Assembly: GCA_900465685.1 (NCBI GenBank)
Contig: UEGR01000012.1
Span: 1 to 64,000, forward strand
DNA: 64,000 bases
Direction: 5' to 3'
Source of the DNA: Hyphomicrobiales bacterium
Lineage (GTDB): Bacteria > Pseudomonadota > Alphaproteobacteria > Rhizobiales > Rhizobiaceae
The notes under the pieces are model-generated. The model was not told the origin of the DNA, made no database searches, and was given only the letters and a program-made list of their open reading frames with translations. Below, piece after piece: positions 1-64,000 of the stretch. Made by a program: the position numbers and the translations under genes. Numbering within the stretch: the first letter of the stretch is position 1; each line of letters begins with the position of its first letter.

Positions 1-14
1 TATGAGTCGGTCAC

Positions 15-554
15 CTAGCGCACCTGATCCAGCAATCGCTTGCATTCCAGAAGATCGAACAGCGCTTCCTGCAAAAGCGAGCGATTGTCCTTGGACGGGC
101 GCTTGCCATCGGCGCCAATGGGGCCGTCATCTTCGCCCTTCAGCAAACCGAACAGCTTGCGCGAGGGCTGCGGGGCCTTGATGCCGCTTGGCAGGGCCAT
201 TTCACTATCGGCAGCCTCTTCCGCCGCACGCTTGTCAGCCGCAGCCTGTTTCTGGCGCGTAATGACTTCAATGGCCTGCACATCGCCATTGCCGAGAGCA
301 ATGATGAACTGTGGATTGTTTTCGCGCAGTAGACGCTGCACACCCTTGATCGTATAGCCTTGATCGTAGAGCAGATGGCGAATGCCCTTGAGCAGCTCGA
401 CATCGATTGGACGATAATAGCGGCGACCGCCGCCACGCTTCATCGGCTTGATCTGTGTAAAGCGCGTTTCCCAGAAACGCAGCACATGCTGGGGAAGATC
501 GAGATCCTCCGCAACTTCACTGATCGTCCTGAATGCATCAGGGCTCTTGTCCAT
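15..554 (-). CDS. MerR-family transcriptional regulator
   Basis: DNA-binding regulator of about 179 residues. The N-terminal winged helix (roughly residues 6-75) has the MerR pattern: [20 protein letters not shown] followed by an RRYYRP wing segment. The C-terminal half is charged and Ala-rich and lacks the cysteines of metal-sensing MerR proteins, so the signal cannot be guessed. The reading frame stays open to 668, but I place the start at the Met of MDKSPDAF, immediately before the conserved domain. It lies downstream of ihfA on the same strand, a neighbourhood that is common in alphaproteobacteria. Family assignment is secure; the function is unknown. Confidence 0.85.
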
Positions 555-1031
555 CCACCTGCCCTTTCCAGCAGCAACGGCCCGCTCACCGAGCGACCCG
601 TATAGGCTTTGAAATTCCACTTGCGGTCCGCACGATACGCAGACAGTGACAATAAGGCGGAATGCCACCAGTTTTTCAAAAACCGTGGCCTACTTATACT
701 GTCCGAACGCCGATTGAAACCCGATGGCGTTTCACGCTGAAACTCTTTCCGAAAAGCCTATGCGCTCTCGGATTCGAATATTAGCGAAATGATTCGTTCC
801 ACTATATCCATTATATAATATCAGAGCTTTATACGCATCCCTTCACATGGGTGAGGCACAGTAGCCAGTCCTTAAATACGGCTCAGCCGAATTTAAATGC
901 GCACAGCCGCTCCACTTTGCAGCGAAGCAGACCACCGAACCGCGATGTAAGTGGAGTGAGACGGCAGCGTGAACCCGTCATTACGCGCCATGCGCCAGAA
1001 CGCGCAAACCGCTACCTTTTGCACCTGAGCT
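555..1031. other. Intergenic region between merR and ihfA
   Basis: About 480 bases without a convincing gene. An AT-rich stretch around 795-830 could hold a minus-strand promoter for merR. An 8-base inverted repeat (CTCCACTT at 910-917, AAGTGGAG at 949-956) could fold into a hairpin with a 31-base loop. I see no tRNA and no ORF with a ribosome binding site. Confidence 0.4.
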
Positions 1032-1032
1032 G

Positions 1033-1069
1033 AAAAAACAAATGCCGCCCGAGGAAACTGGGGCGGCAT
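1033..1069 (-). terminator. Rho-independent terminator of ihfA
   Basis: On the minus strand, a stem of ATGCCGCCC (1042-1050) with GGGCGGCAT (1061-1069) and a 10-base loop is followed by six T (1033-1038). It lies 10 bases after the ihfA stop codon. Confidence 0.85.
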
Positions 1070-1078
1070 CGATCCGTA

Positions 1079-1399
1079 TTATTTGCTCTTGGTTTCGCGC
1101 TTCTGATGTTCCTGCAGAATACGCTGCTTGAGAACATTGGAAGCCTTGAAGGTCATCACGCGTCGCGGAAGAATTGGTACTTCTTCGCCGGTCTTCGGAT
1201 TGCGACCGATACGCTCGTTCTTGTCGCGGACCTGAAAAGTGGCAAATGACGACAGCTTCACTGTTTCGCCATTGACGATTGCGTCACAGACCTCGTCGAG
1301 AATCATCTCGACCAAAGCCGCCGACTCCGTTCTGGAAAGACCGACCTTACGGTAAACAGCCTCTGCCAGATCAGCCCGCGTGACCGTTTTACCTCCCAT
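1079..1399 (-). CDS. ihfA: Integration host factor subunit alpha
   Basis: Small basic DNA-bending protein of 106 residues that forms the IHF heterodimer with the beta subunit and shapes promoters, origins and recombination complexes. It has the HU/IHF fold, with the N-terminal helices ([20 protein letters not shown]), the [13 protein letters not shown] strand and the arm signature [12 protein letters not shown], which contains the intercalating proline. The frame is open upstream to 1462, but the ATG at 1399 has AGGTGG about 8 bases before it and matches the family start. It follows plsX-fabH on the same strand and ends in its own terminator. Confidence 0.95.
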
Positions 1400-1576
1400 A
1401 ACCGAACCCACCTGGTTAGCGTTTGAACAGATAATATCCTTACGTGACAGGACGTTACACAAATAAAAGCGGCTCGGTCAAGCCGCGAGTTCCCTCGCAG
1501 CGGATCAATTTTATTGCTTTTCTTTTCTGATCCGATTTCCAACGTGACAGAGCGCCCTCATTTTGGGGCAATTGGC

Positions 1577-2548
1577 TTACCAGCGCAGCAAAACCGCACC
1601 CCATGTAAATCCGCCACCCATGGCTTCGAGAAGGACCAGATCGCCCTTCTTGATCCGGCCATCCGCAACAGCTGTCGCCAGCGCCAGCGGCACCGATGCA
1701 GCTGAAGTGTTGCCGTGCCGGTCAACAGTAATGACGACCTTGCTCTCGGCGATATTCAGCTTCTTGGCCGAAGCGTCGATGATGCGCTTGTTGGCCTGAT
1801 GCGGCACAAACCAGTCGATATCGTCCGCTGTAAGGCCCGTTTCCGCGAAAGAAGCTTCAATAACGTCGGTGATCATGCCCACAGCGTGCTTGAAGACTTC
1901 ACGGCCTTCCATGCGCAGATGGCCAACGGTTTGCGTCGTCGAAGGGCCGCCATCCACATAGAGCTTTTCCTTGTGGCTGCCATCCGAGCGCAAATTTGCA
2001 GCCAGAACGCCACGGTCCGAGGTCAGACCCTTGCCTTCGGCAGCTTCCAGCACCACGGCGCCTGCGCCGTCGCCAAACAGAACGCAGGTCGTGCGGTCGG
2101 TCCAGTCGAGAATACGCGAGAAAGTTTCCGCGCCGATGACCAGAACGCGCTCGGCCATGCCGCCGCGAATATAAAGATCGGCTGTCGTGATGGCATAGAT
2201 AAAGCCGCTGCACACAGCCTGCATGTCGAAAGCAAAGCCCGAGTTGATGCCAAGCTCACGCTGGATTTCCACAGCGCTGGCCGGGAATGTGTTGTTCGGC
2301 GTCGAGGTGGCGACCAGAACAAGATCGATATCCGATGGCTGCAATCCTGCATTTTCGATTGCCGCACGCGCGGCGGCTGCGCCCAGCGAAACCGTGGTTT
2401 CGTCATCGCCGGCAATATGGCGTTCGCGAATGCCCGTGCGCTGCACGATCCATTCGTCCGAGGTCTCTATGACACCCTCAAAGTCGGTGTTTTTCATGAC
2501 CCGCTTCGGCAATGCCGAACCGATACCCCGCACGACAGATCGTATCAT
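1577..2548 (-). CDS. fabH: Beta-ketoacyl-ACP synthase III
   Basis: Starts fatty-acid synthesis by condensing acetyl-CoA with malonyl-ACP in the cytoplasm. At 323 residues the length is normal for the family. The thiolase-fold catalytic triad is visible: Cys113 in DMQAVCSGF, His250 in FVPHQANKR and Asn280 in [10 protein letters not shown]. The C-terminal GGGFTWGA glycine motif is also present. It lies 83 bases downstream of plsX and probably shares its transcript, linking initiation of fatty-acid synthesis with phospholipid synthesis. No oddities seen. Confidence 0.97.
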
Positions 2549-2631
2549 TTTTTATTCCTGTCCTCATATACGAACGGAACGAGGCTGTTGCCCGCACCGT
2601 CGAAATCCGCGCCCACTGGAGGGGCAAATAA

Positions 2632-3690
2632 TTATTTGGCCGCTTCGCCGCCTTCACTGGACGAAACATGCGGGTGACTGTGGTGAAAATGCGCCAAATC
2701 GGCTTCAATCTTCTCCAGAAGACGATTGCGCACCATGTCGTAGCCCACTTCAACCGCCGAGCAGAAGCCTTCAGCATTCGCGCCGCCATGGCTCTTGATG
2801 ACGATGCCGCTCAAGCCAAGGAACACACCGCCATTGACCTTGTTCGGGTCCATTTTTTCGCGCAGGCGATCAAAAGCGCCCTTGGCAAAAACATAGCCGA
2901 TCTTGGCCAGCAAAGTGCGGGTCATGGCCTGGCGGAGCAATGTCGCCATCTGACGCGCCGTGCCTTCGGCGGCTTTAAGAGCGATATTGCCGGTGAAACC
3001 TTCGGTCACCACGACATCGACGCTACCTTTGCCAATGTCGTTGCCTTCCACGAAGCCGGAATATGCCAGACCGTCCAGCGGTGTATCGCGCAGGATCTGA
3101 CCGGCTTCCTTGATCTCGTCGAGACCCTTGACCTCTTCCGTGCCGACATTCAGCAGGCCAACCGTCGGCTTGCGCACTTCAAACAGCGCCCGTGCCATAC
3201 CAGCGCCCATCACAGCGTAATCGACCAGCTGGCGCGCATCGGCGCCGATCGTCGCGCCGACATCCAGCACAATGCTTTCACCGCGCAACGTCGGCCAGAT
3301 GCCCGCAAGCGCCGGACGTTCAACATCCGACATCATCCGCAGGCAGAATTTCGACATGGCCATGAGTGCGCCCGTATTGCCCGCAGAAACGCACGCATCG
3401 GCTTCGCCGGTCTTCACGGCCTCAATGGCCTTCCACATCGTGGACTTGCCGCGCCCGTTGCGCAGAGCCTGGCTGGGCTTGTCGTCCATACCAATGGAAA
3501 CTTCACAGGCACGAAACTCGGATGCGGCCTGCAACTTCGGAAAGCGCGCCAACACCGGCTCAACCTGTCCGGCCAGACCGAAAAAGATAAAACGCATGTC
3601 GGGATGGCGCTCAAGCGCCTTTGCCGCGCCGGGGACGACCACTTCAGGACCGAAATCACCGCCCATCGCGTCAATCGATATTTTTACCAC
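2632..3690 (-). CDS. plsX: Phosphate acyltransferase PlsX
   Basis: Converts acyl-ACP to acyl-phosphate, the donor for PlsY in phosphatidic acid synthesis; a peripheral membrane enzyme. The 352-residue product begins with the family signature [12 protein letters not shown] and has the conserved segments [23 protein letters not shown] and [17 protein letters not shown]. The start codon is GTG with only a weak AAGA upstream. A GC-rich hairpin in the leader (around 3724-3755) may affect expression. It is the first gene of the plsX-fabH pair; the DUF177 gene upstream is on the same strand, 131 bases away. Confidence 0.96.
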
Positions 3691-3821
3691 TCTTGATTAT
3701 TCCTGTTCGATCCCTGCTCCCGGGCCGCGCTCAAGACGCGGCAGGGCTTTTTTGGCGAAAATAGTGGTTTTACGTTGCCGTACAACAATATTTTCTCAAA
3801 CTCGTCGCAAATCACCGTTGA

Positions 3822-4382
3822 TCACGGCTTCTTGTGCCATTCAGACAGCTTTGCGAAGGGCGACTCTGGCTTGTCATCCTCATCATCCGCATCCCCAAAA
3901 ACCTGGGGTTCGGCATCGTCCGGCAGACCGGGCTTGCGCGGATAAGGATCGATTGCCAATTCGAAAAACTCTTCCGCAACCGCACCGACGTCGATCCGGT
4001 CACCGACAAAGGTTTCCGGACTATCGGCACCTTCGGCATCGAGCAGCATTTCGCCGCTCTCATCGAGCTGAACGCGGGCCAGACGCGAATTTTCCGGAAC
4101 GAAAATCGTGTCGACTTCTTCTGCAATCACGTTGGTCAACGGTTCCAGCGTGGTGACGCAGGCCTGCACGATCTCCGCATCGATGCGTCCGCGCACGCGG
4201 ATGCCGTCCTTCTTCCATGGTGTCAGCAGAAATTCAGCCGAAAACGAATTCACCGCCTCAAGCGCATGGCTGGCGGCGAGCTGAGCGCGCTCTTTCTCAT
4301 CGGTGCCGATTGTTACTGTCACGCCCTTCTGGGGCAGGTGCAGAACCGGAACGGGATAGCTCAGCGCCGGTTTATCAGTCAT
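3822..4382 (-). CDS. DUF177 (YceD-like) protein
   Basis: A 186-residue protein of the DUF177/YceD family. In most bacteria this family is encoded next to rpmF and plsX and is linked to 23S rRNA and large-subunit metabolism. Family features are the central ACVTTLEPL segment, followed by an acidic VDTIFVPEN/LDESGEMLLDAEGADSPE stretch and the DxxDVGAVAEEFFELAIDPYPRKPG motif. I chose the ATG at 4382 because GAGG lies 9 bases upstream; the frame is open to 4409. It overlaps the stop of the upstream chaperone gene by 8 bases, so the two are probably translationally coupled. Confidence 0.85.
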   Translation of the reverse strand: MTDKPALSYPVPVLHLPQKGVTVTIGTDEKERAQLAASHALEAVNSFSAEFLLTPWKKDGIRVRGRIDAEIVQACVTTLEPLTNVIAEEVDTIFVPENSRLARVQLDESGEMLLDAEGADSPETFVGDRIDVGAVAEEFFELAIDPYPRKPGLPDDAEPQVFGDADDEDDKPESPFAKLSEWHKKP

Positions 4383-4959
4383 TTTGTTTTGCCTCTTCGG
4401 TATTGTCATGCGTCAGCGCCAGATCGTCGGCATCCATAAAGGAAATCTCGCCAGCCACCAGTGTACTATCGTCGATTGCCCGTAATCGGTCGCGACAACG
4501 CAGAACATATTCGCCTAAATGGCGAGCTTGTGGCCAGAATTCCAGATCGGGCCTAATATTTCGCGTCAATGCGGCGGCAAGCGCCTCGGCATCATCGGTA
4601 TCGAGCGCCGCACCATAAGTGGCCACACGGCCATAAAACATGCGGGCAAGTTTTTTCATGCGTTTTGGAACGCCCTGATCGCCGATTCCCAGTTCGCGCA
4701 GCGAGTGGTCGACATCCTTGAAAAACTCGTCGGCCACTTCCTGAGCAAGCGCCATCAGAGCCTGATTGTCACCGCGCATACGGTGCAGTGTCAGGAAAAT
4801 ATGCACCGACAACATCTCATACCGGCCAAGTGGCGTATCCGGCACATGAAATTGTGCATAAAACCGTTTTTGCCGCGCCGCTGCCACGATCGCCTCGTAC
4901 ACGCGGAGCACGATAGCCTCATTGGCCTTCGATTTGCGGCGGAAAAGTTGGAGAATCAT
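4375..4959 (-). CDS. Ubiquinol-cytochrome c chaperone family protein
   Basis: A 194-residue protein resembling the CBP3/UQCC1 chaperone family, which helps assemble the cytochrome bc1 complex. Recognisable segments are the N-terminal VLRVYEAIVAAARQKRFYAQ, the FHVPDTPLGRYEMLSVHIF motif and a later MRKLARMFYGRVATY-type helix (here MKKLARMFYGRVATYGAALD). It has no signal peptide or membrane helix, consistent with a cytoplasmic chaperone. It is transcribed with the DUF177 gene and divergently from bamE. The assignment is by recall of the family. Confidence 0.8.
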   Translation of the reverse strand: MILQLFRRKSKANEAIVLRVYEAIVAAARQKRFYAQFHVPDTPLGRYEMLSVHIFLTLHRMRGDNQALMALAQEVADEFFKDVDHSLRELGIGDQGVPKRMKKLARMFYGRVATYGAALDTDDAEALAAALTRNIRPDLEFWPQARHLGEYVLRCRDRLRAIDDSTLVAGEISFMDADDLALTHDNTEEAKQND

Positions 4960-5048
4960 CCCTGTACGACCGTTCCAGTTGCATATAGAAGCAAGGTGGT
5001 TTACCGAAGTTCTCCCGACGGCGAAAGTGCCGCGCTGATAATAGAATT

Positions 5049-5606
5049 ATGGAGAGGTCTTTGTTGCAGCGGATTTTCTCAACTGTGCGTTCCGGCGCAT
5101 CATCAGGTGCACGCAAGCAGCGTGCTCTTCTGGCTGGTACGGCAATTCTGTTTTCGGCCGCCCTGGTCGGATGCAACACCGCATCCACGCTGAACCCTTC
5201 AGAAACGCTGACTGAGGGCTATGTGCTCGACCAGCAGGCGCTTGATTCGGTGCCGGTCGGCTCCAGCCGCGAGCAGGTTCTGCTGGCGCTCGGCACGCCA
5301 TCGACCACCGCAACCTTCGATAATGAAGTGTTCTACTACATTTCGCAGAAGCGCCACCGCATGGCGCAGTTCATGAAGCCGAAGCTGGTCGACCGTCAGA
5401 TTCTTGCGATCTATTTCGACAAGGACGGCAAGGTTCAGCACATTGCCAATTATGGCATGAAGGACGGCAAGCTGTTCGATTTCGTATCGCGCACCACGCC
5501 AACCGGCGGCAAGGACCAGACCTTCCTCGGTCAGGTTATTCAGGGCGTTTCCAAGGCCCCGACCTCCGTGCCAGGTGCTGGCGCAGGCGGACCTGGCGGC
5601 AGCTAA
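5049..5606 (+). CDS. bamE: Outer membrane protein assembly factor BamE (lipoprotein)
   Basis: Component of the BAM complex that inserts beta-barrel proteins into the outer membrane. A signal peptide ends in the lipobox LVGC (Cys42 from the start used here). The SmpA/OmlA fold follows: VPVGSSREQVLLALGTPS, then a tyrosine-rich strand (FYYISQKRH), then RQILAIYFDKDGKVQHIANYG. The C-terminus is a Gly/Pro/Ala-rich tail. The true start may be a TTG at 5061 or 5064, because GGAGAGG lies just before them whereas nothing precedes the ATG at 5049. It is monocistronic and ends in a strong terminator. Confidence 0.9.
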   Translation: MERSLLQRIFSTVRSGASSGARKQRALLAGTAILFSAALVGCNTASTLNPSETLTEGYVLDQQALDSVPVGSSREQVLLALGTPSTTATFDNEVFYYISQKRHRMAQFMKPKLVDRQILAIYFDKDGKVQHIANYGMKDGKLFDFVSRTTPTGGKDQTFLGQVIQGVSKAPTSVPGAGAGGPGGS

Positions 5607-5631
5607 TCACTGCAAGATCGAATTCAAAAGA

Positions 5632-5656
5632 AAACCCGCCTCTCGGCGGGTTTTTT
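5632..5656. terminator. Bidirectional terminator between bamE and hppA
   Basis: ACCCGCC (5634-5640), loop TCTC, GGCGGGT (5645-5651), then TTTTTT. An A run on the left side makes it usable for hppA on the opposite strand as well. Confidence 0.9.
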
Positions 5657-5680
5657 ATTTTTGAACCTTTCAGAACCCGA

Positions 5681-7846
5681 TCAAGCCATATGCGCCAGCA
5701 CTGCAAGCAGCAGAAGTGCGACGATATTGGTGATCTTGATCGCCGGATTGACGGCCGGACCAGCGGTGTCCTTATAGGGATCGCCGACCGTATCGCCCGT
5801 TACCGAAGCCTTGTGCGCTTCCGAACCCTTCAGGTGCTTCACACCATCGGCGTCGGTAAAGCCATCCTCGAAGCTCTTCTTGGCATTGTCCCATGCTCCG
5901 CCGCCGGAAGTCATGGAAATGGCCACGAAAAGCCCGTTAACGATGACGCCGAGCAACGATGCGCCAAGCGCTGCAAAAGCAGCCGCCTTGGAGCCTGAAA
6001 TCAGCAGCACGCCGAAATACACCACAAGTGGCGCCAGCACCGGCAGAAGCGACGGAATAATCATCTCACGGATTGCCGCTTTGGTCAGAAGATCAACCGC
6101 GCGCGCATAGTCCGGGCGTTCCTTGCCGGTCATGATGCCCGGCTTTTCCTTGAACTGGCGACGAACTTCCTGCACCACCGCCCCGCCTGCGCGACCCACA
6201 GCCGTCATGGCCATGCCGCCAAACAGATAGGGAATCAGGCCGCCGAAGATCAGACCTGCCACCACATAGGGATTGGACAGATCGAACGATACCGGTCCCA
6301 TATCCGCGAAATACGGGTAGGTCTGGCCGTTGGCCGCGAAGTAAGCAAGATCATTGGAATAGGCTGCGAACAGCACCAAAGCGCCCAGACCTGCCGAACC
6401 GATGGCGTAGCCCTTGGTCACAGCCTTGGTCGTGTTGCCCACGGCATCCAGCGCATCCGTGGACTTGCGCACTTCCGGATCAAGACCGGCCATTTCCGCA
6501 ATACCACCGGCATTGTCTGTCACCGGCCCGAAAGCATCAAGCGCCACGATCATCCCGGCAATGCCCAGCATGGCCGTGACCGCAATGGCCGTGCCGAAGA
6601 GACCTGCAAGCTGATAGGTGCTGATAATGCCGCCAACGATCACGATGGCAGGCAATGCGGTTGATTCCAGCGAAACGGCAAGGCCCTGAATGACATTCGT
6701 GCCATGCCCCGTCACGGAAGCCTGCGCGATGGAATTCACCGGGCGCTTGTTGGTGCCGGTATAATATTCGGTGATCACCACGATCAGGCCCGTCACGATG
6801 AGACCGATCAGACCGCAGATGAACAGATTGGTGCCGGTAATGCTCTTTCCGGCCACGGTGCCGATTTCGCCCCAGCCAATCGTCAGCGTGTTGGCAACCC
6901 CAAGCCCGATTATGGACAAGAGACCCGTTACGATCAGGCCCTTATAAAGCGCGCCCATGATCGAGCCGTTGACGCCAAGCTTGACGAAGAACGTACCGGC
7001 AATCGACGTGATCACGCAGGCTCCGCAGATCAGCAGCGGATAGAGCATGACGCTTGGCAGCACGTCCGAACCGTTGAAGAAAATTGCACCCAGAACCATG
7101 GTCGCAACCAAGGTAACGGCGTAAGTCTCGAACAGATCGGCCGCCATACCGGCGCAGTCGCCGACATTATCGCCCACATTGTCGGCGATGGTTGCCGGAT
7201 TGCGCGGATCGTCCTCCGGAATACCCGCTTCAACCTTGCCGACCAGATCGCCGCCGACATCCGCACCCTTGGTGAAGATACCACCGCCGAGACGGGCAAA
7301 GATCGAAATCAGCGATGCGCCAAAGCCGAGCGCCACCAGTGCATCAATAACCGTGCGGTCGGCGGGCGCATAACCCAACCAGACGGTGAGAATGAAATAG
7401 TAGACGGATACGCCCAGCAACGCGAGACCGGCCACCAGAAGGCCGGTAACGGCACCGGACTTGAAAGCCATTTCAAGCCCGCCTGCCAGACTCAAGGAAG
7501 CGGCCTGTGCTGTGCGCACATTGGCGCGCACCGAAACATGCATCCCGATAAAGCCTGTGACGCCGGACAGAATTGCGCCGATGAGAAAGCCGATGGCGGC
7601 GCTCAGCGACAGCAAATACCATGCGGCGAGAAACACAACGACACCGACAATCGCAATCGTGGAATATTGTCGTGTGAGATAGGCCGACGCACCTTCGCGG
7701 ATGGCGCCAGCGATTTCCTGCATACGCGGCGTTCCCTGATCAGCCGCCAGGATCGAACGGATCGACCAGAAGGCGAAAAGAACGGAAACCACGCCGCAGG
7801 CAATAACGAGAAGTAAAACTGCCACTCCCATTTGCATAAAGGCCAA
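5681..7846 (-). CDS. hppA: Membrane-bound proton-translocating pyrophosphatase
   Basis: Hydrolyses pyrophosphate and pumps protons across the inner membrane; a multi-span protein of 721 residues. Family motifs are [20 protein letters not shown] (pyrophosphate-binding site), [38 protein letters not shown] and the C-terminal [18 protein letters not shown]. The segment [10 protein letters not shown] carries Lys where potassium-dependent enzymes carry Ala, so this should be the potassium-independent proton-pumping type. It is a single gene whose upstream region (7847-8157) must contain its promoter. Confidence 0.97.
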
Positions 7847-8157
7847 CTCCTATTGAGTTTGCGCCGGCTACCGTCAGATCGACCTCAGATAAACATCCGA
7901 TACTGGGTAATTAACGGCAGGCATATGCGCATGAAGGCCCGAAAACCCCTCCCCGGGCCGATTAGAGCGGCATGGAAAGTGCCTGAAGCCACCACGTCTT
8001 ACCGGGCTTCAACGGTATAGTTCATCAGGAACTTAACACCTTGAAATCAAATAATTAGAAAGTTCCCTTGTAGTCGGTCATTCTCAATGCCGCATGACCA
8101 ACATGCGAAACGGTTGAACAAACGTCAAGCCGTTCTTTGCCAGCATACAATGAAAGA
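7847..8157. other. Intergenic region upstream of hppA
   Basis: About 310 bases between the nusB-side terminator and the hppA start. It should carry the hppA promoter. Two small inverted repeats are visible (GGCCCG near 7937 with CGGGCC near 7955; GGTCAT/ATGACC around 8076-8099). No ORF with a ribosome binding site seen. Confidence 0.4.
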
Positions 8158-8181
8158 AGGGCTGTGATTTCTCACAGCCCT
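8158..8181 (-). terminator. Terminator of the nrdR-rib-nusB operon
   Basis: Perfect 10-base stem AGGGCTGTGA (8158-8167) with TCACAGCCCT (8172-8181) and a 4-base loop. On the minus strand it is followed by a T-rich tail. It lies downstream of nusB, after the palindromic repeat at 8217-8261. Confidence 0.75.
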
Positions 8182-8216
8182 TTCTATTCTTATCCTGATC
8201 TATAAGCCGGTATTAA

Positions 8217-8261
8217 AGCGCATCCCGAAAAGTGTGAAACGGTTTTCGGAAAAGATGCGCG
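8217..8261 (+). repeat. Dispersed palindromic intergenic repeat, copy 1
   Basis: A 45-base element beginning AGCGCATCCCGAAAAGTG and ending GATGCGCG. Its ends pair (GCGCAT with ATGCGC), as do the inner CCGAAAA and TTTTCGG. A second copy in the opposite orientation lies at 19089-19134. A companion inverted motif follows near 8279-8306 up to the nusB stop codon. This type of GCGCAT...CGAAAAG...CGGTTTTCGG repeat is familiar from Rhizobiales intergenic regions. Confidence 0.8.
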
Positions 8262-8303
8262 TTATAACAAACAGTTTGAGCGTCGATCAGATCGAAACAC
8301 GCT

Positions 8304-8813
8304 CTAATGGCGTGGCTTGGCCCCACGGCTTTCGCCGCGAATGACAAAGGCAAGGCGGTCGAGCACAGCATTCACAAGCTTTGGCTCGTCTTCAGTGTAG
8401 AAAGCCTTGGCGATATCGACATATTCCGAGACAATCACGGCAGTCGGCACATCGTTGCGCGACGTCAGTTCCCATGCACCGGCGCGCAGGATCGCGCGCA
8501 GCGTGGAATCAAGACGCGACAGCGGCCAGTCTTCGGTCAGCGCCTGATGGATCATCGGATCGAGCTTCAGCTGGCTGTCCACAACACCGGCAACGATAGC
8601 GCGGAACCACTGCGGATCGGCATCGAGATATTGCGTGCCGTCCACTTCCTTGCCGAGGCGGAAGGCTTCGTATTCTGCGACCACTTCCATCACGCCCGTA
8701 CCGGCAACGTCCATCTGGTAGAGCGCCTGCACGGCGGCAAGGCGGGCAACGCCACGCTTGTTCGCCGTACGCGGCAGGTTTGGTGTCGGGCGACCTTCTG
8801 CGGAAGAACTCAT
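8304..8813 (-). CDS. nusB: Transcription antitermination protein NusB
   Basis: RNA-binding partner of NusE/S10 in rRNA antitermination complexes. The 169-residue all-helical product has the family N-terminus [14 protein letters not shown] and the C-terminal segments [30 protein letters not shown] and [10 protein letters not shown]. It follows ribH by 5 bases; this ribH-nusB linkage is widespread in alphaproteobacteria. A GGAG about 9 bases before the ATG supports the start. Confidence 0.95.
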
Positions 8814-8818
8814 AATAT

Positions 8819-9280
8819 TCAGGCTCCGAATTTCTTACGCAGGTCAATCATGGTCAGTGCGGCGCGGGCAGCAAAACCGCCCTTGTCCTTGTCAGTACGG
8901 CGCGCACGCGCCCATGCCTGCTCGTCATTTTCGACGGTCAGAATGCCATTGCCGATGGCAAGGCTTTCTTCAACGGCGAGATCAGTCAGCGCACGGCAGG
9001 ATTCGTTTGCAACAATGTCGAAATGATAGGTTTCGCCACGGATAACCGTGCCAAGAGCGACATAGCCGTCATAGTCGGTGCCGCCATTGTCTGCGCCGTC
9101 GAGGGCGAAGGAAATGGTTGCCGGAATTTCCAGCGCGCCCGGTACGGTCACGACGTCATAGGTCGCGCCAGCGTCGTCAAGGGCTGCCTTTGCGCCATCA
9201 AGAAGCGCATCGGCTAGATCGTCGTAGAAACGCGCTTCAACAATAAGCAAATGCGGCGCATGCGCCTCGTGATCGGACAT
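8819..9280 (-). CDS. ribH: 6,7-dimethyl-8-ribityllumazine synthase
   Basis: Penultimate riboflavin-biosynthesis enzyme; condenses the ribityl-aminouracil with dihydroxybutanone phosphate. Family motifs: [16 protein letters not shown] near the N-terminus, [31 protein letters not shown] and the LTVEN segment near the C-terminus. The ATG at 9280 has GGAG 6 bases upstream. An in-frame ATG at 9292 would add four residues (157 residues in total) but has no ribosome binding site. It resembles the Brucella type I enzyme (RibH1) that I remember. It lies in the nrdR-ribD-ribE-ribH-nusB run. Confidence 0.94.
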
Positions 9281-9375
9281 GAGAAACTCCATGACAAATT
9301 TTGCGGACCGCAACACCTGCGGTCAACGCTCAAATCGGGATATGCTTTTACAGCCTGGAATTTTAGGCTGTAAGC

Positions 9376-9984
9376 CTATTTCCGATATTGCGCAAGCCTT
9401 GCCGCATAGCGTGCGAGCTGGTCGATCTCGATATTCACCTTGTCGCCCGCTTTTCGCTGTCCCCAGGTGGTGACTTCCAGCGAATGGCGGATGAGCAAAA
9501 CGTCAAATTCATTGCCTTTCACACCGTTGACCGTCAGCGACGTGCCGTCCAGTGCGACCGAACCCTTCTGGGCGATGAATGGCGCCAGCTCTTCCGGCGC
9601 GCGCAAGGTGAAGCGCACCGCGTCGCCCTCGTCCTTGCGTTCAACGATTTCAGCCTGTCCGTCGACATGGCCGGAAACGAGATGTCCGCCCATTTCGTCT
9701 CCAAGCTTCAGCGAGCGTTCCAGATTGATATTGGTTCCATTCTCCCAGGTGGAGATTGTGGTCAGACGCAGGGCTTCTTCCCATGCCTCGACCTCGAACC
9801 AGCGGGCATTGGTGCCCTTTTCCGGCAGTGCAACGACAGTCAGGCAAACACCGGAACAAGCAATCGAAGCGCCAAGCTCAATCGTTTCTGGATCATAGAC
9901 GGTTTCGATACGCAGCAGCACGCCTTCATTCAGCGGCTTGATCCGGTCAACCTTGCCGATATCGGTAATAATGCCTGTGAACAT
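9376..9984 (-). CDS. ribE: Riboflavin synthase subunit alpha
   Basis: Dismutates two lumazine molecules to riboflavin. The product has about 202 residues and the expected tandem lumazine-binding repeats: the first begins MFTGIITDIG and contains ACSGVCLTV; the second contains GHLVSGHVDG and ALDGTSLTVNGV. The ATG at 9984 overlaps the ribD stop by one base (TGATG), a typical coupling arrangement. A short gap to ribH (95 bases) contains no recognisable riboswitch. Confidence 0.95.
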   Translation of the reverse strand: MFTGIITDIGKVDRIKPLNEGVLLRIETVYDPETIELGASIACSGVCLTVVALPEKGTNARWFEVEAWEEALRLTTISTWENGTNINLERSLKLGDEMGGHLVSGHVDGQAEIVERKDEGDAVRFTLRAPEELAPFIAQKGSVALDGTSLTVNGVKGNEFDVLLIRHSLEVTTWGQRKAGDKVNIEIDQLARYAARLAQYRK

Positions 9985-11105
9985 CAAGTCTTCCTTACAT
10001 ATTCCGCAAAGGCATCGTCACCGTAACGCGCCTGTCTGAGAATTTTGAATTCTTCTGCGATATGGGTTTCAAGACCGGGCACGGCAACCCCATCGGCAGT
10101 ACCAATTTCTATTGGTGAGCGAAAGGTGATCAGGCGGTCGACCAGCTTTTCATCCAGAAAGCTCTTTGCGACGCCCGCGCCGCCTTCCACAAGAACAGAA
10201 CCAATCCCCTGCGCGGCGAGATCATCCATCAACTCCGGCAACGCAATCCGGCAGTCATCCGTCTCGGTTGCCAGAATGCGGCACCCCGCCGCCTTCAGTT
10301 CATAGCGCCGTTCTGGCGACGCTTCTTCGCTGCAAGCGATCCAGAGTGGCTGCGCATCTGCCGATTGAACCAGCTTGGATGACAGGGGCAAACGAAGCCC
10401 GCCATCCAGCACAACCCTTATGGGTGAGCGTTGTTCCAGCCCCGGCAGACGACAGTTCAAAACCGGATCGTCAGCGAGTGCTGTTTCGATACCAATCAGG
10501 ATAACATCGGTTTGCGACCGTAAGATGTGCGACTGCGCGCGCGACACGGGACCTGTGATCGGCACCTGCCCTTCGCCCTTTTTTCCGATCATGCCATCGA
10601 CGGAAAGTGCAAGTTTCAGAATCACTTCCGGGCGTTTTCTGGAAGATCGATTCAAGTAGCCTGCGAGATCATTGGCAGCCTTTTCGGCGAGGACGCCCGG
10701 CACCACTTCAATGCCCGCTTCGCGCAGGATGGCAAAGCCTTTGCCGCTGACCCGGTCGTCCGGATCGGTGGCCGCTACGACAACACGGGCCACACCGGCA
10801 CGCACCAGCGCTTCGGCACAAGGCGGCGTGCGACCATGATGAGCGCAAGGTTCCAGCGTGACATAGGCCGTTGCGCCACGCGCCGCCTCGCCCGCATCGG
10901 CAAGTGCCTGCGGTTCGGCATGCGGCCTGCCGCCAACTGCCGTGACGCCGCGCCCGATAATGACGCCGTCCTTGACGATCAGCGTACCGACAGATGGATT
11001 TGTTCCCGTCAGTCCCTTGTGACGGCGGGCATAGCGGATTGTCGCTTCCATGAAGCGGATATCATCCGAGGTCACCTGCGAATGCGGTAGTTCCAGTGCG
11101 GTCAT
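9984..11105 (-). CDS. ribD: Bifunctional riboflavin deaminase/reductase RibD
   Basis: Performs the second and third steps of riboflavin synthesis. The N-terminal deaminase has the zinc signature HAEPQAL with PCAHHGRTPPCAEALV. The C-terminal reductase has RPEVILKLALSVDGMIG and GSVLVEGGAGVAKSF. At 373 residues it is a full-length fusion. It starts 2 bases after nrdR, so it belongs to the same transcript. I did not find an FMN riboswitch upstream of the operon. Confidence 0.95.
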   Translation of the reverse strand: MTALELPHSQVTSDDIRFMEATIRYARRHKGLTGTNPSVGTLIVKDGVIIGRGVTAVGGRPHAEPQALADAGEAARGATAYVTLEPCAHHGRTPPCAEALVRAGVARVVVAATDPDDRVSGKGFAILREAGIEVVPGVLAEKAANDLAGYLNRSSRKRPEVILKLALSVDGMIGKKGEGQVPITGPVSRAQSHILRSQTDVILIGIETALADDPVLNCRLPGLEQRSPIRVVLDGGLRLPLSSKLVQSADAQPLWIACSEEASPERRYELKAAGCRILATETDDCRIALPELMDDLAAQGIGSVLVEGGAGVAKSFLDEKLVDRLITFRSPIEIGTADGVAVPGLETHIAEEFKILRQARYGDDAFAEYVRKT

Positions 11106-11107
11106 GC

Positions 11108-11584
11108 CTATCTGTCCAGATCGTCCTCGGAATCGGGGGCTCCCAGCTCATCGATCACGTTATGGAAATCGACGGCCTTGCTGAAATTGCGGTAGACTGA
11201 TGCAAACCGGATATAGGCAATGTCGTCCACACCCTTGAGGGCATCCATTGCCAGACGGCCGATCTCGTCGGACGTCACTTCCGCCTCACCCGAACTTTCG
11301 AGCTGGCGCACAATACCCGAAATCGCGCGCTCGATACGCTCGCTGTCAACATCACGCTTGCGCAGCGCCACTTCAATAGAGCGGGTCAGCTTGTCACGAT
11401 CGAAAGGCACGCGGCGTCCGCTTTTCTTCACGACCATCAGGTCACGAAGCTGAACGCGTTCGAATGTCGTAAAGCGCCCGCCGCAGACCGAACAGACACG
11501 ACGCCTGCGAATAACCGCACCGTCCTCCGCAGGACGGGAATCCTTCACTTGCGTATCTTCAGATTGGCAATAGGGACAACGCAT
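11108..11584 (-). CDS. nrdR: Transcriptional repressor NrdR
   Basis: ATP/dATP-sensing repressor of ribonucleotide reductase genes. The 158-residue product begins with a zinc ribbon (CPYC near the N-terminus and CSVCGG near residue 34) and contains the ATP-cone domain ([16 protein letters not shown] and [13 protein letters not shown]). First gene of the nrdR-ribD-ribE-ribH-nusB run; glyA lies upstream on the same strand behind a terminator. Confidence 0.96.
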
Positions 11585-11685
11585 AGAACTCTTTCACTTA
11601 ACTCTTCGAAGACTGATTCCTATAGATCATAGCTGATCTGCGCCAATCAACCTACCGAATGCGACGCACCGGATATGACGGGCAA

Positions 11686-11720
11686 AAAAGCCCCGCTCAA
11701 CAAGGTTGAACGGGGCTTTT
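11686..11720 (-). terminator. Terminator of glyA
   Basis: Long stem AAAAGCCCCGCTCAA (11686-11700) with TTGAACGGGGCTTTT (11706-11720) and a 5-base loop, 24 bases after the glyA stop. T tracts are present on both strands, with no plus-strand gene nearby. Confidence 0.9.
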
Positions 11721-11743
11721 GATACTCTTCTTTCAGGGAATGA

Positions 11744-13063
11744 TTATCCCTGATAGCCATACATCGGGAAACGGTCGGTCAGAGCGACGACCTTCTCTTT
11801 CACAGCCTGTTCGACAGCCGCGTTGCCTTCGTCGGAATTGGCAACCTTCAGACCGTCGAGAACTTCAGCGATCAGCGAGCCGATTTCCTTGAATTCGGTT
11901 ACACCGAAGCCGCGCGTGGTACCGGCTGGCGTGCCGAGGCGAACGCCGGAGGTGACGAACGGCTTTTCAGGGTCGAACGGAATGCCGTTCTTGTTGCAGG
12001 TGATATTGGCGCGGCCAAGAGCGGCTTCCGCACGCTTGCCCGTTGCATTCTTCGGACGCAGATCAACCAGCATCAGATGGTTGTCAGTACCGCCGGAAAC
12101 GATATCGAGGCCATGCGACTTCAGTTCTTCCGAGAGAGCGCGCGCATTGTCGACGACATTCTTTGCATAAAGCTTGAATTCAGGCTTCAGCGCTTCACCG
12201 AAGGCAACCGCCTTGGCAGCGATGACGTGCATCAGCGGGCCACCCTGAAGACCGGGGAATACAGCCGAATTGAACTTCTTCGCCAGATCGGCGTCGTTGG
12301 TCAGGATCATGCCGCCGCGCGGGCCGCGCAGGGACTTGTGCGTCGTCGTCGTGCAGACATGGGCATGCGGGATTGGCGACGGGTGCTGGCCACCGGCAAC
12401 CAGACCGGCAATATGCGCCATATCGACCATGAGATAAGCGCCGACTTCATCGGCGATTTCACGGAAACGCTTCCAGTCCCAGACGCGCGAATAGGCAGTG
12501 CCGCCAGCGAGAATCAGCTTTGGCTTGTTTTCGCGGGCGAGACGAGCCACTTCGTCCATATCCAGCAGATGGTCATCCTGACGGACGCCATAAGACACGA
12601 CATTGAACCACTTGCCCGACATGTTGACCGGCGAACCGTGCGTCAGGTGACCACCCGAATTGAGGTCGAGACCCATAAAGGTGTCGCCGGGCTGAAGCAG
12701 AGCCAGGAACACGGCCTGGTTCATCTGGCTGCCGGAATTCGGCTGAACATTGGCGAATTCGCAGCCGAAGAGCTTCTTGGCGCGTTCGATCGCCAGTTCT
12801 TCCACCACGTCCACATACTGGCAGCCGCCATAATAGCGCTTGCCTGGATAGCCTTCGGCATATTTGTTGGTGAGGATGGAGCCCTGCGCTTCAAGAACAG
12901 CGCGCGAGACGATGTTTTCCGAAGCGATCAGCTCGATTTCATGGCGCTGACGACCGAGTTCGTTGCGAATTGCACCGAAAATTTCGGAATCGATGTCCTC
13001 GAGGCTTGCATTGAAGAAAGCGTCGGAAAACGCATTCTTGGCGGCGGCGTTGGCTTGAGACAT
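11744..13063 (-). CDS. glyA: Serine hydroxymethyltransferase
   Basis: PLP enzyme interconverting serine and glycine and charging tetrahydrofolate with one-carbon units. The 439-residue product has the family segments [39 protein letters not shown] and the cofactor-binding lysine in VTTTTHKSL-type context (here [15 protein letters not shown]). The ATG at 13063 has GGAGG 8 bases upstream, which makes it preferable to the GTG two codons earlier. It has its own terminator and is followed by nrdR. Confidence 0.97.
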
Positions 13064-13206
13064 TTTCACACCCTCCGGGTCAGCCGGTAAAAGCTATTGG
13101 ATGAGGCGCATTATCACACTTGAATGCCCTAGGCCAATGGCCGCAAAGCGAAAAGCATGTTCCAAAATGCGGCAAACCGATTTGATATAGGTTTTAGAAC
13201 TAAAAA

Positions 13207-13233
13207 AGCCGCCCCGAATGTTCGAGGCGGCTC
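13207..13233 (-). terminator. Terminator of the L,D-transpeptidase gene
   Basis: AGCCGCC (13207-13213) pairs with GGCGGCT (13227-13233); six T follow on the minus strand (13202-13206 region). Confidence 0.8.
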
Positions 13234-13258
13234 TTGCTCAGCAAGAAATACCGAATAA

Positions 13259-14560
13259 TCAGGTGTCGGTGCCAAGCGCCAGCGATGCCGCACCGTCCAT
13301 CTTGTAGATGTCATCGCGAAACTGCACGACACCGTCGCCAGTTGACCAGGCCGAGATATAAACGAAGTGCACCGGCACAGGGTCAACAACCTGAATAGGC
13401 GTATTGTTGCCCGAACGGATCGTTTCTTCGATGTTCTGACGATCCCAGCCAGCCGTGTTCTTCAGCAGCCATACGTCCAGATCGCGAACATTCTGCACGC
13501 GCACGCAGCCCGACGAGTCGAAACGCATGAGCTTATTGAAATAGCTCTTCTGCGGCGTATCGTGCATGTAGACGGCATACTGGTTGTGGAAGTTGATCTT
13601 GGTCGAGGACATGGCGTTGATCTTGCCCGGGTCCTGACGGAACATCAGCTTCACAGCATCATCCGTGTTCCAGTCGATGGTTTCCGGCGCAACTTCCTGA
13701 CCCGACTGATCGTAAAGACGGATCTTGTTCTTGGCCAGATATTGCGGGTCCTTCCGCATCAACGGAATGATGTCCTTCTGGATGATCGACTTCGGCGCCG
13801 TCCAGTAAGGATTGAGAATGACTTCGTGAATCTTCGAATTGAGAATCGGGGTCTGGCGGTCGATCTTGCCGACAACGGCGGTGTGACGCTGCATGACGCC
13901 GCCGTTTTCAACGGCTTCAATCCGTGCGGCGGGAATATTCACCATCACGAAGCGCTGTTCCTGCATACCGGCGCTGACCAGCGGCGACAGGCGCTGCAAA
14001 TTGGTCTGGAGCTGGCCGAGACGCGTATTGGCGTCCACATTCATCGCTGCATAGGTGAACTGGCCCATCACGCCGTCTGCAGGCAGACCGTGACGCGACT
14101 GGAAACGCTTCACTGCAGCATCGACATAGGTGTCGAACGCATTGGAAAGACCAGCGCCCTGCGGCAGATCGCCGGAAACCATCAGGCGCTTGCGCAGATA
14201 CTGGACCGACTGGTCGTTCGCGCCGAGCTGAAGCTTTGCATTGCCCGGAACCGTCGGCCAGCCGCCACGACCGGCAATGTCGGTATATTGCGCGATAGCG
14301 CCCTGAATATTGCCGATGGTCTGCTGGCTCAGAACCGGCTGGTTGGTCGCAACCTTCTGTCCGCCTGTCGCGCGCGCATCGAACTGGTCATCCCAGTTAC
14401 CGCGCCGCGGCGACGCGAGCACATCGTTAAAAGCCTGTTGCGCAAAGGACGAGGTTGCAAAAGCCGAGGCTGCCACGGAAAGGCCGGCTGTTGCAGCACC
14501 GCGCAGGAAGCGACGGCGGTCCACTTTGAAAGCTTCGGCATTCTTGTCAGTTTTGGTCAT
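13259..14560 (-). CDS. L,D-transpeptidase (YkuD domain), Tat-type signal
   Basis: Periplasmic peptidoglycan cross-linking enzyme of 433 residues. The N-terminus has a twin-arginine-like motif (RRRFLRG at residues 15-21) before a hydrophobic Ala-rich stretch and a probable AFA cleavage region, so export by Tat is likely. A peptidoglycan-binding-1 repeat (FQSRHGLPADGVMGQFTYAA) lies mid-protein. The YkuD domain ends in the catalytic signature SSGCVRVQN with Cys352, and the histidine in YMHDTPQKSYF. It resembles the YcbB/LdtD subclass. It lies downstream of a MarR regulator on the same strand, comparable to ldtP with ldtR in rhizobia. Confidence 0.9.
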   Translation of the reverse strand: MTKTDKNAEAFKVDRRRFLRGAATAGLSVAASAFATSSFAQQAFNDVLASPRRGNWDDQFDARATGGQKVATNQPVLSQQTIGNIQGAIAQYTDIAGRGGWPTVPGNAKLQLGANDQSVQYLRKRLMVSGDLPQGAGLSNAFDTYVDAAVKRFQSRHGLPADGVMGQFTYAAMNVDANTRLGQLQTNLQRLSPLVSAGMQEQRFVMVNIPAARIEAVENGGVMQRHTAVVGKIDRQTPILNSKIHEVILNPYWTAPKSIIQKDIIPLMRKDPQYLAKNKIRLYDQSGQEVAPETIDWNTDDAVKLMFRQDPGKINAMSSTKINFHNQYAVYMHDTPQKSYFNKLMRFDSSGCVRVQNVRDLDVWLLKNTAGWDRQNIEETIRSGNNTPIQVVDPVPVHFVYISAWSTGDGVVQFRDDIYKMDGAASLALGTDT

Positions 14561-14885
14561 TTGCTTGGTCCCAAAAAGGCGCGCCGCTCATAGCTTAATG
14601 TCGGCGGCAGTCGTCCGAGAATATCAGCAACAGGGTGTCAAGGCGATAGGCGACCCGCAAACATGCGCGCCCGCTTATATCTCCCGACCTGTTGGAAGAT
14701 GGCACATTCTTGCCCGTGCAGTCTTGAGAACTGCTTATGTCGGTTTTTATGGCTTAATCATGTCGCGCGGCCCAGTTTGCAAGCCACGCGCATCAAGATC
14801 GAAGCATAATTGCCCATCCGCTTCAGCAAATGCAGGTCTGTTGTGTCCGTTCTGCAACAAACTTCCCGGAACACTGGTCGATTTA
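14561..14885. other. Intergenic region between ldtR-like gene and L,D-transpeptidase gene
   Basis: 325 bases with no supported gene. It must include the promoter of the L,D-transpeptidase gene and is the natural place to look for a binding site of the neighbouring MarR regulator. I could not pick out a convincing palindrome. Confidence 0.4.
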
Positions 14886-15395
14886 TCAGAGACGATAAGC
14901 GATGCTGTCGTTCCAGAAGCGGTCGAGGCGCTGCAGAGACTTGTTCATAGCCATGAATTCTTCAACCTGAATTCCGCCGACCTGTTCGATGGACAGGACG
15001 TGACGTTCATAAAGAGCAGCAACCTGATTAGCGATTTCATTGCCCTTGTCGGTCAGGCTGACACGCACCGAACGGCGGTCAACACGCGAACGCTGGTGAT
15101 GAATGAAGCCCATTTCGACAAGCTTCTTGAGGTTGTAGGAAACATTCGAGCCGAGATAGTAACCACGCGAACGCAGTTCACCGGCGGTCAGTTCCGAATT
15201 GCCAATGTTGAAGAGCAACAGCGCCTGCGTTGCGTTGATGTCAAGCTGACCGTTGCGGTCGAACTCATCTTTCACAACATCGAGCAGGCGGCGGTGCAGA
15301 CGCTCTACCAGCTGAAGGGCTTCCAGATACAGGCTGCGGAGTGCGGCTTCCGGAGCATAGAGCGGAGCGTCGATCTTGCGCTGAGCATTCATCAT
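14886..15395 (-). CDS. ldtR: MarR-family regulator, LdtR-like
   Basis: A 169-residue winged-helix repressor. The recognition region is LTAGELRSRGYYLGSNVSYN and the wing is HHQRSRVDRRSVRVSLTDKG. The sequence resembles LdtR, the MarR regulator studied in Candidatus Liberibacter asiaticus and Sinorhizobium, which controls an L,D-transpeptidase gene and osmotic tolerance. Here the predicted target lies 325 bases downstream on the same strand, which supports the name. The ATG is doubled (MMNAQ), so the start could be one codon later. The upstream 200 bases are AT-rich and include AAAAGTCAGACTTAA near 15518. Confidence 0.8.
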   Translation of the reverse strand: MMNAQRKIDAPLYAPEAALRSLYLEALQLVERLHRRLLDVVKDEFDRNGQLDINATQALLLFNIGNSELTAGELRSRGYYLGSNVSYNLKKLVEMGFIHHQRSRVDRRSVRVSLTDKGNEIANQVAALYERHVLSIEQVGGIQVEEFMAMNKSLQRLDRFWNDSIAYRL

Positions 15396-15594
15396 TGTCT
15401 TTGCCTCTCTGTCGGAGCCGCATTCGGGAAATCCTCGATGCTGCTCTCTTCCTGTTTTATGCAGCGATGTTTCTCGCTGTCTTGAGAGGACTTTAGGGGA
15501 GATGCATAAAATTCGACTTAAAAGTCAGACTTAACAGTAGCTTACCGAGAGGAATGCAAATTCAGGCTTAATGTTTACTTACCTGCTCCCGCGA

Positions 15595-16029
15595 TCAGGC
15601 GGAAATGCTGGCCTTTGCCTGCCGCCGCTTTTCCAGAACCAGCAGGACGCGGAACACGATATAAATGACGATGCACAGCGCATTGAACGTAACCGTCAGC
15701 GGTCTGCTTTCAAAGTTTCGCTCGAAAACCGAATAGATGCTGATCTCGCCGATTGCGGCGACGAACCAGAGCACCGGGCCCCAGGTTGCCCGCATCCAGA
15801 GACCCGTTGCAGCAACAGGCATTAACACTGCCAGCGCGACAACGGCGGTCTGCCACATCCATGGCATCAGATCGAACCGCCACAGCAATCCCGGATGAAT
15901 ACCGATGAGCCGCACCCAATAGAGAACGCCGCTCGCCAGCGCAGTAAGCGCCAGCAATCGAATGAACCAGGTAAATGTCCATTCGAGGCCGGTCGGTTGC
16001 GCGTGCTGGCGCAGCTCATCCATATGCAT
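15595..16029 (-). CDS. DUF6163-type four-helix membrane protein
   Basis: A 144-residue hydrophobic protein with about four predicted transmembrane helices (roughly residues 20-42, 56-75, 84-102, 113-132) and a basic C-terminus. I recognise it as a membrane protein conserved in Rhizobiales (DUF6163), of unknown function. The ATG at 16029 has GAGGA 7 bases upstream, better than the TTG at 16035. It starts 10 bases after the upstream hydrolase gene and is probably cotranscribed with it. Confidence 0.75.
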   Translation of the reverse strand: MHMDELRQHAQPTGLEWTFTWFIRLLALTALASGVLYWVRLIGIHPGLLWRFDLMPWMWQTAVVALAVLMPVAATGLWMRATWGPVLWFVAAIGEISIYSVFERNFESRPLTVTFNALCIVIYIVFRVLLVLEKRRQAKASISA

Positions 16030-16039
16030 CAGCAATTCC

Positions 16040-17092
16040 TCATGAGAACGTCAGTTCCTTTTCGCCAAGATTGACGAAATAGGCGTTTACCTGTTCCGGT
16101 TTCACATCCTCGATGGAAGCCGGTTGCCAGGACGGCGCGCCATCCTTGTCGATCAGCAACGCCCGCACGCCTTCATAGAAGTCGTGTGCTTCAAGCATCC
16201 GGCTGGCGATGCGATATTCCATCCGCATGCAATCATCGAGGTCGAGCGGACGCCCGTCGGCGATTTGCCGGAAGGTCACTGCCACGCTGGTCGGCGACCG
16301 CGTTGCGATCACATTCAAAATATCCGTCGCCGGTTTGCTGCCCGAAGCTGCGGCCTTGTCCAGCAAGTGCAGGCAATCGGCGAGCGTCGCGCCGGAAAAG
16401 CACTCATTGATCACATGCCGCGTATCGGCGGATGTTTCGAAATCCGGGTACTGGCTGCGCGTCAGGGCCGCATCGATATCCGCAGTCGCGATGAGATCAT
16501 CGCGCAGGTCGTGCAGGTCGCTGGCCGCAACTGCGTGGGTGGCAATTCCGCTCTGGAGACAATCGCCCCAGCGAATGCGGTTGCCCGTCAAGGCAAGATA
16601 ATATCCGAAATTGTCGTGGAGATGCGGCAGGAACGCGCTTCCGCCGACATCGGGAAAGAAGCCGATTCCCGTTTCCGGCATGGCGAACATGGTGTTTTCG
16701 GTCACGATACGGTGCGAGCCATGCACCGAAATGCCAGCGCCGCCGCCCATGATAATCCCGTTGATCAACGAGATATAAGGCTTGGGAAACCGGCCTATGC
16801 GGGCATTGAGCCGATATTCGTCACGGAAGAACTCGTAAGCGGGCGTTCCCTCCCGGCCAGCCTTGTACGCCGCGACGACATCGCCGCCAGCGCAGAATGC
16901 CCGGCCCTCACCTTCGAGAATCACGCAGGCGACTTCCGGATCGTCTTCCCAGGCCTGCAATGCGCGGTCGAGCGCCAGAATCATCTTATGCGTCAGCGCG
17001 TTAAGCGCTGCGGTCCGCGTCAGCTTTACCAGACCGGCTTTTCCCTTGCGTTCAAAGCTGATTTCGCCGCCACCGCCAAAGTCAATCTGCAT
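16040..17092 (-). CDS. 3-hydroxyisobutyryl-CoA hydrolase (enoyl-CoA hydratase superfamily)
   Basis: A 350-residue crotonase-fold enzyme, most like 3-hydroxyisobutyryl-CoA hydrolase of valine breakdown. Crotonase features are the acyl-CoA pocket motif GRAFCAGGDVVA and the oxyanion-hole motif INGIIMGGGAGISVH. The subclass shows in FAMPETGIGFFPDVGGS, the typical HIBCH/CoiA glutamate-aspartate segment, and in the long C-terminal half (cap region) absent from simple enoyl-CoA hydratases. GGGAG lies about 8 bases before the ATG. Its start faces hemB, which is transcribed divergently. Confidence 0.88.
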   Translation of the reverse strand: MQIDFGGGGEISFERKGKAGLVKLTRTAALNALTHKMILALDRALQAWEDDPEVACVILEGEGRAFCAGGDVVAAYKAGREGTPAYEFFRDEYRLNARIGRFPKPYISLINGIIMGGGAGISVHGSHRIVTENTMFAMPETGIGFFPDVGGSAFLPHLHDNFGYYLALTGNRIRWGDCLQSGIATHAVAASDLHDLRDDLIATADIDAALTRSQYPDFETSADTRHVINECFSGATLADCLHLLDKAAASGSKPATDILNVIATRSPTSVAVTFRQIADGRPLDLDDCMRMEYRIASRMLEAHDFYEGVRALLIDKDGAPSWQPASIEDVKPEQVNAYFVNLGEKELTFS

Positions 17093-17279
17093 ATCTCGTC
17101 TCCCGTTCCAACAAATGGGTAGAAAGTGAGACGCCCCGCGTCAATCCCACACAGGCGCGTACCGGCCAATCTTCTTGGTTTCACCACTTTTCCCGTGATA
17201 AACGGTGCGCATCCGAAGTCAGCCCTTGATTGCATATCAAAGCATAGGCATCGCGGCTTCCATTCTCGGGAATAATTCA

Positions 17280-18323
17280 ATGAGCGACCGTCAATCCAAA
17301 TATCTCCCCCCTCATATCGGCAGACATGTCGATGACGTGACCGGCAGCCGCCGTTTGCGCCGTATGCGCAAGGCCGACTGGTCGCGCAGGCTGGTGCAGG
17401 AAACGCAACTGACGGTGGACGATCTGATCCTGCCATTCTTCCTCACCTACAGAAACGGCGTTTCCGAACCTGTGGAAGCAATGCCCGGCGTGGAGCGCTA
17501 TTCGGTCGATATGGCGGTGCGCATGGCCGAGAAAGCCGCCAAGCTTGGCATTCCTGCCATTGCCCCCTTCCCGCGTGAAAAGGCGGAAGTGAAGACGGAT
17601 GACGGTGCCTTTGTCGCCAGCCCCGACAATCTGATCAACCGTGCCGTGCGCGCGATCAAGAAGGAAGTGCCGGAGATTGGTATCATCACCGATGCCGCGC
17701 TCGATCCCTTCACCACGCACGGCCATGACGGCATTTTGCGCGATGGCGAGATCGTCAATGACGAATCCGTGGCCATGGTTGTGCGCGGCGCGCTTTCGCA
17801 GGCTGAAGCAGGTGCCGATATTATCGCGCCATCCGACATGATGGACGGCCGTATCGGCGCGATCCGTCAGGCGCTGGACGAGAACGGCTATCACCATATC
17901 CCGATCATGTCCTATGCGACGAAATTCGCATCGGCTTTCTACGGTCCTTATCGCGAAGCCATTGGCACGCAAGGCCTGCTGAAAGGCGACAAGAAAACCT
18001 ATTATCTCGATCCGGCAAACCCGGAAGAAGCGGTGCGCGAAGCCGAGCAGGATATTGCCGAGGGCGCGGACATGCTGATGGTCAAGCCTGGCATGCCCTA
18101 TCTCGACATCATCCACCGGCTGAAAAGCGAATTCCGCCTGCCCACCTTTGCCTATCAGGTGTCGGGTGAATACGCGATGATCAAGGCCGCCGGTATTAAT
18201 GGCTGGATCGACGAAGAAAAGGTGATGATGGAAAGCCTTCTGGCTTTCAAGCGCGCCGGTTGCGACGGCATCCTCACCTATTTCGCAATTGAGGTCGCCG
18301 AAAAGCTGAAACAGCGCGGTTAA
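17280..18323 (+). CDS. hemB: Delta-aminolevulinic acid dehydratase (porphobilinogen synthase)
   Basis: Condenses two 5-aminolevulinates to porphobilinogen in haem synthesis. The 347-residue product carries both Schiff-base lysines, in SYATKFASAFYGPYR and in MLMVKPGMPYLDII. The segment TDAALDPFTTHGHDGI lacks the three cysteines of the zinc type and has Asp at these positions, so this is the magnesium-type enzyme usual in alphaproteobacteria. The frame is open to 17205 but the family start is the Met of MSDRQSKY. Confidence 0.96.
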   Translation: MSDRQSKYLPPHIGRHVDDVTGSRRLRRMRKADWSRRLVQETQLTVDDLILPFFLTYRNGVSEPVEAMPGVERYSVDMAVRMAEKAAKLGIPAIAPFPREKAEVKTDDGAFVASPDNLINRAVRAIKKEVPEIGIITDAALDPFTTHGHDGILRDGEIVNDESVAMVVRGALSQAEAGADIIAPSDMMDGRIGAIRQALDENGYHHIPIMSYATKFASAFYGPYREAIGTQGLLKGDKKTYYLDPANPEEAVREAEQDIAEGADMLMVKPGMPYLDIIHRLKSEFRLPTFAYQVSGEYAMIKAAGINGWIDEEKVMMESLLAFKRAGCDGILTYFAIEVAEKLKQRG

Positions 18324-18535
18324 TCTGAGGGTCAGAATAAAGAGCAAAGGGCCCTTCGTAGCCCTGGCATAGCGTCTTTTATGTCAGACACCGACAGGTT
18401 GCCCGTGCTTTCTCTGGCAGCTTCCTTGAAACGGCCCACTTCATTTACCATGTTGGTAACGTTCCGCCCGGAAGGCGGAGCGACGCCGGACGTTGTCTTG
18501 TCTCCGGTTGTCTTTTTAAACGACTGGAAGGAAAA

Positions 18536-19006
18536 ATGTCCGACCATATTCTGCACGGCGAGATCATGGCTCCGCGTTACGACAGCCGGGCTTTCTTCGA
18601 AGGCGTGCGTACGCGCCGGATGATGGCTTTTCTCATCGATTATCTCATCGTCTTTCTGCTGTGTATCCCGGCCGCAATCATCATTGCGCTGTTCGGCATA
18701 CTGACGCTTGGCATCGGCTGGATGCTTTACGGCATCATGTTCCCCATCGTGGCGCTGATCTATGTGTCGCGCACCATGGGCGGCCCGCAGCAGGCCACAA
18801 AGGGCATGCAGATGATGAACCTCAAGCTCGTCCGGCTTGAAGGCGGCATGGTCGACCCGATGCTCGCTATCGTTCACTCGGTGCTGTTCTGGGGTCTTAA
18901 TGTCGTGCTGACGCCGCTGATCCTGCTGGCAACGCTGGTCCTCGACCGCAAGCGCACGGTGCACGATCTTCTGCTAGGCACGGCGGTCATCCGTTCGGAT
19001 CGTTAA
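18536..19006 (+). CDS. RDD-family membrane protein
   Basis: A 156-residue inner-membrane protein with the RDD signature: an arginine followed by the first helix (RRMMAFLIDYLIVFLLC), further helices around residues 47-75 and 105-130, and the closing DRKRTVHDLLLGTAV. The function of the family is unknown, with some members linked to ion transport. AAGGA lies just before the ATG. It is downstream of hemB, separated by 212 bases that contain a small GC-rich hairpin near 18463-18480. Confidence 0.9.
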   Translation: MSDHILHGEIMAPRYDSRAFFEGVRTRRMMAFLIDYLIVFLLCIPAAIIIALFGILTLGIGWMLYGIMFPIVALIYVSRTMGGPQQATKGMQMMNLKLVRLEGGMVDPMLAIVHSVLFWGLNVVLTPLILLATLVLDRKRTVHDLLLGTAVIRSDR

Positions 19007-19088
19007 GATCGCGCTCAAAGACAGTTTCGTGTTTCCCGACACCAACCGATGTGTAGGGAAACACACTTCAATTAAATCATTTCTTTGA

Positions 19089-19134
19089 CGCGCATTTTGT
19101 CCCGAAAACCGCTTCGCACTTTTCGGCATGCGCT
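19089..19134 (-). repeat. Dispersed palindromic intergenic repeat, copy 2
   Basis: Inverted copy of the element at 8217-8261. Read on the minus strand it begins AGCGCATGCCGAAAAGTG and ends in ATGCGCG; over the aligned 42 or so bases only a handful differ. It lies between the RDD gene and bpt, outside coding sequence. Confidence 0.8.
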
Positions 19135-19252
19135 CTAAGATCAAAAAAATTCAGAGCCGGCTGCGCAAAATGCCACTTGACGTTTTGCGCCGTCGGTTCG
19201 ATCCTTGTCAGATATCGTGATGGTTTCGGTATTGCCATTTCGTGGATATTGA

Positions 19253-20002
19253 ATGACCCATCAACCGCAACAGTCTCCGCAGTTCTTTTTGACGGCCCCG
19301 TCGCCCTGTCCGTATCTCGACGGGCAGATGGAGCGCAAAGTCTTTACGCATCTCGTGGGCGATAAAGCCAACGAGATCAACGATCTCCTGACACAAGGCG
19401 GCTTCCGTCGCTCCCAGAACATCGCCTATCGTCCGGCCTGCGAGCTTTGCCGCGCCTGCGTTTCCGTGCGCATTCTGGCGGGAGAGTTCGAGATGACGCG
19501 CAATATGCGCCGCGTCTGGAACCAGAATCGTGATCTGGTCGGTCGCGTGCACAAGGCGCAGCCCAGTACCGAACAATATGCGCTGTTTCGCGATTATCTC
19601 GATGCGCGCCACCGTTCAGGCGGCATGTCGGACATGACCGTGCTCGATTATGCGATGATGGTTGAAGATACCCACGTCAACACGCAGATCATCGAGTATC
19701 GCCGTCGCGGCCCTGACAGTTTTATCGATCCCAAGGGCGACGGCGAGTTGATAGCCGTGGCGCTGACCGATGTGATGGCCGACGGCCTGTCTATGGTCTA
19801 CTCGTTCTTCTCGCCGCATATGCATGACCGTTCGCTTGGCACCTATATGATTCTCGACCATATCGAACGGGCGCGAGCCGCAGGCTTGCCGCATGTCTAT
19901 CTCGGCTATTGGGTCGAGGGATCGCGCAAGATGCAGTATAAAATCCGCTTCACCCCGCAGGAACATCTCGGCCCTCGTGGCTGGCAGCGGTTTGAGGGAT
20001 AG
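19253..20002 (+). CDS. bpt: Aspartate/glutamate leucyltransferase
   Basis: Transfers leucine from leucyl-tRNA to N-terminal Asp or Glu of proteins, marking them for ClpS/ClpAP degradation (bacterial N-degron pathway). The 249-residue product has the family motifs [38 protein letters not shown] and the C-terminal [18 protein letters not shown]. It is related to eukaryotic arginyltransferase Ate1. It is convergent with parC across a shared terminator. Confidence 0.95.
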
Positions 20003-20007
20003 ACATG

Positions 20008-20033
20008 AAAAAGGCGGCAGAAGCCGCCTTTTC
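20008..20033. terminator. Bidirectional terminator between bpt and parC
   Basis: AAGGCGGC (20011-20018), loop AGAA, GCCGCCTT (20023-20030), with an A run before it and T-rich sequence after it. Confidence 0.88.
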
Positions 20034-20053
20034 TTATTGTTTTGACGGGCGCG

Positions 20054-22366
20054 TCAGAATTTGCCCGAACGCGGAAACCCCTTCGGAACAACGCGCCCGG
20101 CGGAAGCGCGAGCGCCAATCCACTCGACGAGTTCTTCCTTGTTGCGCGTAAAGGTCCGTTCTGCCGAATCCTGCCAGGAGAGACCTTCGGCCATCGCAAA
20201 TGTGCGAATGTCGGAAATGCCGCCATCCTTGTATTTTTGCAGACGAACACCCTTGCCGCGTGTCATTTCCGGGATTTCCGCAAGCGGGAAGACAACCATC
20301 TTGCGATTTTCGCCAACGACCGCGATATGATCGCCGGAGACACGCGTGCAAATCTTCGCCTCGTCCGGCGCCTTCACATTCATCACCTGCTTGCCCTTGC
20401 GGGTATTGGCGACGGCTTCGTTCTCCGGAACGATGAAACCATTGCCCTCATGCGAAACCAGCAGCAGCTTTGCCGATGGATCGTGAACGAAGGCCGTCAG
20501 AATGTCCTGATCGTTTTCCATATCGACCAGAATGCGGATCGGCTCGCCATGGCCGCGACCGCCCGGCAGCGTATTGGCGCCGATGGTGAAGAACTTGCCG
20601 CCGGTCGTGAAGAATAGAAGCTTGTCAGTGGTTTCCGCATGGAAAGCCAGCTTGAGCTTGTCGCCTTCCTTGAAGGAGAGTGTCGAGAAGTCGGCCATAT
20701 GGCCCTTCATCGCACGCAGCCAGCCCTTTTCCGACACGACAATCGTGACCGGCTCGCGCTCGATCATCGCATTGTGGATGTCTTCCAGATCGTGTGTCGG
20801 CGCTTCGGCGAAATTCGTGCGGCGCTTACCGAGCTTGGTTGCGAGACCGAACTTCTCACGCACCGCCTTGATCTCGGCGCTGATCTTCTTCCACTGGCGT
20901 GTGCCGGAAGCGAGCAGTCCTTCGATATCGGCCTTTTCAACCGTCAGGGCGTCAAATTCCTTGCGGATCTCGAATTCCTCGAGCTTGCGCAACGAACGCA
21001 GGCGCATATTGAGGATCGACTCGGCCTGAACATCCGTCAGTTCGAATGTCCGCATCAATTCCTGCTTCGGCTCGTCCTCCTCGCGGATAATGCGGATGAC
21101 TTCATCCAGATTGAGATAGGCAATCAGGAAGCCGCCGAGGATTTCCAGACGCCGTTCGATCTCGGCCAGACGATATTGCGAGCGACGGACCAGAACTTCC
21201 TTGCGGTGTTCCAGCCATTCGCGCAGCACGCCGCCCAGCGACAGCACATTCGGCACCTTGCCGTGCGACAGCACATTCATGTTGAGCGAAACGCGGCTTT
21301 CAAGCTCGGTCAGCTTGAACAGCGATTCCATCAACAATTCCGGGTCGACGGTGCGGTTCTTCGGTTCCAGAACAATGCGGATATCTTCCGCAGATTCATC
21401 GCGAATATCGTCAAGCAGCGGCAGCTTCTTGGCCAACAGCAATTCGGCAATCTTCTCGATCAGGCGCGACTTCTGCACCTGATACGGAATTTCAGTGACA
21501 ACGATCACCCAGGTGCCGCGATTGCCCTCTTCCTTTTCCCAACGCGCGCGGACACGAAAAGCGCCGCGACCCGTGCGATAGGCTTCGACAATATTGCCGT
21601 GTTCTTCAACCAGAACGCCGCCCGTCGGGAAATCCGGGCCGCGCACCTTGGCTTTCAGAAGTGCGGACGGATCGGTTTCCGCCTCACGCTTCAGCTCTTC
21701 CCATTGCTCCGGCGAGGTGATGAGTTCTTCCACGCCCGCATCGGGATGATTGATCAGGTAAAGCGCCGAGGAACACAGCTCCGCCACGTTATGCGGCGGA
21801 ATATTCGTTGCCATGCCAACCGCGATGCCTGCCGAGCCATTGGCCAGCAGGTTCGGGAATGCACCCGGCAGAACGATCGGTTCCTCGTCTTCCTCATTAT
21901 AGGTCGGACGGAAATCGATGGCGTTTTCGGTGATGCCTTCGAGCAGCAACGTCGCCACTTCGGTCATGCGCGCTTCGGTATAACGCATGGCGGCGGCGTT
22001 ATCGCCGTCGATATTGCCGAAATTGCCCTGCCCGTCGACCAGCGGATAACGCACCGCGAAATCCTGCGCCAGACGCACCAGCGCATCGTAGATCGAAGCG
22101 TCGCCATGCGGGTGGAACTTACCCATCACGTCGCCGACGATACGCGCGCATTTCGCATAAGCCTGATCGGGATTGAGACGCAGCAGACGCATGGCGTGCA
22201 TAATGCGCCGATGCACCGGCTTCAGACCGTCGCGCACGTCTGGCAGCGCACGATGCATGATCGTGGACAGCGCATAAGCGAGGTAACGTTCCTCGAGGGC
22301 CGACTTAAGATCGACCCGTTCGATGTGTTCTTCGCCGTCGCCCGGCGGAATCAGACTTTTTCCCAT
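20054..22366 (-). CDS. parC: DNA topoisomerase IV subunit A
   Basis: Decatenates daughter chromosomes with ParE. About 770 residues. The catalytic tyrosine is in [14 protein letters not shown] and the quinolone region is [20 protein letters not shown]. The C-terminal half holds the beta-pinwheel-type repeats typical of ParC. Aligned with the E. coli protein from memory, the position of Ser80 is Ala here and the next residue is Ser, which may be a lineage feature. I chose the Met of MGKSLIPP, five codons inside the longest frame, with GGGA upstream. Confidence 0.95.
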
Positions 22367-22682
22367 GCTTCCCAGTACCAAGTGCGCGAATCGTCAGCAA
22401 GCGTTCAGGAGAACTAAACCAGTACATTACAGTGTGCTGCGCCAAATATGGCACGCAAAGAGCGTGGCAGCGCTTGAAATCCACTGCATAGTTGCACAAA
22501 TCAGAATTAGGGAGTGCAGGCAGGCCTCAGTCGCAAATCTGCCGCCATTTACGCACTATAGAGCAATTGGAAACAGGTTTTCCTATGTTGCAAGCACAGG
22601 TTAAGCAAATCAGGTTGTTAAATCAGAAGATTTAAGCCTATGAATGCCGCACTAAAATCAAGAGATTAGGCAGGAGCTTCGA

Positions 22683-23879
22683 ATGCAGGTTTTCGTCAAT
22701 ATCAAGCCAGCGGCGCGCATTTTTGCTGCAAGCACAGCACTTTCGCTGATTTTCGGCAGCGCCGCCATGGCTGCGGATGCCAATGCCGTCGCCGAGCGCC
22801 TCAAGGCCCTTTATGCGAAACAGGGCGGCGAACTGAGCTTCGCCAATGTGAAGGCTGACGGTTCGAACATCGTGCTCGAAGGCACCAAGGTCAAGCTCGC
22901 CACACTGTCTCCCAAGGATGTGGAAATCGGCGACGTGACGCTGGAAGACGTTCAGGACGCACCGGATGGCGGTTTCACCATCGGACAGGTTGCTGTTCCT
23001 GACCTCACGCTCGACAGCACCGACGGCAAGAACGATCAGGCCGCCATCAAGGGCATGTCGATGCTGAACCTGCATATTCCATCGGAATCTGCCAAGGGTC
23101 CGCTCGACAGCATGATCCTCTACGACAAGATGAAGATCGACGAACTGGCTTTCGGCAAGCCAGGCACGGATGGCGCCACGGTAAAGGGCGTCGACGTCTC
23201 TCTCGACACGTCGAACAAGGCCGAGAAGATCGGCTACACCGCTTCGGTTGCCAGCATCGACGCCACCTTTGGCAAGGAAGGCCAGAACCCGCTTGAGCCA
23301 CTCGGCATGAAGAGCCTTCAGGCCGCCGTCAACATGAAGGGCCAGTGGTCGCCGAAGTCGGGCGATGCCACGCTCGACCAGATGGAAGTTGATGCGCAGG
23401 ACCTCGGCAAGATCAACATCACCGGCAGCCTTGGCGGCTACGATCTGGCTTTTGTCGAAGCCGTGCAGAAGACGCAGGAAGCAATGACCAAGTCGGACGC
23501 CGACAAGGACGCCGCCGGTCTTGCCATTCTCGGCCTTGCAGAACAGCTGAACCTCAAGAACCTGACGATCCGCTTCGATGATGCATCGCTGACGGAAAAG
23601 CTGCTGACCTATTATGCCAAGCAGCAGGGTTCGGACGCCAAGGCGCTTGGCGAACAGCTGAAGATGATGGTCCCACTGATGGCCACACAGCTGAAGACCC
23701 CGGATTTTGCACAGCAGCTGAAGGCGGCATCGGACAAGTATTTCACCGATCCGAAGTCTCTGACGCTCAGCGCCTCGCCTGACCAGCCGGTGACCTTCGC
23801 ATCGATCGTTGCGACCGCATCGCTCGATCCGACGAAGATCATCCAGCTCCTGAAGGTTGGCGTCGACGCCAACAACTAA
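22683..23879 (+). CDS. Exported protein of unknown function
   Basis: A 398-residue protein that I do not recognise as a named family. A typical signal peptide ends near residue 31 (GSAAMA/ADA). The mature part is soluble, rich in Asp, Lys and Ala, with a series of alternating beta-like segments (for example GSNIVLEGTKVKLATL, DVEIGDVTLEDV, IGQVAVPDLTL). This recalls periplasmic long-chain repeat proteins, but that is only an impression. AGGAG precedes the ATG. It is a single gene with a strong terminator after it. Confidence 0.8.
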   Translation: MQVFVNIKPAARIFAASTALSLIFGSAAMAADANAVAERLKALYAKQGGELSFANVKADGSNIVLEGTKVKLATLSPKDVEIGDVTLEDVQDAPDGGFTIGQVAVPDLTLDSTDGKNDQAAIKGMSMLNLHIPSESAKGPLDSMILYDKMKIDELAFGKPGTDGATVKGVDVSLDTSNKAEKIGYTASVASIDATFGKEGQNPLEPLGMKSLQAAVNMKGQWSPKSGDATLDQMEVDAQDLGKINITGSLGGYDLAFVEAVQKTQEAMTKSDADKDAAGLAILGLAEQLNLKNLTIRFDDASLTEKLLTYYAKQQGSDAKALGEQLKMMVPLMATQLKTPDFAQQLKAASDKYFTDPKSLTLSASPDQPVTFASIVATASLDPTKIIQLLKVGVDANN

Positions 23880-23888
23880 AATCGAAAA

Positions 23889-23916
23889 AGCCCGGTGTCA
23901 TCACCGGGCTTTCTTT
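23889..23916 (+). terminator. Terminator of the exported-protein gene
   Basis: AGCCCGGTG (23889-23897), loop TCAT, CACCGGGCT (23902-23910), then TTCTTTT. An A run on the left makes it partly bidirectional. Confidence 0.88.
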
Positions 23917-23931
23917 TAGATTCGCACCAAC

Positions 23932-23960
23932 AAAAAACCCGGCTCAAGGCCGGGTTTTTT
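23932..23960 (-). terminator. Terminator of aspS
   Basis: Perfect stem AAAAAACCCGGC (23932-23943) with GCCGGGTTTTTT (23949-23960) and a 5-base loop, 17 bases after the aspS stop. It is symmetric, so it works in both directions. Confidence 0.9.
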
Positions 23961-23977
23961 ATTCTCGGAAAAAGCGC

Positions 23978-25768
23978 TTAGCTTTTCTGAGTCGGAGGAG
24001 CCAAGCGGATATGCAGATCGCGCAGCTGGGCTGGCGATACTTCCGAAGGCGCGTTCATCAGAAGATCAAGCGCCTGCTGGTTCATCGGGAACAGCGAGAT
24101 TTCACGCAGGTTCTTTGCACCGACCAGCAGCATGATGACGCGATCGATACCGGCAGCCATGCCGCCATGCGGAGGCGCGCCGTACTGGAACGCACGATAG
24201 AGGCCGCCGAAACGCTCTTCCACGTCCTGCTGGCTCAGGCCGACCTTTTCAAAGGCCTTGACCATGACATCCGGCAGCTGGTTACGGATCGAGCCCGAAG
24301 CAATTTCAAAGCCGTTGCAGACGAGATCGTACTGATAGGCCTTGATTGCGAGCGGGTCCTGATTTTCCAGCGCATCCAGACCGCCCTGCGGCATGGAGAA
24401 CGGATTGTGTGCGAAGTCGAGCTTCTTGTTGTCTTCGTCCCATTCGTAGAACGGGAAGTCGATGATCCAGGCCAGTTCGAAACGGTCGCGATCCACAAGG
24501 TTCAGCTCTTCGCCTGCACGGGTGCGTGCATCGCCGGCGAACTTGTAGAACTTCGACGGCTGACCAGCCACGAAGAAGCAGGCGTCGCCATCGTCGAGGC
24601 CCATCTGCACGCGAATTGCTTCGGTGCGTTCTTCACCGATGTTCTTCGCAATCGGGCCTGCGCCTTCAAGCTTGTCGCCTTCCTTGCGCCAGAAGATATA
24701 GCCGAGACCCGGCTGACCTTCGCTCTGCGCCCAGGAATTCATGCGGTCGCAGAATGCTCTGGAACCGCCGGTCTTGGCCGGAATGGCCCAGACTTCCACC
24801 TTCGGGTCGTTGGCGATCATGTTCGCGAAGACCTTGAAGCCCGAACCGGCGAAATGATCAGTCACAGCCTGCATTTCAATCGGGTTGCGAAGATCCGGCT
24901 TGTCCGAACCATAGGTGCGGATCGCATCGTCATAGGCGATACGGCGGAAGGTCTGCGTGACCGGCTTGCCTTCGGCAAACTCTTCGAAAATGCCGCGCAT
25001 GACCGGTTCCATCGTTTCCCAGATTTCTTCCTGGGTCACGAAGCTCATTTCAAGGTCGAGCTGGTAGAATTCGCCCGGCAGGCGATCAGCGCGCGGGTCT
25101 TCATCGCGGAAGCAAGGCGCGATCTGGAAGTAGCGGTCGAAACCGGCAACCATCAGAAGCTGCTTGTACTGCTGCGGCGCCTGCGGCAGCGCATAGAACT
25201 TGCCTTCATGGATACGGCTCGGCACCAGGAAGTCGCGTGCGCCTTCCGGCGACGAGGCCGTCAGGATCGGCGTGGTGAACTCGTTGAAGCCGATTTCGGT
25301 CATGCGGCGACGCATCGCGGCAATGATCTTGGTGCGGCTCATGATGTTCTTGTGCAGCGTTTCGCGGCGCAGATCGAGGAAGCGATACTTCAAGCGGATA
25401 TCTTCCGGATAATCCGGCTCGCCGAAGACAGGCAGCGGCAGTTCCTTGGCTGCGGCCAGAACTTCGATCTCGGTTGCGAAGATTTCGACTTCGCCGGTCG
25501 GCAGGTTCGTATTGACCGCATCACCTGCGCGGGCCTTCACTTCACCATCGACGCGGATAACCCACTCGCCGCGAACCGTTTCGGCAACCTTGAAAGCGGG
25601 CGAATCGGGATCGGCCACAATCTGGGTAATGCCGTAATGATCGCGAAGATCGATGAAGAGAATGCCGCCATGGTCACGGACGCGGTGAACCCAGCCGGAC
25701 AGACGAACGTTCGAACCGACGTCCGTCTTACGGAGGGCTGCGCAGGTATGGCTGCGGTAACGGTGCAT
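23978..25768 (-). CDS. aspS: Aspartyl-tRNA synthetase
   Basis: Class II synthetase; about 596 residues. OB-fold anticodon domain at the N-terminus ([26 protein letters not shown]), class II motif 2 ([16 protein letters not shown]), the bacterial insertion domain in the middle and motif 3 ([16 protein letters not shown]). Probably the non-discriminating type of alphaproteobacteria that charges both Asp and Asn tRNAs, which cannot be decided here. The frame is open upstream to 25855; the conserved start is MHRYRSHTC. Confidence 0.95.
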
Positions 25769-25993
25769 GATTTCTGCCTTTTGGTAAGATAAGTCAGTGC
25801 AGGCAAAGCGCTGCAAATTCTGGCGGAAAAGCGCATTTTGACCGGGTTTTGTCAAGTCTGCACTCTCTACAAGTGTCGCGGTTCAGACCGCATGACGTAA
25901 CGTATCGACAAAAAACACGATTTGCACTTGTTATGCTATCGCTTTTGCGCATTCTTTCGGGACAACCAGCGTCGCTTTGTCTAAAAGAAAACC

Positions 25994-27151
25994 ATGCAAC
26001 TCATCACGACCACAGAGGCCCTCGAAGAGGCCGTATCCGCCCTGTCCAAGTCAGATTTCGTCACTGTCGACACGGAGTTCATCCGTGAAACGACTTTCTG
26101 GCCGGAATTGTGCCTTATCCAGATGGCTTCGCCGGATCACACCGCACTGGTGGATGCTCTCGCGCCCGGTCTCGACCTTGCCCCTTTCTTCCGCCTGATG
26201 GCCGACGAGAAGATCGTCAAGGTTTTCCATGCCGCGCGGCAGGATATCGAAATCGTGTTCCATCTCGGCGACCTCATCCCCTCGCCGGTCTTCGACAGTC
26301 AGGTTGCGGCCATGGTCTGCGGCTTCGGCGATGCGATTTCCTATGACCAGCTCGTCCAGAAAGTCACCGGCAAGCACCTCGACAAATCGTCCCGCTTTAC
26401 CGACTGGCGCAGACGCCCGCTTTCAGACAAGCAACTCGACTATGCGCTGGCTGACGTCACCTATCTGCGCGACATCTATCTCTACCTCAAGGAAGAGCTT
26501 CAGAAGGAAGGTCGCAGCGAGTGGGTGAATGAGGAAATGGCGGTACTGACCGCCCGCGAAACCTATGATCTGCATCCGGATGATGCATGGCGGCGCGTGA
26601 AAGCCCGCGTGCGCAAGCCCATTGAGCTTGCCATCATGCAGTCCGTCGCGGCTTGGCGCGAACGGGAAGCGCGTGAACGCAACGTGCCGCGCGGCCGTAT
26701 CATCAAGGACGACACGATTGCCGAGATCGCGCAGCAGCAGCCGCGCGATGCCGAGGCGCTCGGTCGCCTGCGCTCGATCCCGAAAGGCTGGGAGCGCTCG
26801 GCACAGGCTGCCGGTCTGGTGGCTGCAATCCAGTCAGCGCTTGCTATTCCGAAGGAAGACCTGCCGAAGCTGCCCAAGCCGTCGCATTCGCCGGAAGGCA
26901 GCGCCGCCGCAGCCGATCTTCTGAAGGTTCTGCTGAAGCTTGTTACCGAAGAACATGGAGTTGCCGCCAAGATCGTCGCCAACTCGGACGATATCGACAA
27001 GATTGCAGCAGAAGGTGATGAAGCGAAAGTGCCAGCCTTGCAGGGTTGGCGTCGCGAAGTATTCGGTCAGAAGGCACTGGACCTGATCGACGGCAAGATC
27101 GGCATCAAGTTCGAGAACCGTCGTATCCGGGCGGTGGAATTAGGGGAGTAA
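25994..27151 (+). CDS. rnd: Ribonuclease D
   Basis: 3'-5' exoribonuclease for tRNA and small RNA maturation; 385 residues. DEDD motifs: VDTEFIRE near residue 27 (Exo I), FHAARQDIEIV (Exo II) and DYALADVTYLRDIY (Exo III, with Tyr). An HRDC domain follows (around residues 210-290, VAAWREREARERNVPRGRII). The stop codon lies inside a long imperfect inverted repeat that probably ends transcription. Confidence 0.93.
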   Translation: MQLITTTEALEEAVSALSKSDFVTVDTEFIRETTFWPELCLIQMASPDHTALVDALAPGLDLAPFFRLMADEKIVKVFHAARQDIEIVFHLGDLIPSPVFDSQVAAMVCGFGDAISYDQLVQKVTGKHLDKSSRFTDWRRRPLSDKQLDYALADVTYLRDIYLYLKEELQKEGRSEWVNEEMAVLTARETYDLHPDDAWRRVKARVRKPIELAIMQSVAAWREREARERNVPRGRIIKDDTIAEIAQQQPRDAEALGRLRSIPKGWERSAQAAGLVAAIQSALAIPKEDLPKLPKPSHSPEGSAAAADLLKVLLKLVTEEHGVAAKIVANSDDIDKIAAEGDEAKVPALQGWRREVFGQKALDLIDGKIGIKFENRRIRAVELGE

Positions 27152-27232
27152 GGGAATAAGGCAGTAGGGGAATAGGTGAAAAGGGTTGTAAAAACATACT
27201 CCCCTATTCCCTTACTCCCTTATTCCCCTCCC
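27146..27232. repeat. Long imperfect inverted repeat of GGGGAATA-like units between rnd and ppx
   Basis: The left arm (about 27146-27178) is built of reiterated units such as GGGGAGTAAGGGAATAAGG and AGTAGGGGAATAGG. The right arm (about 27203-27232) is the near-complement, CTCCCCTATTCCC and TTACTCCCTTATTCCCC. Together they can form one long hairpin spanning the ends of the convergent rnd and ppx genes. The last bases of both coding regions fall inside it. It probably serves as a bidirectional terminator and looks like an expanded simple repeat. Confidence 0.75.
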
Positions 27233-28746
27233 TTTTCGCCTATCGCAAAATAGAGGTTCTTTCCCGTCAATTTGGCAAGCTGCTGCAAGCGGCCTTCTGG
27301 GCGATCCGATACGAGATCGGCCAGATCGCTTGGCACAACCAGCGCGATGCCGTTTTCTTCCTCACGCCAGTAAAGGCGCGGAATGACCCCCGGCATGGAT
27401 GCCGACAACAGATAGACGACGCGTAGCAATGCGCCGAGGAGCTTGGCCCTGTCGCGCAGGCGCAGCGTGGCAAGCTGCACGATTTCCGGAGCGATTTCGT
27501 CTTCGATCAGCCCTTCATGGCGGTAATAATTGGCAAGCGCCATATAAGAGCGGCCCGGATGATCGATGCCGCCGAACGAGCCGTGCGCGATGATATTCAA
27601 TGCCTGCGAACCACGATAATCCGGATGCGCACGCCAGCTTATATCCGCCACGAGACAGGCAGCTTCTCGATAACGCCCCTCGTCCTCGGTCTCATCATAG
27701 CCGAGCAGCGGCAGAGAAAGCGTCGTCCAAACGGCCAGTTCGCGCGCATGGCGCGGCGAGCGCGACCGCAGGATCGCCAGTTCTTCCGCAGAAGCAAGCA
27801 ATGGGTCGAGTTTCTGCTCGTTCTTGGGCAACAGCGAATAGAGATACCCTTCACGCACGCCCAAAGCCGAGAAGACAATCTTCGACGGCTTCATGCGGCG
27901 GATGGTTTCCAGCATCACGGTTGCGCCATAGGACAGAAGCTGGCGACGGTTCTTCGACACTGCCTCGATGCCGCGCATCGTGTCGATATTGCCCTTGGCA
28001 ACGCGCTTGAGAAAACTCTGCGCCTCGACCGGGTCCATCTCATATCCGTGCATGACATGCAGCGGATAATGCTTGGCCGTCATATGCAGCTTGGCAAGGT
28101 TACGCCATGTACCGCCAACCGCGTAGAAGACCTGTCCCTGATGCATTTCAAGGAGTGAGGCCTTTGCAAGTTCAGTGCGCGTGATCTTCGCAGCTTCGGT
28201 CAGCTTTTCGTCGGACATGTCCTGAAGACGCAAGCCGCCAAGCGGCAAGGTGATGCCCTCGCCGATGTCGTGATCGTTGACGGCCACCAGCTCGAGGCTG
28301 CCACCGCCCAGATCGCCCGCGACGCCGCAAGGCTTGTGGAAGCCGGAAATGATACCAAGCGCCGAATAATAGGCTTCTTCCTTGCCGGACAGCACTTCAA
28401 TGTGACGCCCGAGAATGGCCTCGGCCTGCGCGATGAAATCAGGCCCGTTCTTCGCTTCTCGCGCGGCAGCAGTCGCCAGCGCATGCACGGAAACCGCGCC
28501 CGCCTGTTCGGCAAGCGCACGAAAGCGCCGCAAGGCGCGCAAGGCGATATCGACAGACTTGTCGTTGAGCCGGCCTGTCTTGGCCAGCCCCTTGCCGAGA
28601 CCGCAAAGGAGTTTTTCGTTGAACAATACCGTCGGTGAACGGACGATACCTTCGTAAATGACGAGACGGATCGAATTCGAGCCGATGTCAATGACCCCGA
28701 TGGGCTTGAGACCCTTCAGACGGCCTTGTGCTATAGCTGGACTCAT
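27220..28746 (-). CDS. ppx: Exopolyphosphatase (Ppx/GppA family)
   Basis: Removes phosphate from the ends of polyphosphate or hydrolyses pppGpp; 508 residues. ASKHA ATPase-fold motifs: [17 protein letters not shown] at the N-terminus and [16 protein letters not shown] (phosphate loop). The C-terminal HD-like helical domain is present ([26 protein letters not shown]). It overlaps the ppk stop by 4 bases (ATGA), so the two opposing polyphosphate enzymes are translated from one transcript. Confidence 0.92.
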
Positions 28747-31037
28747 GCAGTCGTTTTTCTTTCCGCCTGCGCACGCTTACGATGTGCGATCAGACGGGGG
28801 GCCGAAGACTTCAGCGACTTTCCGCGACCCGACAGGCTGGGATTGGTCATGAAATATTCCTGCGCGTTGAAAGCTTCCTCTCCTTCTTCTTTTTCTATCC
28901 GGCGAGAGGTGCCGTCCGCAAGTAGCTGATAGCTCTGTTGGTTATCAATTATATTGGCAAACATGATCTGAGACAGGATTTGCTGGTGCACTGTGGCATT
29001 TGTGATGGGCACCAGCGTCTCCACGCGACGGTCGAGATTACGCGGCATCATGTCGGCAGAACCGATATAGACAATCGCCTTGTCGGACGGCAGATCATGC
29101 CCGTTTCCAAAGCAGAAAACGCGGCTATGCTCGAGAAAACGCCCGACAATCGACTTGGCGCGAATATTGTCGGAGAGGCCCGGCACGCCCGGGCGCAGAC
29201 AGCAGATGCCGCGCACCACCAGCTCGATGTGAACGCCCGCCTGGCTTGCCTTGTAGAGCGCATCAATAATCTGTGGATCGACCAGCGAATTCATCTTCAT
29301 CCAGATCGCCGCCGGTCGCCCTGCCTTGGCATGCGCCACTTCATTCTCGATGTGCTTGATAATGCGCGCCCGCAAGGTGAAAGGCGAAATGGCGATCTTC
29401 ATCTCTTCCGCCGGTTGGGCATAACCGGTGATGAAATTGAAGATATGCGCCACATCACGGGCAATATCAGCATCCGAGGTGAAGAAGGAAAGATCCGTAT
29501 AAATACGCGCGGTGATCGGGTGATAATTGCCCGTACCCAGATGCACATAGGAGCGCAGCTTCTGGTCTTCGCGGCGCACGACGAGTGACATTTTCGCGTG
29601 GGTTTTCAACTCGATGAAGCCGAAAACCACCTGCACACCAGCGCGTTCGAGATCGCGTGCCCAGCGAATATTGGCTTCTTCATCGAAACGCGCCTTCAGC
29701 TCGACCAGCGCAGTCACCGATTTGCCCGCTTCCGCCGCATCAACCAGTGCACGAACGATCGGGCTGTCGTTGGAGGTGCGATAGAGCGTCTGCTTGATGG
29801 CCAGCACATCCGGGTCCGCCGCCGCCTGACGCAGAAACTGCACCACAACGTCGAACGACTCATAAGGGTGATGAACCACAATGTCCTTTTCACGAATCGC
29901 GGCGAAGCAATCGCCGCCATGTTCGCGGATACGCTCCGGGAAACGCGGATTGTAGGATACGAATTTCAGGTCATCACGCGGAATAGAGACGATCTCCGAG
30001 ATCATGTTAAGCGCCAGAAGCCCTTCATGCACGCTGACACGATTCTCGGACACGCCAAGTTCAGTCGCCACGAAGACGCGCAAGGCTTCCGGCATTTCGC
30101 CATCAAATTCAATGCGGATAACCTGACCGCGGCGGCGGCGCTTCAGCGCCGTTTCGAAGAGACGCACGAGGTCTTCGGCTTCTTCTTCCACTTCAATATC
30201 GCTGTCGCGAATGATACGGAACGTACCTGCCCCGCGCACCTCATAGCCGGGGAACAGTCGCCCGATAAACAGGCTCACCGCATCCTCGATGGTGATGAAG
30301 CGATAGACATTCTGCTGATCCGTCGGCAGCTGGATGAACCGCTTCAGAGCCACCGGAATGCGCAACAGCGCGGTCATCGGGTGATTGTCCGCGCGGCGCG
30401 CCAGCTGCAAGGCAATCGAAAAGCCCAGATTCGGAATGAACGGGAACGGATGCGCCGGATCGATGGAAAGCGGCGTCAAAACCGGGAAAATCGTTTCGAG
30501 AAAATGACTTTCCAGCCAGTCCTTCTCCGGTTCCGACAAACCCGATGGGCGAACGATTTCAATATTTTCCTGCACCAGCTCGTCACGCAAGATGCGGAAA
30601 CGTCCCTGCTGCTCGGCCTGCAATCGGCTCACTTCATCCAGAACGAAATCGAGCTGTTCTTGTGGCGTGCGGCCATCGGCACTGCGCAGCGCCACACCGG
30701 CGCGGACCTGCGCGGCAAGACCGGCAATGCGCACCATGAAGAATTCATCGAGATTGGTGGCCGAGATAGACAGGAAACGCAGACGCTCCAGCAAAGGCTG
30801 GCGCATATTTGCGGCTTCATCCAGAACGCGGCGGTTGAACTGGAGCCAGGAAAACTCACGATTGACGAAGCGATCCGCGCTGCTCATCAGCTCCGCGATC
30901 TTGTCCTCATTCAAAGCTTTGTGAGCATCAGGTGCGTTTTGCATGTCCGAACCGATTTCGGAGGTGCTGGCTGGTTCAGCTGTCATATCATGGGCCCCGC
31001 TCTGGGTTTCGCTCGCCAACGCACTGTTTTCGTTCAT
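28743..31037 (-). CDS. ppk: Polyphosphate kinase
   Basis: Polymerises the gamma-phosphate of ATP to polyphosphate; about 764 residues. Segments expected of Ppk1: the N-terminal [19 protein letters not shown], the middle [20 protein letters not shown], the catalytic phospholipase-D-like region [19 protein letters not shown] and [11 protein letters not shown], and the ending [11 protein letters not shown] place the start at MNENSALA (31037), with AGGA 5 bases upstream, not at the frame's first Met at 31115. A roughly 70-residue acidic leader before the conserved part is longer than usual. Confidence 0.95.
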
Positions 31038-31246
31038 TTTTCCTAATCCGGCATCTGCCGGAAAGAACCGGCGCATCGTAAAGCCTATGGCTGTCGCATG
31101 ACAGTTTGATAGCAAATCACTTAAATATCCCTAGAATTGATGAAAACGCTTCCGGAAACAAGAGTTTCGCGGTAAACGCAAGCAGAGTTTTGAGCGCGCT
31201 GGTCTGAAGCGTGCTATATACCGCGAACGACAGCCCGGAGCGTATT

Positions 31247-31501
31247 ATGTCCGATCACATCATTCCTCATTTCCAGAACGACGCCGGTCACAGTGCCATT
31301 GAAATCGGTGTGAAGGAATTCATGTGCGTCGGCGCAAACCCGCCTTTCGATCATCCGCATGTCTTCCTCGACATGGGCGACGAAAGCGAAGTGGTCTGCC
31401 CCTATTGCTCGACCCTTTATCGCTACAATGCCAAGCTGCATGCCGACGAAACTCTTCCGGCAGGCTGCACCTATGACGCTCCAGCCGATAAAGCGGCCTG
31501 A
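31247..31501 (+). CDS. CHCC zinc-finger protein (NDUFS6-like)
   Basis: An 84-residue protein with the zf-CHCC pattern: FMCVGANPPFDHPHVFLDMG followed by VVCPYCSTLYRY. This motif occurs in the mitochondrial complex I subunit NDUFS6 and in small alphaproteobacterial proteins thought to be its relatives, so an accessory role at respiratory complex I is plausible but not shown. It lies divergent from ppk, with no nuo gene nearby in the window. The frame is open 12 codons further upstream, but the ATG at 31247 is the conserved start. Confidence 0.85.
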   Translation: MSDHIIPHFQNDAGHSAIEIGVKEFMCVGANPPFDHPHVFLDMGDESEVVCPYCSTLYRYNAKLHADETLPAGCTYDAPADKAA

Positions 31502-31552
31502 TCAGCGATTATTTAAGCCCATCTTATCACAGCATTGGGCAAGAAGACCGAT

Positions 31553-32758
31553 ATGGGCAAAGGCCGCATATTGATAGCAGGAGCCGGTGTCGCGGGATTG
31601 AGCGCGGCGCTGGAACTTGCAGCACGGGGCTGGACAATCCAGCTCATCGAGAAAGCATCCGCTCTTTCTGAAGTCGGCGCGGGCTTGCAACTGGCCCCGA
31701 ACGCAATGCGTCACCTTGAGCACCTCGGCGTCGCCGACAGTCTTGCTCCTCACACTGTAACGCCTGAAAAACTCTATCTTATTGACGGACGCAAGGCGCG
31801 TCCCCTGCTCGCCATGGAACTGGGCGACAAGGCTCGTCTGCGCTGGCGCCATTCTTATGTGGTTTGTCACCGCGCCGATCTGCAATCGGCGCTTTTGCAA
31901 GCCTGCGAGGGAAATCCAGCGATCCAGATCAACCTCGGCAGTGAAATCCTCGATCATACCGCCCGCGACAATGGCATCGTGGCGACCGTCAAAAGCGGAA
32001 GCGGGACGAATACCGTTGAAGCCGACTATCTGATCGCCTGCGACGGGGTCTGGTCTGCGCAGCGTGCGCTTGCCGATTACGACAAGGCGCAGTTCAGCGG
32101 CCATATTGCGTGGCGTGCAACATTGGCGACCAATGCCCTGCCCGCCTCGTTCCTGAGCGCTCTTCCAGAACGCAAGGCCGTATCCGCCTGGCTCGGCCCC
32201 GCCATTCACTTCATCGCCTATCCCGTCAAAGCCGGGGCATTTTTCAATTTTGTCGCCATTACTGCGGGCGAAAATCCCGGCGAAAGCTGGTCGAAAACCG
32301 GCGACCGCACAAAACTGCAAGCCAACTATAGAAGCTGGGCCAAGCCGGTTCGTGATGTATTGGCGACCGCCGACGACTGGACCTATTGGCCGCTTTTCGA
32401 AATGGCAGAACCGCAGCTTCTGGGGCCGAACCGCACCATATTTCTGGGCGATGCGTCCCATGCCGTCACGCCATTTGCCGCGCAAGGCGCTGCGATGGCG
32501 ATTGAAGATGCGGCCGCCCTTGCCGAAGCGCTTGATGCCGCCGATCAGTCGGCGGGGCTGCGCCGCTTCGAAACCGTTCGCAAGGAAAGGCTCGCAGCGG
32601 TCGCCAAGCGCGGTCAGCTTAACCGCTTTGCCTATCACGCCACCGGACCGATGGCGCTTGGCCGCAACATGCTGTTTGCCCTGCGTCGCCCGGATACTTT
32701 CCTGAAGGATCTGGACTGGCTTTATGGCTATGATGCCGTTGCGGCCATACGCGGATAG
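31553..32758 (+). CDS. FAD-dependent monooxygenase (salicylate hydroxylase-like)
   Basis: A 401-residue class A flavoprotein monooxygenase. It has the Rossmann motif RILIAGAGVAGLSAALELA, the DG motif ACDGVWSAQR and the GD motif FLGDASHAVTPFAAQGAAMA. The family hydroxylates aromatic or similar substrates with NAD(P)H. The substrate cannot be told from sequence; salicylate-like is only the closest well-known type. It lies downstream of the zinc-finger gene by 51 bases and may share its transcript. Confidence 0.85.
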   Translation: MGKGRILIAGAGVAGLSAALELAARGWTIQLIEKASALSEVGAGLQLAPNAMRHLEHLGVADSLAPHTVTPEKLYLIDGRKARPLLAMELGDKARLRWRHSYVVCHRADLQSALLQACEGNPAIQINLGSEILDHTARDNGIVATVKSGSGTNTVEADYLIACDGVWSAQRALADYDKAQFSGHIAWRATLATNALPASFLSALPERKAVSAWLGPAIHFIAYPVKAGAFFNFVAITAGENPGESWSKTGDRTKLQANYRSWAKPVRDVLATADDWTYWPLFEMAEPQLLGPNRTIFLGDASHAVTPFAAQGAAMAIEDAAALAEALDAADQSAGLRRFETVRKERLAAVAKRGQLNRFAYHATGPMALGRNMLFALRRPDTFLKDLDWLYGYDAVAAIRG

Positions 32759-32769
32759 TCGGTCAAAAG

Positions 32770-33255
32770 TTACGCCGCGTCGCGCGCAGCTTCCAATGTC
32801 GCAACATCGATTTTGACCATCTTCATCATGGCGTCCGCCACGCGCTGGCGGACATCAGGCGCACCATTTTCCATGGTATCGAGCAACATGTCGGGTACGA
32901 TCTGCCATGCGAAGCCATATTTATCGGTCAGCCAGCTGCATTCCATCGGCGTCCCGCCTTCCAGAAGCTTTTCCCAGAAAGCATCCACTTCCGCCTGATC
33001 CTTGCAGCGAACAATCAACGATGCCGCTGGCGTAAACTTGAAATGCGGACCTCCGTTGAGGCCACAGATTTTCTGTCCATCAAGCGTGAAATTCGCGGTG
33101 ACAGCCTGTTCTTCGTTTTGCTGGTTGCCATGCTTGAAGCGGATGAAACCATCAATTGAAGCCGGTCGCCCGCAGGCGCGAAAGATCGAGACATAATGAT
33201 TGGCGGCTTCTTCCGCCTGCCCGTCGAACCACAGGCAAATGGTGAGACCTGACAT
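32770..33255 (-). CDS. VOC/PhnB-like protein
   Basis: A 161-residue protein of the PhnB/3-demethylubiquinone-methyltransferase-like branch of the vicinal-oxygen-chelate fold (ICLWFDGQAEEAANHYVSIF at the N-terminus; MECSWLTDKYGFAWQIVPDM near residue 115). Members of this branch are often misnamed methyltransferases. The reaction is unknown. The start is the Met of MSGLTI. It is followed by a second VOC gene upstream on the same strand, with 34 bases between. Confidence 0.85.
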   Translation of the reverse strand: MSGLTICLWFDGQAEEAANHYVSIFRACGRPASIDGFIRFKHGNQQNEEQAVTANFTLDGQKICGLNGGPHFKFTPAASLIVRCKDQAEVDAFWEKLLEGGTPMECSWLTDKYGFAWQIVPDMLLDTMENGAPDVRQRVADAMMKMVKIDVATLEAARDAA

Positions 33256-33289
33256 GGTCAATTCCTCCCTGTTTATCCAGTTTTTGCGC

Positions 33290-33706
33290 TCAGCCCATAA
33301 CCTTGGCGGCTTCTTCCATGTCCATCCACATCAGCTCCCAGATATGACCGTCCAGATCTTCAAAGCTGCGCCCATACATGAAACCATAGTCCTGCTTGGC
33401 CGCCGGATCAGCGCGACCGCCAGCTTTCGCGGCCTTTTCAACCGTGTCATCCACCTCGGCCTTGCTGTCGGCGGATAGGCAGATCAGCACTTCGCTCACC
33501 GCACTGGCATCGGCGATTTTCTTCGGCGTGAACTGGCTGAACTTGTCATGATCCAGGATCATCGCGTGGATCGTATCGGAGAAAACCATGCAGGATGCGG
33601 TTTCGTCCGAGAACATCGGATTCTTCTTTGCGCCAATGGCTTCATAGAAGCTCGTCGAGCGCGCGACGTCTTTCACGGCTAAATTCACGAAAATCATTTT
33701 CGGCAT
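33290..33706 (-). CDS. VOC-family (glyoxalase/extradiol dioxygenase fold) protein
   Basis: A 138-residue protein with the fold's repeated beta-alpha units: MIFVNLAVKDVARSTSFYEAIG at the start and FEDLDGHIWELMWMD at the end. The enzyme activity is unknown. I start it at the Met of MPKMIF (33706), with a good GGAGG-like site in the AATGGAGGAAATGTC context. It stands divergently from the HxlR-type regulator at 33863, which may control it. Confidence 0.85.
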   Translation of the reverse strand: MPKMIFVNLAVKDVARSTSFYEAIGAKKNPMFSDETASCMVFSDTIHAMILDHDKFSQFTPKKIADASAVSEVLICLSADSKAEVDDTVEKAAKAGGRADPAAKQDYGFMYGRSFEDLDGHIWELMWMDMEEAAKVMG

Positions 33707-33862
33707 GACATTTCCTCCATTGGCAGGGCGCGGCCCTGTATCCATTATTATTGTTTGTCGCCGCTGCGCCCCGCCGCAGCACCAGACATTTTTCGCGTGT
33801 TCTGGCGATGTCCGGATTAAGTTTGCTTGAACATAATGACAGATAAGTTATATTAGGCAACC

Positions 33863-34564
33863 ATGAAGTTAGAAAAAATAACTAAAGGCGATAAACAGGC
33901 CGCGAAGCGCAGCTACGATGATGCATGCGCGGCCGCGCATGGCCTTGATTTAATTGGAGAACGCTGGGCGCTGCTGGTCATGCGAGAACTGCTGCTGGGC
34001 CCGAAGCGCTTCAGTGATTTGCGCGCCGATCTGCCGGGCGTGAGCGCGAATGTGCTCACCCAAAGGCTCGAGGGGCTGGAACTAGCCGGCATTCTACACA
34101 AGACCAAATTGCCGCCGCCGGCCTCGGTGCAGGTCTATGAACTCACCGAATGGGGCTATGAAAGCGAACCGATCCTGCAAGCGCTCGGTCGTTGGGCTGC
34201 GCGTTCGCCAATGCACGATCCGAACCTGCCGATTTCAACGGTTTCGTTCCTGCTTTCTCTGCGGACTATGCTGGATAGCGGATGCGCCCATGGGATGAAT
34301 GCCATCATTCACCTGCGACTGGATGGAGAAGATTTCACCGCCCGCCTGCATGATGAGGCGCTGGATATCGCTCGCGGCGTGCCGGAACGATACGATCTTT
34401 CACTCCAGGGCGCGCCGCGTATGCTCGCCGCAACCATCTATGGTGGACAGCCATTGGCAGCGCTTGAGGAAGCCAATTTGCTGACAGTCAAAGGGGATCG
34501 TATTTTGGCGGAAAAACTGCGCACGCTCTTCCCTTTACCCGACAAGGCACCTCTGCCGGAATAA
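33863..34564 (+). CDS. HxlR-family winged-helix regulator
   Basis: A 233-residue regulator. The HxlR domain is at residues 15-110: IGERWALLVMRELLLGPKRF, then the recognition region LPGVSANVLTQRLEGLELAGI and the wing. The C-terminal half is an extra domain (about residues 120-225) seen in longer members of the family. It is divergent from the two VOC genes and upstream of the SRPBCC-ArsR pair. Such HxlR/VOC sets often answer to reactive aldehydes or aromatic compounds, which is only a guess here. Confidence 0.85.
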   Translation: MKLEKITKGDKQAAKRSYDDACAAAHGLDLIGERWALLVMRELLLGPKRFSDLRADLPGVSANVLTQRLEGLELAGILHKTKLPPPASVQVYELTEWGYESEPILQALGRWAARSPMHDPNLPISTVSFLLSLRTMLDSGCAHGMNAIIHLRLDGEDFTARLHDEALDIARGVPERYDLSLQGAPRMLAATIYGGQPLAALEEANLLTVKGDRILAEKLRTLFPLPDKAPLPE

Positions 34565-34578
34565 ATATGCAACTTTTT

Positions 34579-34615
34579 GGTTGCTTATTTTGTCAGCGCC
34601 GTTAAATTAGCAACC
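34579..34615 (+). promoter_or_regulatory. Possible operator upstream of the SRPBCC-ArsR operon
   Basis: A 7-base inverted repeat, GGTTGCT (34579-34585) and AGCAACC (34609-34615), with further GCAAC/GTTGC copies at 34569-34573 and 34621-34625. It lies in the short region before the SRPBCC gene. ArsR-type regulators of this pairing usually control their own operon, so this is a candidate site. Confidence 0.35.
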
Positions 34616-34646
34616 ATTGAGTTGCCAATTACGGAGGAGATACACC

Positions 34647-35108
34647 ATGACCGTTGCAAACAAGACAGATCGCATTGAGAAGACCGTCGACATTCGCGCT
34701 GGTATTGACCGCGTTTGGCGCGCCTTGACCGACCATGACGAGTTTGGAAGCTGGTTTCGCGTCAAGCTCGATGGCCCGTTCATCGTCGGCGCAGCTTCGA
34801 CCGGTCACATCACCTATCCGGGATTTGAGCATGTGCGGTGGGAATCCGTCGTCAAGGATATGAAGGCGCCGAACTATTTCGCCTTTACATGGCATCCTTA
34901 TGCCGTCGAGCCGGACGTGGATTATTCCAAGGAGCCGCCGACGCTGGTGGAGTTCAAGCTTGAACCGATCGAAAGCGGCACGCGCCTGACAGTTGTTGAA
35001 AGCGGTTTCGACGCCCTGCCCGCCGAACGCCAGCCTTTGGCGTTGCGCATGAACGATGGTGGCTGGCAGGAGCAGGTCGGCAATATCAAGGCCCATGTCG
35101 AAAAATGA
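34647..35108 (+). CDS. SRPBCC-domain protein (AHSA1-like)
   Basis: A 153-residue START/Bet v1-fold protein with the N-terminal signature KTVDIRAGIDRVWRALTDHDEFGSWF and the C-terminal helix following GTRLTVVESGFDAL. It probably binds a hydrophobic ligand in its cavity. A GGAGG lies just before the ATG at 34647. Its stop overlaps the ArsR gene by 4 bases. SRPBCC-ArsR pairs are a common two-gene unit in which the regulator controls the binding protein. Confidence 0.88.
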   Translation: MTVANKTDRIEKTVDIRAGIDRVWRALTDHDEFGSWFRVKLDGPFIVGAASTGHITYPGFEHVRWESVVKDMKAPNYFAFTWHPYAVEPDVDYSKEPPTLVEFKLEPIESGTRLTVVESGFDALPAERQPLALRMNDGGWQEQVGNIKAHVEK

Positions 35109-35440
35109 GCGCAAGTCCGGTCAGTCACGCCATGGAGATTTCCGCTATTTTCGGGGCGCTTGCCGACCCGACGAGACTCGCTCTCATCGAGACATTGAGT
35201 GACGGTGAGAGCCGTTCTATCGTGGTGCTGTCACAGAATGGCAGCATCACGCGGCAAGCCGTAACCAAGCACCTGTCGGTTCTCGAACAGGTCGGGCTTG
35301 TGCATCGCGAAAAGATCGGGCGGGAAAGTCATTTCCGCCTGCATCCTGCTCCGCTTGTCGATGCCCACGCCTATCTCGCGGCCGTTTCGACCCAGTGGGA
35401 CGATGCCTTGCAGCGCCTGCGCCACTTCGTGGAAGATTGA
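35105..35440 (+). CDS. ArsR-family winged-helix regulator
   Basis: A 111-residue protein with the ArsR fold (IFGALADPTRLALIETLSDGE, then the recognition helix TRQAVTKHLSVLEQVGLVHREKIGRESHFRLHP). The typical ELCVC metal-binding motif is missing, so it belongs to the non-metal group that accompanies SRPBCC proteins. It starts inside the end of the SRPBCC gene (ATGA), showing coupling. Confidence 0.9.
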   Translation: MSASPVSHAMEISAIFGALADPTRLALIETLSDGESRSIVVLSQNGSITRQAVTKHLSVLEQVGLVHREKIGRESHFRLHPAPLVDAHAYLAAVSTQWDDALQRLRHFVED

Positions 35441-35441
35441 A

Positions 35442-35849
35442 CTATGGCTGGTTGAAGAGCAGCGCCGATGTGCCTTTGACGAAACCGAGTTTCTCATAGA
35501 ATGGCACCAGCCGGTCCGGGCAATAAAGCTCGAAGCTCTTCACACGTTGCAGCTTTTCGTGGGCCAACACGCGCTTGACGATGGCTTGTCCGAGCCCTTG
35601 TCCGCGATGGTGATCGGAAACGATCACATCGAAGATCGTCGCCTTGAAGGTGAAATCGCTCAACACCCGTGCGAAGCCAGCAATATTGCCTGCATCGTCG
35701 AAGCAGAAGACAAGCACGTCGCAATTGTCGAGCATATGGATGACATCTTCGAAGCTTCGCTCACGCGTCCACCATTCCTTGCTATAAAATGCGTGAAACT
35801 CGCGATATTGCTCAGGCGTCAGCTTCCCTGCCCATTGAAAATCCGTCAC
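35442..35849 (-). CDS. GNAT-family N-acetyltransferase
   Basis: A 135-residue acetyltransferase with the acetyl-CoA-binding motif IVSDHHRGQGLGQAIV and the closing FYEKLGF. The substrate is unknown. The longest frame starts at 35906, but the GTG at 35849 has GGAGAGG 6 bases upstream and begins VTDFQWAGK, just before the conserved part. It is convergent with the ArsR gene, with stop codons one base apart, and divergent from a VOC gene. Confidence 0.85.
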   Translation of the reverse strand: MTDFQWAGKLTPEQYREFHAFYSKEWWTRERSFEDVIHMLDNCDVLVFCFDDAGNIAGFARVLSDFTFKATIFDVIVSDHHRGQGLGQAIVKRVLAHEKLQRVKSFELYCPDRLVPFYEKLGFVKGTSALLFNQP

Positions 35850-35899
35850 GAAATGCCTCTCCGATTTCAATAGCCTATCAGTCGCAAAGGCTCCGCAAC

Positions 35900-36274
35900 A
35901 TGACAATCCACTTTGAACAAACCTGCCCCATCTTCAGGATTTTCGACATCGAAAAGGCCAAGGAGTTCTATATCGGCTTTCTGGGGTTCACCCTCGACTG
36001 GGAGCACCGATTTGCGGAGGATATGCCGTTTTATATGCAGGTGTCGCGCGAAGGCCTGATCCTGCATCTGAGCGAACATCACGGCGATGGCAGTCCCGGC
36101 GCCAACATTTTTGTGCGCATGCAGGGCATCGATGCCTTGCACAAGGAAGTCACTTCGCGCGGTTATCGCTTCATGCGCCCCCGTATTGAGACCCAATCCT
36201 GGGGGCGCGTGATGAGCGTGATTGATCCTTTCGGCAACCGCATCCAATTTTGCGAAGGGCCGCACGCAGAGTAA
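35900..36274 (+). CDS. Glyoxalase-superfamily (VOC) protein, bleomycin-resistance-like
   Basis: A 124-residue single-domain VOC protein (FRIFDIEKAKEFYIGFLGF at the start; EGLILHLSEHHGDGSPG; FGNRIQFCE at the end). Members bind bleomycin-like molecules or act as lyases/dioxygenases; no substrate can be named. The start is the ATG at 35900 just before the conserved part. It is followed by a strong terminator. Confidence 0.85.
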   Translation: MTIHFEQTCPIFRIFDIEKAKEFYIGFLGFTLDWEHRFAEDMPFYMQVSREGLILHLSEHHGDGSPGANIFVRMQGIDALHKEVTSRGYRFMRPRIETQSWGRVMSVIDPFGNRIQFCEGPHAE

Positions 36275-36308
36275 GCGGCGGCTTGGTCGAAACGACCCCA
36301 CCAATAAA

Positions 36309-36337
36309 AACACCCGCCAGCGTGACTGGCGGGTGTT
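36309..36337. terminator. Bidirectional terminator between VOC gene and aapP
   Basis: Perfect 12-base stem AACACCCGCCAG (36309-36320), loop CGTGA, CTGGCGGGTGTT (36326-36337); an A run precedes it. It serves both convergent genes. Confidence 0.88.
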
Positions 36338-36361
36338 CTCAATTCAAGGCACTCAACCGGA

Positions 36362-37171
36362 TCAGTGCAAGATCTGGCTGAGGAACAGCTTGGTGCGTTC
36401 GTGCTGCGGATTGTCGAAGAACTCGTTTGGTGAATTCTGTTCAACGATCTGGCCCTGATCCATGAAGATCACACGATTGGCGACCTGACGGGCGAAGCCC
36501 ATTTCGTGCGTCACGCAGATCATGGTCATGCCTTCGGCAGCAAGGCTCACCATCGTATCGAGCACTTCCTTGACCATTTCCGGATCAAGCGCCGAGGTCG
36601 GTTCGTCGAAAAGCATGACCTTCGGGTTCATGCACAGTGCACGGGCAATCGCCACGCGCTGCTGCTGACCACCGGAAAGCTGGCCCGGATATTTATTGGC
36701 CTGTTCCGGAATTTTCACGCGGGCCAGATAATGCATGGCGATTTCTTCCGCCTGCTTCTTTGGCATCTTGCGCACCCAGATCGGCGCCAGCGTGCAGTTT
36801 TCCAGAATGGTCAGATGCGGGAAGAGGTTGAAGTGCTGGAACACCATGCCGACTTCGCGGCGCACTTCATCGATCTTCTTCAGGTCGTTGGTCAGCTCGA
36901 TACCGTCAACGACGATCTTGCCCTTCTGATGTTCCTCCAGACGGTTGATGCAGCGGATCATCGTCGATTTGCCCGAGCCCGACGGACCGGCAACGACGAT
37001 GCGCTCACCGCGCATCACCTTCAGATTGATGTCGCGCAGAACATGAAACTCACCATACCACTTATGCATGTTGGTGATTTCGATGGCGACATCGGTTTTG
37101 GATACCTGCATCTTCGAGCCGTCGACCTCGACACCGAGCTCTGATTGCGGGAGGGCGCTTTGTGCACTCAT
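36362..37171 (-). CDS. aapP: General L-amino-acid ABC transporter, ATP-binding protein
   Basis: Cytoplasmic ATPase of a polar amino-acid importer; 269 residues. Walker A is GPSGSGKST, the Q-loop [11 protein letters not shown], the ABC signature [15 protein letters not shown], Walker [14 protein letters not shown], with the H-loop in VTHEMGFA. The N-terminal 25 residues before the nucleotide-binding domain are poorly conserved, so a start at MQVSKTD is possible. Last gene of the aapJ-aapQ-aapM-aapP cluster. Confidence 0.95.
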
Positions 37172-37194
37172 ACCATTATTCCCTTTTGTTCTTT

Positions 37195-38358
37195 TTATCG
37201 TTTGTGACCCGTGTCGAGCCGTCGTTCCATGAATATAGAGTATCGCGACATAGCGAAACAGAAAATCCAGAAAACGAAGCCCGCAAAGATGAGGCCGGTA
37301 GCAGGCGTCTGTGGAGAAGCCCAGTTGGCATCGGAGAAACTCTGGCGCACGATGCCCAGAAGATCAAACATGCCGATGATGTAGACAAGGCTCGTATCCT
37401 TGAAGAGCCCGATGAAGGTGTTCACGATACCCGGAATCACCAGTTTGAGCGCTTGGGGCAGGATGATGAGTCCCGTCTTCTGCCAGTAGCTGAGGCCGAG
37501 CGCATCCGCGCCTTCATATTGCCCGCGTGAGATCGCCTGAAGTCCGCCGCGCACAACTTCCGCCATATAGGCCGATGCGAACAGCGCCACGCCGATCAGG
37601 GCACGCAGCAATTTGTCGAAGGTCACGCCCGGCGGCAGGAACAGCGGAAGCATCACACTCGCCATGAACAACACCGTCACGAGGGGAACACCACGCACCA
37701 TTTCGATGAAAATGATGCTGAATGTCTTGATGACGGGCAGATGCGAACGACGGCCAAGCGCCAGCAGAATGCCGAGCGGCAAAGAGACCGCAATGCCCAC
37801 GAAGGACAGAACCAGCGTTACCAGAAGGCCGCCCCAGAGTGGCGTTTCCACGAAGGGCAGACCGAACCAGCCGCCAACCAGCAGGAAGAATGCCACAAAT
37901 GGAAAGACGAAGAAGAACAGAATGGCGTTGAGCGCCTTCTGCGGCACCTTCGGTATCATAAGCGGCACAAGAAGGATGACGAAGAGCAGAGCCGTCAGAT
38001 TGACCCGCCAGCGCTGATCGATCGGATAGCGTCCATAGATGAACTGCTCATACTTGGCCTGAACGAAAGCCCAGCAAGCGCCGGACCAGCCGTCCGGCTG
38101 TGCGCCGCCCTGTGCGACGGTCAGGCAGGCCGTGCGGTCGGTTCCGCTCCACACCGCGTTGACGAAGAGCCACTGAATGGCGGACGGCAGAAACCAGACC
38201 AGAAGGAACAGGGCGAAGATTGTCAGAGCCGCATCGGTTGGAGAAGCGAAGAGATTGACGCGCAGCCAGTGCGAAAAGCCCTGTACCGAACGCGGCGGCT
38301 TTTCGCCATCGACCATTTCCGTGCGGATATATTGGAGATCGGCTTTTTCCATGGTCAT
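37195..38358 (-). CDS. aapM: General L-amino-acid ABC transporter, permease AapM
   Basis: Inner-membrane subunit of the amino-acid importer; up to 387 residues. A long N-terminal part carries extra membrane helices and a periplasmic loop with Cys pairs, typical of AapM/BztC. The HisM-like permease motif is [24 protein letters not shown] (EAA loop, shown here in two overlapping parts: [14 protein letters not shown] and [10 protein letters not shown]). It overlaps the aapQ stop by 4 bases. The ATG at 38352 has better spacing from GGAG than the one at 38358. Confidence 0.93.
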
Positions 38359-39545
38359 CTCTCCACCAACGCCATTTTGGCATTGAACCAGTTCATGATG
38401 GCGGACGTGACCAGGCTGATGCCCAGATAGATCACCATCCAGATTGCCACGACTTCAACCGACTGTCCGGTCTGATTGAGAACCGTGCCGCCGACGGCGA
38501 CGAGATCCGGATAGCCGATGGCAATTGCCAGCGAGGAGTTCTTGATGAGGTTCAGATACTGGCTCGACAGAGGCGGGATGATAATGCGTAGCGCCTGCGG
38601 CACAATGATGAGACGCATCGTCGGCCCAGGGCGCATACCAACCGCGTAAGCCGCTTCCGTCTGCCCCTTGTTGACGCCGAGAATGCCCGCGCGAACCGTT
38701 TCGGCAATGAACGAGGCTGTGTAGAAGGACAAGGCGAGGAAAAGGGCCAGAAATTCCGGCTTGATCTGAGCGCCGCCCGTCAGATTGAAGGTACCGAGTT
38801 TCGGAATGTCGAAGGAAACCGGAAAGCCGGTCGCGATGAAGGCAAGCAGTGGCAGACCGATAATCAGTGCAATCGTCGCACGGATCGTATGGAAGGGCTG
38901 ACCTGTCGCCATCTGCCTGCGTCTGGCCCAGCGCGCCACCACGAAAGACGCGACAATGCCCAGAACAAGCGCCACCGGAATAAGCCACGCCTTCTCACCC
39001 CAGACGGGTGCGGGCATGAAGAAGCCGCGGGTGTTGATATAGGTGTGCAACGGTCCGCTGATGCTTTCGCGCACATTCGGCAAGGTGGACAAAATGCCGA
39101 AATACCAGAAGAAAATGACCAGCAGCGGCGGAATGTTGCGAAAAATTTCAACATAGACCGTGCAGAGCTTGCGGATCAGCCAGTTGCGGGACAAACGACC
39201 GATACCGACGAGAAATCCGATGATCGAGGCTGTGATAACGCCCAAACCTGCAACATAGAGCGTGTTGACCAGACCCACCAGGAAGGCCCTGGCATAAGTC
39301 GAATCGCTGTTATACGAAATCAGTGTCTGACTGACATCGAAGCCCGCGCGGCCTTTCAAAAAGCCGAAGCCCGAGGCGATATTCGCGCGCTGCAGGTTGG
39401 TGACCGTGTTTCCGACGATCCAGTAGATCGCGCCCACGACCGCGACGAACACTAAAATCTGGTAGAAGATGCCGCGAACGCGCGGATCGTACAGAAGTGA
39501 GGTTCCACCGCTATCATGGCGTTCGGTTGCAGAATAGGAAGCCAT
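38355..39545 (-). CDS. aapQ: General L-amino-acid ABC transporter, permease AapQ
   Basis: Inner-membrane subunit partnering AapM; 396 residues. Helices begin near residue 29; family segments are [17 protein letters not shown]-like (here [20 protein letters not shown]), [18 protein letters not shown] and the EAA loop [20 protein letters not shown]. The start is the Met of MASYSATE; the frame is open upstream to 39617. It is followed with a 4-base overlap by aapM. Confidence 0.93.
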
Positions 39546-39854
39546 ATGTTTCCTGTACCTTTGGTCAGGCGCAAAATTTTCGGAACGGAAACAGCGCCCC
39601 AAAAACCGGAGCGTCATTCTCGAAACGACAATGCAGCCGAACCATTATTTTTTGCGACGGGCCGGTTCAATTGTCTGGCCAGCGAAATGCTATGAGCTCT
39701 TGCGGGCAATCGCCCCAATTTCAAATGCTTGTGCTGCTATCAGATCCCGATGATCTTTGCGGGAAACTGCTTCAACGAAACAGAGAGCCGATAAATCCGG
39801 CATGAGGCGGATGCCAGTGCCCCCACCTCATGTCAGATGCAAAAGCTGTCGCCC
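39546..39854 (-). other. Intercistronic region aapJ-aapQ with hairpin
   Basis: 309 bases between the binding-protein gene and the permease genes. An inverted repeat CATGAGG (39801-39807) with CCTCATG (39826-39832) lies 22 bases after the aapJ stop. Such hairpins commonly make the binding protein more abundant than the membrane parts by protecting the upstream RNA. No ORF seen. Confidence 0.5.
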
Positions 39855-40886
39855 TTAGCGGATCGGCATGCCGTATTGCAGGCCACCCTTCGACCACTGG
39901 GCATTGAGACCGCGTGCGATCTTGAGCGGGCTACCGCTACCCAGGTTACGATCGAACAATTCGCCGTAATTTCCGACGCCCTTGATGATCTTGACGACCC
40001 AGTCGTTATCGAGGCCGAGATCGGTACCAATCTTGGTATCGGCCTCCGTGCCAAGCAAACGCTTGATTTCCGGATTGTCAGAGTTCTTCATCTCGTCGAC
40101 ATTCGCCTTGGTGATACCGAATTCCTCAGCATTCAACAGCGCGAAATGCGTCCAGCGGACGACGTCAGCCCACTTCGAATCGCCCTGTCGGACAGCTGGT
40201 CCAAGCGGTTCCTTGGAAATGATTTCCGGCAGGATGACGTGATCATCCGGATTGGCGAGTGTCAGACGAATTGCATAGAGGCCGGACTGGTCGGTGGTGT
40301 AAGCATCGCAACGACCAGAATCATAGGCTGCGTTGGCTTCGTCGACCTTTTCGAAGACGACCGGATTATATTCCATTTTATTGGAACGGAAATAATCGGC
40401 CATGTTCAGCTCGGTCGTCGTGCCTGCCTGCACGCAGATGGAAGCGCCCGAAAGCTGAAGCGCCGAGTTGATGCCGGAGAGCTTCTTCGAGTTGATCATG
40501 AAGCCCTGACCGTCAAAATAGTTGACGCCCGGAAAATCAAGGCCGAGCGAAGTATCACGGCTAATGGTCCAGGTCGTGTTGCGGATCAGAACGTCCACTT
40601 CACCTGATTGCAGCGCCGTGAAGCGCTCTTTCGCATTCAGCGGCGTAAACTTCACCTTGGTCGGATCGCCGAAGATCGCCGATGCAACCGCGCGGCAATA
40701 ATCGACGTCAAAGCCGGACCATTCGCCCTTGTCGTTCGTGGAAGCAAAACCGAGAAGACCGGTGTTCACACCACATTGCACGAAGCCCTTTGCCTTAACG
40801 TCGGAAAGTGTGTCGGCGGATGCCCCCGAAGCCGCGCCAAAAAGCGCTGCTGCACCCAGTACCCCCATCAAAATTGTATTTTTCAT
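39855..40886 (-). CDS. aapJ: General L-amino-acid ABC transporter, periplasmic binding protein
   Basis: Periplasmic receptor of 343 residues. Signal peptide MKNTILMGVLGAAALFGAAS with a cleavage site near ASA/DTL. Family segments: VKAKGFVQCGVNTGLLGF, GEWSGFDVDYCRAVASAIF and YTTDQSGLYAIR. The frame is open upstream to 41009, but the signal peptide fixes the start at 40886. First gene of the aap cluster; its promoter must lie in the 450 bases upstream. Confidence 0.95.
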   Translation of the reverse strand: MKNTILMGVLGAAALFGAASGASADTLSDVKAKGFVQCGVNTGLLGFASTNDKGEWSGFDVDYCRAVASAIFGDPTKVKFTPLNAKERFTALQSGEVDVLIRNTTWTISRDTSLGLDFPGVNYFDGQGFMINSKKLSGINSALQLSGASICVQAGTTTELNMADYFRSNKMEYNPVVFEKVDEANAAYDSGRCDAYTTDQSGLYAIRLTLANPDDHVILPEIISKEPLGPAVRQGDSKWADVVRWTHFALLNAEEFGITKANVDEMKNSDNPEIKRLLGTEADTKIGTDLGLDNDWVVKIIKGVGNYGELFDRNLGSGSPLKIARGLNAQWSKGGLQYGMPIR

Positions 40887-41337
40887 CTGGCCTGCAACCT
40901 TTTTGTTCCCTGGAAACGATGGGCGTAAACACACCACGCGTTTCTCTCGTTGTTTGTTGCATAGGTCTTTCCGGAAAAGCCGTGCGCTCCTCCCCAACCC
41001 ATACTGCATTAGCAGACCGCCCCTCGCCCGAGACCGGTTATCCGGTCTTCTATTTATGTCTGAGCATAGTGACGCCTGTCGCCTTCACCGCCTTATCGAA
41101 GGCGATAATTGGGCAATGGTCAAGTTAATATCGGCAGCAAAATCAGCGTTTCGTGGAAAAGTTCGGAAGCGAGCCGATTTTTTTTACACGGTTTCCCAAT
41201 TTCTGGGGAGCGCGGCCAACCAAACGCAATAATTGACGCCTGCCAGAATTATCCCAAGGAAAACATAGTAATAACAAATGTTTAAATGAATTACATTTTG
41301 CTAAAATGGTCCGAAGACCAGACAAAATGGGTCAGAA
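40887..41337. other. Intergenic region upstream of aapJ
   Basis: About 450 bases holding the aapJ promoter/leader and the end region of the PAP2 gene. It becomes AT-rich near 41270-41330. No ORF with a ribosome binding site and no clear terminator for the PAP2 gene seen. Confidence 0.4.
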
Positions 41338-42105
41338 TCACACCCTCGGGAGGGCTCGCCCGTCTTCCAGAGAAAAAATAATATTTCGCGTCGCCATGTA
41401 GCGCGCTACCCACCAGGTTGCGAGCAATCCTATGGTACAACCTGCCACAATGTCGGTCGGGAAATGCGCTCCGGCTGCAAGCCGGCTGATGCAAAACAAC
41501 AGGCCCACGACAATGATCGGTAAGCGCCAGCGTGGCAGGAAAATACTCAGTGACATCATCATGATACCGGCCATCATCGAATGACCGGATGGGAAGCTTT
41601 CATAAAGGAACTCGCCCTTGAAAGGAGAAAAATAGGCAGCGCCATATTGGTCGAGCAAAAACGGACGCGCGCGCCCGATCGCCAGCTTGCCGATTTCCGA
41701 CGGGATGCTGCCTACCACGATGGATGCCAGAACCAGCGTGGCCCAGCCATGCCACCGCGTGAGCACGTTGCGCATCTGACCCCGATAGGTGGGCGACAGA
41801 ACAAAGGCCGTGACCACCCAGACGACGAGCGCGACAGCCAGCCAGACGACCGTGCGAATGGCATCGGTGACAGTCCGCAGAACTTCCATGATGATATTGC
41901 TGCTTCCAGCCGCCGCACGGACGATATCGGCATCCCACAGATGCAGAATCAGGATGATGAACGGCAGCAGCACGACGATTGCAGTCATCTGCATCGTCCA
42001 GGAAGACGGCGCGCCCTTGTAGGCCGGTCTCAGACAAGCGCGAATAAGTTCAATGGCCGCATATACCGGATTGAGAAGCGCATTTTTCAAATCCGGTGAT
42101 GACAT
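41338..42105 (-). CDS. PAP2-family membrane phosphatase
   Basis: A 255-residue membrane phosphatase, probably acting on undecaprenyl pyrophosphate, phosphatidic acid or a lipid A phosphate. The three PAP2 motifs are intact: KLAIGRARP, SFPSGHSMMAG and SRLAAGAHFPTD. There are about six membrane helices. The start used is MSSPDLKN (42105); two in-frame starts lie further upstream (42126 and 42147). The neighbours aapJ and metC give no hint to its substrate. Confidence 0.9.
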   Translation of the reverse strand: MSSPDLKNALLNPVYAAIELIRACLRPAYKGAPSSWTMQMTAIVVLLPFIILILHLWDADIVRAAAGSSNIIMEVLRTVTDAIRTVVWLAVALVVWVVTAFVLSPTYRGQMRNVLTRWHGWATLVLASIVVGSIPSEIGKLAIGRARPFLLDQYGAAYFSPFKGEFLYESFPSGHSMMAGIMMMSLSIFLPRWRLPIIVVGLLFCISRLAAGAHFPTDIVAGCTIGLLATWWVARYMATRNIIFSLEDGRALPRV

Positions 42106-42333
42106 TCCATTATTCCCTTTTCGCATCGCGTCTTGCGTTTCAAGCACTGAACGCGGGGTTGCATCCAGCCCTGACGCGGCTTATCGAATGAACTTCTAAA
42201 TATTCCGCAACAGACGGAATCGATGATCTTTCTGCCAACCGCATCTGGCCGCATCCGGTAGTCGGTACGACCATGCAGCATTCTCCAAAAGAGAACCGGC
42301 GGAACGCATGCAACATGGTCTGGAGGCAATTTC

Positions 42334-43503
42334 GTGGCTAAGCAGCAAGATAAGACGGCGAAACTGGGGATAAACACACGACTGGCGCATGATGGCTATC
42401 AGCCACGCGACTATCACGGCTTCGTCAACCCACCCGTTGTCCGCGCCTCGACCGTGCTTTTCCCGGATGCCCAGAGCATGGTGACCGGCGACCAGAAATA
42501 CACTTATGGCACGCGCGGGACGCCAACCAGCGATGCGCTTTGCGAAGCAATCAACGCACTGGAAGGCTCTGCCGGAACAATCTGTGTGCCATCCGGCCTG
42601 GCAGCTGTCACCGTGTCGCTGCTGGCATTTCTGTCTCCCGGCGATCACGCTTTGCTGGTCGATTCGATCTATAATCCGACCCGTCACTTTGCCGATACGA
42701 TCCTGAAGCGCATGGGCGTGGATGTCGAATATTATGACCCGGAAATCGGAGCGGGCATCGCAGCGTTGATGCGGCCCAATACCAAGGTCGTCTTCACGGA
42801 ATCACCCGGCTCCAACACGTTCGAGATGCAGGACATTCCGGCCATCGTGGATGTCGCCCATAAGGGCGGCGCCATCGTGATGATGGACAATACATGGGCA
42901 ACGGCGGTCTATTTCAAGGCGCTCGATTTTGGCGTGGACGTTACCATTCACGCCTCCACCAAATATCCATCCGGCCATTCCGACATTCTGTTCGGCACCG
43001 TGTCCGCCAATGAAAAGTGCTGGCCGCAGCTTCTGGAAACCCACGGCACGCTTGGACTTTGCGCCAGTCCCGACGACACCTATCAGATCCTGCGCGGCAT
43101 GCGCACCATGGGCGTTCGTCTGGAACATCACCGCAAGAGCGCTCTGGAAGTCGCCCATTGGCTGGAAAGCCATCCTGCGGTGGCGCAGGTTCTGCACCCG
43201 GCGCTCGAAAGCCATCCCGGCCATGATATCTGGAAGCGCGACTTCACAGGCTCGTCAGGTATCTTTTCCTTCGTGTTGAAAGAAGGCGGACAGGCGGAAG
43301 CCCATGCTTTCCTCAATGCGCTGGAGATTTTCGGCCTCGGCTATTCATGGGGTGGTTATGAGAGCCTTGCGTTGCAGGTGCGCGTTGCCGACCGTCTGAT
43401 TGCCAAGGGCAATTATCCGGGTCCGGTCATCCGCCTCCAGATCGGTCTGGAAGATGTCGCGGATATCATCGCCGATCTTGAAAAGGGCTTTGCAGCCATC
43501 TGA
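42334..43503 (+). CDS. metC: Cystathionine beta-lyase
   Basis: PLP enzyme releasing homocysteine from cystathionine in methionine synthesis; 389 residues. Cys/Met-metabolism PLP family motifs: YTYGTRGTPTSDALCEAI, the cofactor-binding region DNTWATAVYFKALDFG and the PLP lysine in HASTKYPSGHSD. The start codon is GTG with GGAGG 8 bases upstream. Length and the WGGYES segment near the C-terminus fit MetC rather than MetB. Confidence 0.93.
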   Translation: MAKQQDKTAKLGINTRLAHDGYQPRDYHGFVNPPVVRASTVLFPDAQSMVTGDQKYTYGTRGTPTSDALCEAINALEGSAGTICVPSGLAAVTVSLLAFLSPGDHALLVDSIYNPTRHFADTILKRMGVDVEYYDPEIGAGIAALMRPNTKVVFTESPGSNTFEMQDIPAIVDVAHKGGAIVMMDNTWATAVYFKALDFGVDVTIHASTKYPSGHSDILFGTVSANEKCWPQLLETHGTLGLCASPDDTYQILRGMRTMGVRLEHHRKSALEVAHWLESHPAVAQVLHPALESHPGHDIWKRDFTGSSGIFSFVLKEGGQAEAHAFLNALEIFGLGYSWGGYESLALQVRVADRLIAKGNYPGPVIRLQIGLEDVADIIADLEKGFAAI

Positions 43504-43604
43504 ACAATTGGCAGCGCTTCAGACTTTGCTGAAAGCGCTGCCAATGGCACACTATGCGCGGTGGCTTGGTTTTTAAAACGCAGCCAGCGCCGAAGGATAA
43601 CATC

Positions 43605-43694
43605 ATGATGAATGCGGTTTTCATTATTCAGGGTTTCATCGCCATCGGGCTCGCCGTTCTGGCGATTGCAGTCATTTTGCGCTATCGCCGCTAG
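43605..43694 (+). CDS. Tiny one-helix membrane protein (29 residues)
   Basis: A short ORF starting MMNAVFIIQG, with a single hydrophobic helix filling almost all of it and a basic end LRYRR. GAAGGA lies 7 bases before the ATG, which makes it more than a chance ORF. Three more ORFs of the same design lie at 47435, 51117 and 51336. No family is recognised. It lies downstream of metC. Confidence 0.6.
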   Translation: MMNAVFIIQGFIAIGLAVLAIAVILRYRR

Positions 43695-43790
43695 TGACTG
43701 TTTTCCCTGCAAATTCTCCTTTAATTTCAAGCAACCGATTTCAATGCGAATCGTTCTTATTGCATTATCGGGTTCATGGAGGAGAGAGAA

Positions 43791-44039
43791 ATGCGGAAAG
43801 TAGCACTTGGGCTGGTGGCGCTGATGGCAATTTCGGGCTGCACCACCACTGAAAAAGATCTTTCAATAGGCACTGGCGCAGGCGCCATCATCGGCGGCAT
43901 TGCCGGTGGCGGACGTGGCGCCCTGATCGGTGCGGGTGCTGGCGCCCTCGGCGGTCTGCTGGTGCGCGAACTGCGTAATGGCAATTGCCAATATCGCAAC
44001 CGTCATGGCCAGATTTACGTTGCGCGTTGCAGACGTTAA
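43791..44039 (+). CDS. Glycine-zipper lipoprotein
   Basis: An 82-residue lipoprotein: signal peptide with lipobox AISGC, then a glycine-zipper helix hairpin (GTGAGAIIGGIAGGGRGALI and GAGAGALGGLLV), then a short basic tail with two Cys. It resembles the 17-kDa-antigen/SlyB/OsmB group of small outer-membrane lipoproteins. The ATG at 43791 has a very strong GGAGGAGAG site. Function unknown. Confidence 0.88.
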   Translation: MRKVALGLVALMAISGCTTTEKDLSIGTGAGAIIGGIAGGGRGALIGAGAGALGGLLVRELRNGNCQYRNRHGQIYVARCRR

Positions 44040-44234
44040 GCCAAGACGAACGAAAAAATCGCATTCAGAAGCGCCGGATAATCCGGCGCTTTTTATTTGC
44101 GATGCAAATTGGTCCTCTCCTTCGGCACCTTGACCTTCAATTATTTACCAAGTTCAGAAGAGGAACTTTCGTCCGACACCTTCGTTTTATAAAAGAATAC
44201 AGTCATTCATCGTGATCATTCAGGGAGATGTTCG

Positions 44235-44750
44235 ATGAAACTCGCTTTGAAAGCTGCTCTCGTTGTAGTGGGAGTCTTATCGGCAGGCGCGGCGCAGGCC
44301 GCAAATGCAATCTCCACTGCCAATCTCAATATCCGTACAGGGCCAAGCACCAGCTATCCTTCCATGGGCGCTATTCCGGGCGGCGCGCCCGTGACGGTGC
44401 ATGGTTGCACCTCGGGTTACGGCTGGTGTCAGGTGAGCTATGGCTCGACCTATGGCTGGTCTGCGTCACGCTATATCGCGTTCCGGGAAGGAACAGTCGG
44501 CAGCGGTTATTCGGATGATTTCGGACGCAATGCCGCCCTGATCGGTATCCCGCTGATCGCGGGCGTGGCAATCGGCTCAGCGCTCAACGATCGCGATGAT
44601 TACTATTATCGTCGCGGCCACTGGGGAGGACGTCCGGATTATCGCTATCGTAACCGAAACTGGGATCGTCCCGGCTGGCACGGCGGTCGTCCCGGCGGCT
44701 ATGGCGGCCCGCGTGCCTATATACGTCCGCGCGGCAACGAACCGCGATAA
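44235..44750 (+). CDS. Secreted SH3b-domain protein
   Basis: A 171-residue exported protein. Signal peptide to about residue 22 (AGAAQA/ANA), a bacterial SH3 domain (ANLNIRTGPSTSYPSMGAIP through YGWSASRYIAF) with a Cys pair, a short hydrophobic segment IGIPLIAGVAIGSAL, and a tail very rich in Arg, Tyr, Gly and Trp (from about residue 120). SH3b domains often bind peptidoglycan. The function of the basic low-complexity tail is unknown. Confidence 0.88.
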   Translation: MKLALKAALVVVGVLSAGAAQAANAISTANLNIRTGPSTSYPSMGAIPGGAPVTVHGCTSGYGWCQVSYGSTYGWSASRYIAFREGTVGSGYSDDFGRNAALIGIPLIAGVAIGSALNDRDDYYYRRGHWGGRPDYRYRNRNWDRPGWHGGRPGGYGGPRAYIRPRGNEPR

Positions 44751-44770
44751 TGTGACGAACAGGTCAAGAA

Positions 44771-44795
44771 AATGGCGGGGCAAAACCCCGCCATT
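44771..44795. terminator. Bidirectional terminator between SH3b gene and SPFH gene
   Basis: Perfect stem AATGGCGGGG (44771-44780), loop CAAAA, CCCCGCCATT (44786-44795), between convergent genes. Confidence 0.85.
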
Positions 44796-44801
44796 CTTCG
44801 T

Positions 44802-45701
44802 TTATTCAGATACCGTCTGCGGCGTGAGATTCAGCATCGGGATCGAGCTGTTCGGCAACATGGTCGAAGGCAGTTGCCCGTTCCACCGTTCGGCCTGGGT
44901 CAGCGACACCAGACCCGGATTGTCACGCAGCGCATCGCCGCGTGCCTTGATAGCGGTTGCTTCCGCCTCACCGCGCAGGCGAATGGCTTCGGATTCGGCT
45001 TCAGCCTGAAGACGCACAGCATCGGCCTGAGCTTCGGCTTCCGCGCGGCGCGCATCGGCTTGCGCCTTGGCCTGCGTCACAGTGATTTCCGCCTGCACCT
45101 TTTCGCGCTCGGCGTTCTGGCGCAAGCGCTGCACTTCCACCTCTGCCAGCATGCGCTGCTCGATGGACTGTTCATAGGCGTCCGAGAAATCGATATTCTC
45201 GATCTGAACACTATCGACAACCACCGGTCCGCGCACACTGTTCTGGATGGCTTCTGCGATCTCCTGATTGAGACGGCTGCGCTCCTGAATGGCGGTCACG
45301 GCATTGAACTTGCCGAACACCGTCTTGCTTTCCTCGAAGACGCGACGCTCCACCAGACGCGAAAGCAGACCATCCTCACCGCCGTAATTGGCGTAGACTT
45401 CCTCCACGCGATCCGGCGGAATACGATAATTGACCGACAGGTTCATGGTAGCCGGTTGTTGGTCACGGCTATAGGCTTCCATCTGATTATAGATCGCGGC
45501 TTTCGACTGTACCGAAACGCGCACGATGGAATCGATCATGGGAATCTTGAACCCCAGCCCAGGCTGCGCGACACCAGCCACAGCGCCATAGCGCAGAATA
45601 ACACCGCGTTCACCTTCGTCGATCGTGTACCACGAACCCAGAACAAAGCTGAGCAAGACCAGACCGACAAACCCGGCCACCGCCGTTGGAATATAACGCA
45701 T
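44802..45701 (-). CDS. Prohibitin-type SPFH/band 7 protein
   Basis: A 299-residue membrane-anchored protein: one N-terminal helix (residues 5-26), the band 7 domain (YTIDEGERGVILRYGAVAGV; LSVNYRIPPDRVEEVYANYG; VDSVQIENIDFSDAYEQSIE), a long Ala/Glu/Arg/Gln coiled coil (about 190-270) and a short tail. Such proteins form large ring assemblies on the membrane, often with FtsH or as microdomain scaffolds. No partner protease or NfeD gene is beside it. Confidence 0.92.
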   Translation of the reverse strand: MRYIPTAVAGFVGLVLLSFVLGSWYTIDEGERGVILRYGAVAGVAQPGLGFKIPMIDSIVRVSVQSKAAIYNQMEAYSRDQQPATMNLSVNYRIPPDRVEEVYANYGGEDGLLSRLVERRVFEESKTVFGKFNAVTAIQERSRLNQEIAEAIQNSVRGPVVVDSVQIENIDFSDAYEQSIEQRMLAEVEVQRLRQNAEREKVQAEITVTQAKAQADARRAEAEAQADAVRLQAEAESEAIRLRGEAEATAIKARGDALRDNPGLVSLTQAERWNGQLPSTMLPNSSIPMLNLTPQTVSE

Positions 45702-45828
45702 GCCCTCTCCTCTTCCATTTATTTAAGCTTTGCTGAAATACGCGCAAAAGCTGCAAACAAGAAAGAAAATCGGACTATATCCACCGAATATCGCCGGATT
45801 TACTGCCGCCGCCGGTATTGAGCCTGGC

Positions 45829-46002
45829 TCAAGTTCTACCGGTATATGGAAAACAAATAAGCGAGTCAGGCTTTTCTGGATTGGGACAACATTTCTGCGG
45901 ACGAGCGATAACACATCCATCGGCTTGTGCGTCGGTCGCTGCATAAGCCACGGGCGTGAAAATAATGATAGCGAGCGAAATAACTGGAAATAAAACTCTC
46001 AT
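45829..46002 (-). CDS. Small secreted Cys-containing protein (57 residues)
   Basis: An ORF too short for usual gene finders. It starts MRVLFPVISLAIIIF, and the signal peptide probably ends at VAYA (residue 21). The mature part is about 36 residues with four cysteines (30, 38, 39, 50) in the context GCVIARPQKCCPNP and SLICFPYTG, suggesting two disulfides. AAAGG lies 6 bases before the ATG. It is 128 bases upstream of the SPFH gene on the same strand. No family recognised. Confidence 0.7.
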   Translation of the reverse strand: MRVLFPVISLAIIIFTPVAYAATDAQADGCVIARPQKCCPNPEKPDSLICFPYTGRT

Positions 46003-46366
46003 AACAACCCTTTCCGATGAGAATACCGGCGCTTTTAAGCGCGATTCTCACCTTCGAGGTATTCCAAGTTCTGACGCCCACAGACTGGCTCGCAGGTCCG
46101 GACGTGCGAAATGCAAGGCATAATTCCTGCGAAATGATCGCGGACGCCAAAATGAACGGAAAGGAAGTTGAGAAGAAGTGGCGATCCCGGCAGGACTGCA
46201 ATATTTTGATGTTTATGCAATTAAAACAATCGGTTAAGCGAAAGGTGTGGCGGAATAACTGCGCATTGATTCTATTATGTAATTTTAACCGTCCTTCACA
46301 CCATGGATGCTGTGGACGGTAGCGAAAAGCGCCCTACCTTCCTAGAACCAATCAAGGGAGGATTTG
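46003..46366. other. Intergenic region
   Basis: 364 bases between the small secreted-protein gene and the next plus-strand gene. It must carry divergent promoters. I see no further ORF with a convincing ribosome binding site. Confidence 0.4.
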
Positions 46367-46648
46367 ATGTTTGGACCAAAACAGCCCGGTGATTATCCAG
46401 AACGTGAAATCGACTGCCAAGAAGCGCTCTCGCAAGGAATTGCGGAGCTGGTCGAGCGTGCTGTAGTATCCGGCGCCAGAGACGCAGAAGTCACTGCGGC
46501 CATAGCCCGCACTCAGGTGATCGGCGTGCCCGAACTCATCCAGGACGCTGTAGAAGCCGGATGGTCGGAGGAGGAAGCGGCAACCGCAATAAGGATAGTT
46601 GCTGAGAACATGCACCGCAGCGTGACAGGGACGGACCCGGAGGAATAA
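46367..46648 (+). CDS. Conserved-looking small acidic protein, unknown
   Basis: A 93-residue soluble acidic protein starting MFGPKQPGDY. It is predicted mostly helical with a repeated alternation of Ala/Glu/Ile. GGGAGG lies just before the ATG (the in-frame TTG one codon earlier is not needed). No family recognised. Codon use looks like that of the neighbours. Confidence 0.7.
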   Translation: MFGPKQPGDYPEREIDCQEALSQGIAELVERAVVSGARDAEVTAAIARTQVIGVPELIQDAVEAGWSEEEAATAIRIVAENMHRSVTGTDPEE

Positions 46649-46887
46649 CCACGGATCCGCAAATTGGAATATTCCCCTCGCTTCGCCGGTTCTGTTGCCC
46701 ATTCAGGCAATGCCCATGCGTCTATTAACGGCGCGGCTCGCTTCTTCATGCACATACCCCGTCAGCTAAAATAATGGCGGGTTCATTATTGCATGGTGCC
46801 TGAGTGACATAACGCTTATTGATATGGATTGGCTTTTTGGTTATTTCTAACTGGGTATGCTTACCACCTTAGTATAGGGAGGCTGAC

Positions 46888-47169
46888 ATGCCGTTTTTCA
46901 ACGAAGCGAGCCGCATATATACACCTGCCGAAGTCGATTTTCTGCGCAGCTGCTTTACGAACGCAGCCGTTCTGCTGGAAGAAAGTGACCAGAATTATTC
47001 GGGCAGTGAACTCGCGTCTTGCATACTCATGCTCTACCGAAACGGTCTTCGCGATAAGGCCAAGCTTTCCGAACTTGCCGCAAGGCTAGCTCATCAGAAA
47101 TTTTTCGTTCGCCACGATGTGACTGCACTGCATGCCAATTCGAACGATGAAGAAGGAACTTTACCCTGA
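46888..47169 (+). CDS. Small protein, unknown
   Basis: A 93-residue soluble helical protein starting MPFFNEASRI, with the segment TPAEVDFLRSCFTNAAVLLE and a helix ending RLAHQKFFVRHD. AGGGAGG precedes the ATG. It is followed by a terminator. The layout (a leucine-rich helical body with charged ends) suggests a regulator or adaptor, but no function can be assigned. Confidence 0.7.
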   Translation: MPFFNEASRIYTPAEVDFLRSCFTNAAVLLEESDQNYSGSELASCILMLYRNGLRDKAKLSELAARLAHQKFFVRHDVTALHANSNDEEGTLP

Positions 47170-47230
47170 GCACGCAGTTATAAGCCGTTGGTGTCAATGA
47201 CCATATACCAAGCTTGGGAAATTGGCGCCT

Positions 47231-47262
47231 ACCCTGCCCCCGTTACACCGTAGGGGCAGGGT
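47231..47262 (+). terminator. Terminator after the small unknown gene
   Basis: ACCCTGCCCC (47231-47240) with GGGGCAGGGT (47253-47262), then CCTTTTAA. Confidence 0.8.
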
Positions 47263-47285
47263 CCTTTTAAACCGCATGGAAGCAT

Positions 47286-47323
47286 GTAAACCCGTTGACT
47301 TTGTGAAAGGTCAACGGGTTTAC
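47286..47323. repeat. Perfect 14-base inverted repeat (hairpin)
   Basis: GTAAACCCGTTGAC (47286-47299) and GTCAACGGGTTTAC (47310-47323) with a 10-base loop, followed by ACTTTCTT. It could be a second terminator, a regulator site or the end of a small RNA. Confidence 0.75.
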
Positions 47324-47434
47324 ACTTTCTTAAGTATTCATTATAAGAACCGCTTCATTGGCTCCGGGGGAGTTTGGCATGTCTCGCCAACATGATTGGG
47401 CCATAGATCATTCAATTGTGTATGGGGAACGCAA

Positions 47435-47518
47435 ATGAATTATATCATCTTAGTCGAAGCCGTATCTACGTCTATTTTAGCACTGATTGCACTTGCAATG
47501 ATCTGGCAAGGGAAGTGA
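47435..47518 (+). CDS. Tiny one-helix membrane protein (27 residues)
   Basis: The ORF encodes MNYIILVEAVSTSILALIAL followed by AMIWQGK: one transmembrane helix with a short polar end. GGGGA lies 7 bases before the ATG. It sits between two hairpins and has its own downstream terminator (47615-47650). Confidence 0.6.
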   Translation: MNYIILVEAVSTSILALIALAMIWQGK

Positions 47519-47614
47519 TAATTCTGCACCGACACGCGCTTGACGTAAGGCTTTGTTTGCATATCATAATTTGAGCGCAAGCTTTTCAAACCGATGGAAA
47601 CCCAACTTGCGCAG

Positions 47615-47650
47615 CCCCGGTCTTTGCATGCACACTGACCGGGGTTTACT
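47615..47650 (+). terminator. Terminator, part of a hairpin row
   Basis: CCCCGGTC (47615-47622) with GACCGGGG (47637-47644), followed by TTTACTTTTTT. Confidence 0.75.
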
Positions 47651-47708
47651 TTTTTGACCGGATGGGTAAATTTTTGTCGCCCTTGGGAGAGAAGGGCTCA
47701 GTAGCCTT

Positions 47709-47741
47709 AACCCCGCGCGATAGTCGCTGCGGGGTTCTTTT
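47709..47741 (+). terminator. Terminator, part of a hairpin row
   Basis: AACCCCGC (47709-47716) with GCGGGGTT (47729-47736), followed by CTTTTTG. There is no coding gene between this and the preceding terminator, so the 60 bases between may belong to a small RNA. The rest of the stretch 47519-47937 holds no supported gene. Confidence 0.7.
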
Positions 47742-47937
47742 TGAATAGAATTCATTTTAAAGTAGACAAATCGAACAAGTGGCATTCCCCCTCTAGAAAG
47801 GCATTGCCGCTAAGTGACCTTAATTGTTGGCTTGCTATTAAAATGCAATCAGTCCAGTTTAAATTGTCGGTAACTTATAATGGCACTGCTGACATGGACG
47901 AAATTGTCCACGCCCAGTAATTTGAAAGGAGGACTGA

Positions 47938-48162
47938 ATGTCTTCCCCTATCTATAATGTAGACTTTCACTCAAACCATCGCATTCTAAAGCAGATGATT
48001 GTCAATGCTGGTTATATGACATCGCATATGAAGCCTTTGCCAGGGCCCCATTATGACCAGTCAGCATTAATTCTACGCAATTTTATGGCTGAAGTTATGG
48101 GCGACATCCAACCGGATGCTGGTCCACTAAATGAGGGAACGTCCGCTTACGGCATGGCCTGA
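47938..48162 (+). CDS. Small protein, unknown
   Basis: A 74-residue soluble protein starting MSSPIYNVDF, with a His/Met-rich middle (YMTSHMKPLPGPHYD). A strong AAAGGAGGA site precedes the ATG. No family recognised; no clear terminator follows. Confidence 0.65.
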   Translation: MSSPIYNVDFHSNHRILKQMIVNAGYMTSHMKPLPGPHYDQSALILRNFMAEVMGDIQPDAGPLNEGTSAYGMA

Positions 48163-48467
48163 TCAATAAGGCCTAAGAGAGCCCATACGCGCCTTCTAAA
48201 TATTATTTTACGTCTCGAATTATTGATTGAAAAAACAAAAATATTGTCAAACTTAAGGGTCAATATTCGCAAATCTGGAATTCTGAATATTAATAATTTG
48301 ACAAAATAATTTAAATCGTTACAAGAAAGATATCGAGATTTTCTTGCTGAGATTTGCTCCATGCACGTTTAGCACCGTGCGCTGAACGAAAACTCCCTTT
48401 AAAAAATCGTTTCATCACTGCGTTCGTTTTGAACGCGGGTATTAATATTGCTTTGAAAGGGGTTCCA
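48163..48467 (+). other. AT-rich region containing the long leader of cspA
   Basis: About 305 bases, strongly AT-rich around 48200-48320. It probably includes the cspA promoter and a long 5' untranslated leader, as is usual for cold-shock genes whose leader refolds with temperature. No ORF with a ribosome binding site is seen before 48468. Confidence 0.5.
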
Positions 48468-48677
48468 ATGAACACCGGTACAGTTAAATGGTTTAATGCG
48501 GCAAAAGGCTTTGGATTTATTCAGCCTGAAAATGGCGGCGGCGATGCATTCGTCCATATCTCTGCAGTTGAACGCGCAGGTATGTATTCGCTGACTGAAG
48601 GCCAGAAGCTTACTTATGATCTTGAACAGGATCGCAAGTCCGGCAAGATGTCGGCATGCAATCTGCAAGCCGCTTAA
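48468..48677 (+). CDS. cspA: Cold-shock protein
   Basis: A 69-residue nucleic-acid chaperone with both RNA-binding motifs (KGFGFIQ and AFVHIS) and the family start MNTGTVKWFNAAKG. It melts RNA secondary structure, typically at low temperature. The frame is open upstream, but GAAAGGGG lies just before the ATG at 48468. It is followed by a strong terminator. Confidence 0.95.
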   Translation: MNTGTVKWFNAAKGFGFIQPENGGGDAFVHISAVERAGMYSLTEGQKLTYDLEQDRKSGKMSACNLQAA

Positions 48678-48739
48678 ATAGCTGATTTTCTTTCCTTTGA
48701 CCACGGATGTACTGGCACTGTCGAAAGAAACTAGCTTTG

Positions 48740-48766
48740 AGGCCAAGCAATGCTTGGCCTTTTTTA
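48740..48766 (+). terminator. Terminator of cspA
   Basis: AGGCCAAG (48740-48747), loop CAATG, CTTGGCCT (48753-48760), followed by TTTTTT. Confidence 0.9.
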
Positions 48767-48792
48767 TTGACCTCCAAAAAGGATTACAACAA

Positions 48793-49020
48793 TTGCCCCA
48801 AGACCCACGCGGTCCCTTTACGAAAGATACTCTTTTCAAACCAATTCCTTCCTCTCGCGAGTCGGTTGCTTCACGCACCAATAAAGCCGTGCGTACTATT
48901 CTAGACGCGGAAGTAGACGAGCGGGTCGCAAAGACTCTCCGCCTGCGAAAACAGCGCTTGGAGCGCGAGCTTATCGTGGTTACGCCTGCACCGAGAAAGA
49001 AGGCATTAAAAATCAAATAG
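48793..49020 (+). CDS. Small basic protein, unknown; start uncertain
   Basis: The frame is open from a TTG at 48697, but that would place the cspA terminator inside the gene and has no ribosome binding site. A TTG at 48793 with AAGGA about 8 bases upstream gives 75 residues, ending in a very basic tail (LRLRKQRLERELI...RKKALKIK). No Met exists in the frame. Function unknown; it may be the last host gene or the first prophage gene, because the lysis genes start 60 bases further on. Confidence 0.45.
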   Translation: MPQDPRGPFTKDTLFKPIPSSRESVASRTNKAVRTILDAEVDERVAKTLRLRKQRLERELIVVTPAPRKKALKIK

Positions 49021-49079
49021 AGCATTTGCGCGCTCGTTTTACCGATTGATATCAGTGTGGCATGGCACTTCTTGCGGGC

Positions 49080-49322
49080 TCACTTATGAAACCAGCCCCA
49101 AAGTTTGAGCGTATTCTCATATAGCGATGCAATGCCAACGATGATCGCTAGGATCGTGATCGCAAGCCACTTCACGACATGGCCCATAGTGCGCACTGTC
49201 GCGTAGAACTTCATCGCGTCTTCCAGATTGTCGATATCGTCTTCGTCCAGCTTTGACAGGAATTCCTTTGTCCGCTCTGGAATTTCAACGAGACGGTTGG
49301 CAGTCCGTGCTTCATTATCCAT
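49080..49322 (-). CDS. Small membrane protein at the end of the prophage lysis cassette
   Basis: An 80-residue protein starting MDNEARTANR: an acidic soluble N-terminus with EDDIDNLEDAMKF, then one transmembrane helix (about residues 48-66) and a short tail. It overlaps the Rz1-like gene by 8 bases and is the last gene of the lysis operon. It could be an antiholin or a second holin, but this is only suggested by the position. Confidence 0.65.
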   Translation of the reverse strand: MDNEARTANRLVEIPERTKEFLSKLDEDDIDNLEDAMKFYATVRTMGHVVKWLAITILAIIVGIASLYENTLKLWGWFHK

Positions 49323-49629
49323 TGGTGTCACGTATCTCCTCCTTCAAATCATCGTAAAATCCCGCACAGCGATCCGTTCTTGCGTTCTGCCGATCCAGCG
49401 CGTCACGTTCTCGTTTGAGGAGCGAGCGGATTTCTGTGCCTTCCGTGAGCGCCGCATGAGGCTCATTCGTTCGACAGTCTTCTGGATAAGCCGGAAGCGT
49501 GACGCGAGCCTGTGCTGTCCCTTGCGCCGTCGCCGCCTGTTTCAACTGGCGATCAAGGCTTGAGCAGCCAGATGCGATCAGCATTATCGAGCAGGCAAGC
49601 CCTGCCTTCATCAGCAAGCCGTGTTTCAT
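49315..49629 (-). CDS. Rz1-like outer-membrane spanin lipoprotein
   Basis: A 104-residue lipoprotein with a signal peptide and lipobox LIASGC followed by SS. Its start lies inside the Rz-like gene in another frame (77-base overlap), the classical arrangement of Rz/Rz1. It should form with Rz a complex spanning the periplasm that fuses both membranes at lysis. At 104 residues it is longer than the classical Rz1, and the Pro richness is low. Confidence 0.75.
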   Translation of the reverse strand: MKHGLLMKAGLACSIMLIASGCSSLDRQLKQAATAQGTAQARVTLPAYPEDCRTNEPHAALTEGTEIRSLLKRERDALDRQNARTDRCAGFYDDLKEEIRDTNG

Positions 49630-49915
49630 AGGCCGCTATCTCCTGTTCTGATTGTTCCGCCCTGGCTGTTTCTGCCGCACGTGCGTTGGAAAGCTGTTCC
49701 TGGTACGCCGAGATGACGTACTTGCCCGCCTTGATCTGGCGGTCTCGTTCGGCAATTTGTGCCTCAAGGGCTGTCTTCTGTGCTTCGAGGACGTAGCCCT
49801 GTCGTGCCTCGCGCTTGATCAACGGATCATGAATGAGCAGATTGAAGCCGAGCATCAGCACGATACCGACCGCAAATCCTGCTCCTATTTTGATGTAGTC
49901 GAGCAAGCTGAGCAT
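49553..49915 (-). CDS. Rz-like inner-membrane spanin
   Basis: A 120-residue type II membrane protein: one N-terminal helix (about residues 6-26) and a periplasmic coiled coil (EARQGYVLEAQKTALEAQIA and onward to about 95). The ATG at 49915 overlaps the endolysin stop (TGATG), so translation is coupled; an upstream GTG at 49936 is less likely. It is paired with the overlapping Rz1-like gene. Confidence 0.75.
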   Translation of the reverse strand: MLSLLDYIKIGAGFAVGIVLMLGFNLLIHDPLIKREARQGYVLEAQKTALEAQIAERDRQIKAGKYVISAYQEQLSNARAAETARAEQSEQEIAAYETRLADEGRACLLDNADRIWLLKP

Positions 49916-50424
49916 CACTTCAGCCCCGCCAGACACAGTTCAAGCTCGCCAATCCGTTGCGCATCGCCGTATTCCCGGCGCTTCTTCAGGCCTTCGGCAA
50001 CTTTGCCCCCTGCCCGGTTGAACAAGGTCATTGCGTTGCAGGCCGCTGGCCAGTTCTTTTCCCGCATCCGTTTTGCTGCTGACGACGAACAGGCGGCACC
50101 GGTGCCGATGTTGTACGACAGATCGAGCATGGAAGCCTGAACACTGATCGGCGCGGCATCGAAAGTGACGATGCACTTCTGTAGCGGCTTGTGGAAATCG
50201 TTCTCCAGCCGGGTTTGCAGCATCTGGAGACACTTGGCGTCCGAATAGTAATCGCCCTTCTTCACCCCCTTGGTTTCGCCGGCGCAGACCGTCCAGACCT
50301 TACCGAGGCTATCCCAATAGGCTTTGTTCTCCACGCCTTCCCATGGGACCGTGAGATAAGTTGCCGTCAATGCGACAAGGCCAAGGCCAGACGCCAAAGC
50401 GCCCTTTGCTCGCTTACTCTTCAT
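49915..50424 (-). CDS. Phage endolysin (lysozyme, GH24 family) with SAR signal anchor
   Basis: A 169-residue muramidase that cuts peptidoglycan at the end of the lytic cycle. The triad fits E-8-D-T: Glu29 in WEGVENKAYWD, Asp38 and Thr45, with six rather than five residues before the Thr. The N-terminal hydrophobic segment (residues 8-25) is rich in Ala, Gly, Ser and Thr and lacks a cleavage site, typical of a signal-arrest-release anchor. It overlaps the holin gene by 11 bases. The Met of MKSKRAKG is chosen. Confidence 0.85.
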   Translation of the reverse strand: MKSKRAKGALASGLGLVALTATYLTVPWEGVENKAYWDSLGKVWTVCAGETKGVKKGDYYSDAKCLQMLQTRLENDFHKPLQKCIVTFDAAPISVQASMLDLSYNIGTGAACSSSAAKRMREKNWPAACNAMTLFNRAGGKVAEGLKKRREYGDAQRIGELELCLAGLK

Positions 50425-50635
50425 TTCTGAATTCCTTCTGTGAAACGATGCGCGCAACAAAGGCCCCTGCCGTGATGATCAGCGACAGAGCAGCAAACGC
50501 GCCGGTTGGGATGGGGAGAGCGTCACCGATCAACGGCAACACGACTTCAAGGCCGGAAAGAATACCGGCGAGCAAAAGCAAACGGATGCTCCACGCGCGC
50601 GCGAGCACCCGCTTCCAGTCGGAAACGAGTTTCAT
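50414..50635 (-). CDS. Phage holin candidate
   Basis: A 73-residue membrane protein with two hydrophobic helices (about residues 14-34 and 42-62), a basic N-terminus (MKLVSDWKRVLARAW) and a charged end (SQKEFRNEE). Size, topology and position directly upstream of an endolysin gene point to a holin. The Met at 50635 is preferred to the open frame up to 50707. Confidence 0.75.
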   Translation of the reverse strand: MKLVSDWKRVLARAWSIRLLLLAGILSGLEVVLPLIGDALPIPTGAFAALSLIITAGAFVARIVSQKEFRNEE

Positions 50636-50803
50636 GGATTGCTTATCTTTCGGTTGGCCGGCAGACCGAGTGGCTGCCCGAGGGTTATTGCCAGCGTTTG
50701 CAGGCACTAAAAATTTTATTCGCAGAGCATTGAAACGCGGTGCAGCTTCACTAAATCGAAGCCGTCATTCCAACACACTTCGTTCGATCAAATGGAGGTT
50801 TCG

Positions 50804-51106
50804 ATGAGCGACCGTTTGTTTGACAGTCCAATTTTTGTGAAGGACGGTAAATTTCTGATCAGGGAGATTGCAGGCCCGGTTGATGCAATCGATTTTCTTT
50901 ATGAATGGCCACAGGATGATCGGGACGTCATCTATGAAGTGGCATGGAGCGCCTGTTGTGACGCTCACAGCGGGCAGAAACCGCTAATCGTGGCGCAAAA
51001 CGCCTTTGAAGGCTTCGCTCGAAAACGCAACATTCTCGAAAAACCAGAGGCTGCTATGCCGTGGATGACCTCACATGGCAATGGCGGTGGCCGCGTTCCA
51101 GTATGA
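50804..51106 (+). CDS. DUF982-domain protein
   Basis: A 100-residue protein. The DUF982 motif runs from ACTERISTIC-position LIREIAGPVDAIDFLYEWP through VAWSACCDAHSGQ to AFEGFARKRNIL. This family is found mainly in Rhizobiales, often in many copies, and its function is unknown. GGAGG lies 5 bases before the ATG at 50804. It stands between the lysis cassette and the conversion genes, on the opposite strand from both phage blocks. Confidence 0.85.
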   Translation: MSDRLFDSPIFVKDGKFLIREIAGPVDAIDFLYEWPQDDRDVIYEVAWSACCDAHSGQKPLIVAQNAFEGFARKRNILEKPEAAMPWMTSHGNGGGRVPV

Positions 51107-51116
51107 GGGCACATCA

Positions 51117-51209
51117 ATGCATTGGTATTTTCTAATTGAAGTCCCCATCCTCGCTGCATTGCTCTGCGTCATATCGGTGCTTTTCTGGGACACCAGACGG
51201 CGGCAATAG
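51117..51209 (+). CDS. Tiny one-helix membrane protein (30 residues)
   Basis: Begins MHWYFLIEVPIL and ends FWDTRRRQ, with one membrane helix and a basic tail. GAGG lies 8 bases before the ATG; it starts 10 bases after the DUF982 gene and is followed at once by a terminator, so the two genes form an operon. Confidence 0.65.
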   Translation: MHWYFLIEVPILAALLCVISVLFWDTRRRQ

Positions 51210-51213
51210 CTAT

Positions 51214-51240
51214 AACCCCGGCTTGTCCGGGGTTTTCTTT
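51214..51240 (+). terminator. Terminator of the DUF982 operon
   Basis: AACCCCGG (51214-51221), loop CTTGT, CCGGGGTT (51227-51234), then TTCTTTTG. Confidence 0.88.
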
Positions 51241-51335
51241 TGTCCTTTCGGCAAAGAAAAACCGCCTCAATTGGCGGCTTGCATTGATAGGTGTGTTTGG
51301 ATTAATTAGCCCGCGTCATGAACGCGGGGGCAGCT

Positions 51336-51431
51336 ATGGTATGGTTTAATGTTCTTTTATCGATTGCGGCATTGGGGATTGCGGCGGTGGGCGGACTGGC
51401 TCTTTTAACATTTGTTATGAATCGCAGATGA
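51336..51431 (+). CDS. Tiny one-helix membrane protein (31 residues)
   Basis: Begins MVWFNVLLSIAALGIAAVGG and ends FVMNRR: one helix and a basic tail as in the ORFs at 43605 and 51117. GGGGG lies 5 bases upstream of the ATG. No terminator seen after it; the acyltransferase gene follows 136 bases later. Confidence 0.55.
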   Translation: MVWFNVLLSIAALGIAAVGGLALLTFVMNRR

Positions 51432-51567
51432 TAGAGAAACCGCGGCAATTTTGGCATTCGGCAACAGGCGCATGCATAAAGTCCAGAAACAAATTGTCAC
51501 AATTGACCTACCTGTAGCCACGTTGTAGCCCGCTAAGAAGAAAACACATTCCAGCAAGAGCGGCGAT

Positions 51568-52650
51568 ATGAATTTTAATTCCGTAGCGCGAACCGACACC
51601 CCGCTCAAATTCAATGAAAATCTACAATATATTCGCGCATTCGCTGCTATGTCCGTAATGCTGTATCATGCAGCTCATTATGTGCATGCACACCTAGGCG
51701 CTGGACTTTATGACGTTTTCCATCATTTCTTAGGCCTGTATGGCGTGGCGATTTTCTTCGCCCTCTCAGGTTATCTTATGGTGGAATTATCAAGCAGGCA
51801 AAATGCACATGCCTTCTTGGCAGCTCGGATAATTCGCATCTATCCAGCCTTGTTAATTGCTACCCTTTTTGCACTAATTTCAGATCCGTTCCGATTAATT
51901 GAAAAATTCAATTGGGTATCCATAACCCTCGTTCCGGCAGGACCTATTTTCTATGTGTTAAATGTTGAATGGACACTTGTTCACGAGATGTTTTTTTACC
52001 TCTTGGTTTTCGGCTTTATAAGTTTAAACCTCCGGAAATTCCTTCCTTTATTTGCCGCATGTTGGATTGCGTTATTATTGGCAAGATATGGCGCCCCCAT
52101 GCCACGAATTGGGCGGGCCAATATAGCGGAAATGTTCTTTATGACGGCGAATGCAGGATTTGCGGCAGGTTTGATCGTTCCCGTCATTTTGAGCCGTATC
52201 CCGCGAACGCCTATGCTCATGATCGCGGGCTTCTGTTTGAGCATTCCTTTAACGTTCTTTGTACCAGCATACTTCGCCCGCATCACTTCGGGAGTCGGTT
52301 CTGCGTTTCTAATTGTAGCTGCGCTACAGACTACAGCGCCGGTTTTTCGGGGTGCTTCTGCCCGCGCACTGAAGAGCTTAGGGGATTGGAGTTACGCAAT
52401 GTATCTGATCCATGTGCCCGTAATACTATTGGTCGTTCGTCATTTACCAAGTTTCAAATGGCCGGAAATTACTTACTTTCTATGCGTAGGCGCTGCCACA
52501 TTGGCCTCTGTAGTGCTCGGAAGAGCCGACATAAAAATACATCAGGTCACTCGGAATATATTGAAAAGGACACCGACGGTCACGCTTAACGCGGGCGTCA
52601 ATCTATTTGTGATAGCTTATATTTTAATTTCTATGATTATCTTTTTTTAA
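51568..52650 (+). CDS. Membrane acyltransferase (acyltransferase 3 family)
   Basis: A 360-residue integral membrane protein with about ten helices. The family motif with the conserved Arg and His is LQYIRAFAAMSVMLYHAAHY near residue 20, with IFFALSGYLMVEL near 65. Members O-acetylate surface sugars such as LPS O-antigen or exopolysaccharide. It lies in a distinctly AT-rich segment between prophage lysis genes and tailspike, next to a glycosyltransferase, which suggests lysogenic conversion. Confidence 0.88.
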   Translation: MNFNSVARTDTPLKFNENLQYIRAFAAMSVMLYHAAHYVHAHLGAGLYDVFHHFLGLYGVAIFFALSGYLMVELSSRQNAHAFLAARIIRIYPALLIATLFALISDPFRLIEKFNWVSITLVPAGPIFYVLNVEWTLVHEMFFYLLVFGFISLNLRKFLPLFAACWIALLLARYGAPMPRIGRANIAEMFFMTANAGFAAGLIVPVILSRIPRTPMLMIAGFCLSIPLTFFVPAYFARITSGVGSAFLIVAALQTTAPVFRGASARALKSLGDWSYAMYLIHVPVILLVVRHLPSFKWPEITYFLCVGAATLASVVLGRADIKIHQVTRNILKRTPTVTLNAGVNLFVIAYILISMIIFF

Positions 52651-52858
52651 GCAATCTCTATACTTCAACCCAACTATGTGCTGATGCAATAGTTGCACAC
52701 CTATCCATGCCGGCAATTTAGCACTAGCAAATTTGGTTTTATGGCAATCTCAACACAACCTAGGATATTTCACCCTTCGTATCATTGACTAACCACTTTT
52801 GGCTGCTATGACTGCCCTAAATTCGTCGTAATTCAAGTACCATGCGGGGCATTCTTGT

Positions 52859-55800
52859 ATGATTAGCCGTATTAAATCTCACCTTTCCATACTCCGTAGG
52901 AACGTTACGAGGCTACGGGTATGGAGGGATGTAAGAGAAATTAAATCATCTCATCTTTTTGACGGACCGTACTATTTAGAGAGAAATCCAGATGTCCGCG
53001 CGGCTAATGCGGACCCCGCTTCTCACTACATTCAATACGGCTGGAGAGAAGGGCGTCGACCAAGTGAGTTGTTTGACGGACATAACTATCTAGGGATGAA
53101 CCCCGATGTTGCGGCGTCTGGGCAAAATCCACTTCTCCATTATATTCGGCATGGGCGCGCCGAACGTCGGCCTGTGAATAGATCCATATCTATTGTTCAG
53201 CCATTACATGAAATTCCATCAAATCCACCTGATCAAACAATTGATCAGGCGATTGATCACGTCACGAATGAAGAGTACGTTAAGTCACTTGAAACATTCT
53301 ACGAACGAAATTTTACGAAGATTTCTTCTTTAAAGGTTTCAATTGTTATTCCTACTTATAATAGATCATCTACAGTTTGCGATGCAATCGATTCCATCTT
53401 AAACCAAACCCACCAAAACTTCGAAGTTCTCGTTTGCAATGACGGAAGCACCGACGACACAGCGGAAAAGATCAAATCGCATTATGGTTTCGACCCAAGA
53501 ATAAAACTAATAAACCTGCAGAAATCTCATGTAAGTATCACGCGTAACGCCGGGCTTGATTCCGCTAGCGGAGACTTCATAGCATTCCTAGACAGCGACA
53601 ATCGTTGGACGAATAATTATCTTCGTTACATGATATGTGTTTGCCTGAGTGAAAAAGTCGATATTGCATATAGCGGCCTTATTGCGGTCGATGCTGACGG
53701 GAATGGTCTATTTACTCGCGGGGAATCTTTTGACCGTGAAAAATGCCGTAAAGGAAACTATATCGACCTCAATGTATATTTCTACCGTCGAACCCCAAAA
53801 ACTGACATAAGATTCGATCCGAAACTTAAGCGGACAGTCGATTGGGATTTCATTCTGCAACAAACTATCGGGCAGAAAGTTATTTATGCTCCGTTTGTTG
53901 GATGCGAATATGTCCATGACATGTCGGACACGAGCCGCATCTCTGTTACCCAGCCAAACATCTATCGCGCTATCGTAAGGGCGCGTCACAGCCAACCGAA
54001 GCCTATTCCTGATAATCAGATCTATAAGGCTATCGCGCTCCAAATAGCTATTAAGATACCAGCCCCAAGAGCCAAGGCAGCGCAATGGGGAGACTTTCAC
54101 TTTGCAACATCTCTATCGAAAAGCTTTGCCGCGCTTGGCCATACACCTCGAATAGACTTTCTGGATGACTGGGCGGATCATCGGTTCGATCAATCCGATC
54201 ATGTGGTTATCGTGCTTCGCGGGTTGTCTCAGTTTGAGCCTCAACCCGCTGCGATCAATGTAATGTGGAATATTAGTCACCCCGATCAGGTTGATTACGA
54301 TGAGTATGACAGTTACGATATTGTTTATACTGCTTCGCAAAGCTTCACGTCACTTCTTAAAGAAATATCGACATCCACTGTAAAAACGCTTTATCAGGCG
54401 ACAGATATTGAGCGTTTTCATCCAGATCTCAAAAGCGCCAATCTCGTTCACGAAATCTTATTTGTGGGGAATTCTCGTCGCATTTATCGTGATATTGTTC
54501 GGTGGTCTATAGAATCCGGAAATTCACCAGATGTCTACGGAACCCTCTGGAATGATTATATCCCGGCTGGTTTGATCAAAGGAACCAACATAAACAATGA
54601 AGACTTAGGCATTTACTACGCTTCAGCCAATTTTGTTTTGAATGATCACTGGGAGTCGATGCGCGAGTATGGCCTTCTCTCAAACAGGCTGTTTGATTGT
54701 GTAGCTTGCAATACAACCGTTATTTCTGATGCGGTTCCTTCTTTGGCTTCGATCTTCGGCGATGCCGTCATTCAGGTGACAAGCCAGGATAAATTGTCGA
54801 ATGCGTTTAAAAAGAGAACAGCCCGTCAGACTAGAATGCTCGCAGAAGCTGGTAAATTTGTTCGCGAGCATCACAATTTTGATGTTCGTGCGAAAACAAT
54901 TATCCGCGATGTTTTAGAACATATCGGCATTCAAACACCTGAAGAGGAGTTGGCTAAGCCATTTATTCAACAACAGACGCCCATTAAGGTGGCGACAATC
55001 GCACCGTGGAATGGAAAGCACTTCCAAAGCTCCCTCTATCTCCGGCTTTTGGCTCCTATCACCTCCGAAACAAACGCCAATAAGATCGAAGTCACCTGTC
55101 TTCGTCCGGATCAATTGGAGGACATTGGCGGCTACGACGCCGTAATTGTTCAACGTGCTTCAGTCGGTTCATCAGAAGCCGCGGAGCGCATTATCGATTT
55201 GGCCAATGAGAACAATACCGCGCTAATTACAGACGTGGACGATGGGTTCATTCTAATTGATGATACGCACCCAGAATTCGACCTGTACCAGTCCAAAAAT
55301 GATGCCCTTAATAAGTTGATATCCAACAGCAGAGAGAATTGGTTCTCAACGCAACATCTAGCGGATGCTTACAGCGAAGTAAGTTCCAACCCCCTGATAG
55401 TTGAAAATTGCCTGGATCCGCGCTTCTGGAAAAATTATCGTCACTCGCATACGCCATTCACTAATCCGGTTATGCGAATGGTCTATATGGGAACGGCCAC
55501 CCATGACGAAGATTTCAACCTCATACTTAACCAGTTAGATGAATTGAATGAAGTTGCTCCAGGCGCGTTCGAGCTGACAGTAATAGGCGCTGTTCGACGG
55601 CTCCCCAACCGTTCATGGCTCTCCAGTCTAGCGGTGCCCACGGGATACGGCGCTTATCCTCGCTTTGTTCGATGGATGATGAAGAACAATCATTTTGATG
55701 TTGGTTTGGCGCCGCTTGTCAGCAACAAATTTAATGATTGCAAATCCGATCTAAAAATACTCGACTATACGGCAATGGGTATAGTTCCTGTCGTTTCCAA

Positions 55801-56008
55801 TGTGATTTCTTATCGAGATACAGCTACAAATTACAATTGTGCTTTCGTCACGGAAGATCATAATTGGGCTGAGATGCTCCGCTCCATCAACAATGATCGT
55901 GACGGAGCAATTGAAGTTCTTTCAAACGCTAAGAACTACCTTTGGAAGGAGAGACACGTGTCAACAGCTGCTTCCATCATTAGAAACCGCATCCAATCGG
56001 TGGCTTAG
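52859..56008 (+). CDS. Three-module glycosyltransferase
   Basis: A 1049-residue multidomain protein. Residues 33-106 hold two copies of a roughly 36-residue motif (FDGPYYLERNPDV and FDGHNYLGMNPDV, each followed by HYI...G). A GT2 domain follows (VSIVIPTYN at 160-168, NDGSTDD at 194-200, DSD at 245-247). The middle part (about 400-690) resembles CgeB-like/GT4 transferases (for example ILFVGNSRRIYRD and REYGLLSNRLFDC). The last part (about 700-1049) is a second GT4-like domain (DVDDGF; LKILDYTAMGIVPV). Cytoplasmic, probably building a surface glycan. AT-rich; the start has only a weak GGGG about 10 bases upstream. Confidence 0.85.
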   Translation: MISRIKSHLSILRRNVTRLRVWRDVREIKSSHLFDGPYYLERNPDVRAANADPASHYIQYGWREGRRPSELFDGHNYLGMNPDVAASGQNPLLHYIRHGRAERRPVNRSISIVQPLHEIPSNPPDQTIDQAIDHVTNEEYVKSLETFYERNFTKISSLKVSIVIPTYNRSSTVCDAIDSILNQTHQNFEVLVCNDGSTDDTAEKIKSHYGFDPRIKLINLQKSHVSITRNAGLDSASGDFIAFLDSDNRWTNNYLRYMICVCLSEKVDIAYSGLIAVDADGNGLFTRGESFDREKCRKGNYIDLNVYFYRRTPKTDIRFDPKLKRTVDWDFILQQTIGQKVIYAPFVGCEYVHDMSDTSRISVTQPNIYRAIVRARHSQPKPIPDNQIYKAIALQIAIKIPAPRAKAAQWGDFHFATSLSKSFAALGHTPRIDFLDDWADHRFDQSDHVVIVLRGLSQFEPQPAAINVMWNISHPDQVDYDEYDSYDIVYTASQSFTSLLKEISTSTVKTLYQATDIERFHPDLKSANLVHEILFVGNSRRIYRDIVRWSIESGNSPDVYGTLWNDYIPAGLIKGTNINNEDLGIYYASANFVLNDHWESMREYGLLSNRLFDCVACNTTVISDAVPSLASIFGDAVIQVTSQDKLSNAFKKRTARQTRMLAEAGKFVREHHNFDVRAKTIIRDVLEHIGIQTPEEELAKPFIQQQTPIKVATIAPWNGKHFQSSLYLRLLAPITSETNANKIEVTCLRPDQLEDIGGYDAVIVQRASVGSSEAAERIIDLANENNTALITDVDDGFILIDDTHPEFDLYQSKNDALNKLISNSRENWFSTQHLADAYSEVSSNPLIVENCLDPRFWKNYRHSHTPFTNPVMRMVYMGTATHDEDFNLILNQLDELNEVAPGAFELTVIGAVRRLPNRSWLSSLAVPTGYGAYPRFVRWMMKNNHFDVGLAPLVSNKFNDCKSDLKILDYTAMGIVPVVSNVISYRDTATNYNCAFVTEDHNWAEMLRSINNDRDGAIEVLSNAKNYLWKERHVSTAASIIRNRIQSVA

Positions 56009-56014
56009 TTAAGT

Positions 56015-56257
56015 ATGTCAGACACATTCACAAAAAAGGAAGTTGCTGAAATGATGGCGGCGTATACCGCCATCACTGCACAACTATCCGAAATGCTTAT
56101 CTAAGTTGGCATTCTCAATAGAAAAGAATGGGTAAACGAATTATATCGTCTACTTAACATTCAGATGCGGGATTATCACGGCCAACCGATGAACGCGAGA
56201 TCAGCGCCTCTCAAACACCTCGTTCATCTTCTGGAAATTGACGGCTTGTCTAGCTGA
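56015..56257 (+). pseudogene. Small ORF with an in-frame TAA stop
   Basis: Starting at ATG 56015 (7 bases after the glycosyltransferase stop) the frame encodes MSDTFTKKEVAEMMAAYTAI, then a TAA at 56102-56104, and then continues open in the same frame for 50 codons (NRKEWVNELYRLLNIQ ... LLEIDGLSS) to the TGA at 56255. Both halves look like protein sequence with normal codon use. Either one gene was cut by a point mutation, or the stop is read through, or only the first 29 codons are used. It is unrecognised. Its end overlaps the tailspike stop. Confidence 0.5.
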
Positions 56258-58610
56258 CGACTTTCACGATCCCGCCATCATTCCACAGTTGCCCAATGGT
56301 TCCGGGCGCAGACGTGGGAAGGTTCAATAAGCGAGGCTTGTCAATCTCGACAAGTCCAGTTCCATTACCAGCTAGACGCAAGCTCTTAGCTCCACCAGAA
56401 ACACCCGGAGAAGCAGCAATGCCCGTAACCGTCGAGCTATTAAGGCGCGAGATGTTACCCTGCCCATCCCATATAATATCTAGCGAGCCGGTTTCCTGAT
56501 ACGCGGTCGTTGTGAAATTTGTCCACGGGCAGAACCGATCCATACGACCTTTAATGCTGCAATAATTGGCTGCAATCTCGAACGGTTTAATCGGCGGGAA
56601 AACGATAACAAACGTATCTGTTATCAAAGCTGGCGTGACGAGGTTGAGCGAGTTTGGCCCGAACGTGTAATCGGTCGTTGCCGTCAACTGAACGCCATTC
56701 TTCAAGACATAAGAAGATGCGCCGGTTTGCGTCGCGCCCCCGCCCCATGGCTGGAGATTAAATTGAGTTTGACCGGCTGTTAGATTATTCCGTTTGGCAT
56801 CAAAATAAATCTTGTCGGACATTACTCGACAATTTGCAAAAGATGTACCGCTATCAGACGTCCTAAACCCATATCTGCCATGGGCAGGAATGCAAACAAT
56901 GTCATGGAAATGACTACCATCATCAAAAGCGTAGGGCGTTGCCCCTCCCGGAATTGCCGTGACTTCAGCCCATTTTGCAGTTCCTTGGCCGATGTTTACG
57001 GCAAATGAAGACCACGACCGAACAGCAATTGCCGTACCTTTAGGATTGGCCCCCTCACAATACCAGTTGGTCAATGTTGACATGGCGGACACCTGACGGA
57101 AATCGCCGGTATCGGCTAGAGCAGTACCAGGCACAAAGTCAATACCGGGCATATCATCTGGGATGCCGTACACTGCGATATTGTTCAGATTTGCTGCTCC
57201 CCTGATACCAATGCCGGATGGAGTGCCTGCACCTGTGCGCTGTCCAAAGTCACGAACGGTAATCGCGTCCATGAATACCCCACGGGATAGCGGGGTTGGA
57301 GTTAGTATGTAAGGCCCGTGAACCTTCCAGTCTATGCCATCCGCTCCGGTATTAGCTGTATCAATATCCTCAAGCCTGACTTTATCAAGCTGCATATTTT
57401 GACCTATGCCGTAGCTCGAAACGTCATGAATATATAAAGACTTCAACGTGATGTTTTCAGAAACGGTATCATAAGACACCGAAGGGCCGAAGAATATGCC
57501 ATGCATTGCATCTACGTTGCTACCATGTCCGGATATCTCAAATCCTTCTATTCTGCCATTCGCATAATCCTGCGGATAAATGCAAACCTGTGTACTGTGC
57601 CCACCTTCCGTAATGATCTTCGTAGTCAACTTTCCAGACCCTACCAAGCTAATGCCTGCGGGTAACGTTAAGAATACAACCAATGAACTAATTGTAGGCG
57701 GAGCGGCTGAGAAAATCTGATAATATGCAGATGTTTCTGTTGAGGCAAAAAGATAGTTACTGAGCGGGGCTCGAATGGTACCACCACCCATAGCGACCAT
57801 GTAATCGCGGCAAGCCCGAAAGGCCGGAGCATCGTCGGCAATACCGTTACCTCGGGCACCGAACATCTCGACCGTAACGCCAGAGTTCACCAGTTCCCAC
57901 CATGCCCCATCGGCGGACTGCACCTTGCCGGGGTGAGACGGCTCGGATGCAACGCGCTTGTAGAGTGCATCGCCGCCGTCACCGGGGACGGAATAACCTC
58001 CGGTGCGGATGTAGGCGATAGCCTCCGGAATTTCGATACCAGACACGGCCAATGCGGTCGATATGCCAGGCACCATGCCACCTGCAATTGCATCGTTCGC
58101 ATAATCTGCCGCCCTTTCGGCCCACCACTTCGAGGAATGATCAGATAAGCCATCACCGCCAGAGGCTACAGATATCGGGTTCTCCGACTGCGCCCATTCC
58201 TTTGCGGCTTTTGCCGCGAGCGCCAGCGCGGCCGCGTTAACAGAACCTGACGACAGTTCAAACAAAACAGCCGAAGTCCCTATATTGACGGGGTTCTCGC
58301 TAACAAGCTCGTATTCGGCAGGGCCATGCTCGCCGTCCGTTACCCAGACGCGAGTACCTTTGACTGCATCACGGGTTTTATTGAAGTCCTTTGTTCTAGA
58401 CCATGGGCCACTGTCAACACGATATAGACCATTCTCGCTTTCGCTATCCTGAAGGCGGACGAGAACACGGTCGCCCCATGTTAGTTCCACGCCGTCGATA
58501 GTCTGCAATCCGGTAAGCAGGATATTGCCCGTAGTCGCTACACGGCATGGTCCCTTGTAAGCGACAGACGAGGTTAGCCCATCAAGGCGGTCGATCTGGA
58601 TAGATGTCAT
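56250..58610 (-). CDS. Phage tailspike (beta-helix, pectate-lyase-like)
   Basis: A 786-residue receptor-binding protein. N-terminal module (residues 1-120) has the fold with GPCRVATTGNILLTGLQTID and GPWSRTKDFNKTRDAVKGT, seen in phage tail proteins. Then a linker rich in Ala, and the beta-helix entrance motif VTVEMFGARGNGIADDAPAF near residue 250. The parallel beta-helix follows (right-handed, with repeated short strands; for example DAMHGIFFG, ITLKSLYIHDVSSYG, ADGIDWKVHG). Tailspikes usually bind and cut surface polysaccharide. It stands alone behind two terminators on the minus strand. Confidence 0.88.
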   Translation of the reverse strand: MTSIQIDRLDGLTSSVAYKGPCRVATTGNILLTGLQTIDGVELTWGDRVLVRLQDSESENGLYRVDSGPWSRTKDFNKTRDAVKGTRVWVTDGEHGPAEYELVSENPVNIGTSAVLFELSSGSVNAAALALAAKAAKEWAQSENPISVASGGDGLSDHSSKWWAERAADYANDAIAGGMVPGISTALAVSGIEIPEAIAYIRTGGYSVPGDGGDALYKRVASEPSHPGKVQSADGAWWELVNSGVTVEMFGARGNGIADDAPAFRACRDYMVAMGGGTIRAPLSNYLFASTETSAYYQIFSAAPPTISSLVVFLTLPAGISLVGSGKLTTKIITEGGHSTQVCIYPQDYANGRIEGFEISGHGSNVDAMHGIFFGPSVSYDTVSENITLKSLYIHDVSSYGIGQNMQLDKVRLEDIDTANTGADGIDWKVHGPYILTPTPLSRGVFMDAITVRDFGQRTGAGTPSGIGIRGAANLNNIAVYGIPDDMPGIDFVPGTALADTGDFRQVSAMSTLTNWYCEGANPKGTAIAVRSWSSFAVNIGQGTAKWAEVTAIPGGATPYAFDDGSHFHDIVCIPAHGRYGFRTSDSGTSFANCRVMSDKIYFDAKRNNLTAGQTQFNLQPWGGGATQTGASSYVLKNGVQLTATTDYTFGPNSLNLVTPALITDTFVIVFPPIKPFEIAANYCSIKGRMDRFCPWTNFTTTAYQETGSLDIIWDGQGNISRLNSSTVTGIAASPGVSGGAKSLRLAGNGTGLVEIDKPRLLNLPTSAPGTIGQLWNDGGIVKVVS

Positions 58611-58630
58611 ATGGAAGGCTCCATGAAAAA

Positions 58631-58652
58631 AGCCGCCCTGTGAAGGACGGCT
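58631..58652 (-). terminator. Terminator-like hairpin upstream of the tailspike gene
   Basis: Minus strand: AGCCG (58631-58635) and CGGCT (58648-58652) extended with CCT/AGG and one mismatch, followed by six T on the minus strand (58626-58630 side). Confidence 0.65.
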
Positions 58653-58670
58653 TGCGGTAGATATGAAAAA

Positions 58671-58686
58671 GAGGCCCGTAGGCCTC
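58671..58686 (-). terminator. Terminator of the arc-ant operon
   Basis: Perfect stem GAGGCC-CGTA-GGCCTC (58671-58686) with five T following on the minus strand; just downstream of the small gene at 58691-58864. Confidence 0.8.
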
Positions 58687-58690
58687 TCTG

Positions 58691-58864
58691 TTAGTTTTGG
58701 CGGACCATCGCCCAGCCGATTTCGTGGTTCACATCAAATCGCCACGTGCCACCGTGGATTGACTGCATAGCCGCCGCGAGTTTCTGGCAAAGAACCTTGA
58801 TTTCGTCGGCTTTATTCTCCGCCTCAGCGGCTGTTTGGAAGAATGGTGAGGTTTTCAGCATCAT
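58691..58864 (-). CDS. Small phage protein, unknown (57 residues)
   Basis: Too short for common gene finders. Begins MMLKTSPFFQTAAEAENKAD and ends in a tryptophan-rich HGGTWRFDVNHEIGWAMV. The ATG overlaps the stop of the preceding gene (ATGA), so it is translationally coupled. Last gene before the operon terminator. Function unknown. Confidence 0.75.
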   Translation of the reverse strand: MMLKTSPFFQTAAEAENKADEIKVLCQKLAAAMQSIHGGTWRFDVNHEIGWAMVRQN

Positions 58865-59064
58865 GCGCCATCCTCGTCATTGAACGGCCCATAAGCGATG
58901 AATCCGTGCCCGATTTCATCAGACTTGCTGATCGGTCGGACGATTGCATACTCAATATCCGCGTCCATCGTGTCGAGGCACTGGGCCAACTCACGCATGA
59001 GACGGCGAGAGCGCATCCAAGGATTCTCAATCTGGGGAACCGGGAGTTTTGCAACGTTTGCCAT
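58861..59064 (-). CDS. Small phage protein, unknown (67 residues)
   Basis: Begins MANVAKLPVPQIENPWMRSR; a soluble helical protein with an acidic end (FNDEDGA). GGAG lies just upstream, 12 bases after the antirepressor stop. It belongs to the antirepressor operon. No family recognised. Confidence 0.75.
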   Translation of the reverse strand: MANVAKLPVPQIENPWMRSRRLMRELAQCLDTMDADIEYAIVRPISKSDEIGHGFIAYGPFNDEDGA

Positions 59065-59076
59065 CGTGTGTCTCCC

Positions 59077-59793
59077 TTAGTGTAACGGTTGCTCGATCAG
59101 TTCGGCCAGTTTGACCAAACCTTTCGCTGTCACCAAAACACGGGTAGAAACGCGCTCTTGGCCGAGATCATCCATATAAAGATGGTCATCATGCTCAAGA
59201 AGCAGAGATTTACGCTTGTCATCGTAGGCCAGCCAGTTCTTGTTGCCAGAGCGCTTGAAAATCCACCGGCGGGACGACATGAAGTCGAAAAGCCAAGTGC
59301 GTGTGACACCAAGTGTCTTAGCAGCATCGCTGATGCACATAGACCCCCGCGCACCTTCTAGCCGATCTAGCTTTTTAAGACGGCCTTGCTGCTCCTGCAC
59401 CTTTTCTTGAAGATGACCGATCACGCCGAGAACGACCGCAGGGTTGGAAAAATCGAGCGGAGCTTGCTGTCCTTCCAGATATTCCAGCTTCTTTACGACC
59501 TTGTAGCGAAGGTCAGCACGGTAACCGGTGACGAGCGTGACAGTCAGGTCTTTCGGAAGCCGGTATTCCTTGAGCGCTCGACCTGTGCTGTCCGTATAAC
59601 TAGACAAGAAATCACTCACCCCAAATTTGGGGTCAGCAATATCTTGTAGCATCTTCTCGATATCACGCAAAATGTGGTCGTGACGTTTGCCGGTCAGTTC
59701 CGCAATCTCGCGGCTAGTCATGGTGACGGGTGATCCGCCTTGAGACTGGCCGAGGCCTGTTGATATCAAATCGGTATGTGTGGTACTGTCCAT
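59077..59793 (-). CDS. Phage antirepressor/regulatory protein (Rha N-terminus with KilAC C-terminus)
   Basis: A 238-residue protein of two domains. The Rha-type N-terminal part (residues 23-110) reads VTMTSREIAELTGKRHDHIL with YLDSTGRALKEYRLPKDLT-type strands (here YTDSTGRALKEYRLPKDL) and GYRADLRYKVVKKLEYLE. The C-terminal KilAC/ANT part (about 150-235) contains DAAKTLGVTRTWLFDFM and RVLVTAKGLVKLAEL. Such proteins inactivate phage repressors and allow induction. It lies 42 bases downstream of an Arc-like repressor gene, like ant of P22. AGGAA precedes the ATG. Confidence 0.85.
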   Translation of the reverse strand: MDSTTHTDLISTGLGQSQGGSPVTMTSREIAELTGKRHDHILRDIEKMLQDIADPKFGVSDFLSSYTDSTGRALKEYRLPKDLTVTLVTGYRADLRYKVVKKLEYLEGQQAPLDFSNPAVVLGVIGHLQEKVQEQQGRLKKLDRLEGARGSMCISDAAKTLGVTRTWLFDFMSSRRWIFKRSGNKNWLAYDDKRKSLLLEHDDHLYMDDLGQERVSTRVLVTAKGLVKLAELIEQPLH

Positions 59794-59835
59794 CTTACAT
59801 TCCTATTCATCGTGGGGATTTGAAAAGGTCGAGGA

Positions 59836-60003
59836 TCACGCTCTGCAAAGCGCCTCGGCCTTTTCGTTTTTCTTCGACGCCATGATGCATCGAATTATCT
59901 CGTCGTTTTGAGATGTGAAGTTTTCCTTCGCTTTTGCGTTAAGCCAATCTTTCAACTCTCGGGGTAACCTCAACGTGAGGCTGGACCTATTGTCAGTTTT
60001 CAT
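59836..60003 (-). CDS. Arc-like ribbon-helix-helix repressor
   Basis: A 55-residue protein beginning MKTDNRSSLTLRLPRELKDW: the beta-strand SLTLRLP, then two helices, a ribbon-helix-helix repressor of the Arc family. The ATG at 60003 has an excellent AGAGGAG; the open frame upstream is not used. It is the first gene of the operon with the antirepressor and is divergent from the Mnt-like gene, so it presumably represses both from the operators between them. Confidence 0.88.
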   Translation of the reverse strand: MKTDNRSSLTLRLPRELKDWLNAKAKENFTSQNDEIIRCIMASKKNEKAEALCRA

Positions 60004-60017
60004 GTACTCCTCTTTCT

Positions 60018-60081
60018 GACGTCTGTTTGACGTCATCAACATAGCAGACGCCAAAATGGCGTCAAGCGCCAAAATGACGTC
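60018..60081. promoter_or_regulatory. Three 17-base operator boxes between the Arc-like and Mnt-like genes
   Basis: Boxes of the form GACGYC-5 bases-GRCGTC: GACGTC-TGTTT-GACGTC (60018-60034), GACGCC-AAAAT-GGCGTC (60047-60063) and AGCGCC-AAAAT-GACGTC (60065-60081). All are palindromic or nearly so. The third box ends 2 bases before the plus-strand ATG, so the plus-strand gene has no ribosome binding site and may be translated from a leaderless transcript. They are the obvious sites for the two flanking repressors. Confidence 0.85.
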
Positions 60082-60083
60082 AA

Positions 60084-60536
60084 ATGGAAAAAGAACAAGA
60101 AATTATTCGCACGAGCCTTCGCTTGCCCAAGGATTTGTATGACAAGCTGTCCGCTGCTGCTGGCGGCAGAACCATGCACGCCGAGATTCTGTCTAGACTA
60201 GAAAACTCTCTAGATAACTATGACTCACTGTCAGATGTTACTGAGAAAGCAATAGAAACGTTAGAGAGAATTTCCGAAGAATCAAAGTTGGAAGTGGCTC
60301 AATTTAAGTACATGTTATCGCAAGTAAAAATGATGCGATATTTATTGGACCAATTTGCTTCCAGTGACGGCTCTGTTCCTGAAGAACTGTTAGATATTGT
60401 TAAAATTCTTTCAGAAAATTCAGAGAAAAAGGCTGAAGAATTTAGTCTTAGCCGATTTATTGAGCTTTTTGAGGAAGCTTACCGAGCGCAGGAAGCCGTG
60501 GAAGAACTAGAAGCCAAAAGCCCTGACGACAAGTAG
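60084..60536 (+). CDS. Mnt-like ribbon-helix-helix repressor with long C-terminal coiled coil
   Basis: A 150-residue protein. N-terminal ribbon-helix-helix IIRTSLRLPKDLYDKLSAAA (residues 7-26), then the second helix (HAEILSRLENSLDNY). The C-terminal 90 residues are acidic and helical with heptad-like pattern (VTEKAIETLERISEESKLEV, and EKKAEEFSLSRFIELFEEAY), likely for oligomerisation, as the short Mnt tail does in P22, but longer here. It has no visible ribosome binding site. Confidence 0.85.
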   Translation: MEKEQEIIRTSLRLPKDLYDKLSAAAGGRTMHAEILSRLENSLDNYDSLSDVTEKAIETLERISEESKLEVAQFKYMLSQVKMMRYLLDQFASSDGSVPEELLDIVKILSENSEKKAEEFSLSRFIELFEEAYRAQEAVEELEAKSPDDK

Positions 60537-60569
60537 CCCTCGACTACGACGAATAGGCGCCATAAATTC

Positions 60570-60626
60570 GTATCATCTCACGATACTTTTCTATTGACTG
60601 TCACGCCTCGTATCGTGTAATGATAC
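60570..60626 (+). promoter_or_regulatory. higBA promoter with two operator palindromes
   Basis: Two 17-base boxes of GTATC-RT-N3-AY-GATAC type: 60570-60586 (GTATCATCTCACGATAC) and 60610-60626 (GTATCGTGTAATGATAC), 40 bases apart. A -35 element TTGACT (60594-60599) lies between them and a -10-like TAATGAT (60618-60624) lies in the second box, so the start of transcription would fall at or very near the higB ATG (60630), suggesting leaderless mRNA. The antitoxin pair probably represses through these boxes. Confidence 0.75.
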
Positions 60627-60629
60627 GTC

Positions 60630-60914
60630 ATGATCAGATCGTATAAAGACAAGCTGACAGCAGAGATTGCCAGTGGCAAATCCCCGAAAGGATTTCCGCC
60701 CGATCTCATTAAGGCTGCGCGGCGCAAGCTGGTCATGCTCGACAACGCTGCCGCCCTTGATGACTTGAAATCACCGCCCGGCAACAAACTGCACCCCTTG
60801 GTCAAGGATCGTGCCGGTCAGCATGCGATCTGGATAAATGACCAGTTCAGACTATGTTTTCGCTGGACCGATGCAGGCCCCGAAGATGTTGAGATAACCG
60901 ATTACCACGATTGA
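60630..60914 (+). CDS. higB: HigB/RelE-type toxin
   Basis: A 94-residue ribosome-dependent mRNA interferase of the RelE superfamily: LIKAARRKLVMLDNA, SPPGNKLHPLVKDRAGQHAI and the final strand FRLCFRWTDAG. Toxin comes first and antitoxin second, the order typical of higBA. It lies in the prophage between the Mnt-like repressor and a small membrane gene, so it probably keeps the prophage from being lost or acts in phage exclusion. Confidence 0.88.
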   Translation: MIRSYKDKLTAEIASGKSPKGFPPDLIKAARRKLVMLDNAAALDDLKSPPGNKLHPLVKDRAGQHAIWINDQFRLCFRWTDAGPEDVEITDYHD

Positions 60915-60924
60915 GGAGAAAGCT

Positions 60925-61221
60925 ATGACCACTCTTGGCTTTACCATTCATCCCGGCGAAATCCTGCGCGAGGAATACCTGGCTCCGCTTAATCTGAAGC
61001 CTTATACGCTGGCAAAGAAGCTTCATATCCCGCGCACTCGCATCGAGCGCCTTGTTGCAGAACATGCTCCTGTCACCCCGGATACCGCACTTCGGCTTGC
61101 CAAGTTCTTCGGCACGACCCCGCAGTTCTGGATGAACATGCAGGCGTCCTATGACCTCGCGAATGAGGCGAAGGCGAAAAAGGCCGAAATTGACGCTATC
61201 GAACACCTTGAGGCGGCGTGA
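60925..61221 (+). CDS. higA: HigA-type antitoxin (XRE family)
   Basis: A 98-residue helix-turn-helix antitoxin with the family start LGFTIHPGEILREEYLAPLNL and the recognition region IPRTRIERLVAEHAPVTPDT, then FFGTTPQFWMNMQASYDL. GAGGAGA lies 6 bases before the ATG and 10 bases separate it from higB. It should bind HigB and repress the operon. Confidence 0.93.
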   Translation: MTTLGFTIHPGEILREEYLAPLNLKPYTLAKKLHIPRTRIERLVAEHAPVTPDTALRLAKFFGTTPQFWMNMQASYDLANEAKAKKAEIDAIEHLEAA

Positions 61222-61248
61222 CCATGCCCCGCTTCGGCGGGTTTCGAA

Positions 61249-61452
61249 TTAGCAATCAGATGCAAACCGCCCGTAATCTCGACACGCGCCGGAGAACTTA
61301 TCCTTCGGCCCCATGGAACATGACGCAGCGAACAGCGCGAGAGCGATTGCCCCACCTGTTACGATTTTCCAACCATTTGACTGATCGAAACCAGTCCATG
61401 CGAAAATGAAACCGGCGACGGCTCCGATGAATAACAGGATCTGCAACAGCAC
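61249..61452 (-). CDS. Small membrane protein, unknown
   Basis: A 67-residue protein with two hydrophobic segments (about 3-20 and 29-46) and a polar C-terminus with four Cys in total. It starts with GTG directly after the TGA of the upstream large gene with no gap, so it is probably translated by coupling. It could be a superinfection-exclusion or holin-like protein (P22 has the exclusion gene sieA at a comparable place), but no similarity to SieA is claimed. Confidence 0.6.
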   Translation of the reverse strand: MLLQILLFIGAVAGFIFAWTGFDQSNGWKIVTGGAIALALFAASCSMGPKDKFSGACRDYGRFASDC

Positions 61453-64000
61453 TCAGTTTTTCCTTGTCTCAGGTAGGTTCATCGCATCGCCTGTTGCATC
61501 TTCTACCTTATTAATAAGCGAACGGATATAGAACAAATTCTGAAACGGCATGAGTTGCCGAAGCTTATGCAAATCTGATTTCGTCGTGTCCCCTGCAAAT
61601 ATTGAGCCAGATACCTGGAATATGTCCGCCACAGCGTCAGGAGTTGGCCCAAAGAAGGCACCGATGACGTTTCGGGACTGATAACGGCTCATTGGTTCTC
61701 CGGTCAGCGCCGAGAGACCAACACGCCCGCGAGAAGCCTTTTCAGCAATATTATTCACGTCCATAAACCATCCAGTCAGGCCGGACTTATCAAACGCTTC
61801 CGCGGCCCAGACTGTCGGGCTATCAGATATCTCACGTCCAGCCGCTGCTTGTTTAGTGGCGTAAACCATCGCACCGAGGGTGAGAGCCGTGACAACGCCG
61901 CTCAAAGTTTCTGCATCCCTCTGTTGAAGTCCTGCTAAAACGACACGCTGCATCGCCGACACGTTGAAGCTTCGAAACTGCCCCACTGTCTTGCCAAGCT
62001 CGGTGCTCATCCACAGCGGCTTATCCTGCCCCGGCGTAACGATAATGCGGTCAACGTCGCGCACGACTGCGGTGCGAAATGCTTCTTTCGCAAGACGATC
62101 ATCCCAGTCAGCGGCTTTGGCGAGCATGACGCCGCTCTGATTGTCTCCGTATTTTGCAAACTGCTTGCTAATGCGCTCAGCCAGATCGGAATTGATCCCC
62201 GCAGATGCCAGCTTGCGGATTTCATTCGGACTGGCCTGCCCTTTGGCCACCTTCTCCGAAGCTCTAAGCAGATTGGTCATGACAACCATGCCGCTGAATT
62301 GCTTCATCGCAGCGTTCCACGGGGCCATGAGAGACACGACACCGAAGCGCGTTCCTGCCGATTTGATGGCACGTTCGAATTTTGTCCCCCGTCCGAACTC
62401 ATCACCGATTTCTGCAAGTGACATGGCGCGGCTGTCGAGGATCATATCGAGCGCCGTTCCTGCGGACTTCACCTCTGCAGCTGCCAGTTTCACTGCTTTC
62501 ATGTTCGATACCAGAGGCGCGAAGCCATCCCGGAATGTCGAAGTCAGACCATGCTTGAGAATGATGCCCGCCATGTCCGGGAAGGCTGAGAGTGTCATGC
62601 CGCCGAGCAAACGGAGATAATTCAGGTTGCGCGCCACGCGACCGGCGCGAAGCACGATGCCATCAGGATTTGAAGGGATTGCATACTGGCCCCGGATACG
62701 GTCGCGCATAGCCTCGATATCGCGGACGGCAGCTTTGCGAGCCTTTTCCAGCCGCTGGCGCTCCTTGGCCTTGGCTTCTGGCGCGGCGGACTTTCCGTCC
62801 TTGCCCATCATCCCATCGACAACGGCAATCTTACGGTTCGCCTCATCGTTAATCTTACGGATTTGCTCGGCCATATCGACAGAACCGAATTTCTTGGCAA
62901 GCTCCACATTTGCCGACATGGTGCGCACCTGAGCGTGGAGCACTTCCTCAATATCCGTGTTGAGGAATTCCTGTATCTTCTTGCTTTCAATACGCAAAAG
63001 ACGCTCTTTCAGAGGCCCGCGAGGGCCTGAGACGATGCTGTCATAAGGGATGCGTCCATCTGCATTGCCGAGAATCGTATCTATCGTTTCGTCTACCAAG
63101 TCTTTTACTTCATCATCCGACAGGCGCGAAAACTCATCAGCCTTTCGGGCTGCGGCGTCCGCCTTGGCATCGGCTTTTCTGGCGATATTTTCCGCATCGC
63201 CAATCTTGGCAGCAGCATTACGCTTGGTGATAAAATAGTCATTCAGAATTCGTGCGAAATCAGAGCGATACGCGGCGATCTTATCCTTATTGTACATGCG
63301 GAAAAGATGAGATACGTCTGCCTCAACCGCGATATCTTTGGGGAAAAGTCGCGCTTCAATCGCTGCATTCTTCATTGCGTTATCAATCTGACGATAGACC
63401 TTCGCGGCTTCCGCGACTTCTGGAATAGCATGAGCATCCCCAGAGAAAGCAGCCCTACCGACTTCCTCTTTAAACTGCTTGTAGGTTAGCTTGTCACCGC
63501 CAGTGATGCGCTGCATTTCCGAGCGCATAGGCGCAAGACGGCGCTGCCACCCGGACGGATCAGGCGTACCATGGAAATATTTCGCGTAAGCCGTGTCCAT
63601 CTGCTGTAAGCTATCAGCAAGCGGAGCCTGCCACATCTTCATTCTGGTTTCGACTGATCCGCCTATTTCCGTTGCCACGCCCTGCGCATTGGCGCTGTAT
63701 TCCAGCGGGGTTTCCGCCAATTGGCGTACTGTCTGGCGCGTGGTGTCGAAATCGGACAGCTGCGAGCGAATGAGCGGGTCTTGCGACCGGACGCCCCATA
63801 GTTTGTTGATGACCGCCTCGTCCTTCAACTGCAACGGGCCAATGTCCCGCGCCGCGGCGCCTGCTGACTGAGCGCCGGAACTACCACCGAATACGGCATT
63901 GTCGGCCTCGGTGAATGCCTTGCCCTGCCCCTCAATCTTTCGAGAAAGAGCCGATGCTTCTGCCTGCGACAAATACCGGCCAACAAGCGTTCCAAGAGCG
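61453..64000 (-). CDS. Large Ala-rich phage protein, probable virion/ejection protein (partial)
   Basis: The frame is open to the right edge, so the gene continues beyond the window; at least 848 residues are visible. A TTG at 63972 would be an internal start, but coding-like sequence continues before it (ALGTLVGRYL). The protein is soluble, helical and rich in Ala, Lys, Arg and Glu, with an Ala/Lys/Asp coiled-coil stretch (IARKADAKADAAARKADEFS) and later hydrophobic segments (MTLSAFPDMAGIIL; GVVTALTLGAMVYATK). Size and place next to the immunity locus match P22 gp16-like ejection proteins, but no sequence family is recognised. Confidence 0.55.
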   Translation of the reverse strand, partial: ALGTLVGRYLSQAEASALSRKIEGQGKAFTEADNAVFGGSSGAQSAGAAARDIGPLQLKDEAVINKLWGVRSQDPLIRSQLSDFDTTRQTVRQLAETPLEYSANAQGVATEIGGSVETRMKMWQAPLADSLQQMDTAYAKYFHGTPDPSGWQRRLAPMRSEMQRITGGDKLTYKQFKEEVGRAAFSGDAHAIPEVAEAAKVYRQIDNAMKNAAIEARLFPKDIAVEADVSHLFRMYNKDKIAAYRSDFARILNDYFITKRNAAAKIGDAENIARKADAKADAAARKADEFSRLSDDEVKDLVDETIDTILGNADGRIPYDSIVSGPRGPLKERLLRIESKKIQEFLNTDIEEVLHAQVRTMSANVELAKKFGSVDMAEQIRKINDEANRKIAVVDGMMGKDGKSAAPEAKAKERQRLEKARKAAVRDIEAMRDRIRGQYAIPSNPDGIVLRAGRVARNLNYLRLLGGMTLSAFPDMAGIILKHGLTSTFRDGFAPLVSNMKAVKLAAAEVKSAGTALDMILDSRAMSLAEIGDEFGRGTKFERAIKSAGTRFGVVSLMAPWNAAMKQFSGMVVMTNLLRASEKVAKGQASPNEIRKLASAGINSDLAERISKQFAKYGDNQSGVMLAKAADWDDRLAKEAFRTAVVRDVDRIIVTPGQDKPLWMSTELGKTVGQFRSFNVSAMQRVVLAGLQQRDAETLSGVVTALTLGAMVYATKQAAAGREISDSPTVWAAEAFDKSGLTGWFMDVNNIAEKASRGRVGLSALTGEPMSRYQSRNVIGAFFGPTPDAVADIFQVSGSIFAGDTTKSDLHKLRQLMPFQNLFYIRSLINKVEDATGDAMNLPETRKN

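What the first reader, a model, noticed from the sequence alone, without database searches (positions are those of the whole stretch)
56250..61452. P22-like right-end architecture in an alphaproteobacterial prophage
Read on the minus strand, the order is: large virion-type protein, small membrane protein, (higBA), Mnt-like repressor, operators, Arc-like repressor, antirepressor, tailspike, sugar-modifying genes. Phage P22 has gene 16, sieA, mnt, arc, ant, gene 9 (tailspike), gtr conversion genes in this order, with mnt divergent from arc-ant as here. The proteins are different (Rha/KilAC instead of P22 Ant; a different tailspike), so this is either an ancient shared module or convergent assembly.
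Basis: partly seen in the sequence, partly recalled or inferred. Interest (0 to 1): 0.85.

Follow-up and report, generated by a model that had tools for sequence, protein, structure and literature searches.

The report
Portable antirepressor switch in prophage remnant
A broken prophage of the epsilon15 type carries a compact lysogeny switch laid out like the one of phage P22, probably including its antisense RNA, and the same switch recurs in quite different phages.

Summary
The gene order is real, but the phage is not P22-like. The window holds part of a 25-kb prophage remnant (46177 to 71302 of the contig; 19-bp att repeats, tRNA-Arg). It belongs with the epsilon15/TL-2011b podoviruses; terminase, portal, capsid and tail genes were not found. 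A same-genus prophage that has them (G033) lacks the cassette. Phage SPC32H has the same order: internal virion protein, small membrane protein, ant, tailspike, O-antigen gene, lysis genes.

The cassette has P22 immI layout: divergent Mnt-like and Arc-like genes over three 17-bp operator-like sites, then an antirepressor of another family (Rha + KilAC). It recurs in 28 of 154 homologous loci (25 on a stricter count), with a tape-measure gene nearby in 9 of 16 scanned: a portable 'ant moron', a kind described in 2008.

Not seen in the paper searches made: the arc-ant junction looks like a sar-type antisense RNA gene (antisense promoter over the ant start, hairpin paired best on the antisense strand, T-rich tail). 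The trio occurs in 10 of 23 cassette clusters, 12 of 600 control gene starts, and 22 of 119 antirepressor genes outside the cassette. No transcript was measured. New variant of a known kind.

The parts
46177..46195 (.). left attachment repeat (attL); its copy is at contig 71284-71302, at the 3' end of tRNA-Arg(tct)
   Evidence: 19-bp exact direct repeat, longest found between the two flanks; tRNA call
49315..50707 (-). lysis genes: holin, lysozyme, Rz- and Rz1-like ORFs
   Evidence: phrog_1356 holin, PF00959; Rz/Rz1 by position and overlapping frames only
51568..52650 (+). acyltransferase, probable surface sugar modification
   Evidence: PF01757 E 1e-22
52859..56008 (+). multidomain glycosyltransferase
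   Evidence: PF00535, PF13524
56250..58610 (-). tailspike-type protein, virion-type N-terminus and beta-helix middle
   Evidence: PHROG tail and head families; N-terminus matches a capsid decoration protein, middle matches mannuronan epimerases
58691..58864 (-). 57-aa ORF downstream of ant
   Evidence: phrog_32610; homologue behind ant in L073 and L042
58861..59064 (-). 67-aa ORF downstream of ant, no family
59077..59793 (-). antirepressor: Phage_pRha N-terminus, KilAC (ANT) C-terminus
   Evidence: PF09669 and PF03374 over cut-off; phrog_63 anti-repressor; dN/dS 0.17 against L069
59760..59872 (+). candidate sar-type antisense RNA gene: -35 TTGATA 59760-59765, -10 TACTGT 59784-59789, transcript about 59796-59872, hairpin 59822-59865, T-rich tail
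   Evidence: prediction only
59836..60003 (-). Arc-like ribbon-helix-helix repressor, 55 aa
   Evidence: PF03869; P22 Arc structures matched
60018..60034 (-). operator-like site O3, over the expected ant transcript start
60038..60065 (-). predicted arc-ant promoter TTGACG-16-TATGTT with extended -10
   Evidence: 3 promoter-like sites found, 1.5 expected: weak alone
60047..60063 (-). operator-like site O2, perfect 17-bp palindrome between -35 and -10
60065..60081 (-). operator-like site O1 next to the mnt-like start codon
60084..60536 (+). Mnt-like ribbon-helix-helix repressor, 150 aa, divergent from arc-ant
   Evidence: PF03869 over cut-off
60630..60914 (+). HigB-type toxin
   Evidence: PF05015, phrog_3066
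60925..61221 (+). HigA-type antitoxin
   Evidence: PF01381, phrog_1381; higBA stretch 83% identical DNA in L071
61249..61452 (-). small hydrophobic protein, counterpart by position of the small membrane protein behind the internal virion protein in SPC32H
   Evidence: weak homologues in G033 and G034
61453..64000 (-). internal virion protein, continues to contig 64560 (1035 aa)
   Evidence: phrog_16310, phrog_342; 84% identical copy in G033

Best explanation
A remnant of an epsilon15/TL-2011b-type temperate podovirus holds, in the slot between its last internal virion gene and its tailspike, a transplantable immI-type cassette. Inferred working: in a lysogen the Mnt-like repressor binds the three operator sites and shuts the arc-ant promoter; after infection Arc-like protein limits the same promoter; an antisense RNA of about 75 nt, started over the ant start codon and ended at the arc stop codon, pairs with the ant ribosome site and blocks translation. 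If these locks fail, the Rha-KilAC antirepressor is made and frees phage growth, probably by inactivating a main repressor. Shown by sequence: genes, families, orientation, sites, prophage type, recurrence. Inferred: DNA binding, antisense transcription, target of the antirepressor. In this remnant no S24-type main repressor was found and none was recognised among the ORFs scanned, so the antirepressor is idle or acts on another phage.
For: Families. Prophage type, att repeats, missing genes, G033 relative. SPC32H order. Cassette in 28 of 154 loci (25 with HMMER's independent E-value), RHH within 1 kb downstream of ant in 0 of 154. Operator sites. Sar-type unit: wobble pairs on antisense 53 against 12 on sense in 24 of 27 junctions with stem score 16 or more, 20 loci leaning antisense, 1 sense, 3 even; stems of score 20 or more in 17 of 26 cassette junctions against 35 of 414 random windows; antisense -10 within ant nt 0-16 in 23 of 27 against 388 of 1489 other ORFs; combined trio 10 of 23 clusters against 12 of 600; block 59757-59878 is 81% identical to G019 while arc and ant flanks are 47 and 51%; Rfam sar at the same spot, below cut-off, in 3 of 5 loci picked for P22-like stems.
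Against: No transcript, binding or induction data. Rfam sar does not match the window. Thirteen of 23 clusters miss the trio, P22 itself among them by one T. The one junction whose chosen stem leans to the sense strand is P22's, and 11 of the 53 antisense wobble pairs come from one locus, L166. A stem score of 16 is reached by about a tenth of shuffled sequences. Ant genes without the RHH pair also show the stem, 47 of 109, with the same bias, 52 against 13, and the trio, 22 of 119, so it is not peculiar to the cassette; loci with only one RHH gene rarely have the stem, 2 of 13. The alignment of 16 antisense stretches gave no consensus pairs. The hairpin was noticed before it was tested, the thresholds were set after looking, and the RHH model was built partly from loci that were then counted.
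Confidence: 0.72

Rival explanations
1. The remnant is a diverged P22-like prophage and the whole right end (16 to gtr) was inherited as one block.
For: Same order of functions as P22.
Against: No P22 virion protein matches; IVP relatives are TL-2011b and similar; the cassette occurs away from such a right end, with tape-measure genes nearby, and the G033 relative lacks it in this slot.
Confidence: 0.05
2. The hairpin at the arc-ant junction is a sense-strand attenuator or terminator that limits ant, not the end of an antisense RNA.
For: Stems are strong on both strands.
Against: Pairing is better on the antisense strand, T-rich tails follow it there (mean 5.4 of 10 against 2.0 on the sense side for stems of score 18 or more), and antisense promoters sit at a fixed place over the ant start.
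Confidence: 0.17
3. The conserved junction is only a recombination linker along which arc and ant variants are exchanged, without RNA function.
For: A short block is conserved between cassettes whose arc and ant differ.
Against: Antisense wobble asymmetry and promoter placement are not expected of a linker, and many junctions with different sequences keep a stem.
Confidence: 0.12
4. The RHH pair belongs to the toxin-antitoxin genes and does not govern ant.
For: HigBA lies directly behind the Mnt-like gene here and in L071.
Against: Matches to the window's HigBA stand beside the RHH pair in only 2 of the 9 loci with such a pair listed (the window's own among them), while RHH genes keep to the upstream side of ant.
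Confidence: 0.06

Closest known systems
P22 immI region (mnt, arc, sar, ant) and the 'ant moron' of P22-like phages (PMC2629481, section 15 read)
   Same: Two Arc-family repressors divergent over a shared operator region, ant behind arc, hairpin and antisense promoter at the same places, located just upstream of the tailspike
   Different: Antirepressor of another family, Mnt-like protein longer and without the Mnt C-terminal domain, higBA added, no sieA match, host phage of epsilon15 type; sar-like unit without Rfam sar match
SPC32H (Uetakevirus, KC911856)
   Same: Order internal virion protein, small membrane protein, ant, tailspike, O-antigen acetylase, lysis genes
   Different: Its 86-aa ant has no Rha, KilAC or P22_AR domain, faces away from the tailspike, and no Arc/Mnt genes are annotated; main repressor gene present
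TL-2011b, EC.W1-9, ST512-KPC3phi13.3
   Same: Among the closest named internal virion proteins; an annotated anti-repressor in the same slot in TL-2011b and phi13.3
   Different: TL-2011b antirepressor is Bro-N
C4 antisense RNA of P1/P7 immI (recalled; tested only in so far as the Rfam scan includes it)
   Same: Antisense RNA control of an antirepressor
   Different: Different layout (recalled); no Rfam match other than chance-level snoRNA-type hits in the cassette

Membership tests
P22-like phage (Lederbergvirus type) | homologues of P22 terminase, portal, coat, gp4/10/26, gp7/20/16 | tested here: not met
   no match at 1e-3 among the ORFs of the 36 kb around the remnant or of the 40 kb of G033 fetched; in the remnant most such genes are missing altogether
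Epsilon15/TL-2011b-type podovirus | epsilon15-type terminase, portal and tail proteins in a syntenic relative | tested here: met
   terL 4e-15, portal 1e-30, tailA 8e-13, tailB 1e-65 against epsilon15 in G033; not present in the remnant itself
Epsilon15/TL-2011b-type podovirus | internal virion protein homologous to the group | tested here: met
   phi13.3 2e-146, EC.W1-9 4e-143, TL-2011b 2e-115; epsilon15 gp17 itself gives no match
P22 immI region | two Arc-family RHH repressors, divergent | tested here: met
   PF03869 over cut-off for both; orientation
P22 immI region | antirepressor of the P22_AR family | tested here: not met
   window Ant is PF09669 + PF03374; P22 Ant is PF10547 + PF10548
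P22 immI region | Mnt C-terminal tetramer domain PF11423 | tested here: not met
   present in P22 Mnt, absent here
P22 immI region | operators between the genes bound by Mnt and Arc | tested here: inconclusive
   three palindrome-like sites; binding not testable here
sar RNA (RF00262) | Rfam covariance model match | tested here: not met
   no sar match up to E 10 in window 58500-61600; P22 97.8 bits
sar RNA (functional type) | antisense promoter in ant, transcript over the ant ribosome site, terminator at arc stop | tested here: inconclusive
   predicted at these places; no RNA data

The most novel reading that the evidence does not exclude
ImmI is a phage-type-independent, portable lysogeny switch in which the antisense RNA unit is the conserved core while the repressors, operators and even the antirepressor family turn over; sar-type RNAs are then a large, mostly unannotated class guarding antirepressor genes across Proteobacteria, far wider than Rfam's sar.
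Probability: 0.5. Interest if true: 0.75.

Novelty: new variant of a known kind. Interest (0 to 1): 0.56.

Why it matters
P22 immI is a textbook case of layered control, known to me mainly from P22-like phages. If the same layout, antisense RNA included, is a module that long-tailed and short-tailed phages of several proteobacterial groups exchange, then antirepressors are often kept under double lock, and which lock is conserved can be tested directly. It also gives a search recipe for unannotated antisense RNAs at antirepressor genes.

Tried and rejected
P22-like backbone: rejected. Intact prophage: rejected, since terL, portal, capsid and tail proteins were not found in the region, the transglycosylase-type protein is cut to a 381-aa C-terminal piece and the integrase to a fragment. 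A first guess at the integrase, the + strand ORF at contig 69857-70885, matched no family; the fragment lies at 70632-71249. Close relatives of the Mnt-like protein in viral contigs: none. One consensus RNA structure for the junctions: the MAFFT alignment gave 0 pairs; a smaller alignment was not used because two rows were out of register; no covariance model was built. First fold scan of the junctions timed out with no output and was replaced by a lighter one (output cut in part). A weak match of the Mnt-like protein to a viral structure taken as chance. No PDB match of the internal virion protein. IVP in 13 viral records with the cassette or part of it: 0 of 13, some of them fragments and no positive control. 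Target of the antirepressor: the genome has two S24-type repressor/LexA-like genes on other contigs, not resolved. Host name: no call named it. No structure prediction was run.
Full report
What is there. The window is bases 1-64000 of a 249-kb contig of a 5.14-Mb genome. ORF listing, Pfam and PHROG scans confirm the genes of the finding. The Arc-like gene has its likely start at 60003. Both small regulators pass Pfam's Arc cut-off (25.5 and 23.0 bits against 20.4), and the Arc-like one matches P22 Arc structures.

Where it lies. A 19-bp repeat at 46177 and at 71284, the latter the 3' end of a tRNA-Arg(tct) gene, bounds a 25-kb element. Next to the tRNA is the last part of an integrase (PF00589 just over its cut-off; 43% over 99 aa to an integrase of G019). 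Between it and the internal virion protein lie an ORF with a GapR-like domain, a short cytosine methylase ORF, a NusG-like gene and small ORFs, but no recognised terminase, portal, capsid or tail-tube genes; the transglycosylase-type protein is a C-terminal piece. The element is a remnant.

What phage it was. The internal virion protein matches in 9 of 150 genomes searched, the window's own counted, so in 8 others. The same-genus genome G033 has, in order, terL, portal, protease, a major capsid protein of the Gp13-like family, tail A, tail B, transglycosylase-type protein, internal virion protein (84% identical), small membrane protein, spike, acyltransferase and lysozyme; terL, portal, tail A and tail B match epsilon15 and TL-2011b proteins. 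Its early end was not fetched. The internal virion protein finds 87 phage records, chiefly Vibrio, Proteus, Klebsiella, Rhizobium and Escherichia phages. Of 23 P22 proteins only Arc, GtrB and the lysozyme find a partner in the remnant. SPC32H, an epsilon15-type phage, has internal virion protein, small membrane protein, ant, tailspike, O-antigen acetylase, translocase, membrane protein, holin, endolysin, Rz, integrase: nearly the window's order. So the apparent P22 right end is an epsilon15-type right end with an immI cassette in it. In G033 the spike follows the small membrane protein after 86 bases, so the window's higBA-mnt-arc-ant block is an addition relative to it.

The cassette elsewhere. 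Antirepressor homologues were collected from viral contigs (the second returned only the best 80 of at least 497) and from named genomes (best 80 of 164). Of these 166 loci, 154 had the ant ORF on the expected strand with 1.5 kb upstream; 28 have the full divergent RHH pair before ant, 4 only the Arc side, 9 only the Mnt side, 113 neither; none of 154 has an RHH gene within 1 kb downstream. That count used HMMER's conditional E-value; with the independent one it is 25, 5, 10 and 114. The RHH model of 31 rows contains sequences from some of the counted loci. With the window, P22 and three loci from relatives the 28 fall into 23 clusters at 70% identity of the antirepressor. Named hosts include Shinella, Acetobacter, Xenorhabdus, Comamonas, Achromobacter, Sphingobium and Bombella. 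One large neighbouring ORF was scanned for 16 of the 28 loci: 9 are tape-measure proteins, so long-tailed phages carry the cassette. In G019, of the window's genus, it stands before a terminase-like gene and a run of further ORFs, not named by any scan. L071 shares higBA at 83% DNA identity over 658 bases, L069 the arc end and ant at 82% over 802.

The junction. Folding of the arc-ant junctions showed strong hairpins, better paired on the antisense strand, in P22 (where sar is known; annotated, Rfam 97.8 bits) and in the window. A stem search that treats both strands alike then counted wobble pairs. In the 24 of 27 junctions with stem score 16 or more there are 53 on the antisense strand and 12 on the sense strand; 20 loci lean to antisense, 3 are even, and 1, P22 itself, leans to sense; 11 of the 53 come from L166; score 16 is the 90% point of shuffled sequences. 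With a stricter limit, 17 of 26 junctions without P22 have such a stem (39 against 3 wobble pairs), against 35 of 414 random windows of the same loci, which show no strand bias (63 against 52), and 34 of 302 ends of other genes (38 against 38); ant genes without the RHH pair have it in 47 of 109 (52 against 13), loci with one RHH gene in 2 of 13. The best antisense promoter in the first 110 bases of ant has its -10 end at bases 0-16 in 23 of 27 cassettes, 44 of 120 other ant genes and 388 of 1489 other ORFs, and also a score of 9 or more in 8 of 27, 8 of 120 and 13 of 1489. All three signals together: 10 of 23 clusters, 12 of 600 control starts (a random sample), 22 of 119 ant genes outside the cassette. 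P22 itself misses by its T count, so the limits are strict, but they were chosen after looking. Window and G019 are 81% identical over 59757-59878, nearly the predicted unit 59760-59872, and 47% and 51% in arc and ant beside it. Rfam's sar model, which does not find the window, finds the same spot below its cut-off in three of five loci that I picked because their stems resemble P22's (41.8, 31.5 and 30.9 bits; cut-off 43).

Against this reading: no RNA data; 13 of 23 clusters lack the full trio; the signal also occurs at ant genes without the RHH pair, so it may belong to antirepressors in general; the joint alignment showed no consensus structure; spacers between mnt and arc reach p<0.05 for inverted repeats in only 8 of 21, P22's own not among them.

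What is in print. The epsilon34 paper (PMC2629481, section 15 read; passages) describes the P22 region between 16 and 9 as the variable 'ant moron' with mnt, arc, sar and ant, and notes gene flux there. An epsilon15-type phage with a tested anti-repressor is vB_EcoP_ZX5 (PMC9782041, passages). The Ochrobactrum podovirus sequenced in PMC5492332 (POI1126; passages) is related to Bcep22-type phages instead. PMC7067206 and PMC7549136 were seen in passages. Searches for the immI genes together, for sar with antirepressors, for C4 RNA, for KilAC/Rha with Mnt, and for 'ant moron' with sar listed no paper whose title or abstract start describes sar-type RNAs at Rha-KilAC antirepressors; most listed papers were not opened and most subscription papers are not held, so this is a weak negative.

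Verdict. Observation confirmed; interpretation partly supported. Known kind (immI/ant moron) in a new setting, with another family of antirepressor and a probable antisense RNA beyond Rfam's sar.

Noticed in passing
window 48468-48677 (+): Inside the remnant's left end is a 69-aa cold-shock-domain protein (PF00313, E 2e-22).
   Followed up: partly
L071 4417-5072: higBA 83% identical in DNA to the window's, next to an Mnt/Arc/Ant cassette and lysis genes in another phage, so the toxin-antitoxin pair may travel with the cassette.
   Followed up: partly
non-cassette antirepressor loci: 22 of 119 antirepressor genes without the full RHH pair also show the antisense promoter, hairpin and T-rich tail.
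   Followed up: partly
L237 400-1838 and G019:C2 around 698519: Same-genus genome G019 has an Mnt/Arc/Ant cassette before a terminase-like gene, and about 20 kb away a fragment of the same internal virion protein beside an integrase and a glycosyltransferase like the window's.
   Followed up: partly
window 52859-56008: A 1049-aa glycosyltransferase with a family 2 domain and a second glycosyltransferase-like domain, large for a conversion gene; relative in G019.
   Followed up: no
contig 67553-67634 (L002 7553-7634, -): ARAGORN calls a tRNA-like gene with an odd four-base anticodon inside the remnant, perhaps a decayed tRNA.
   Followed up: no
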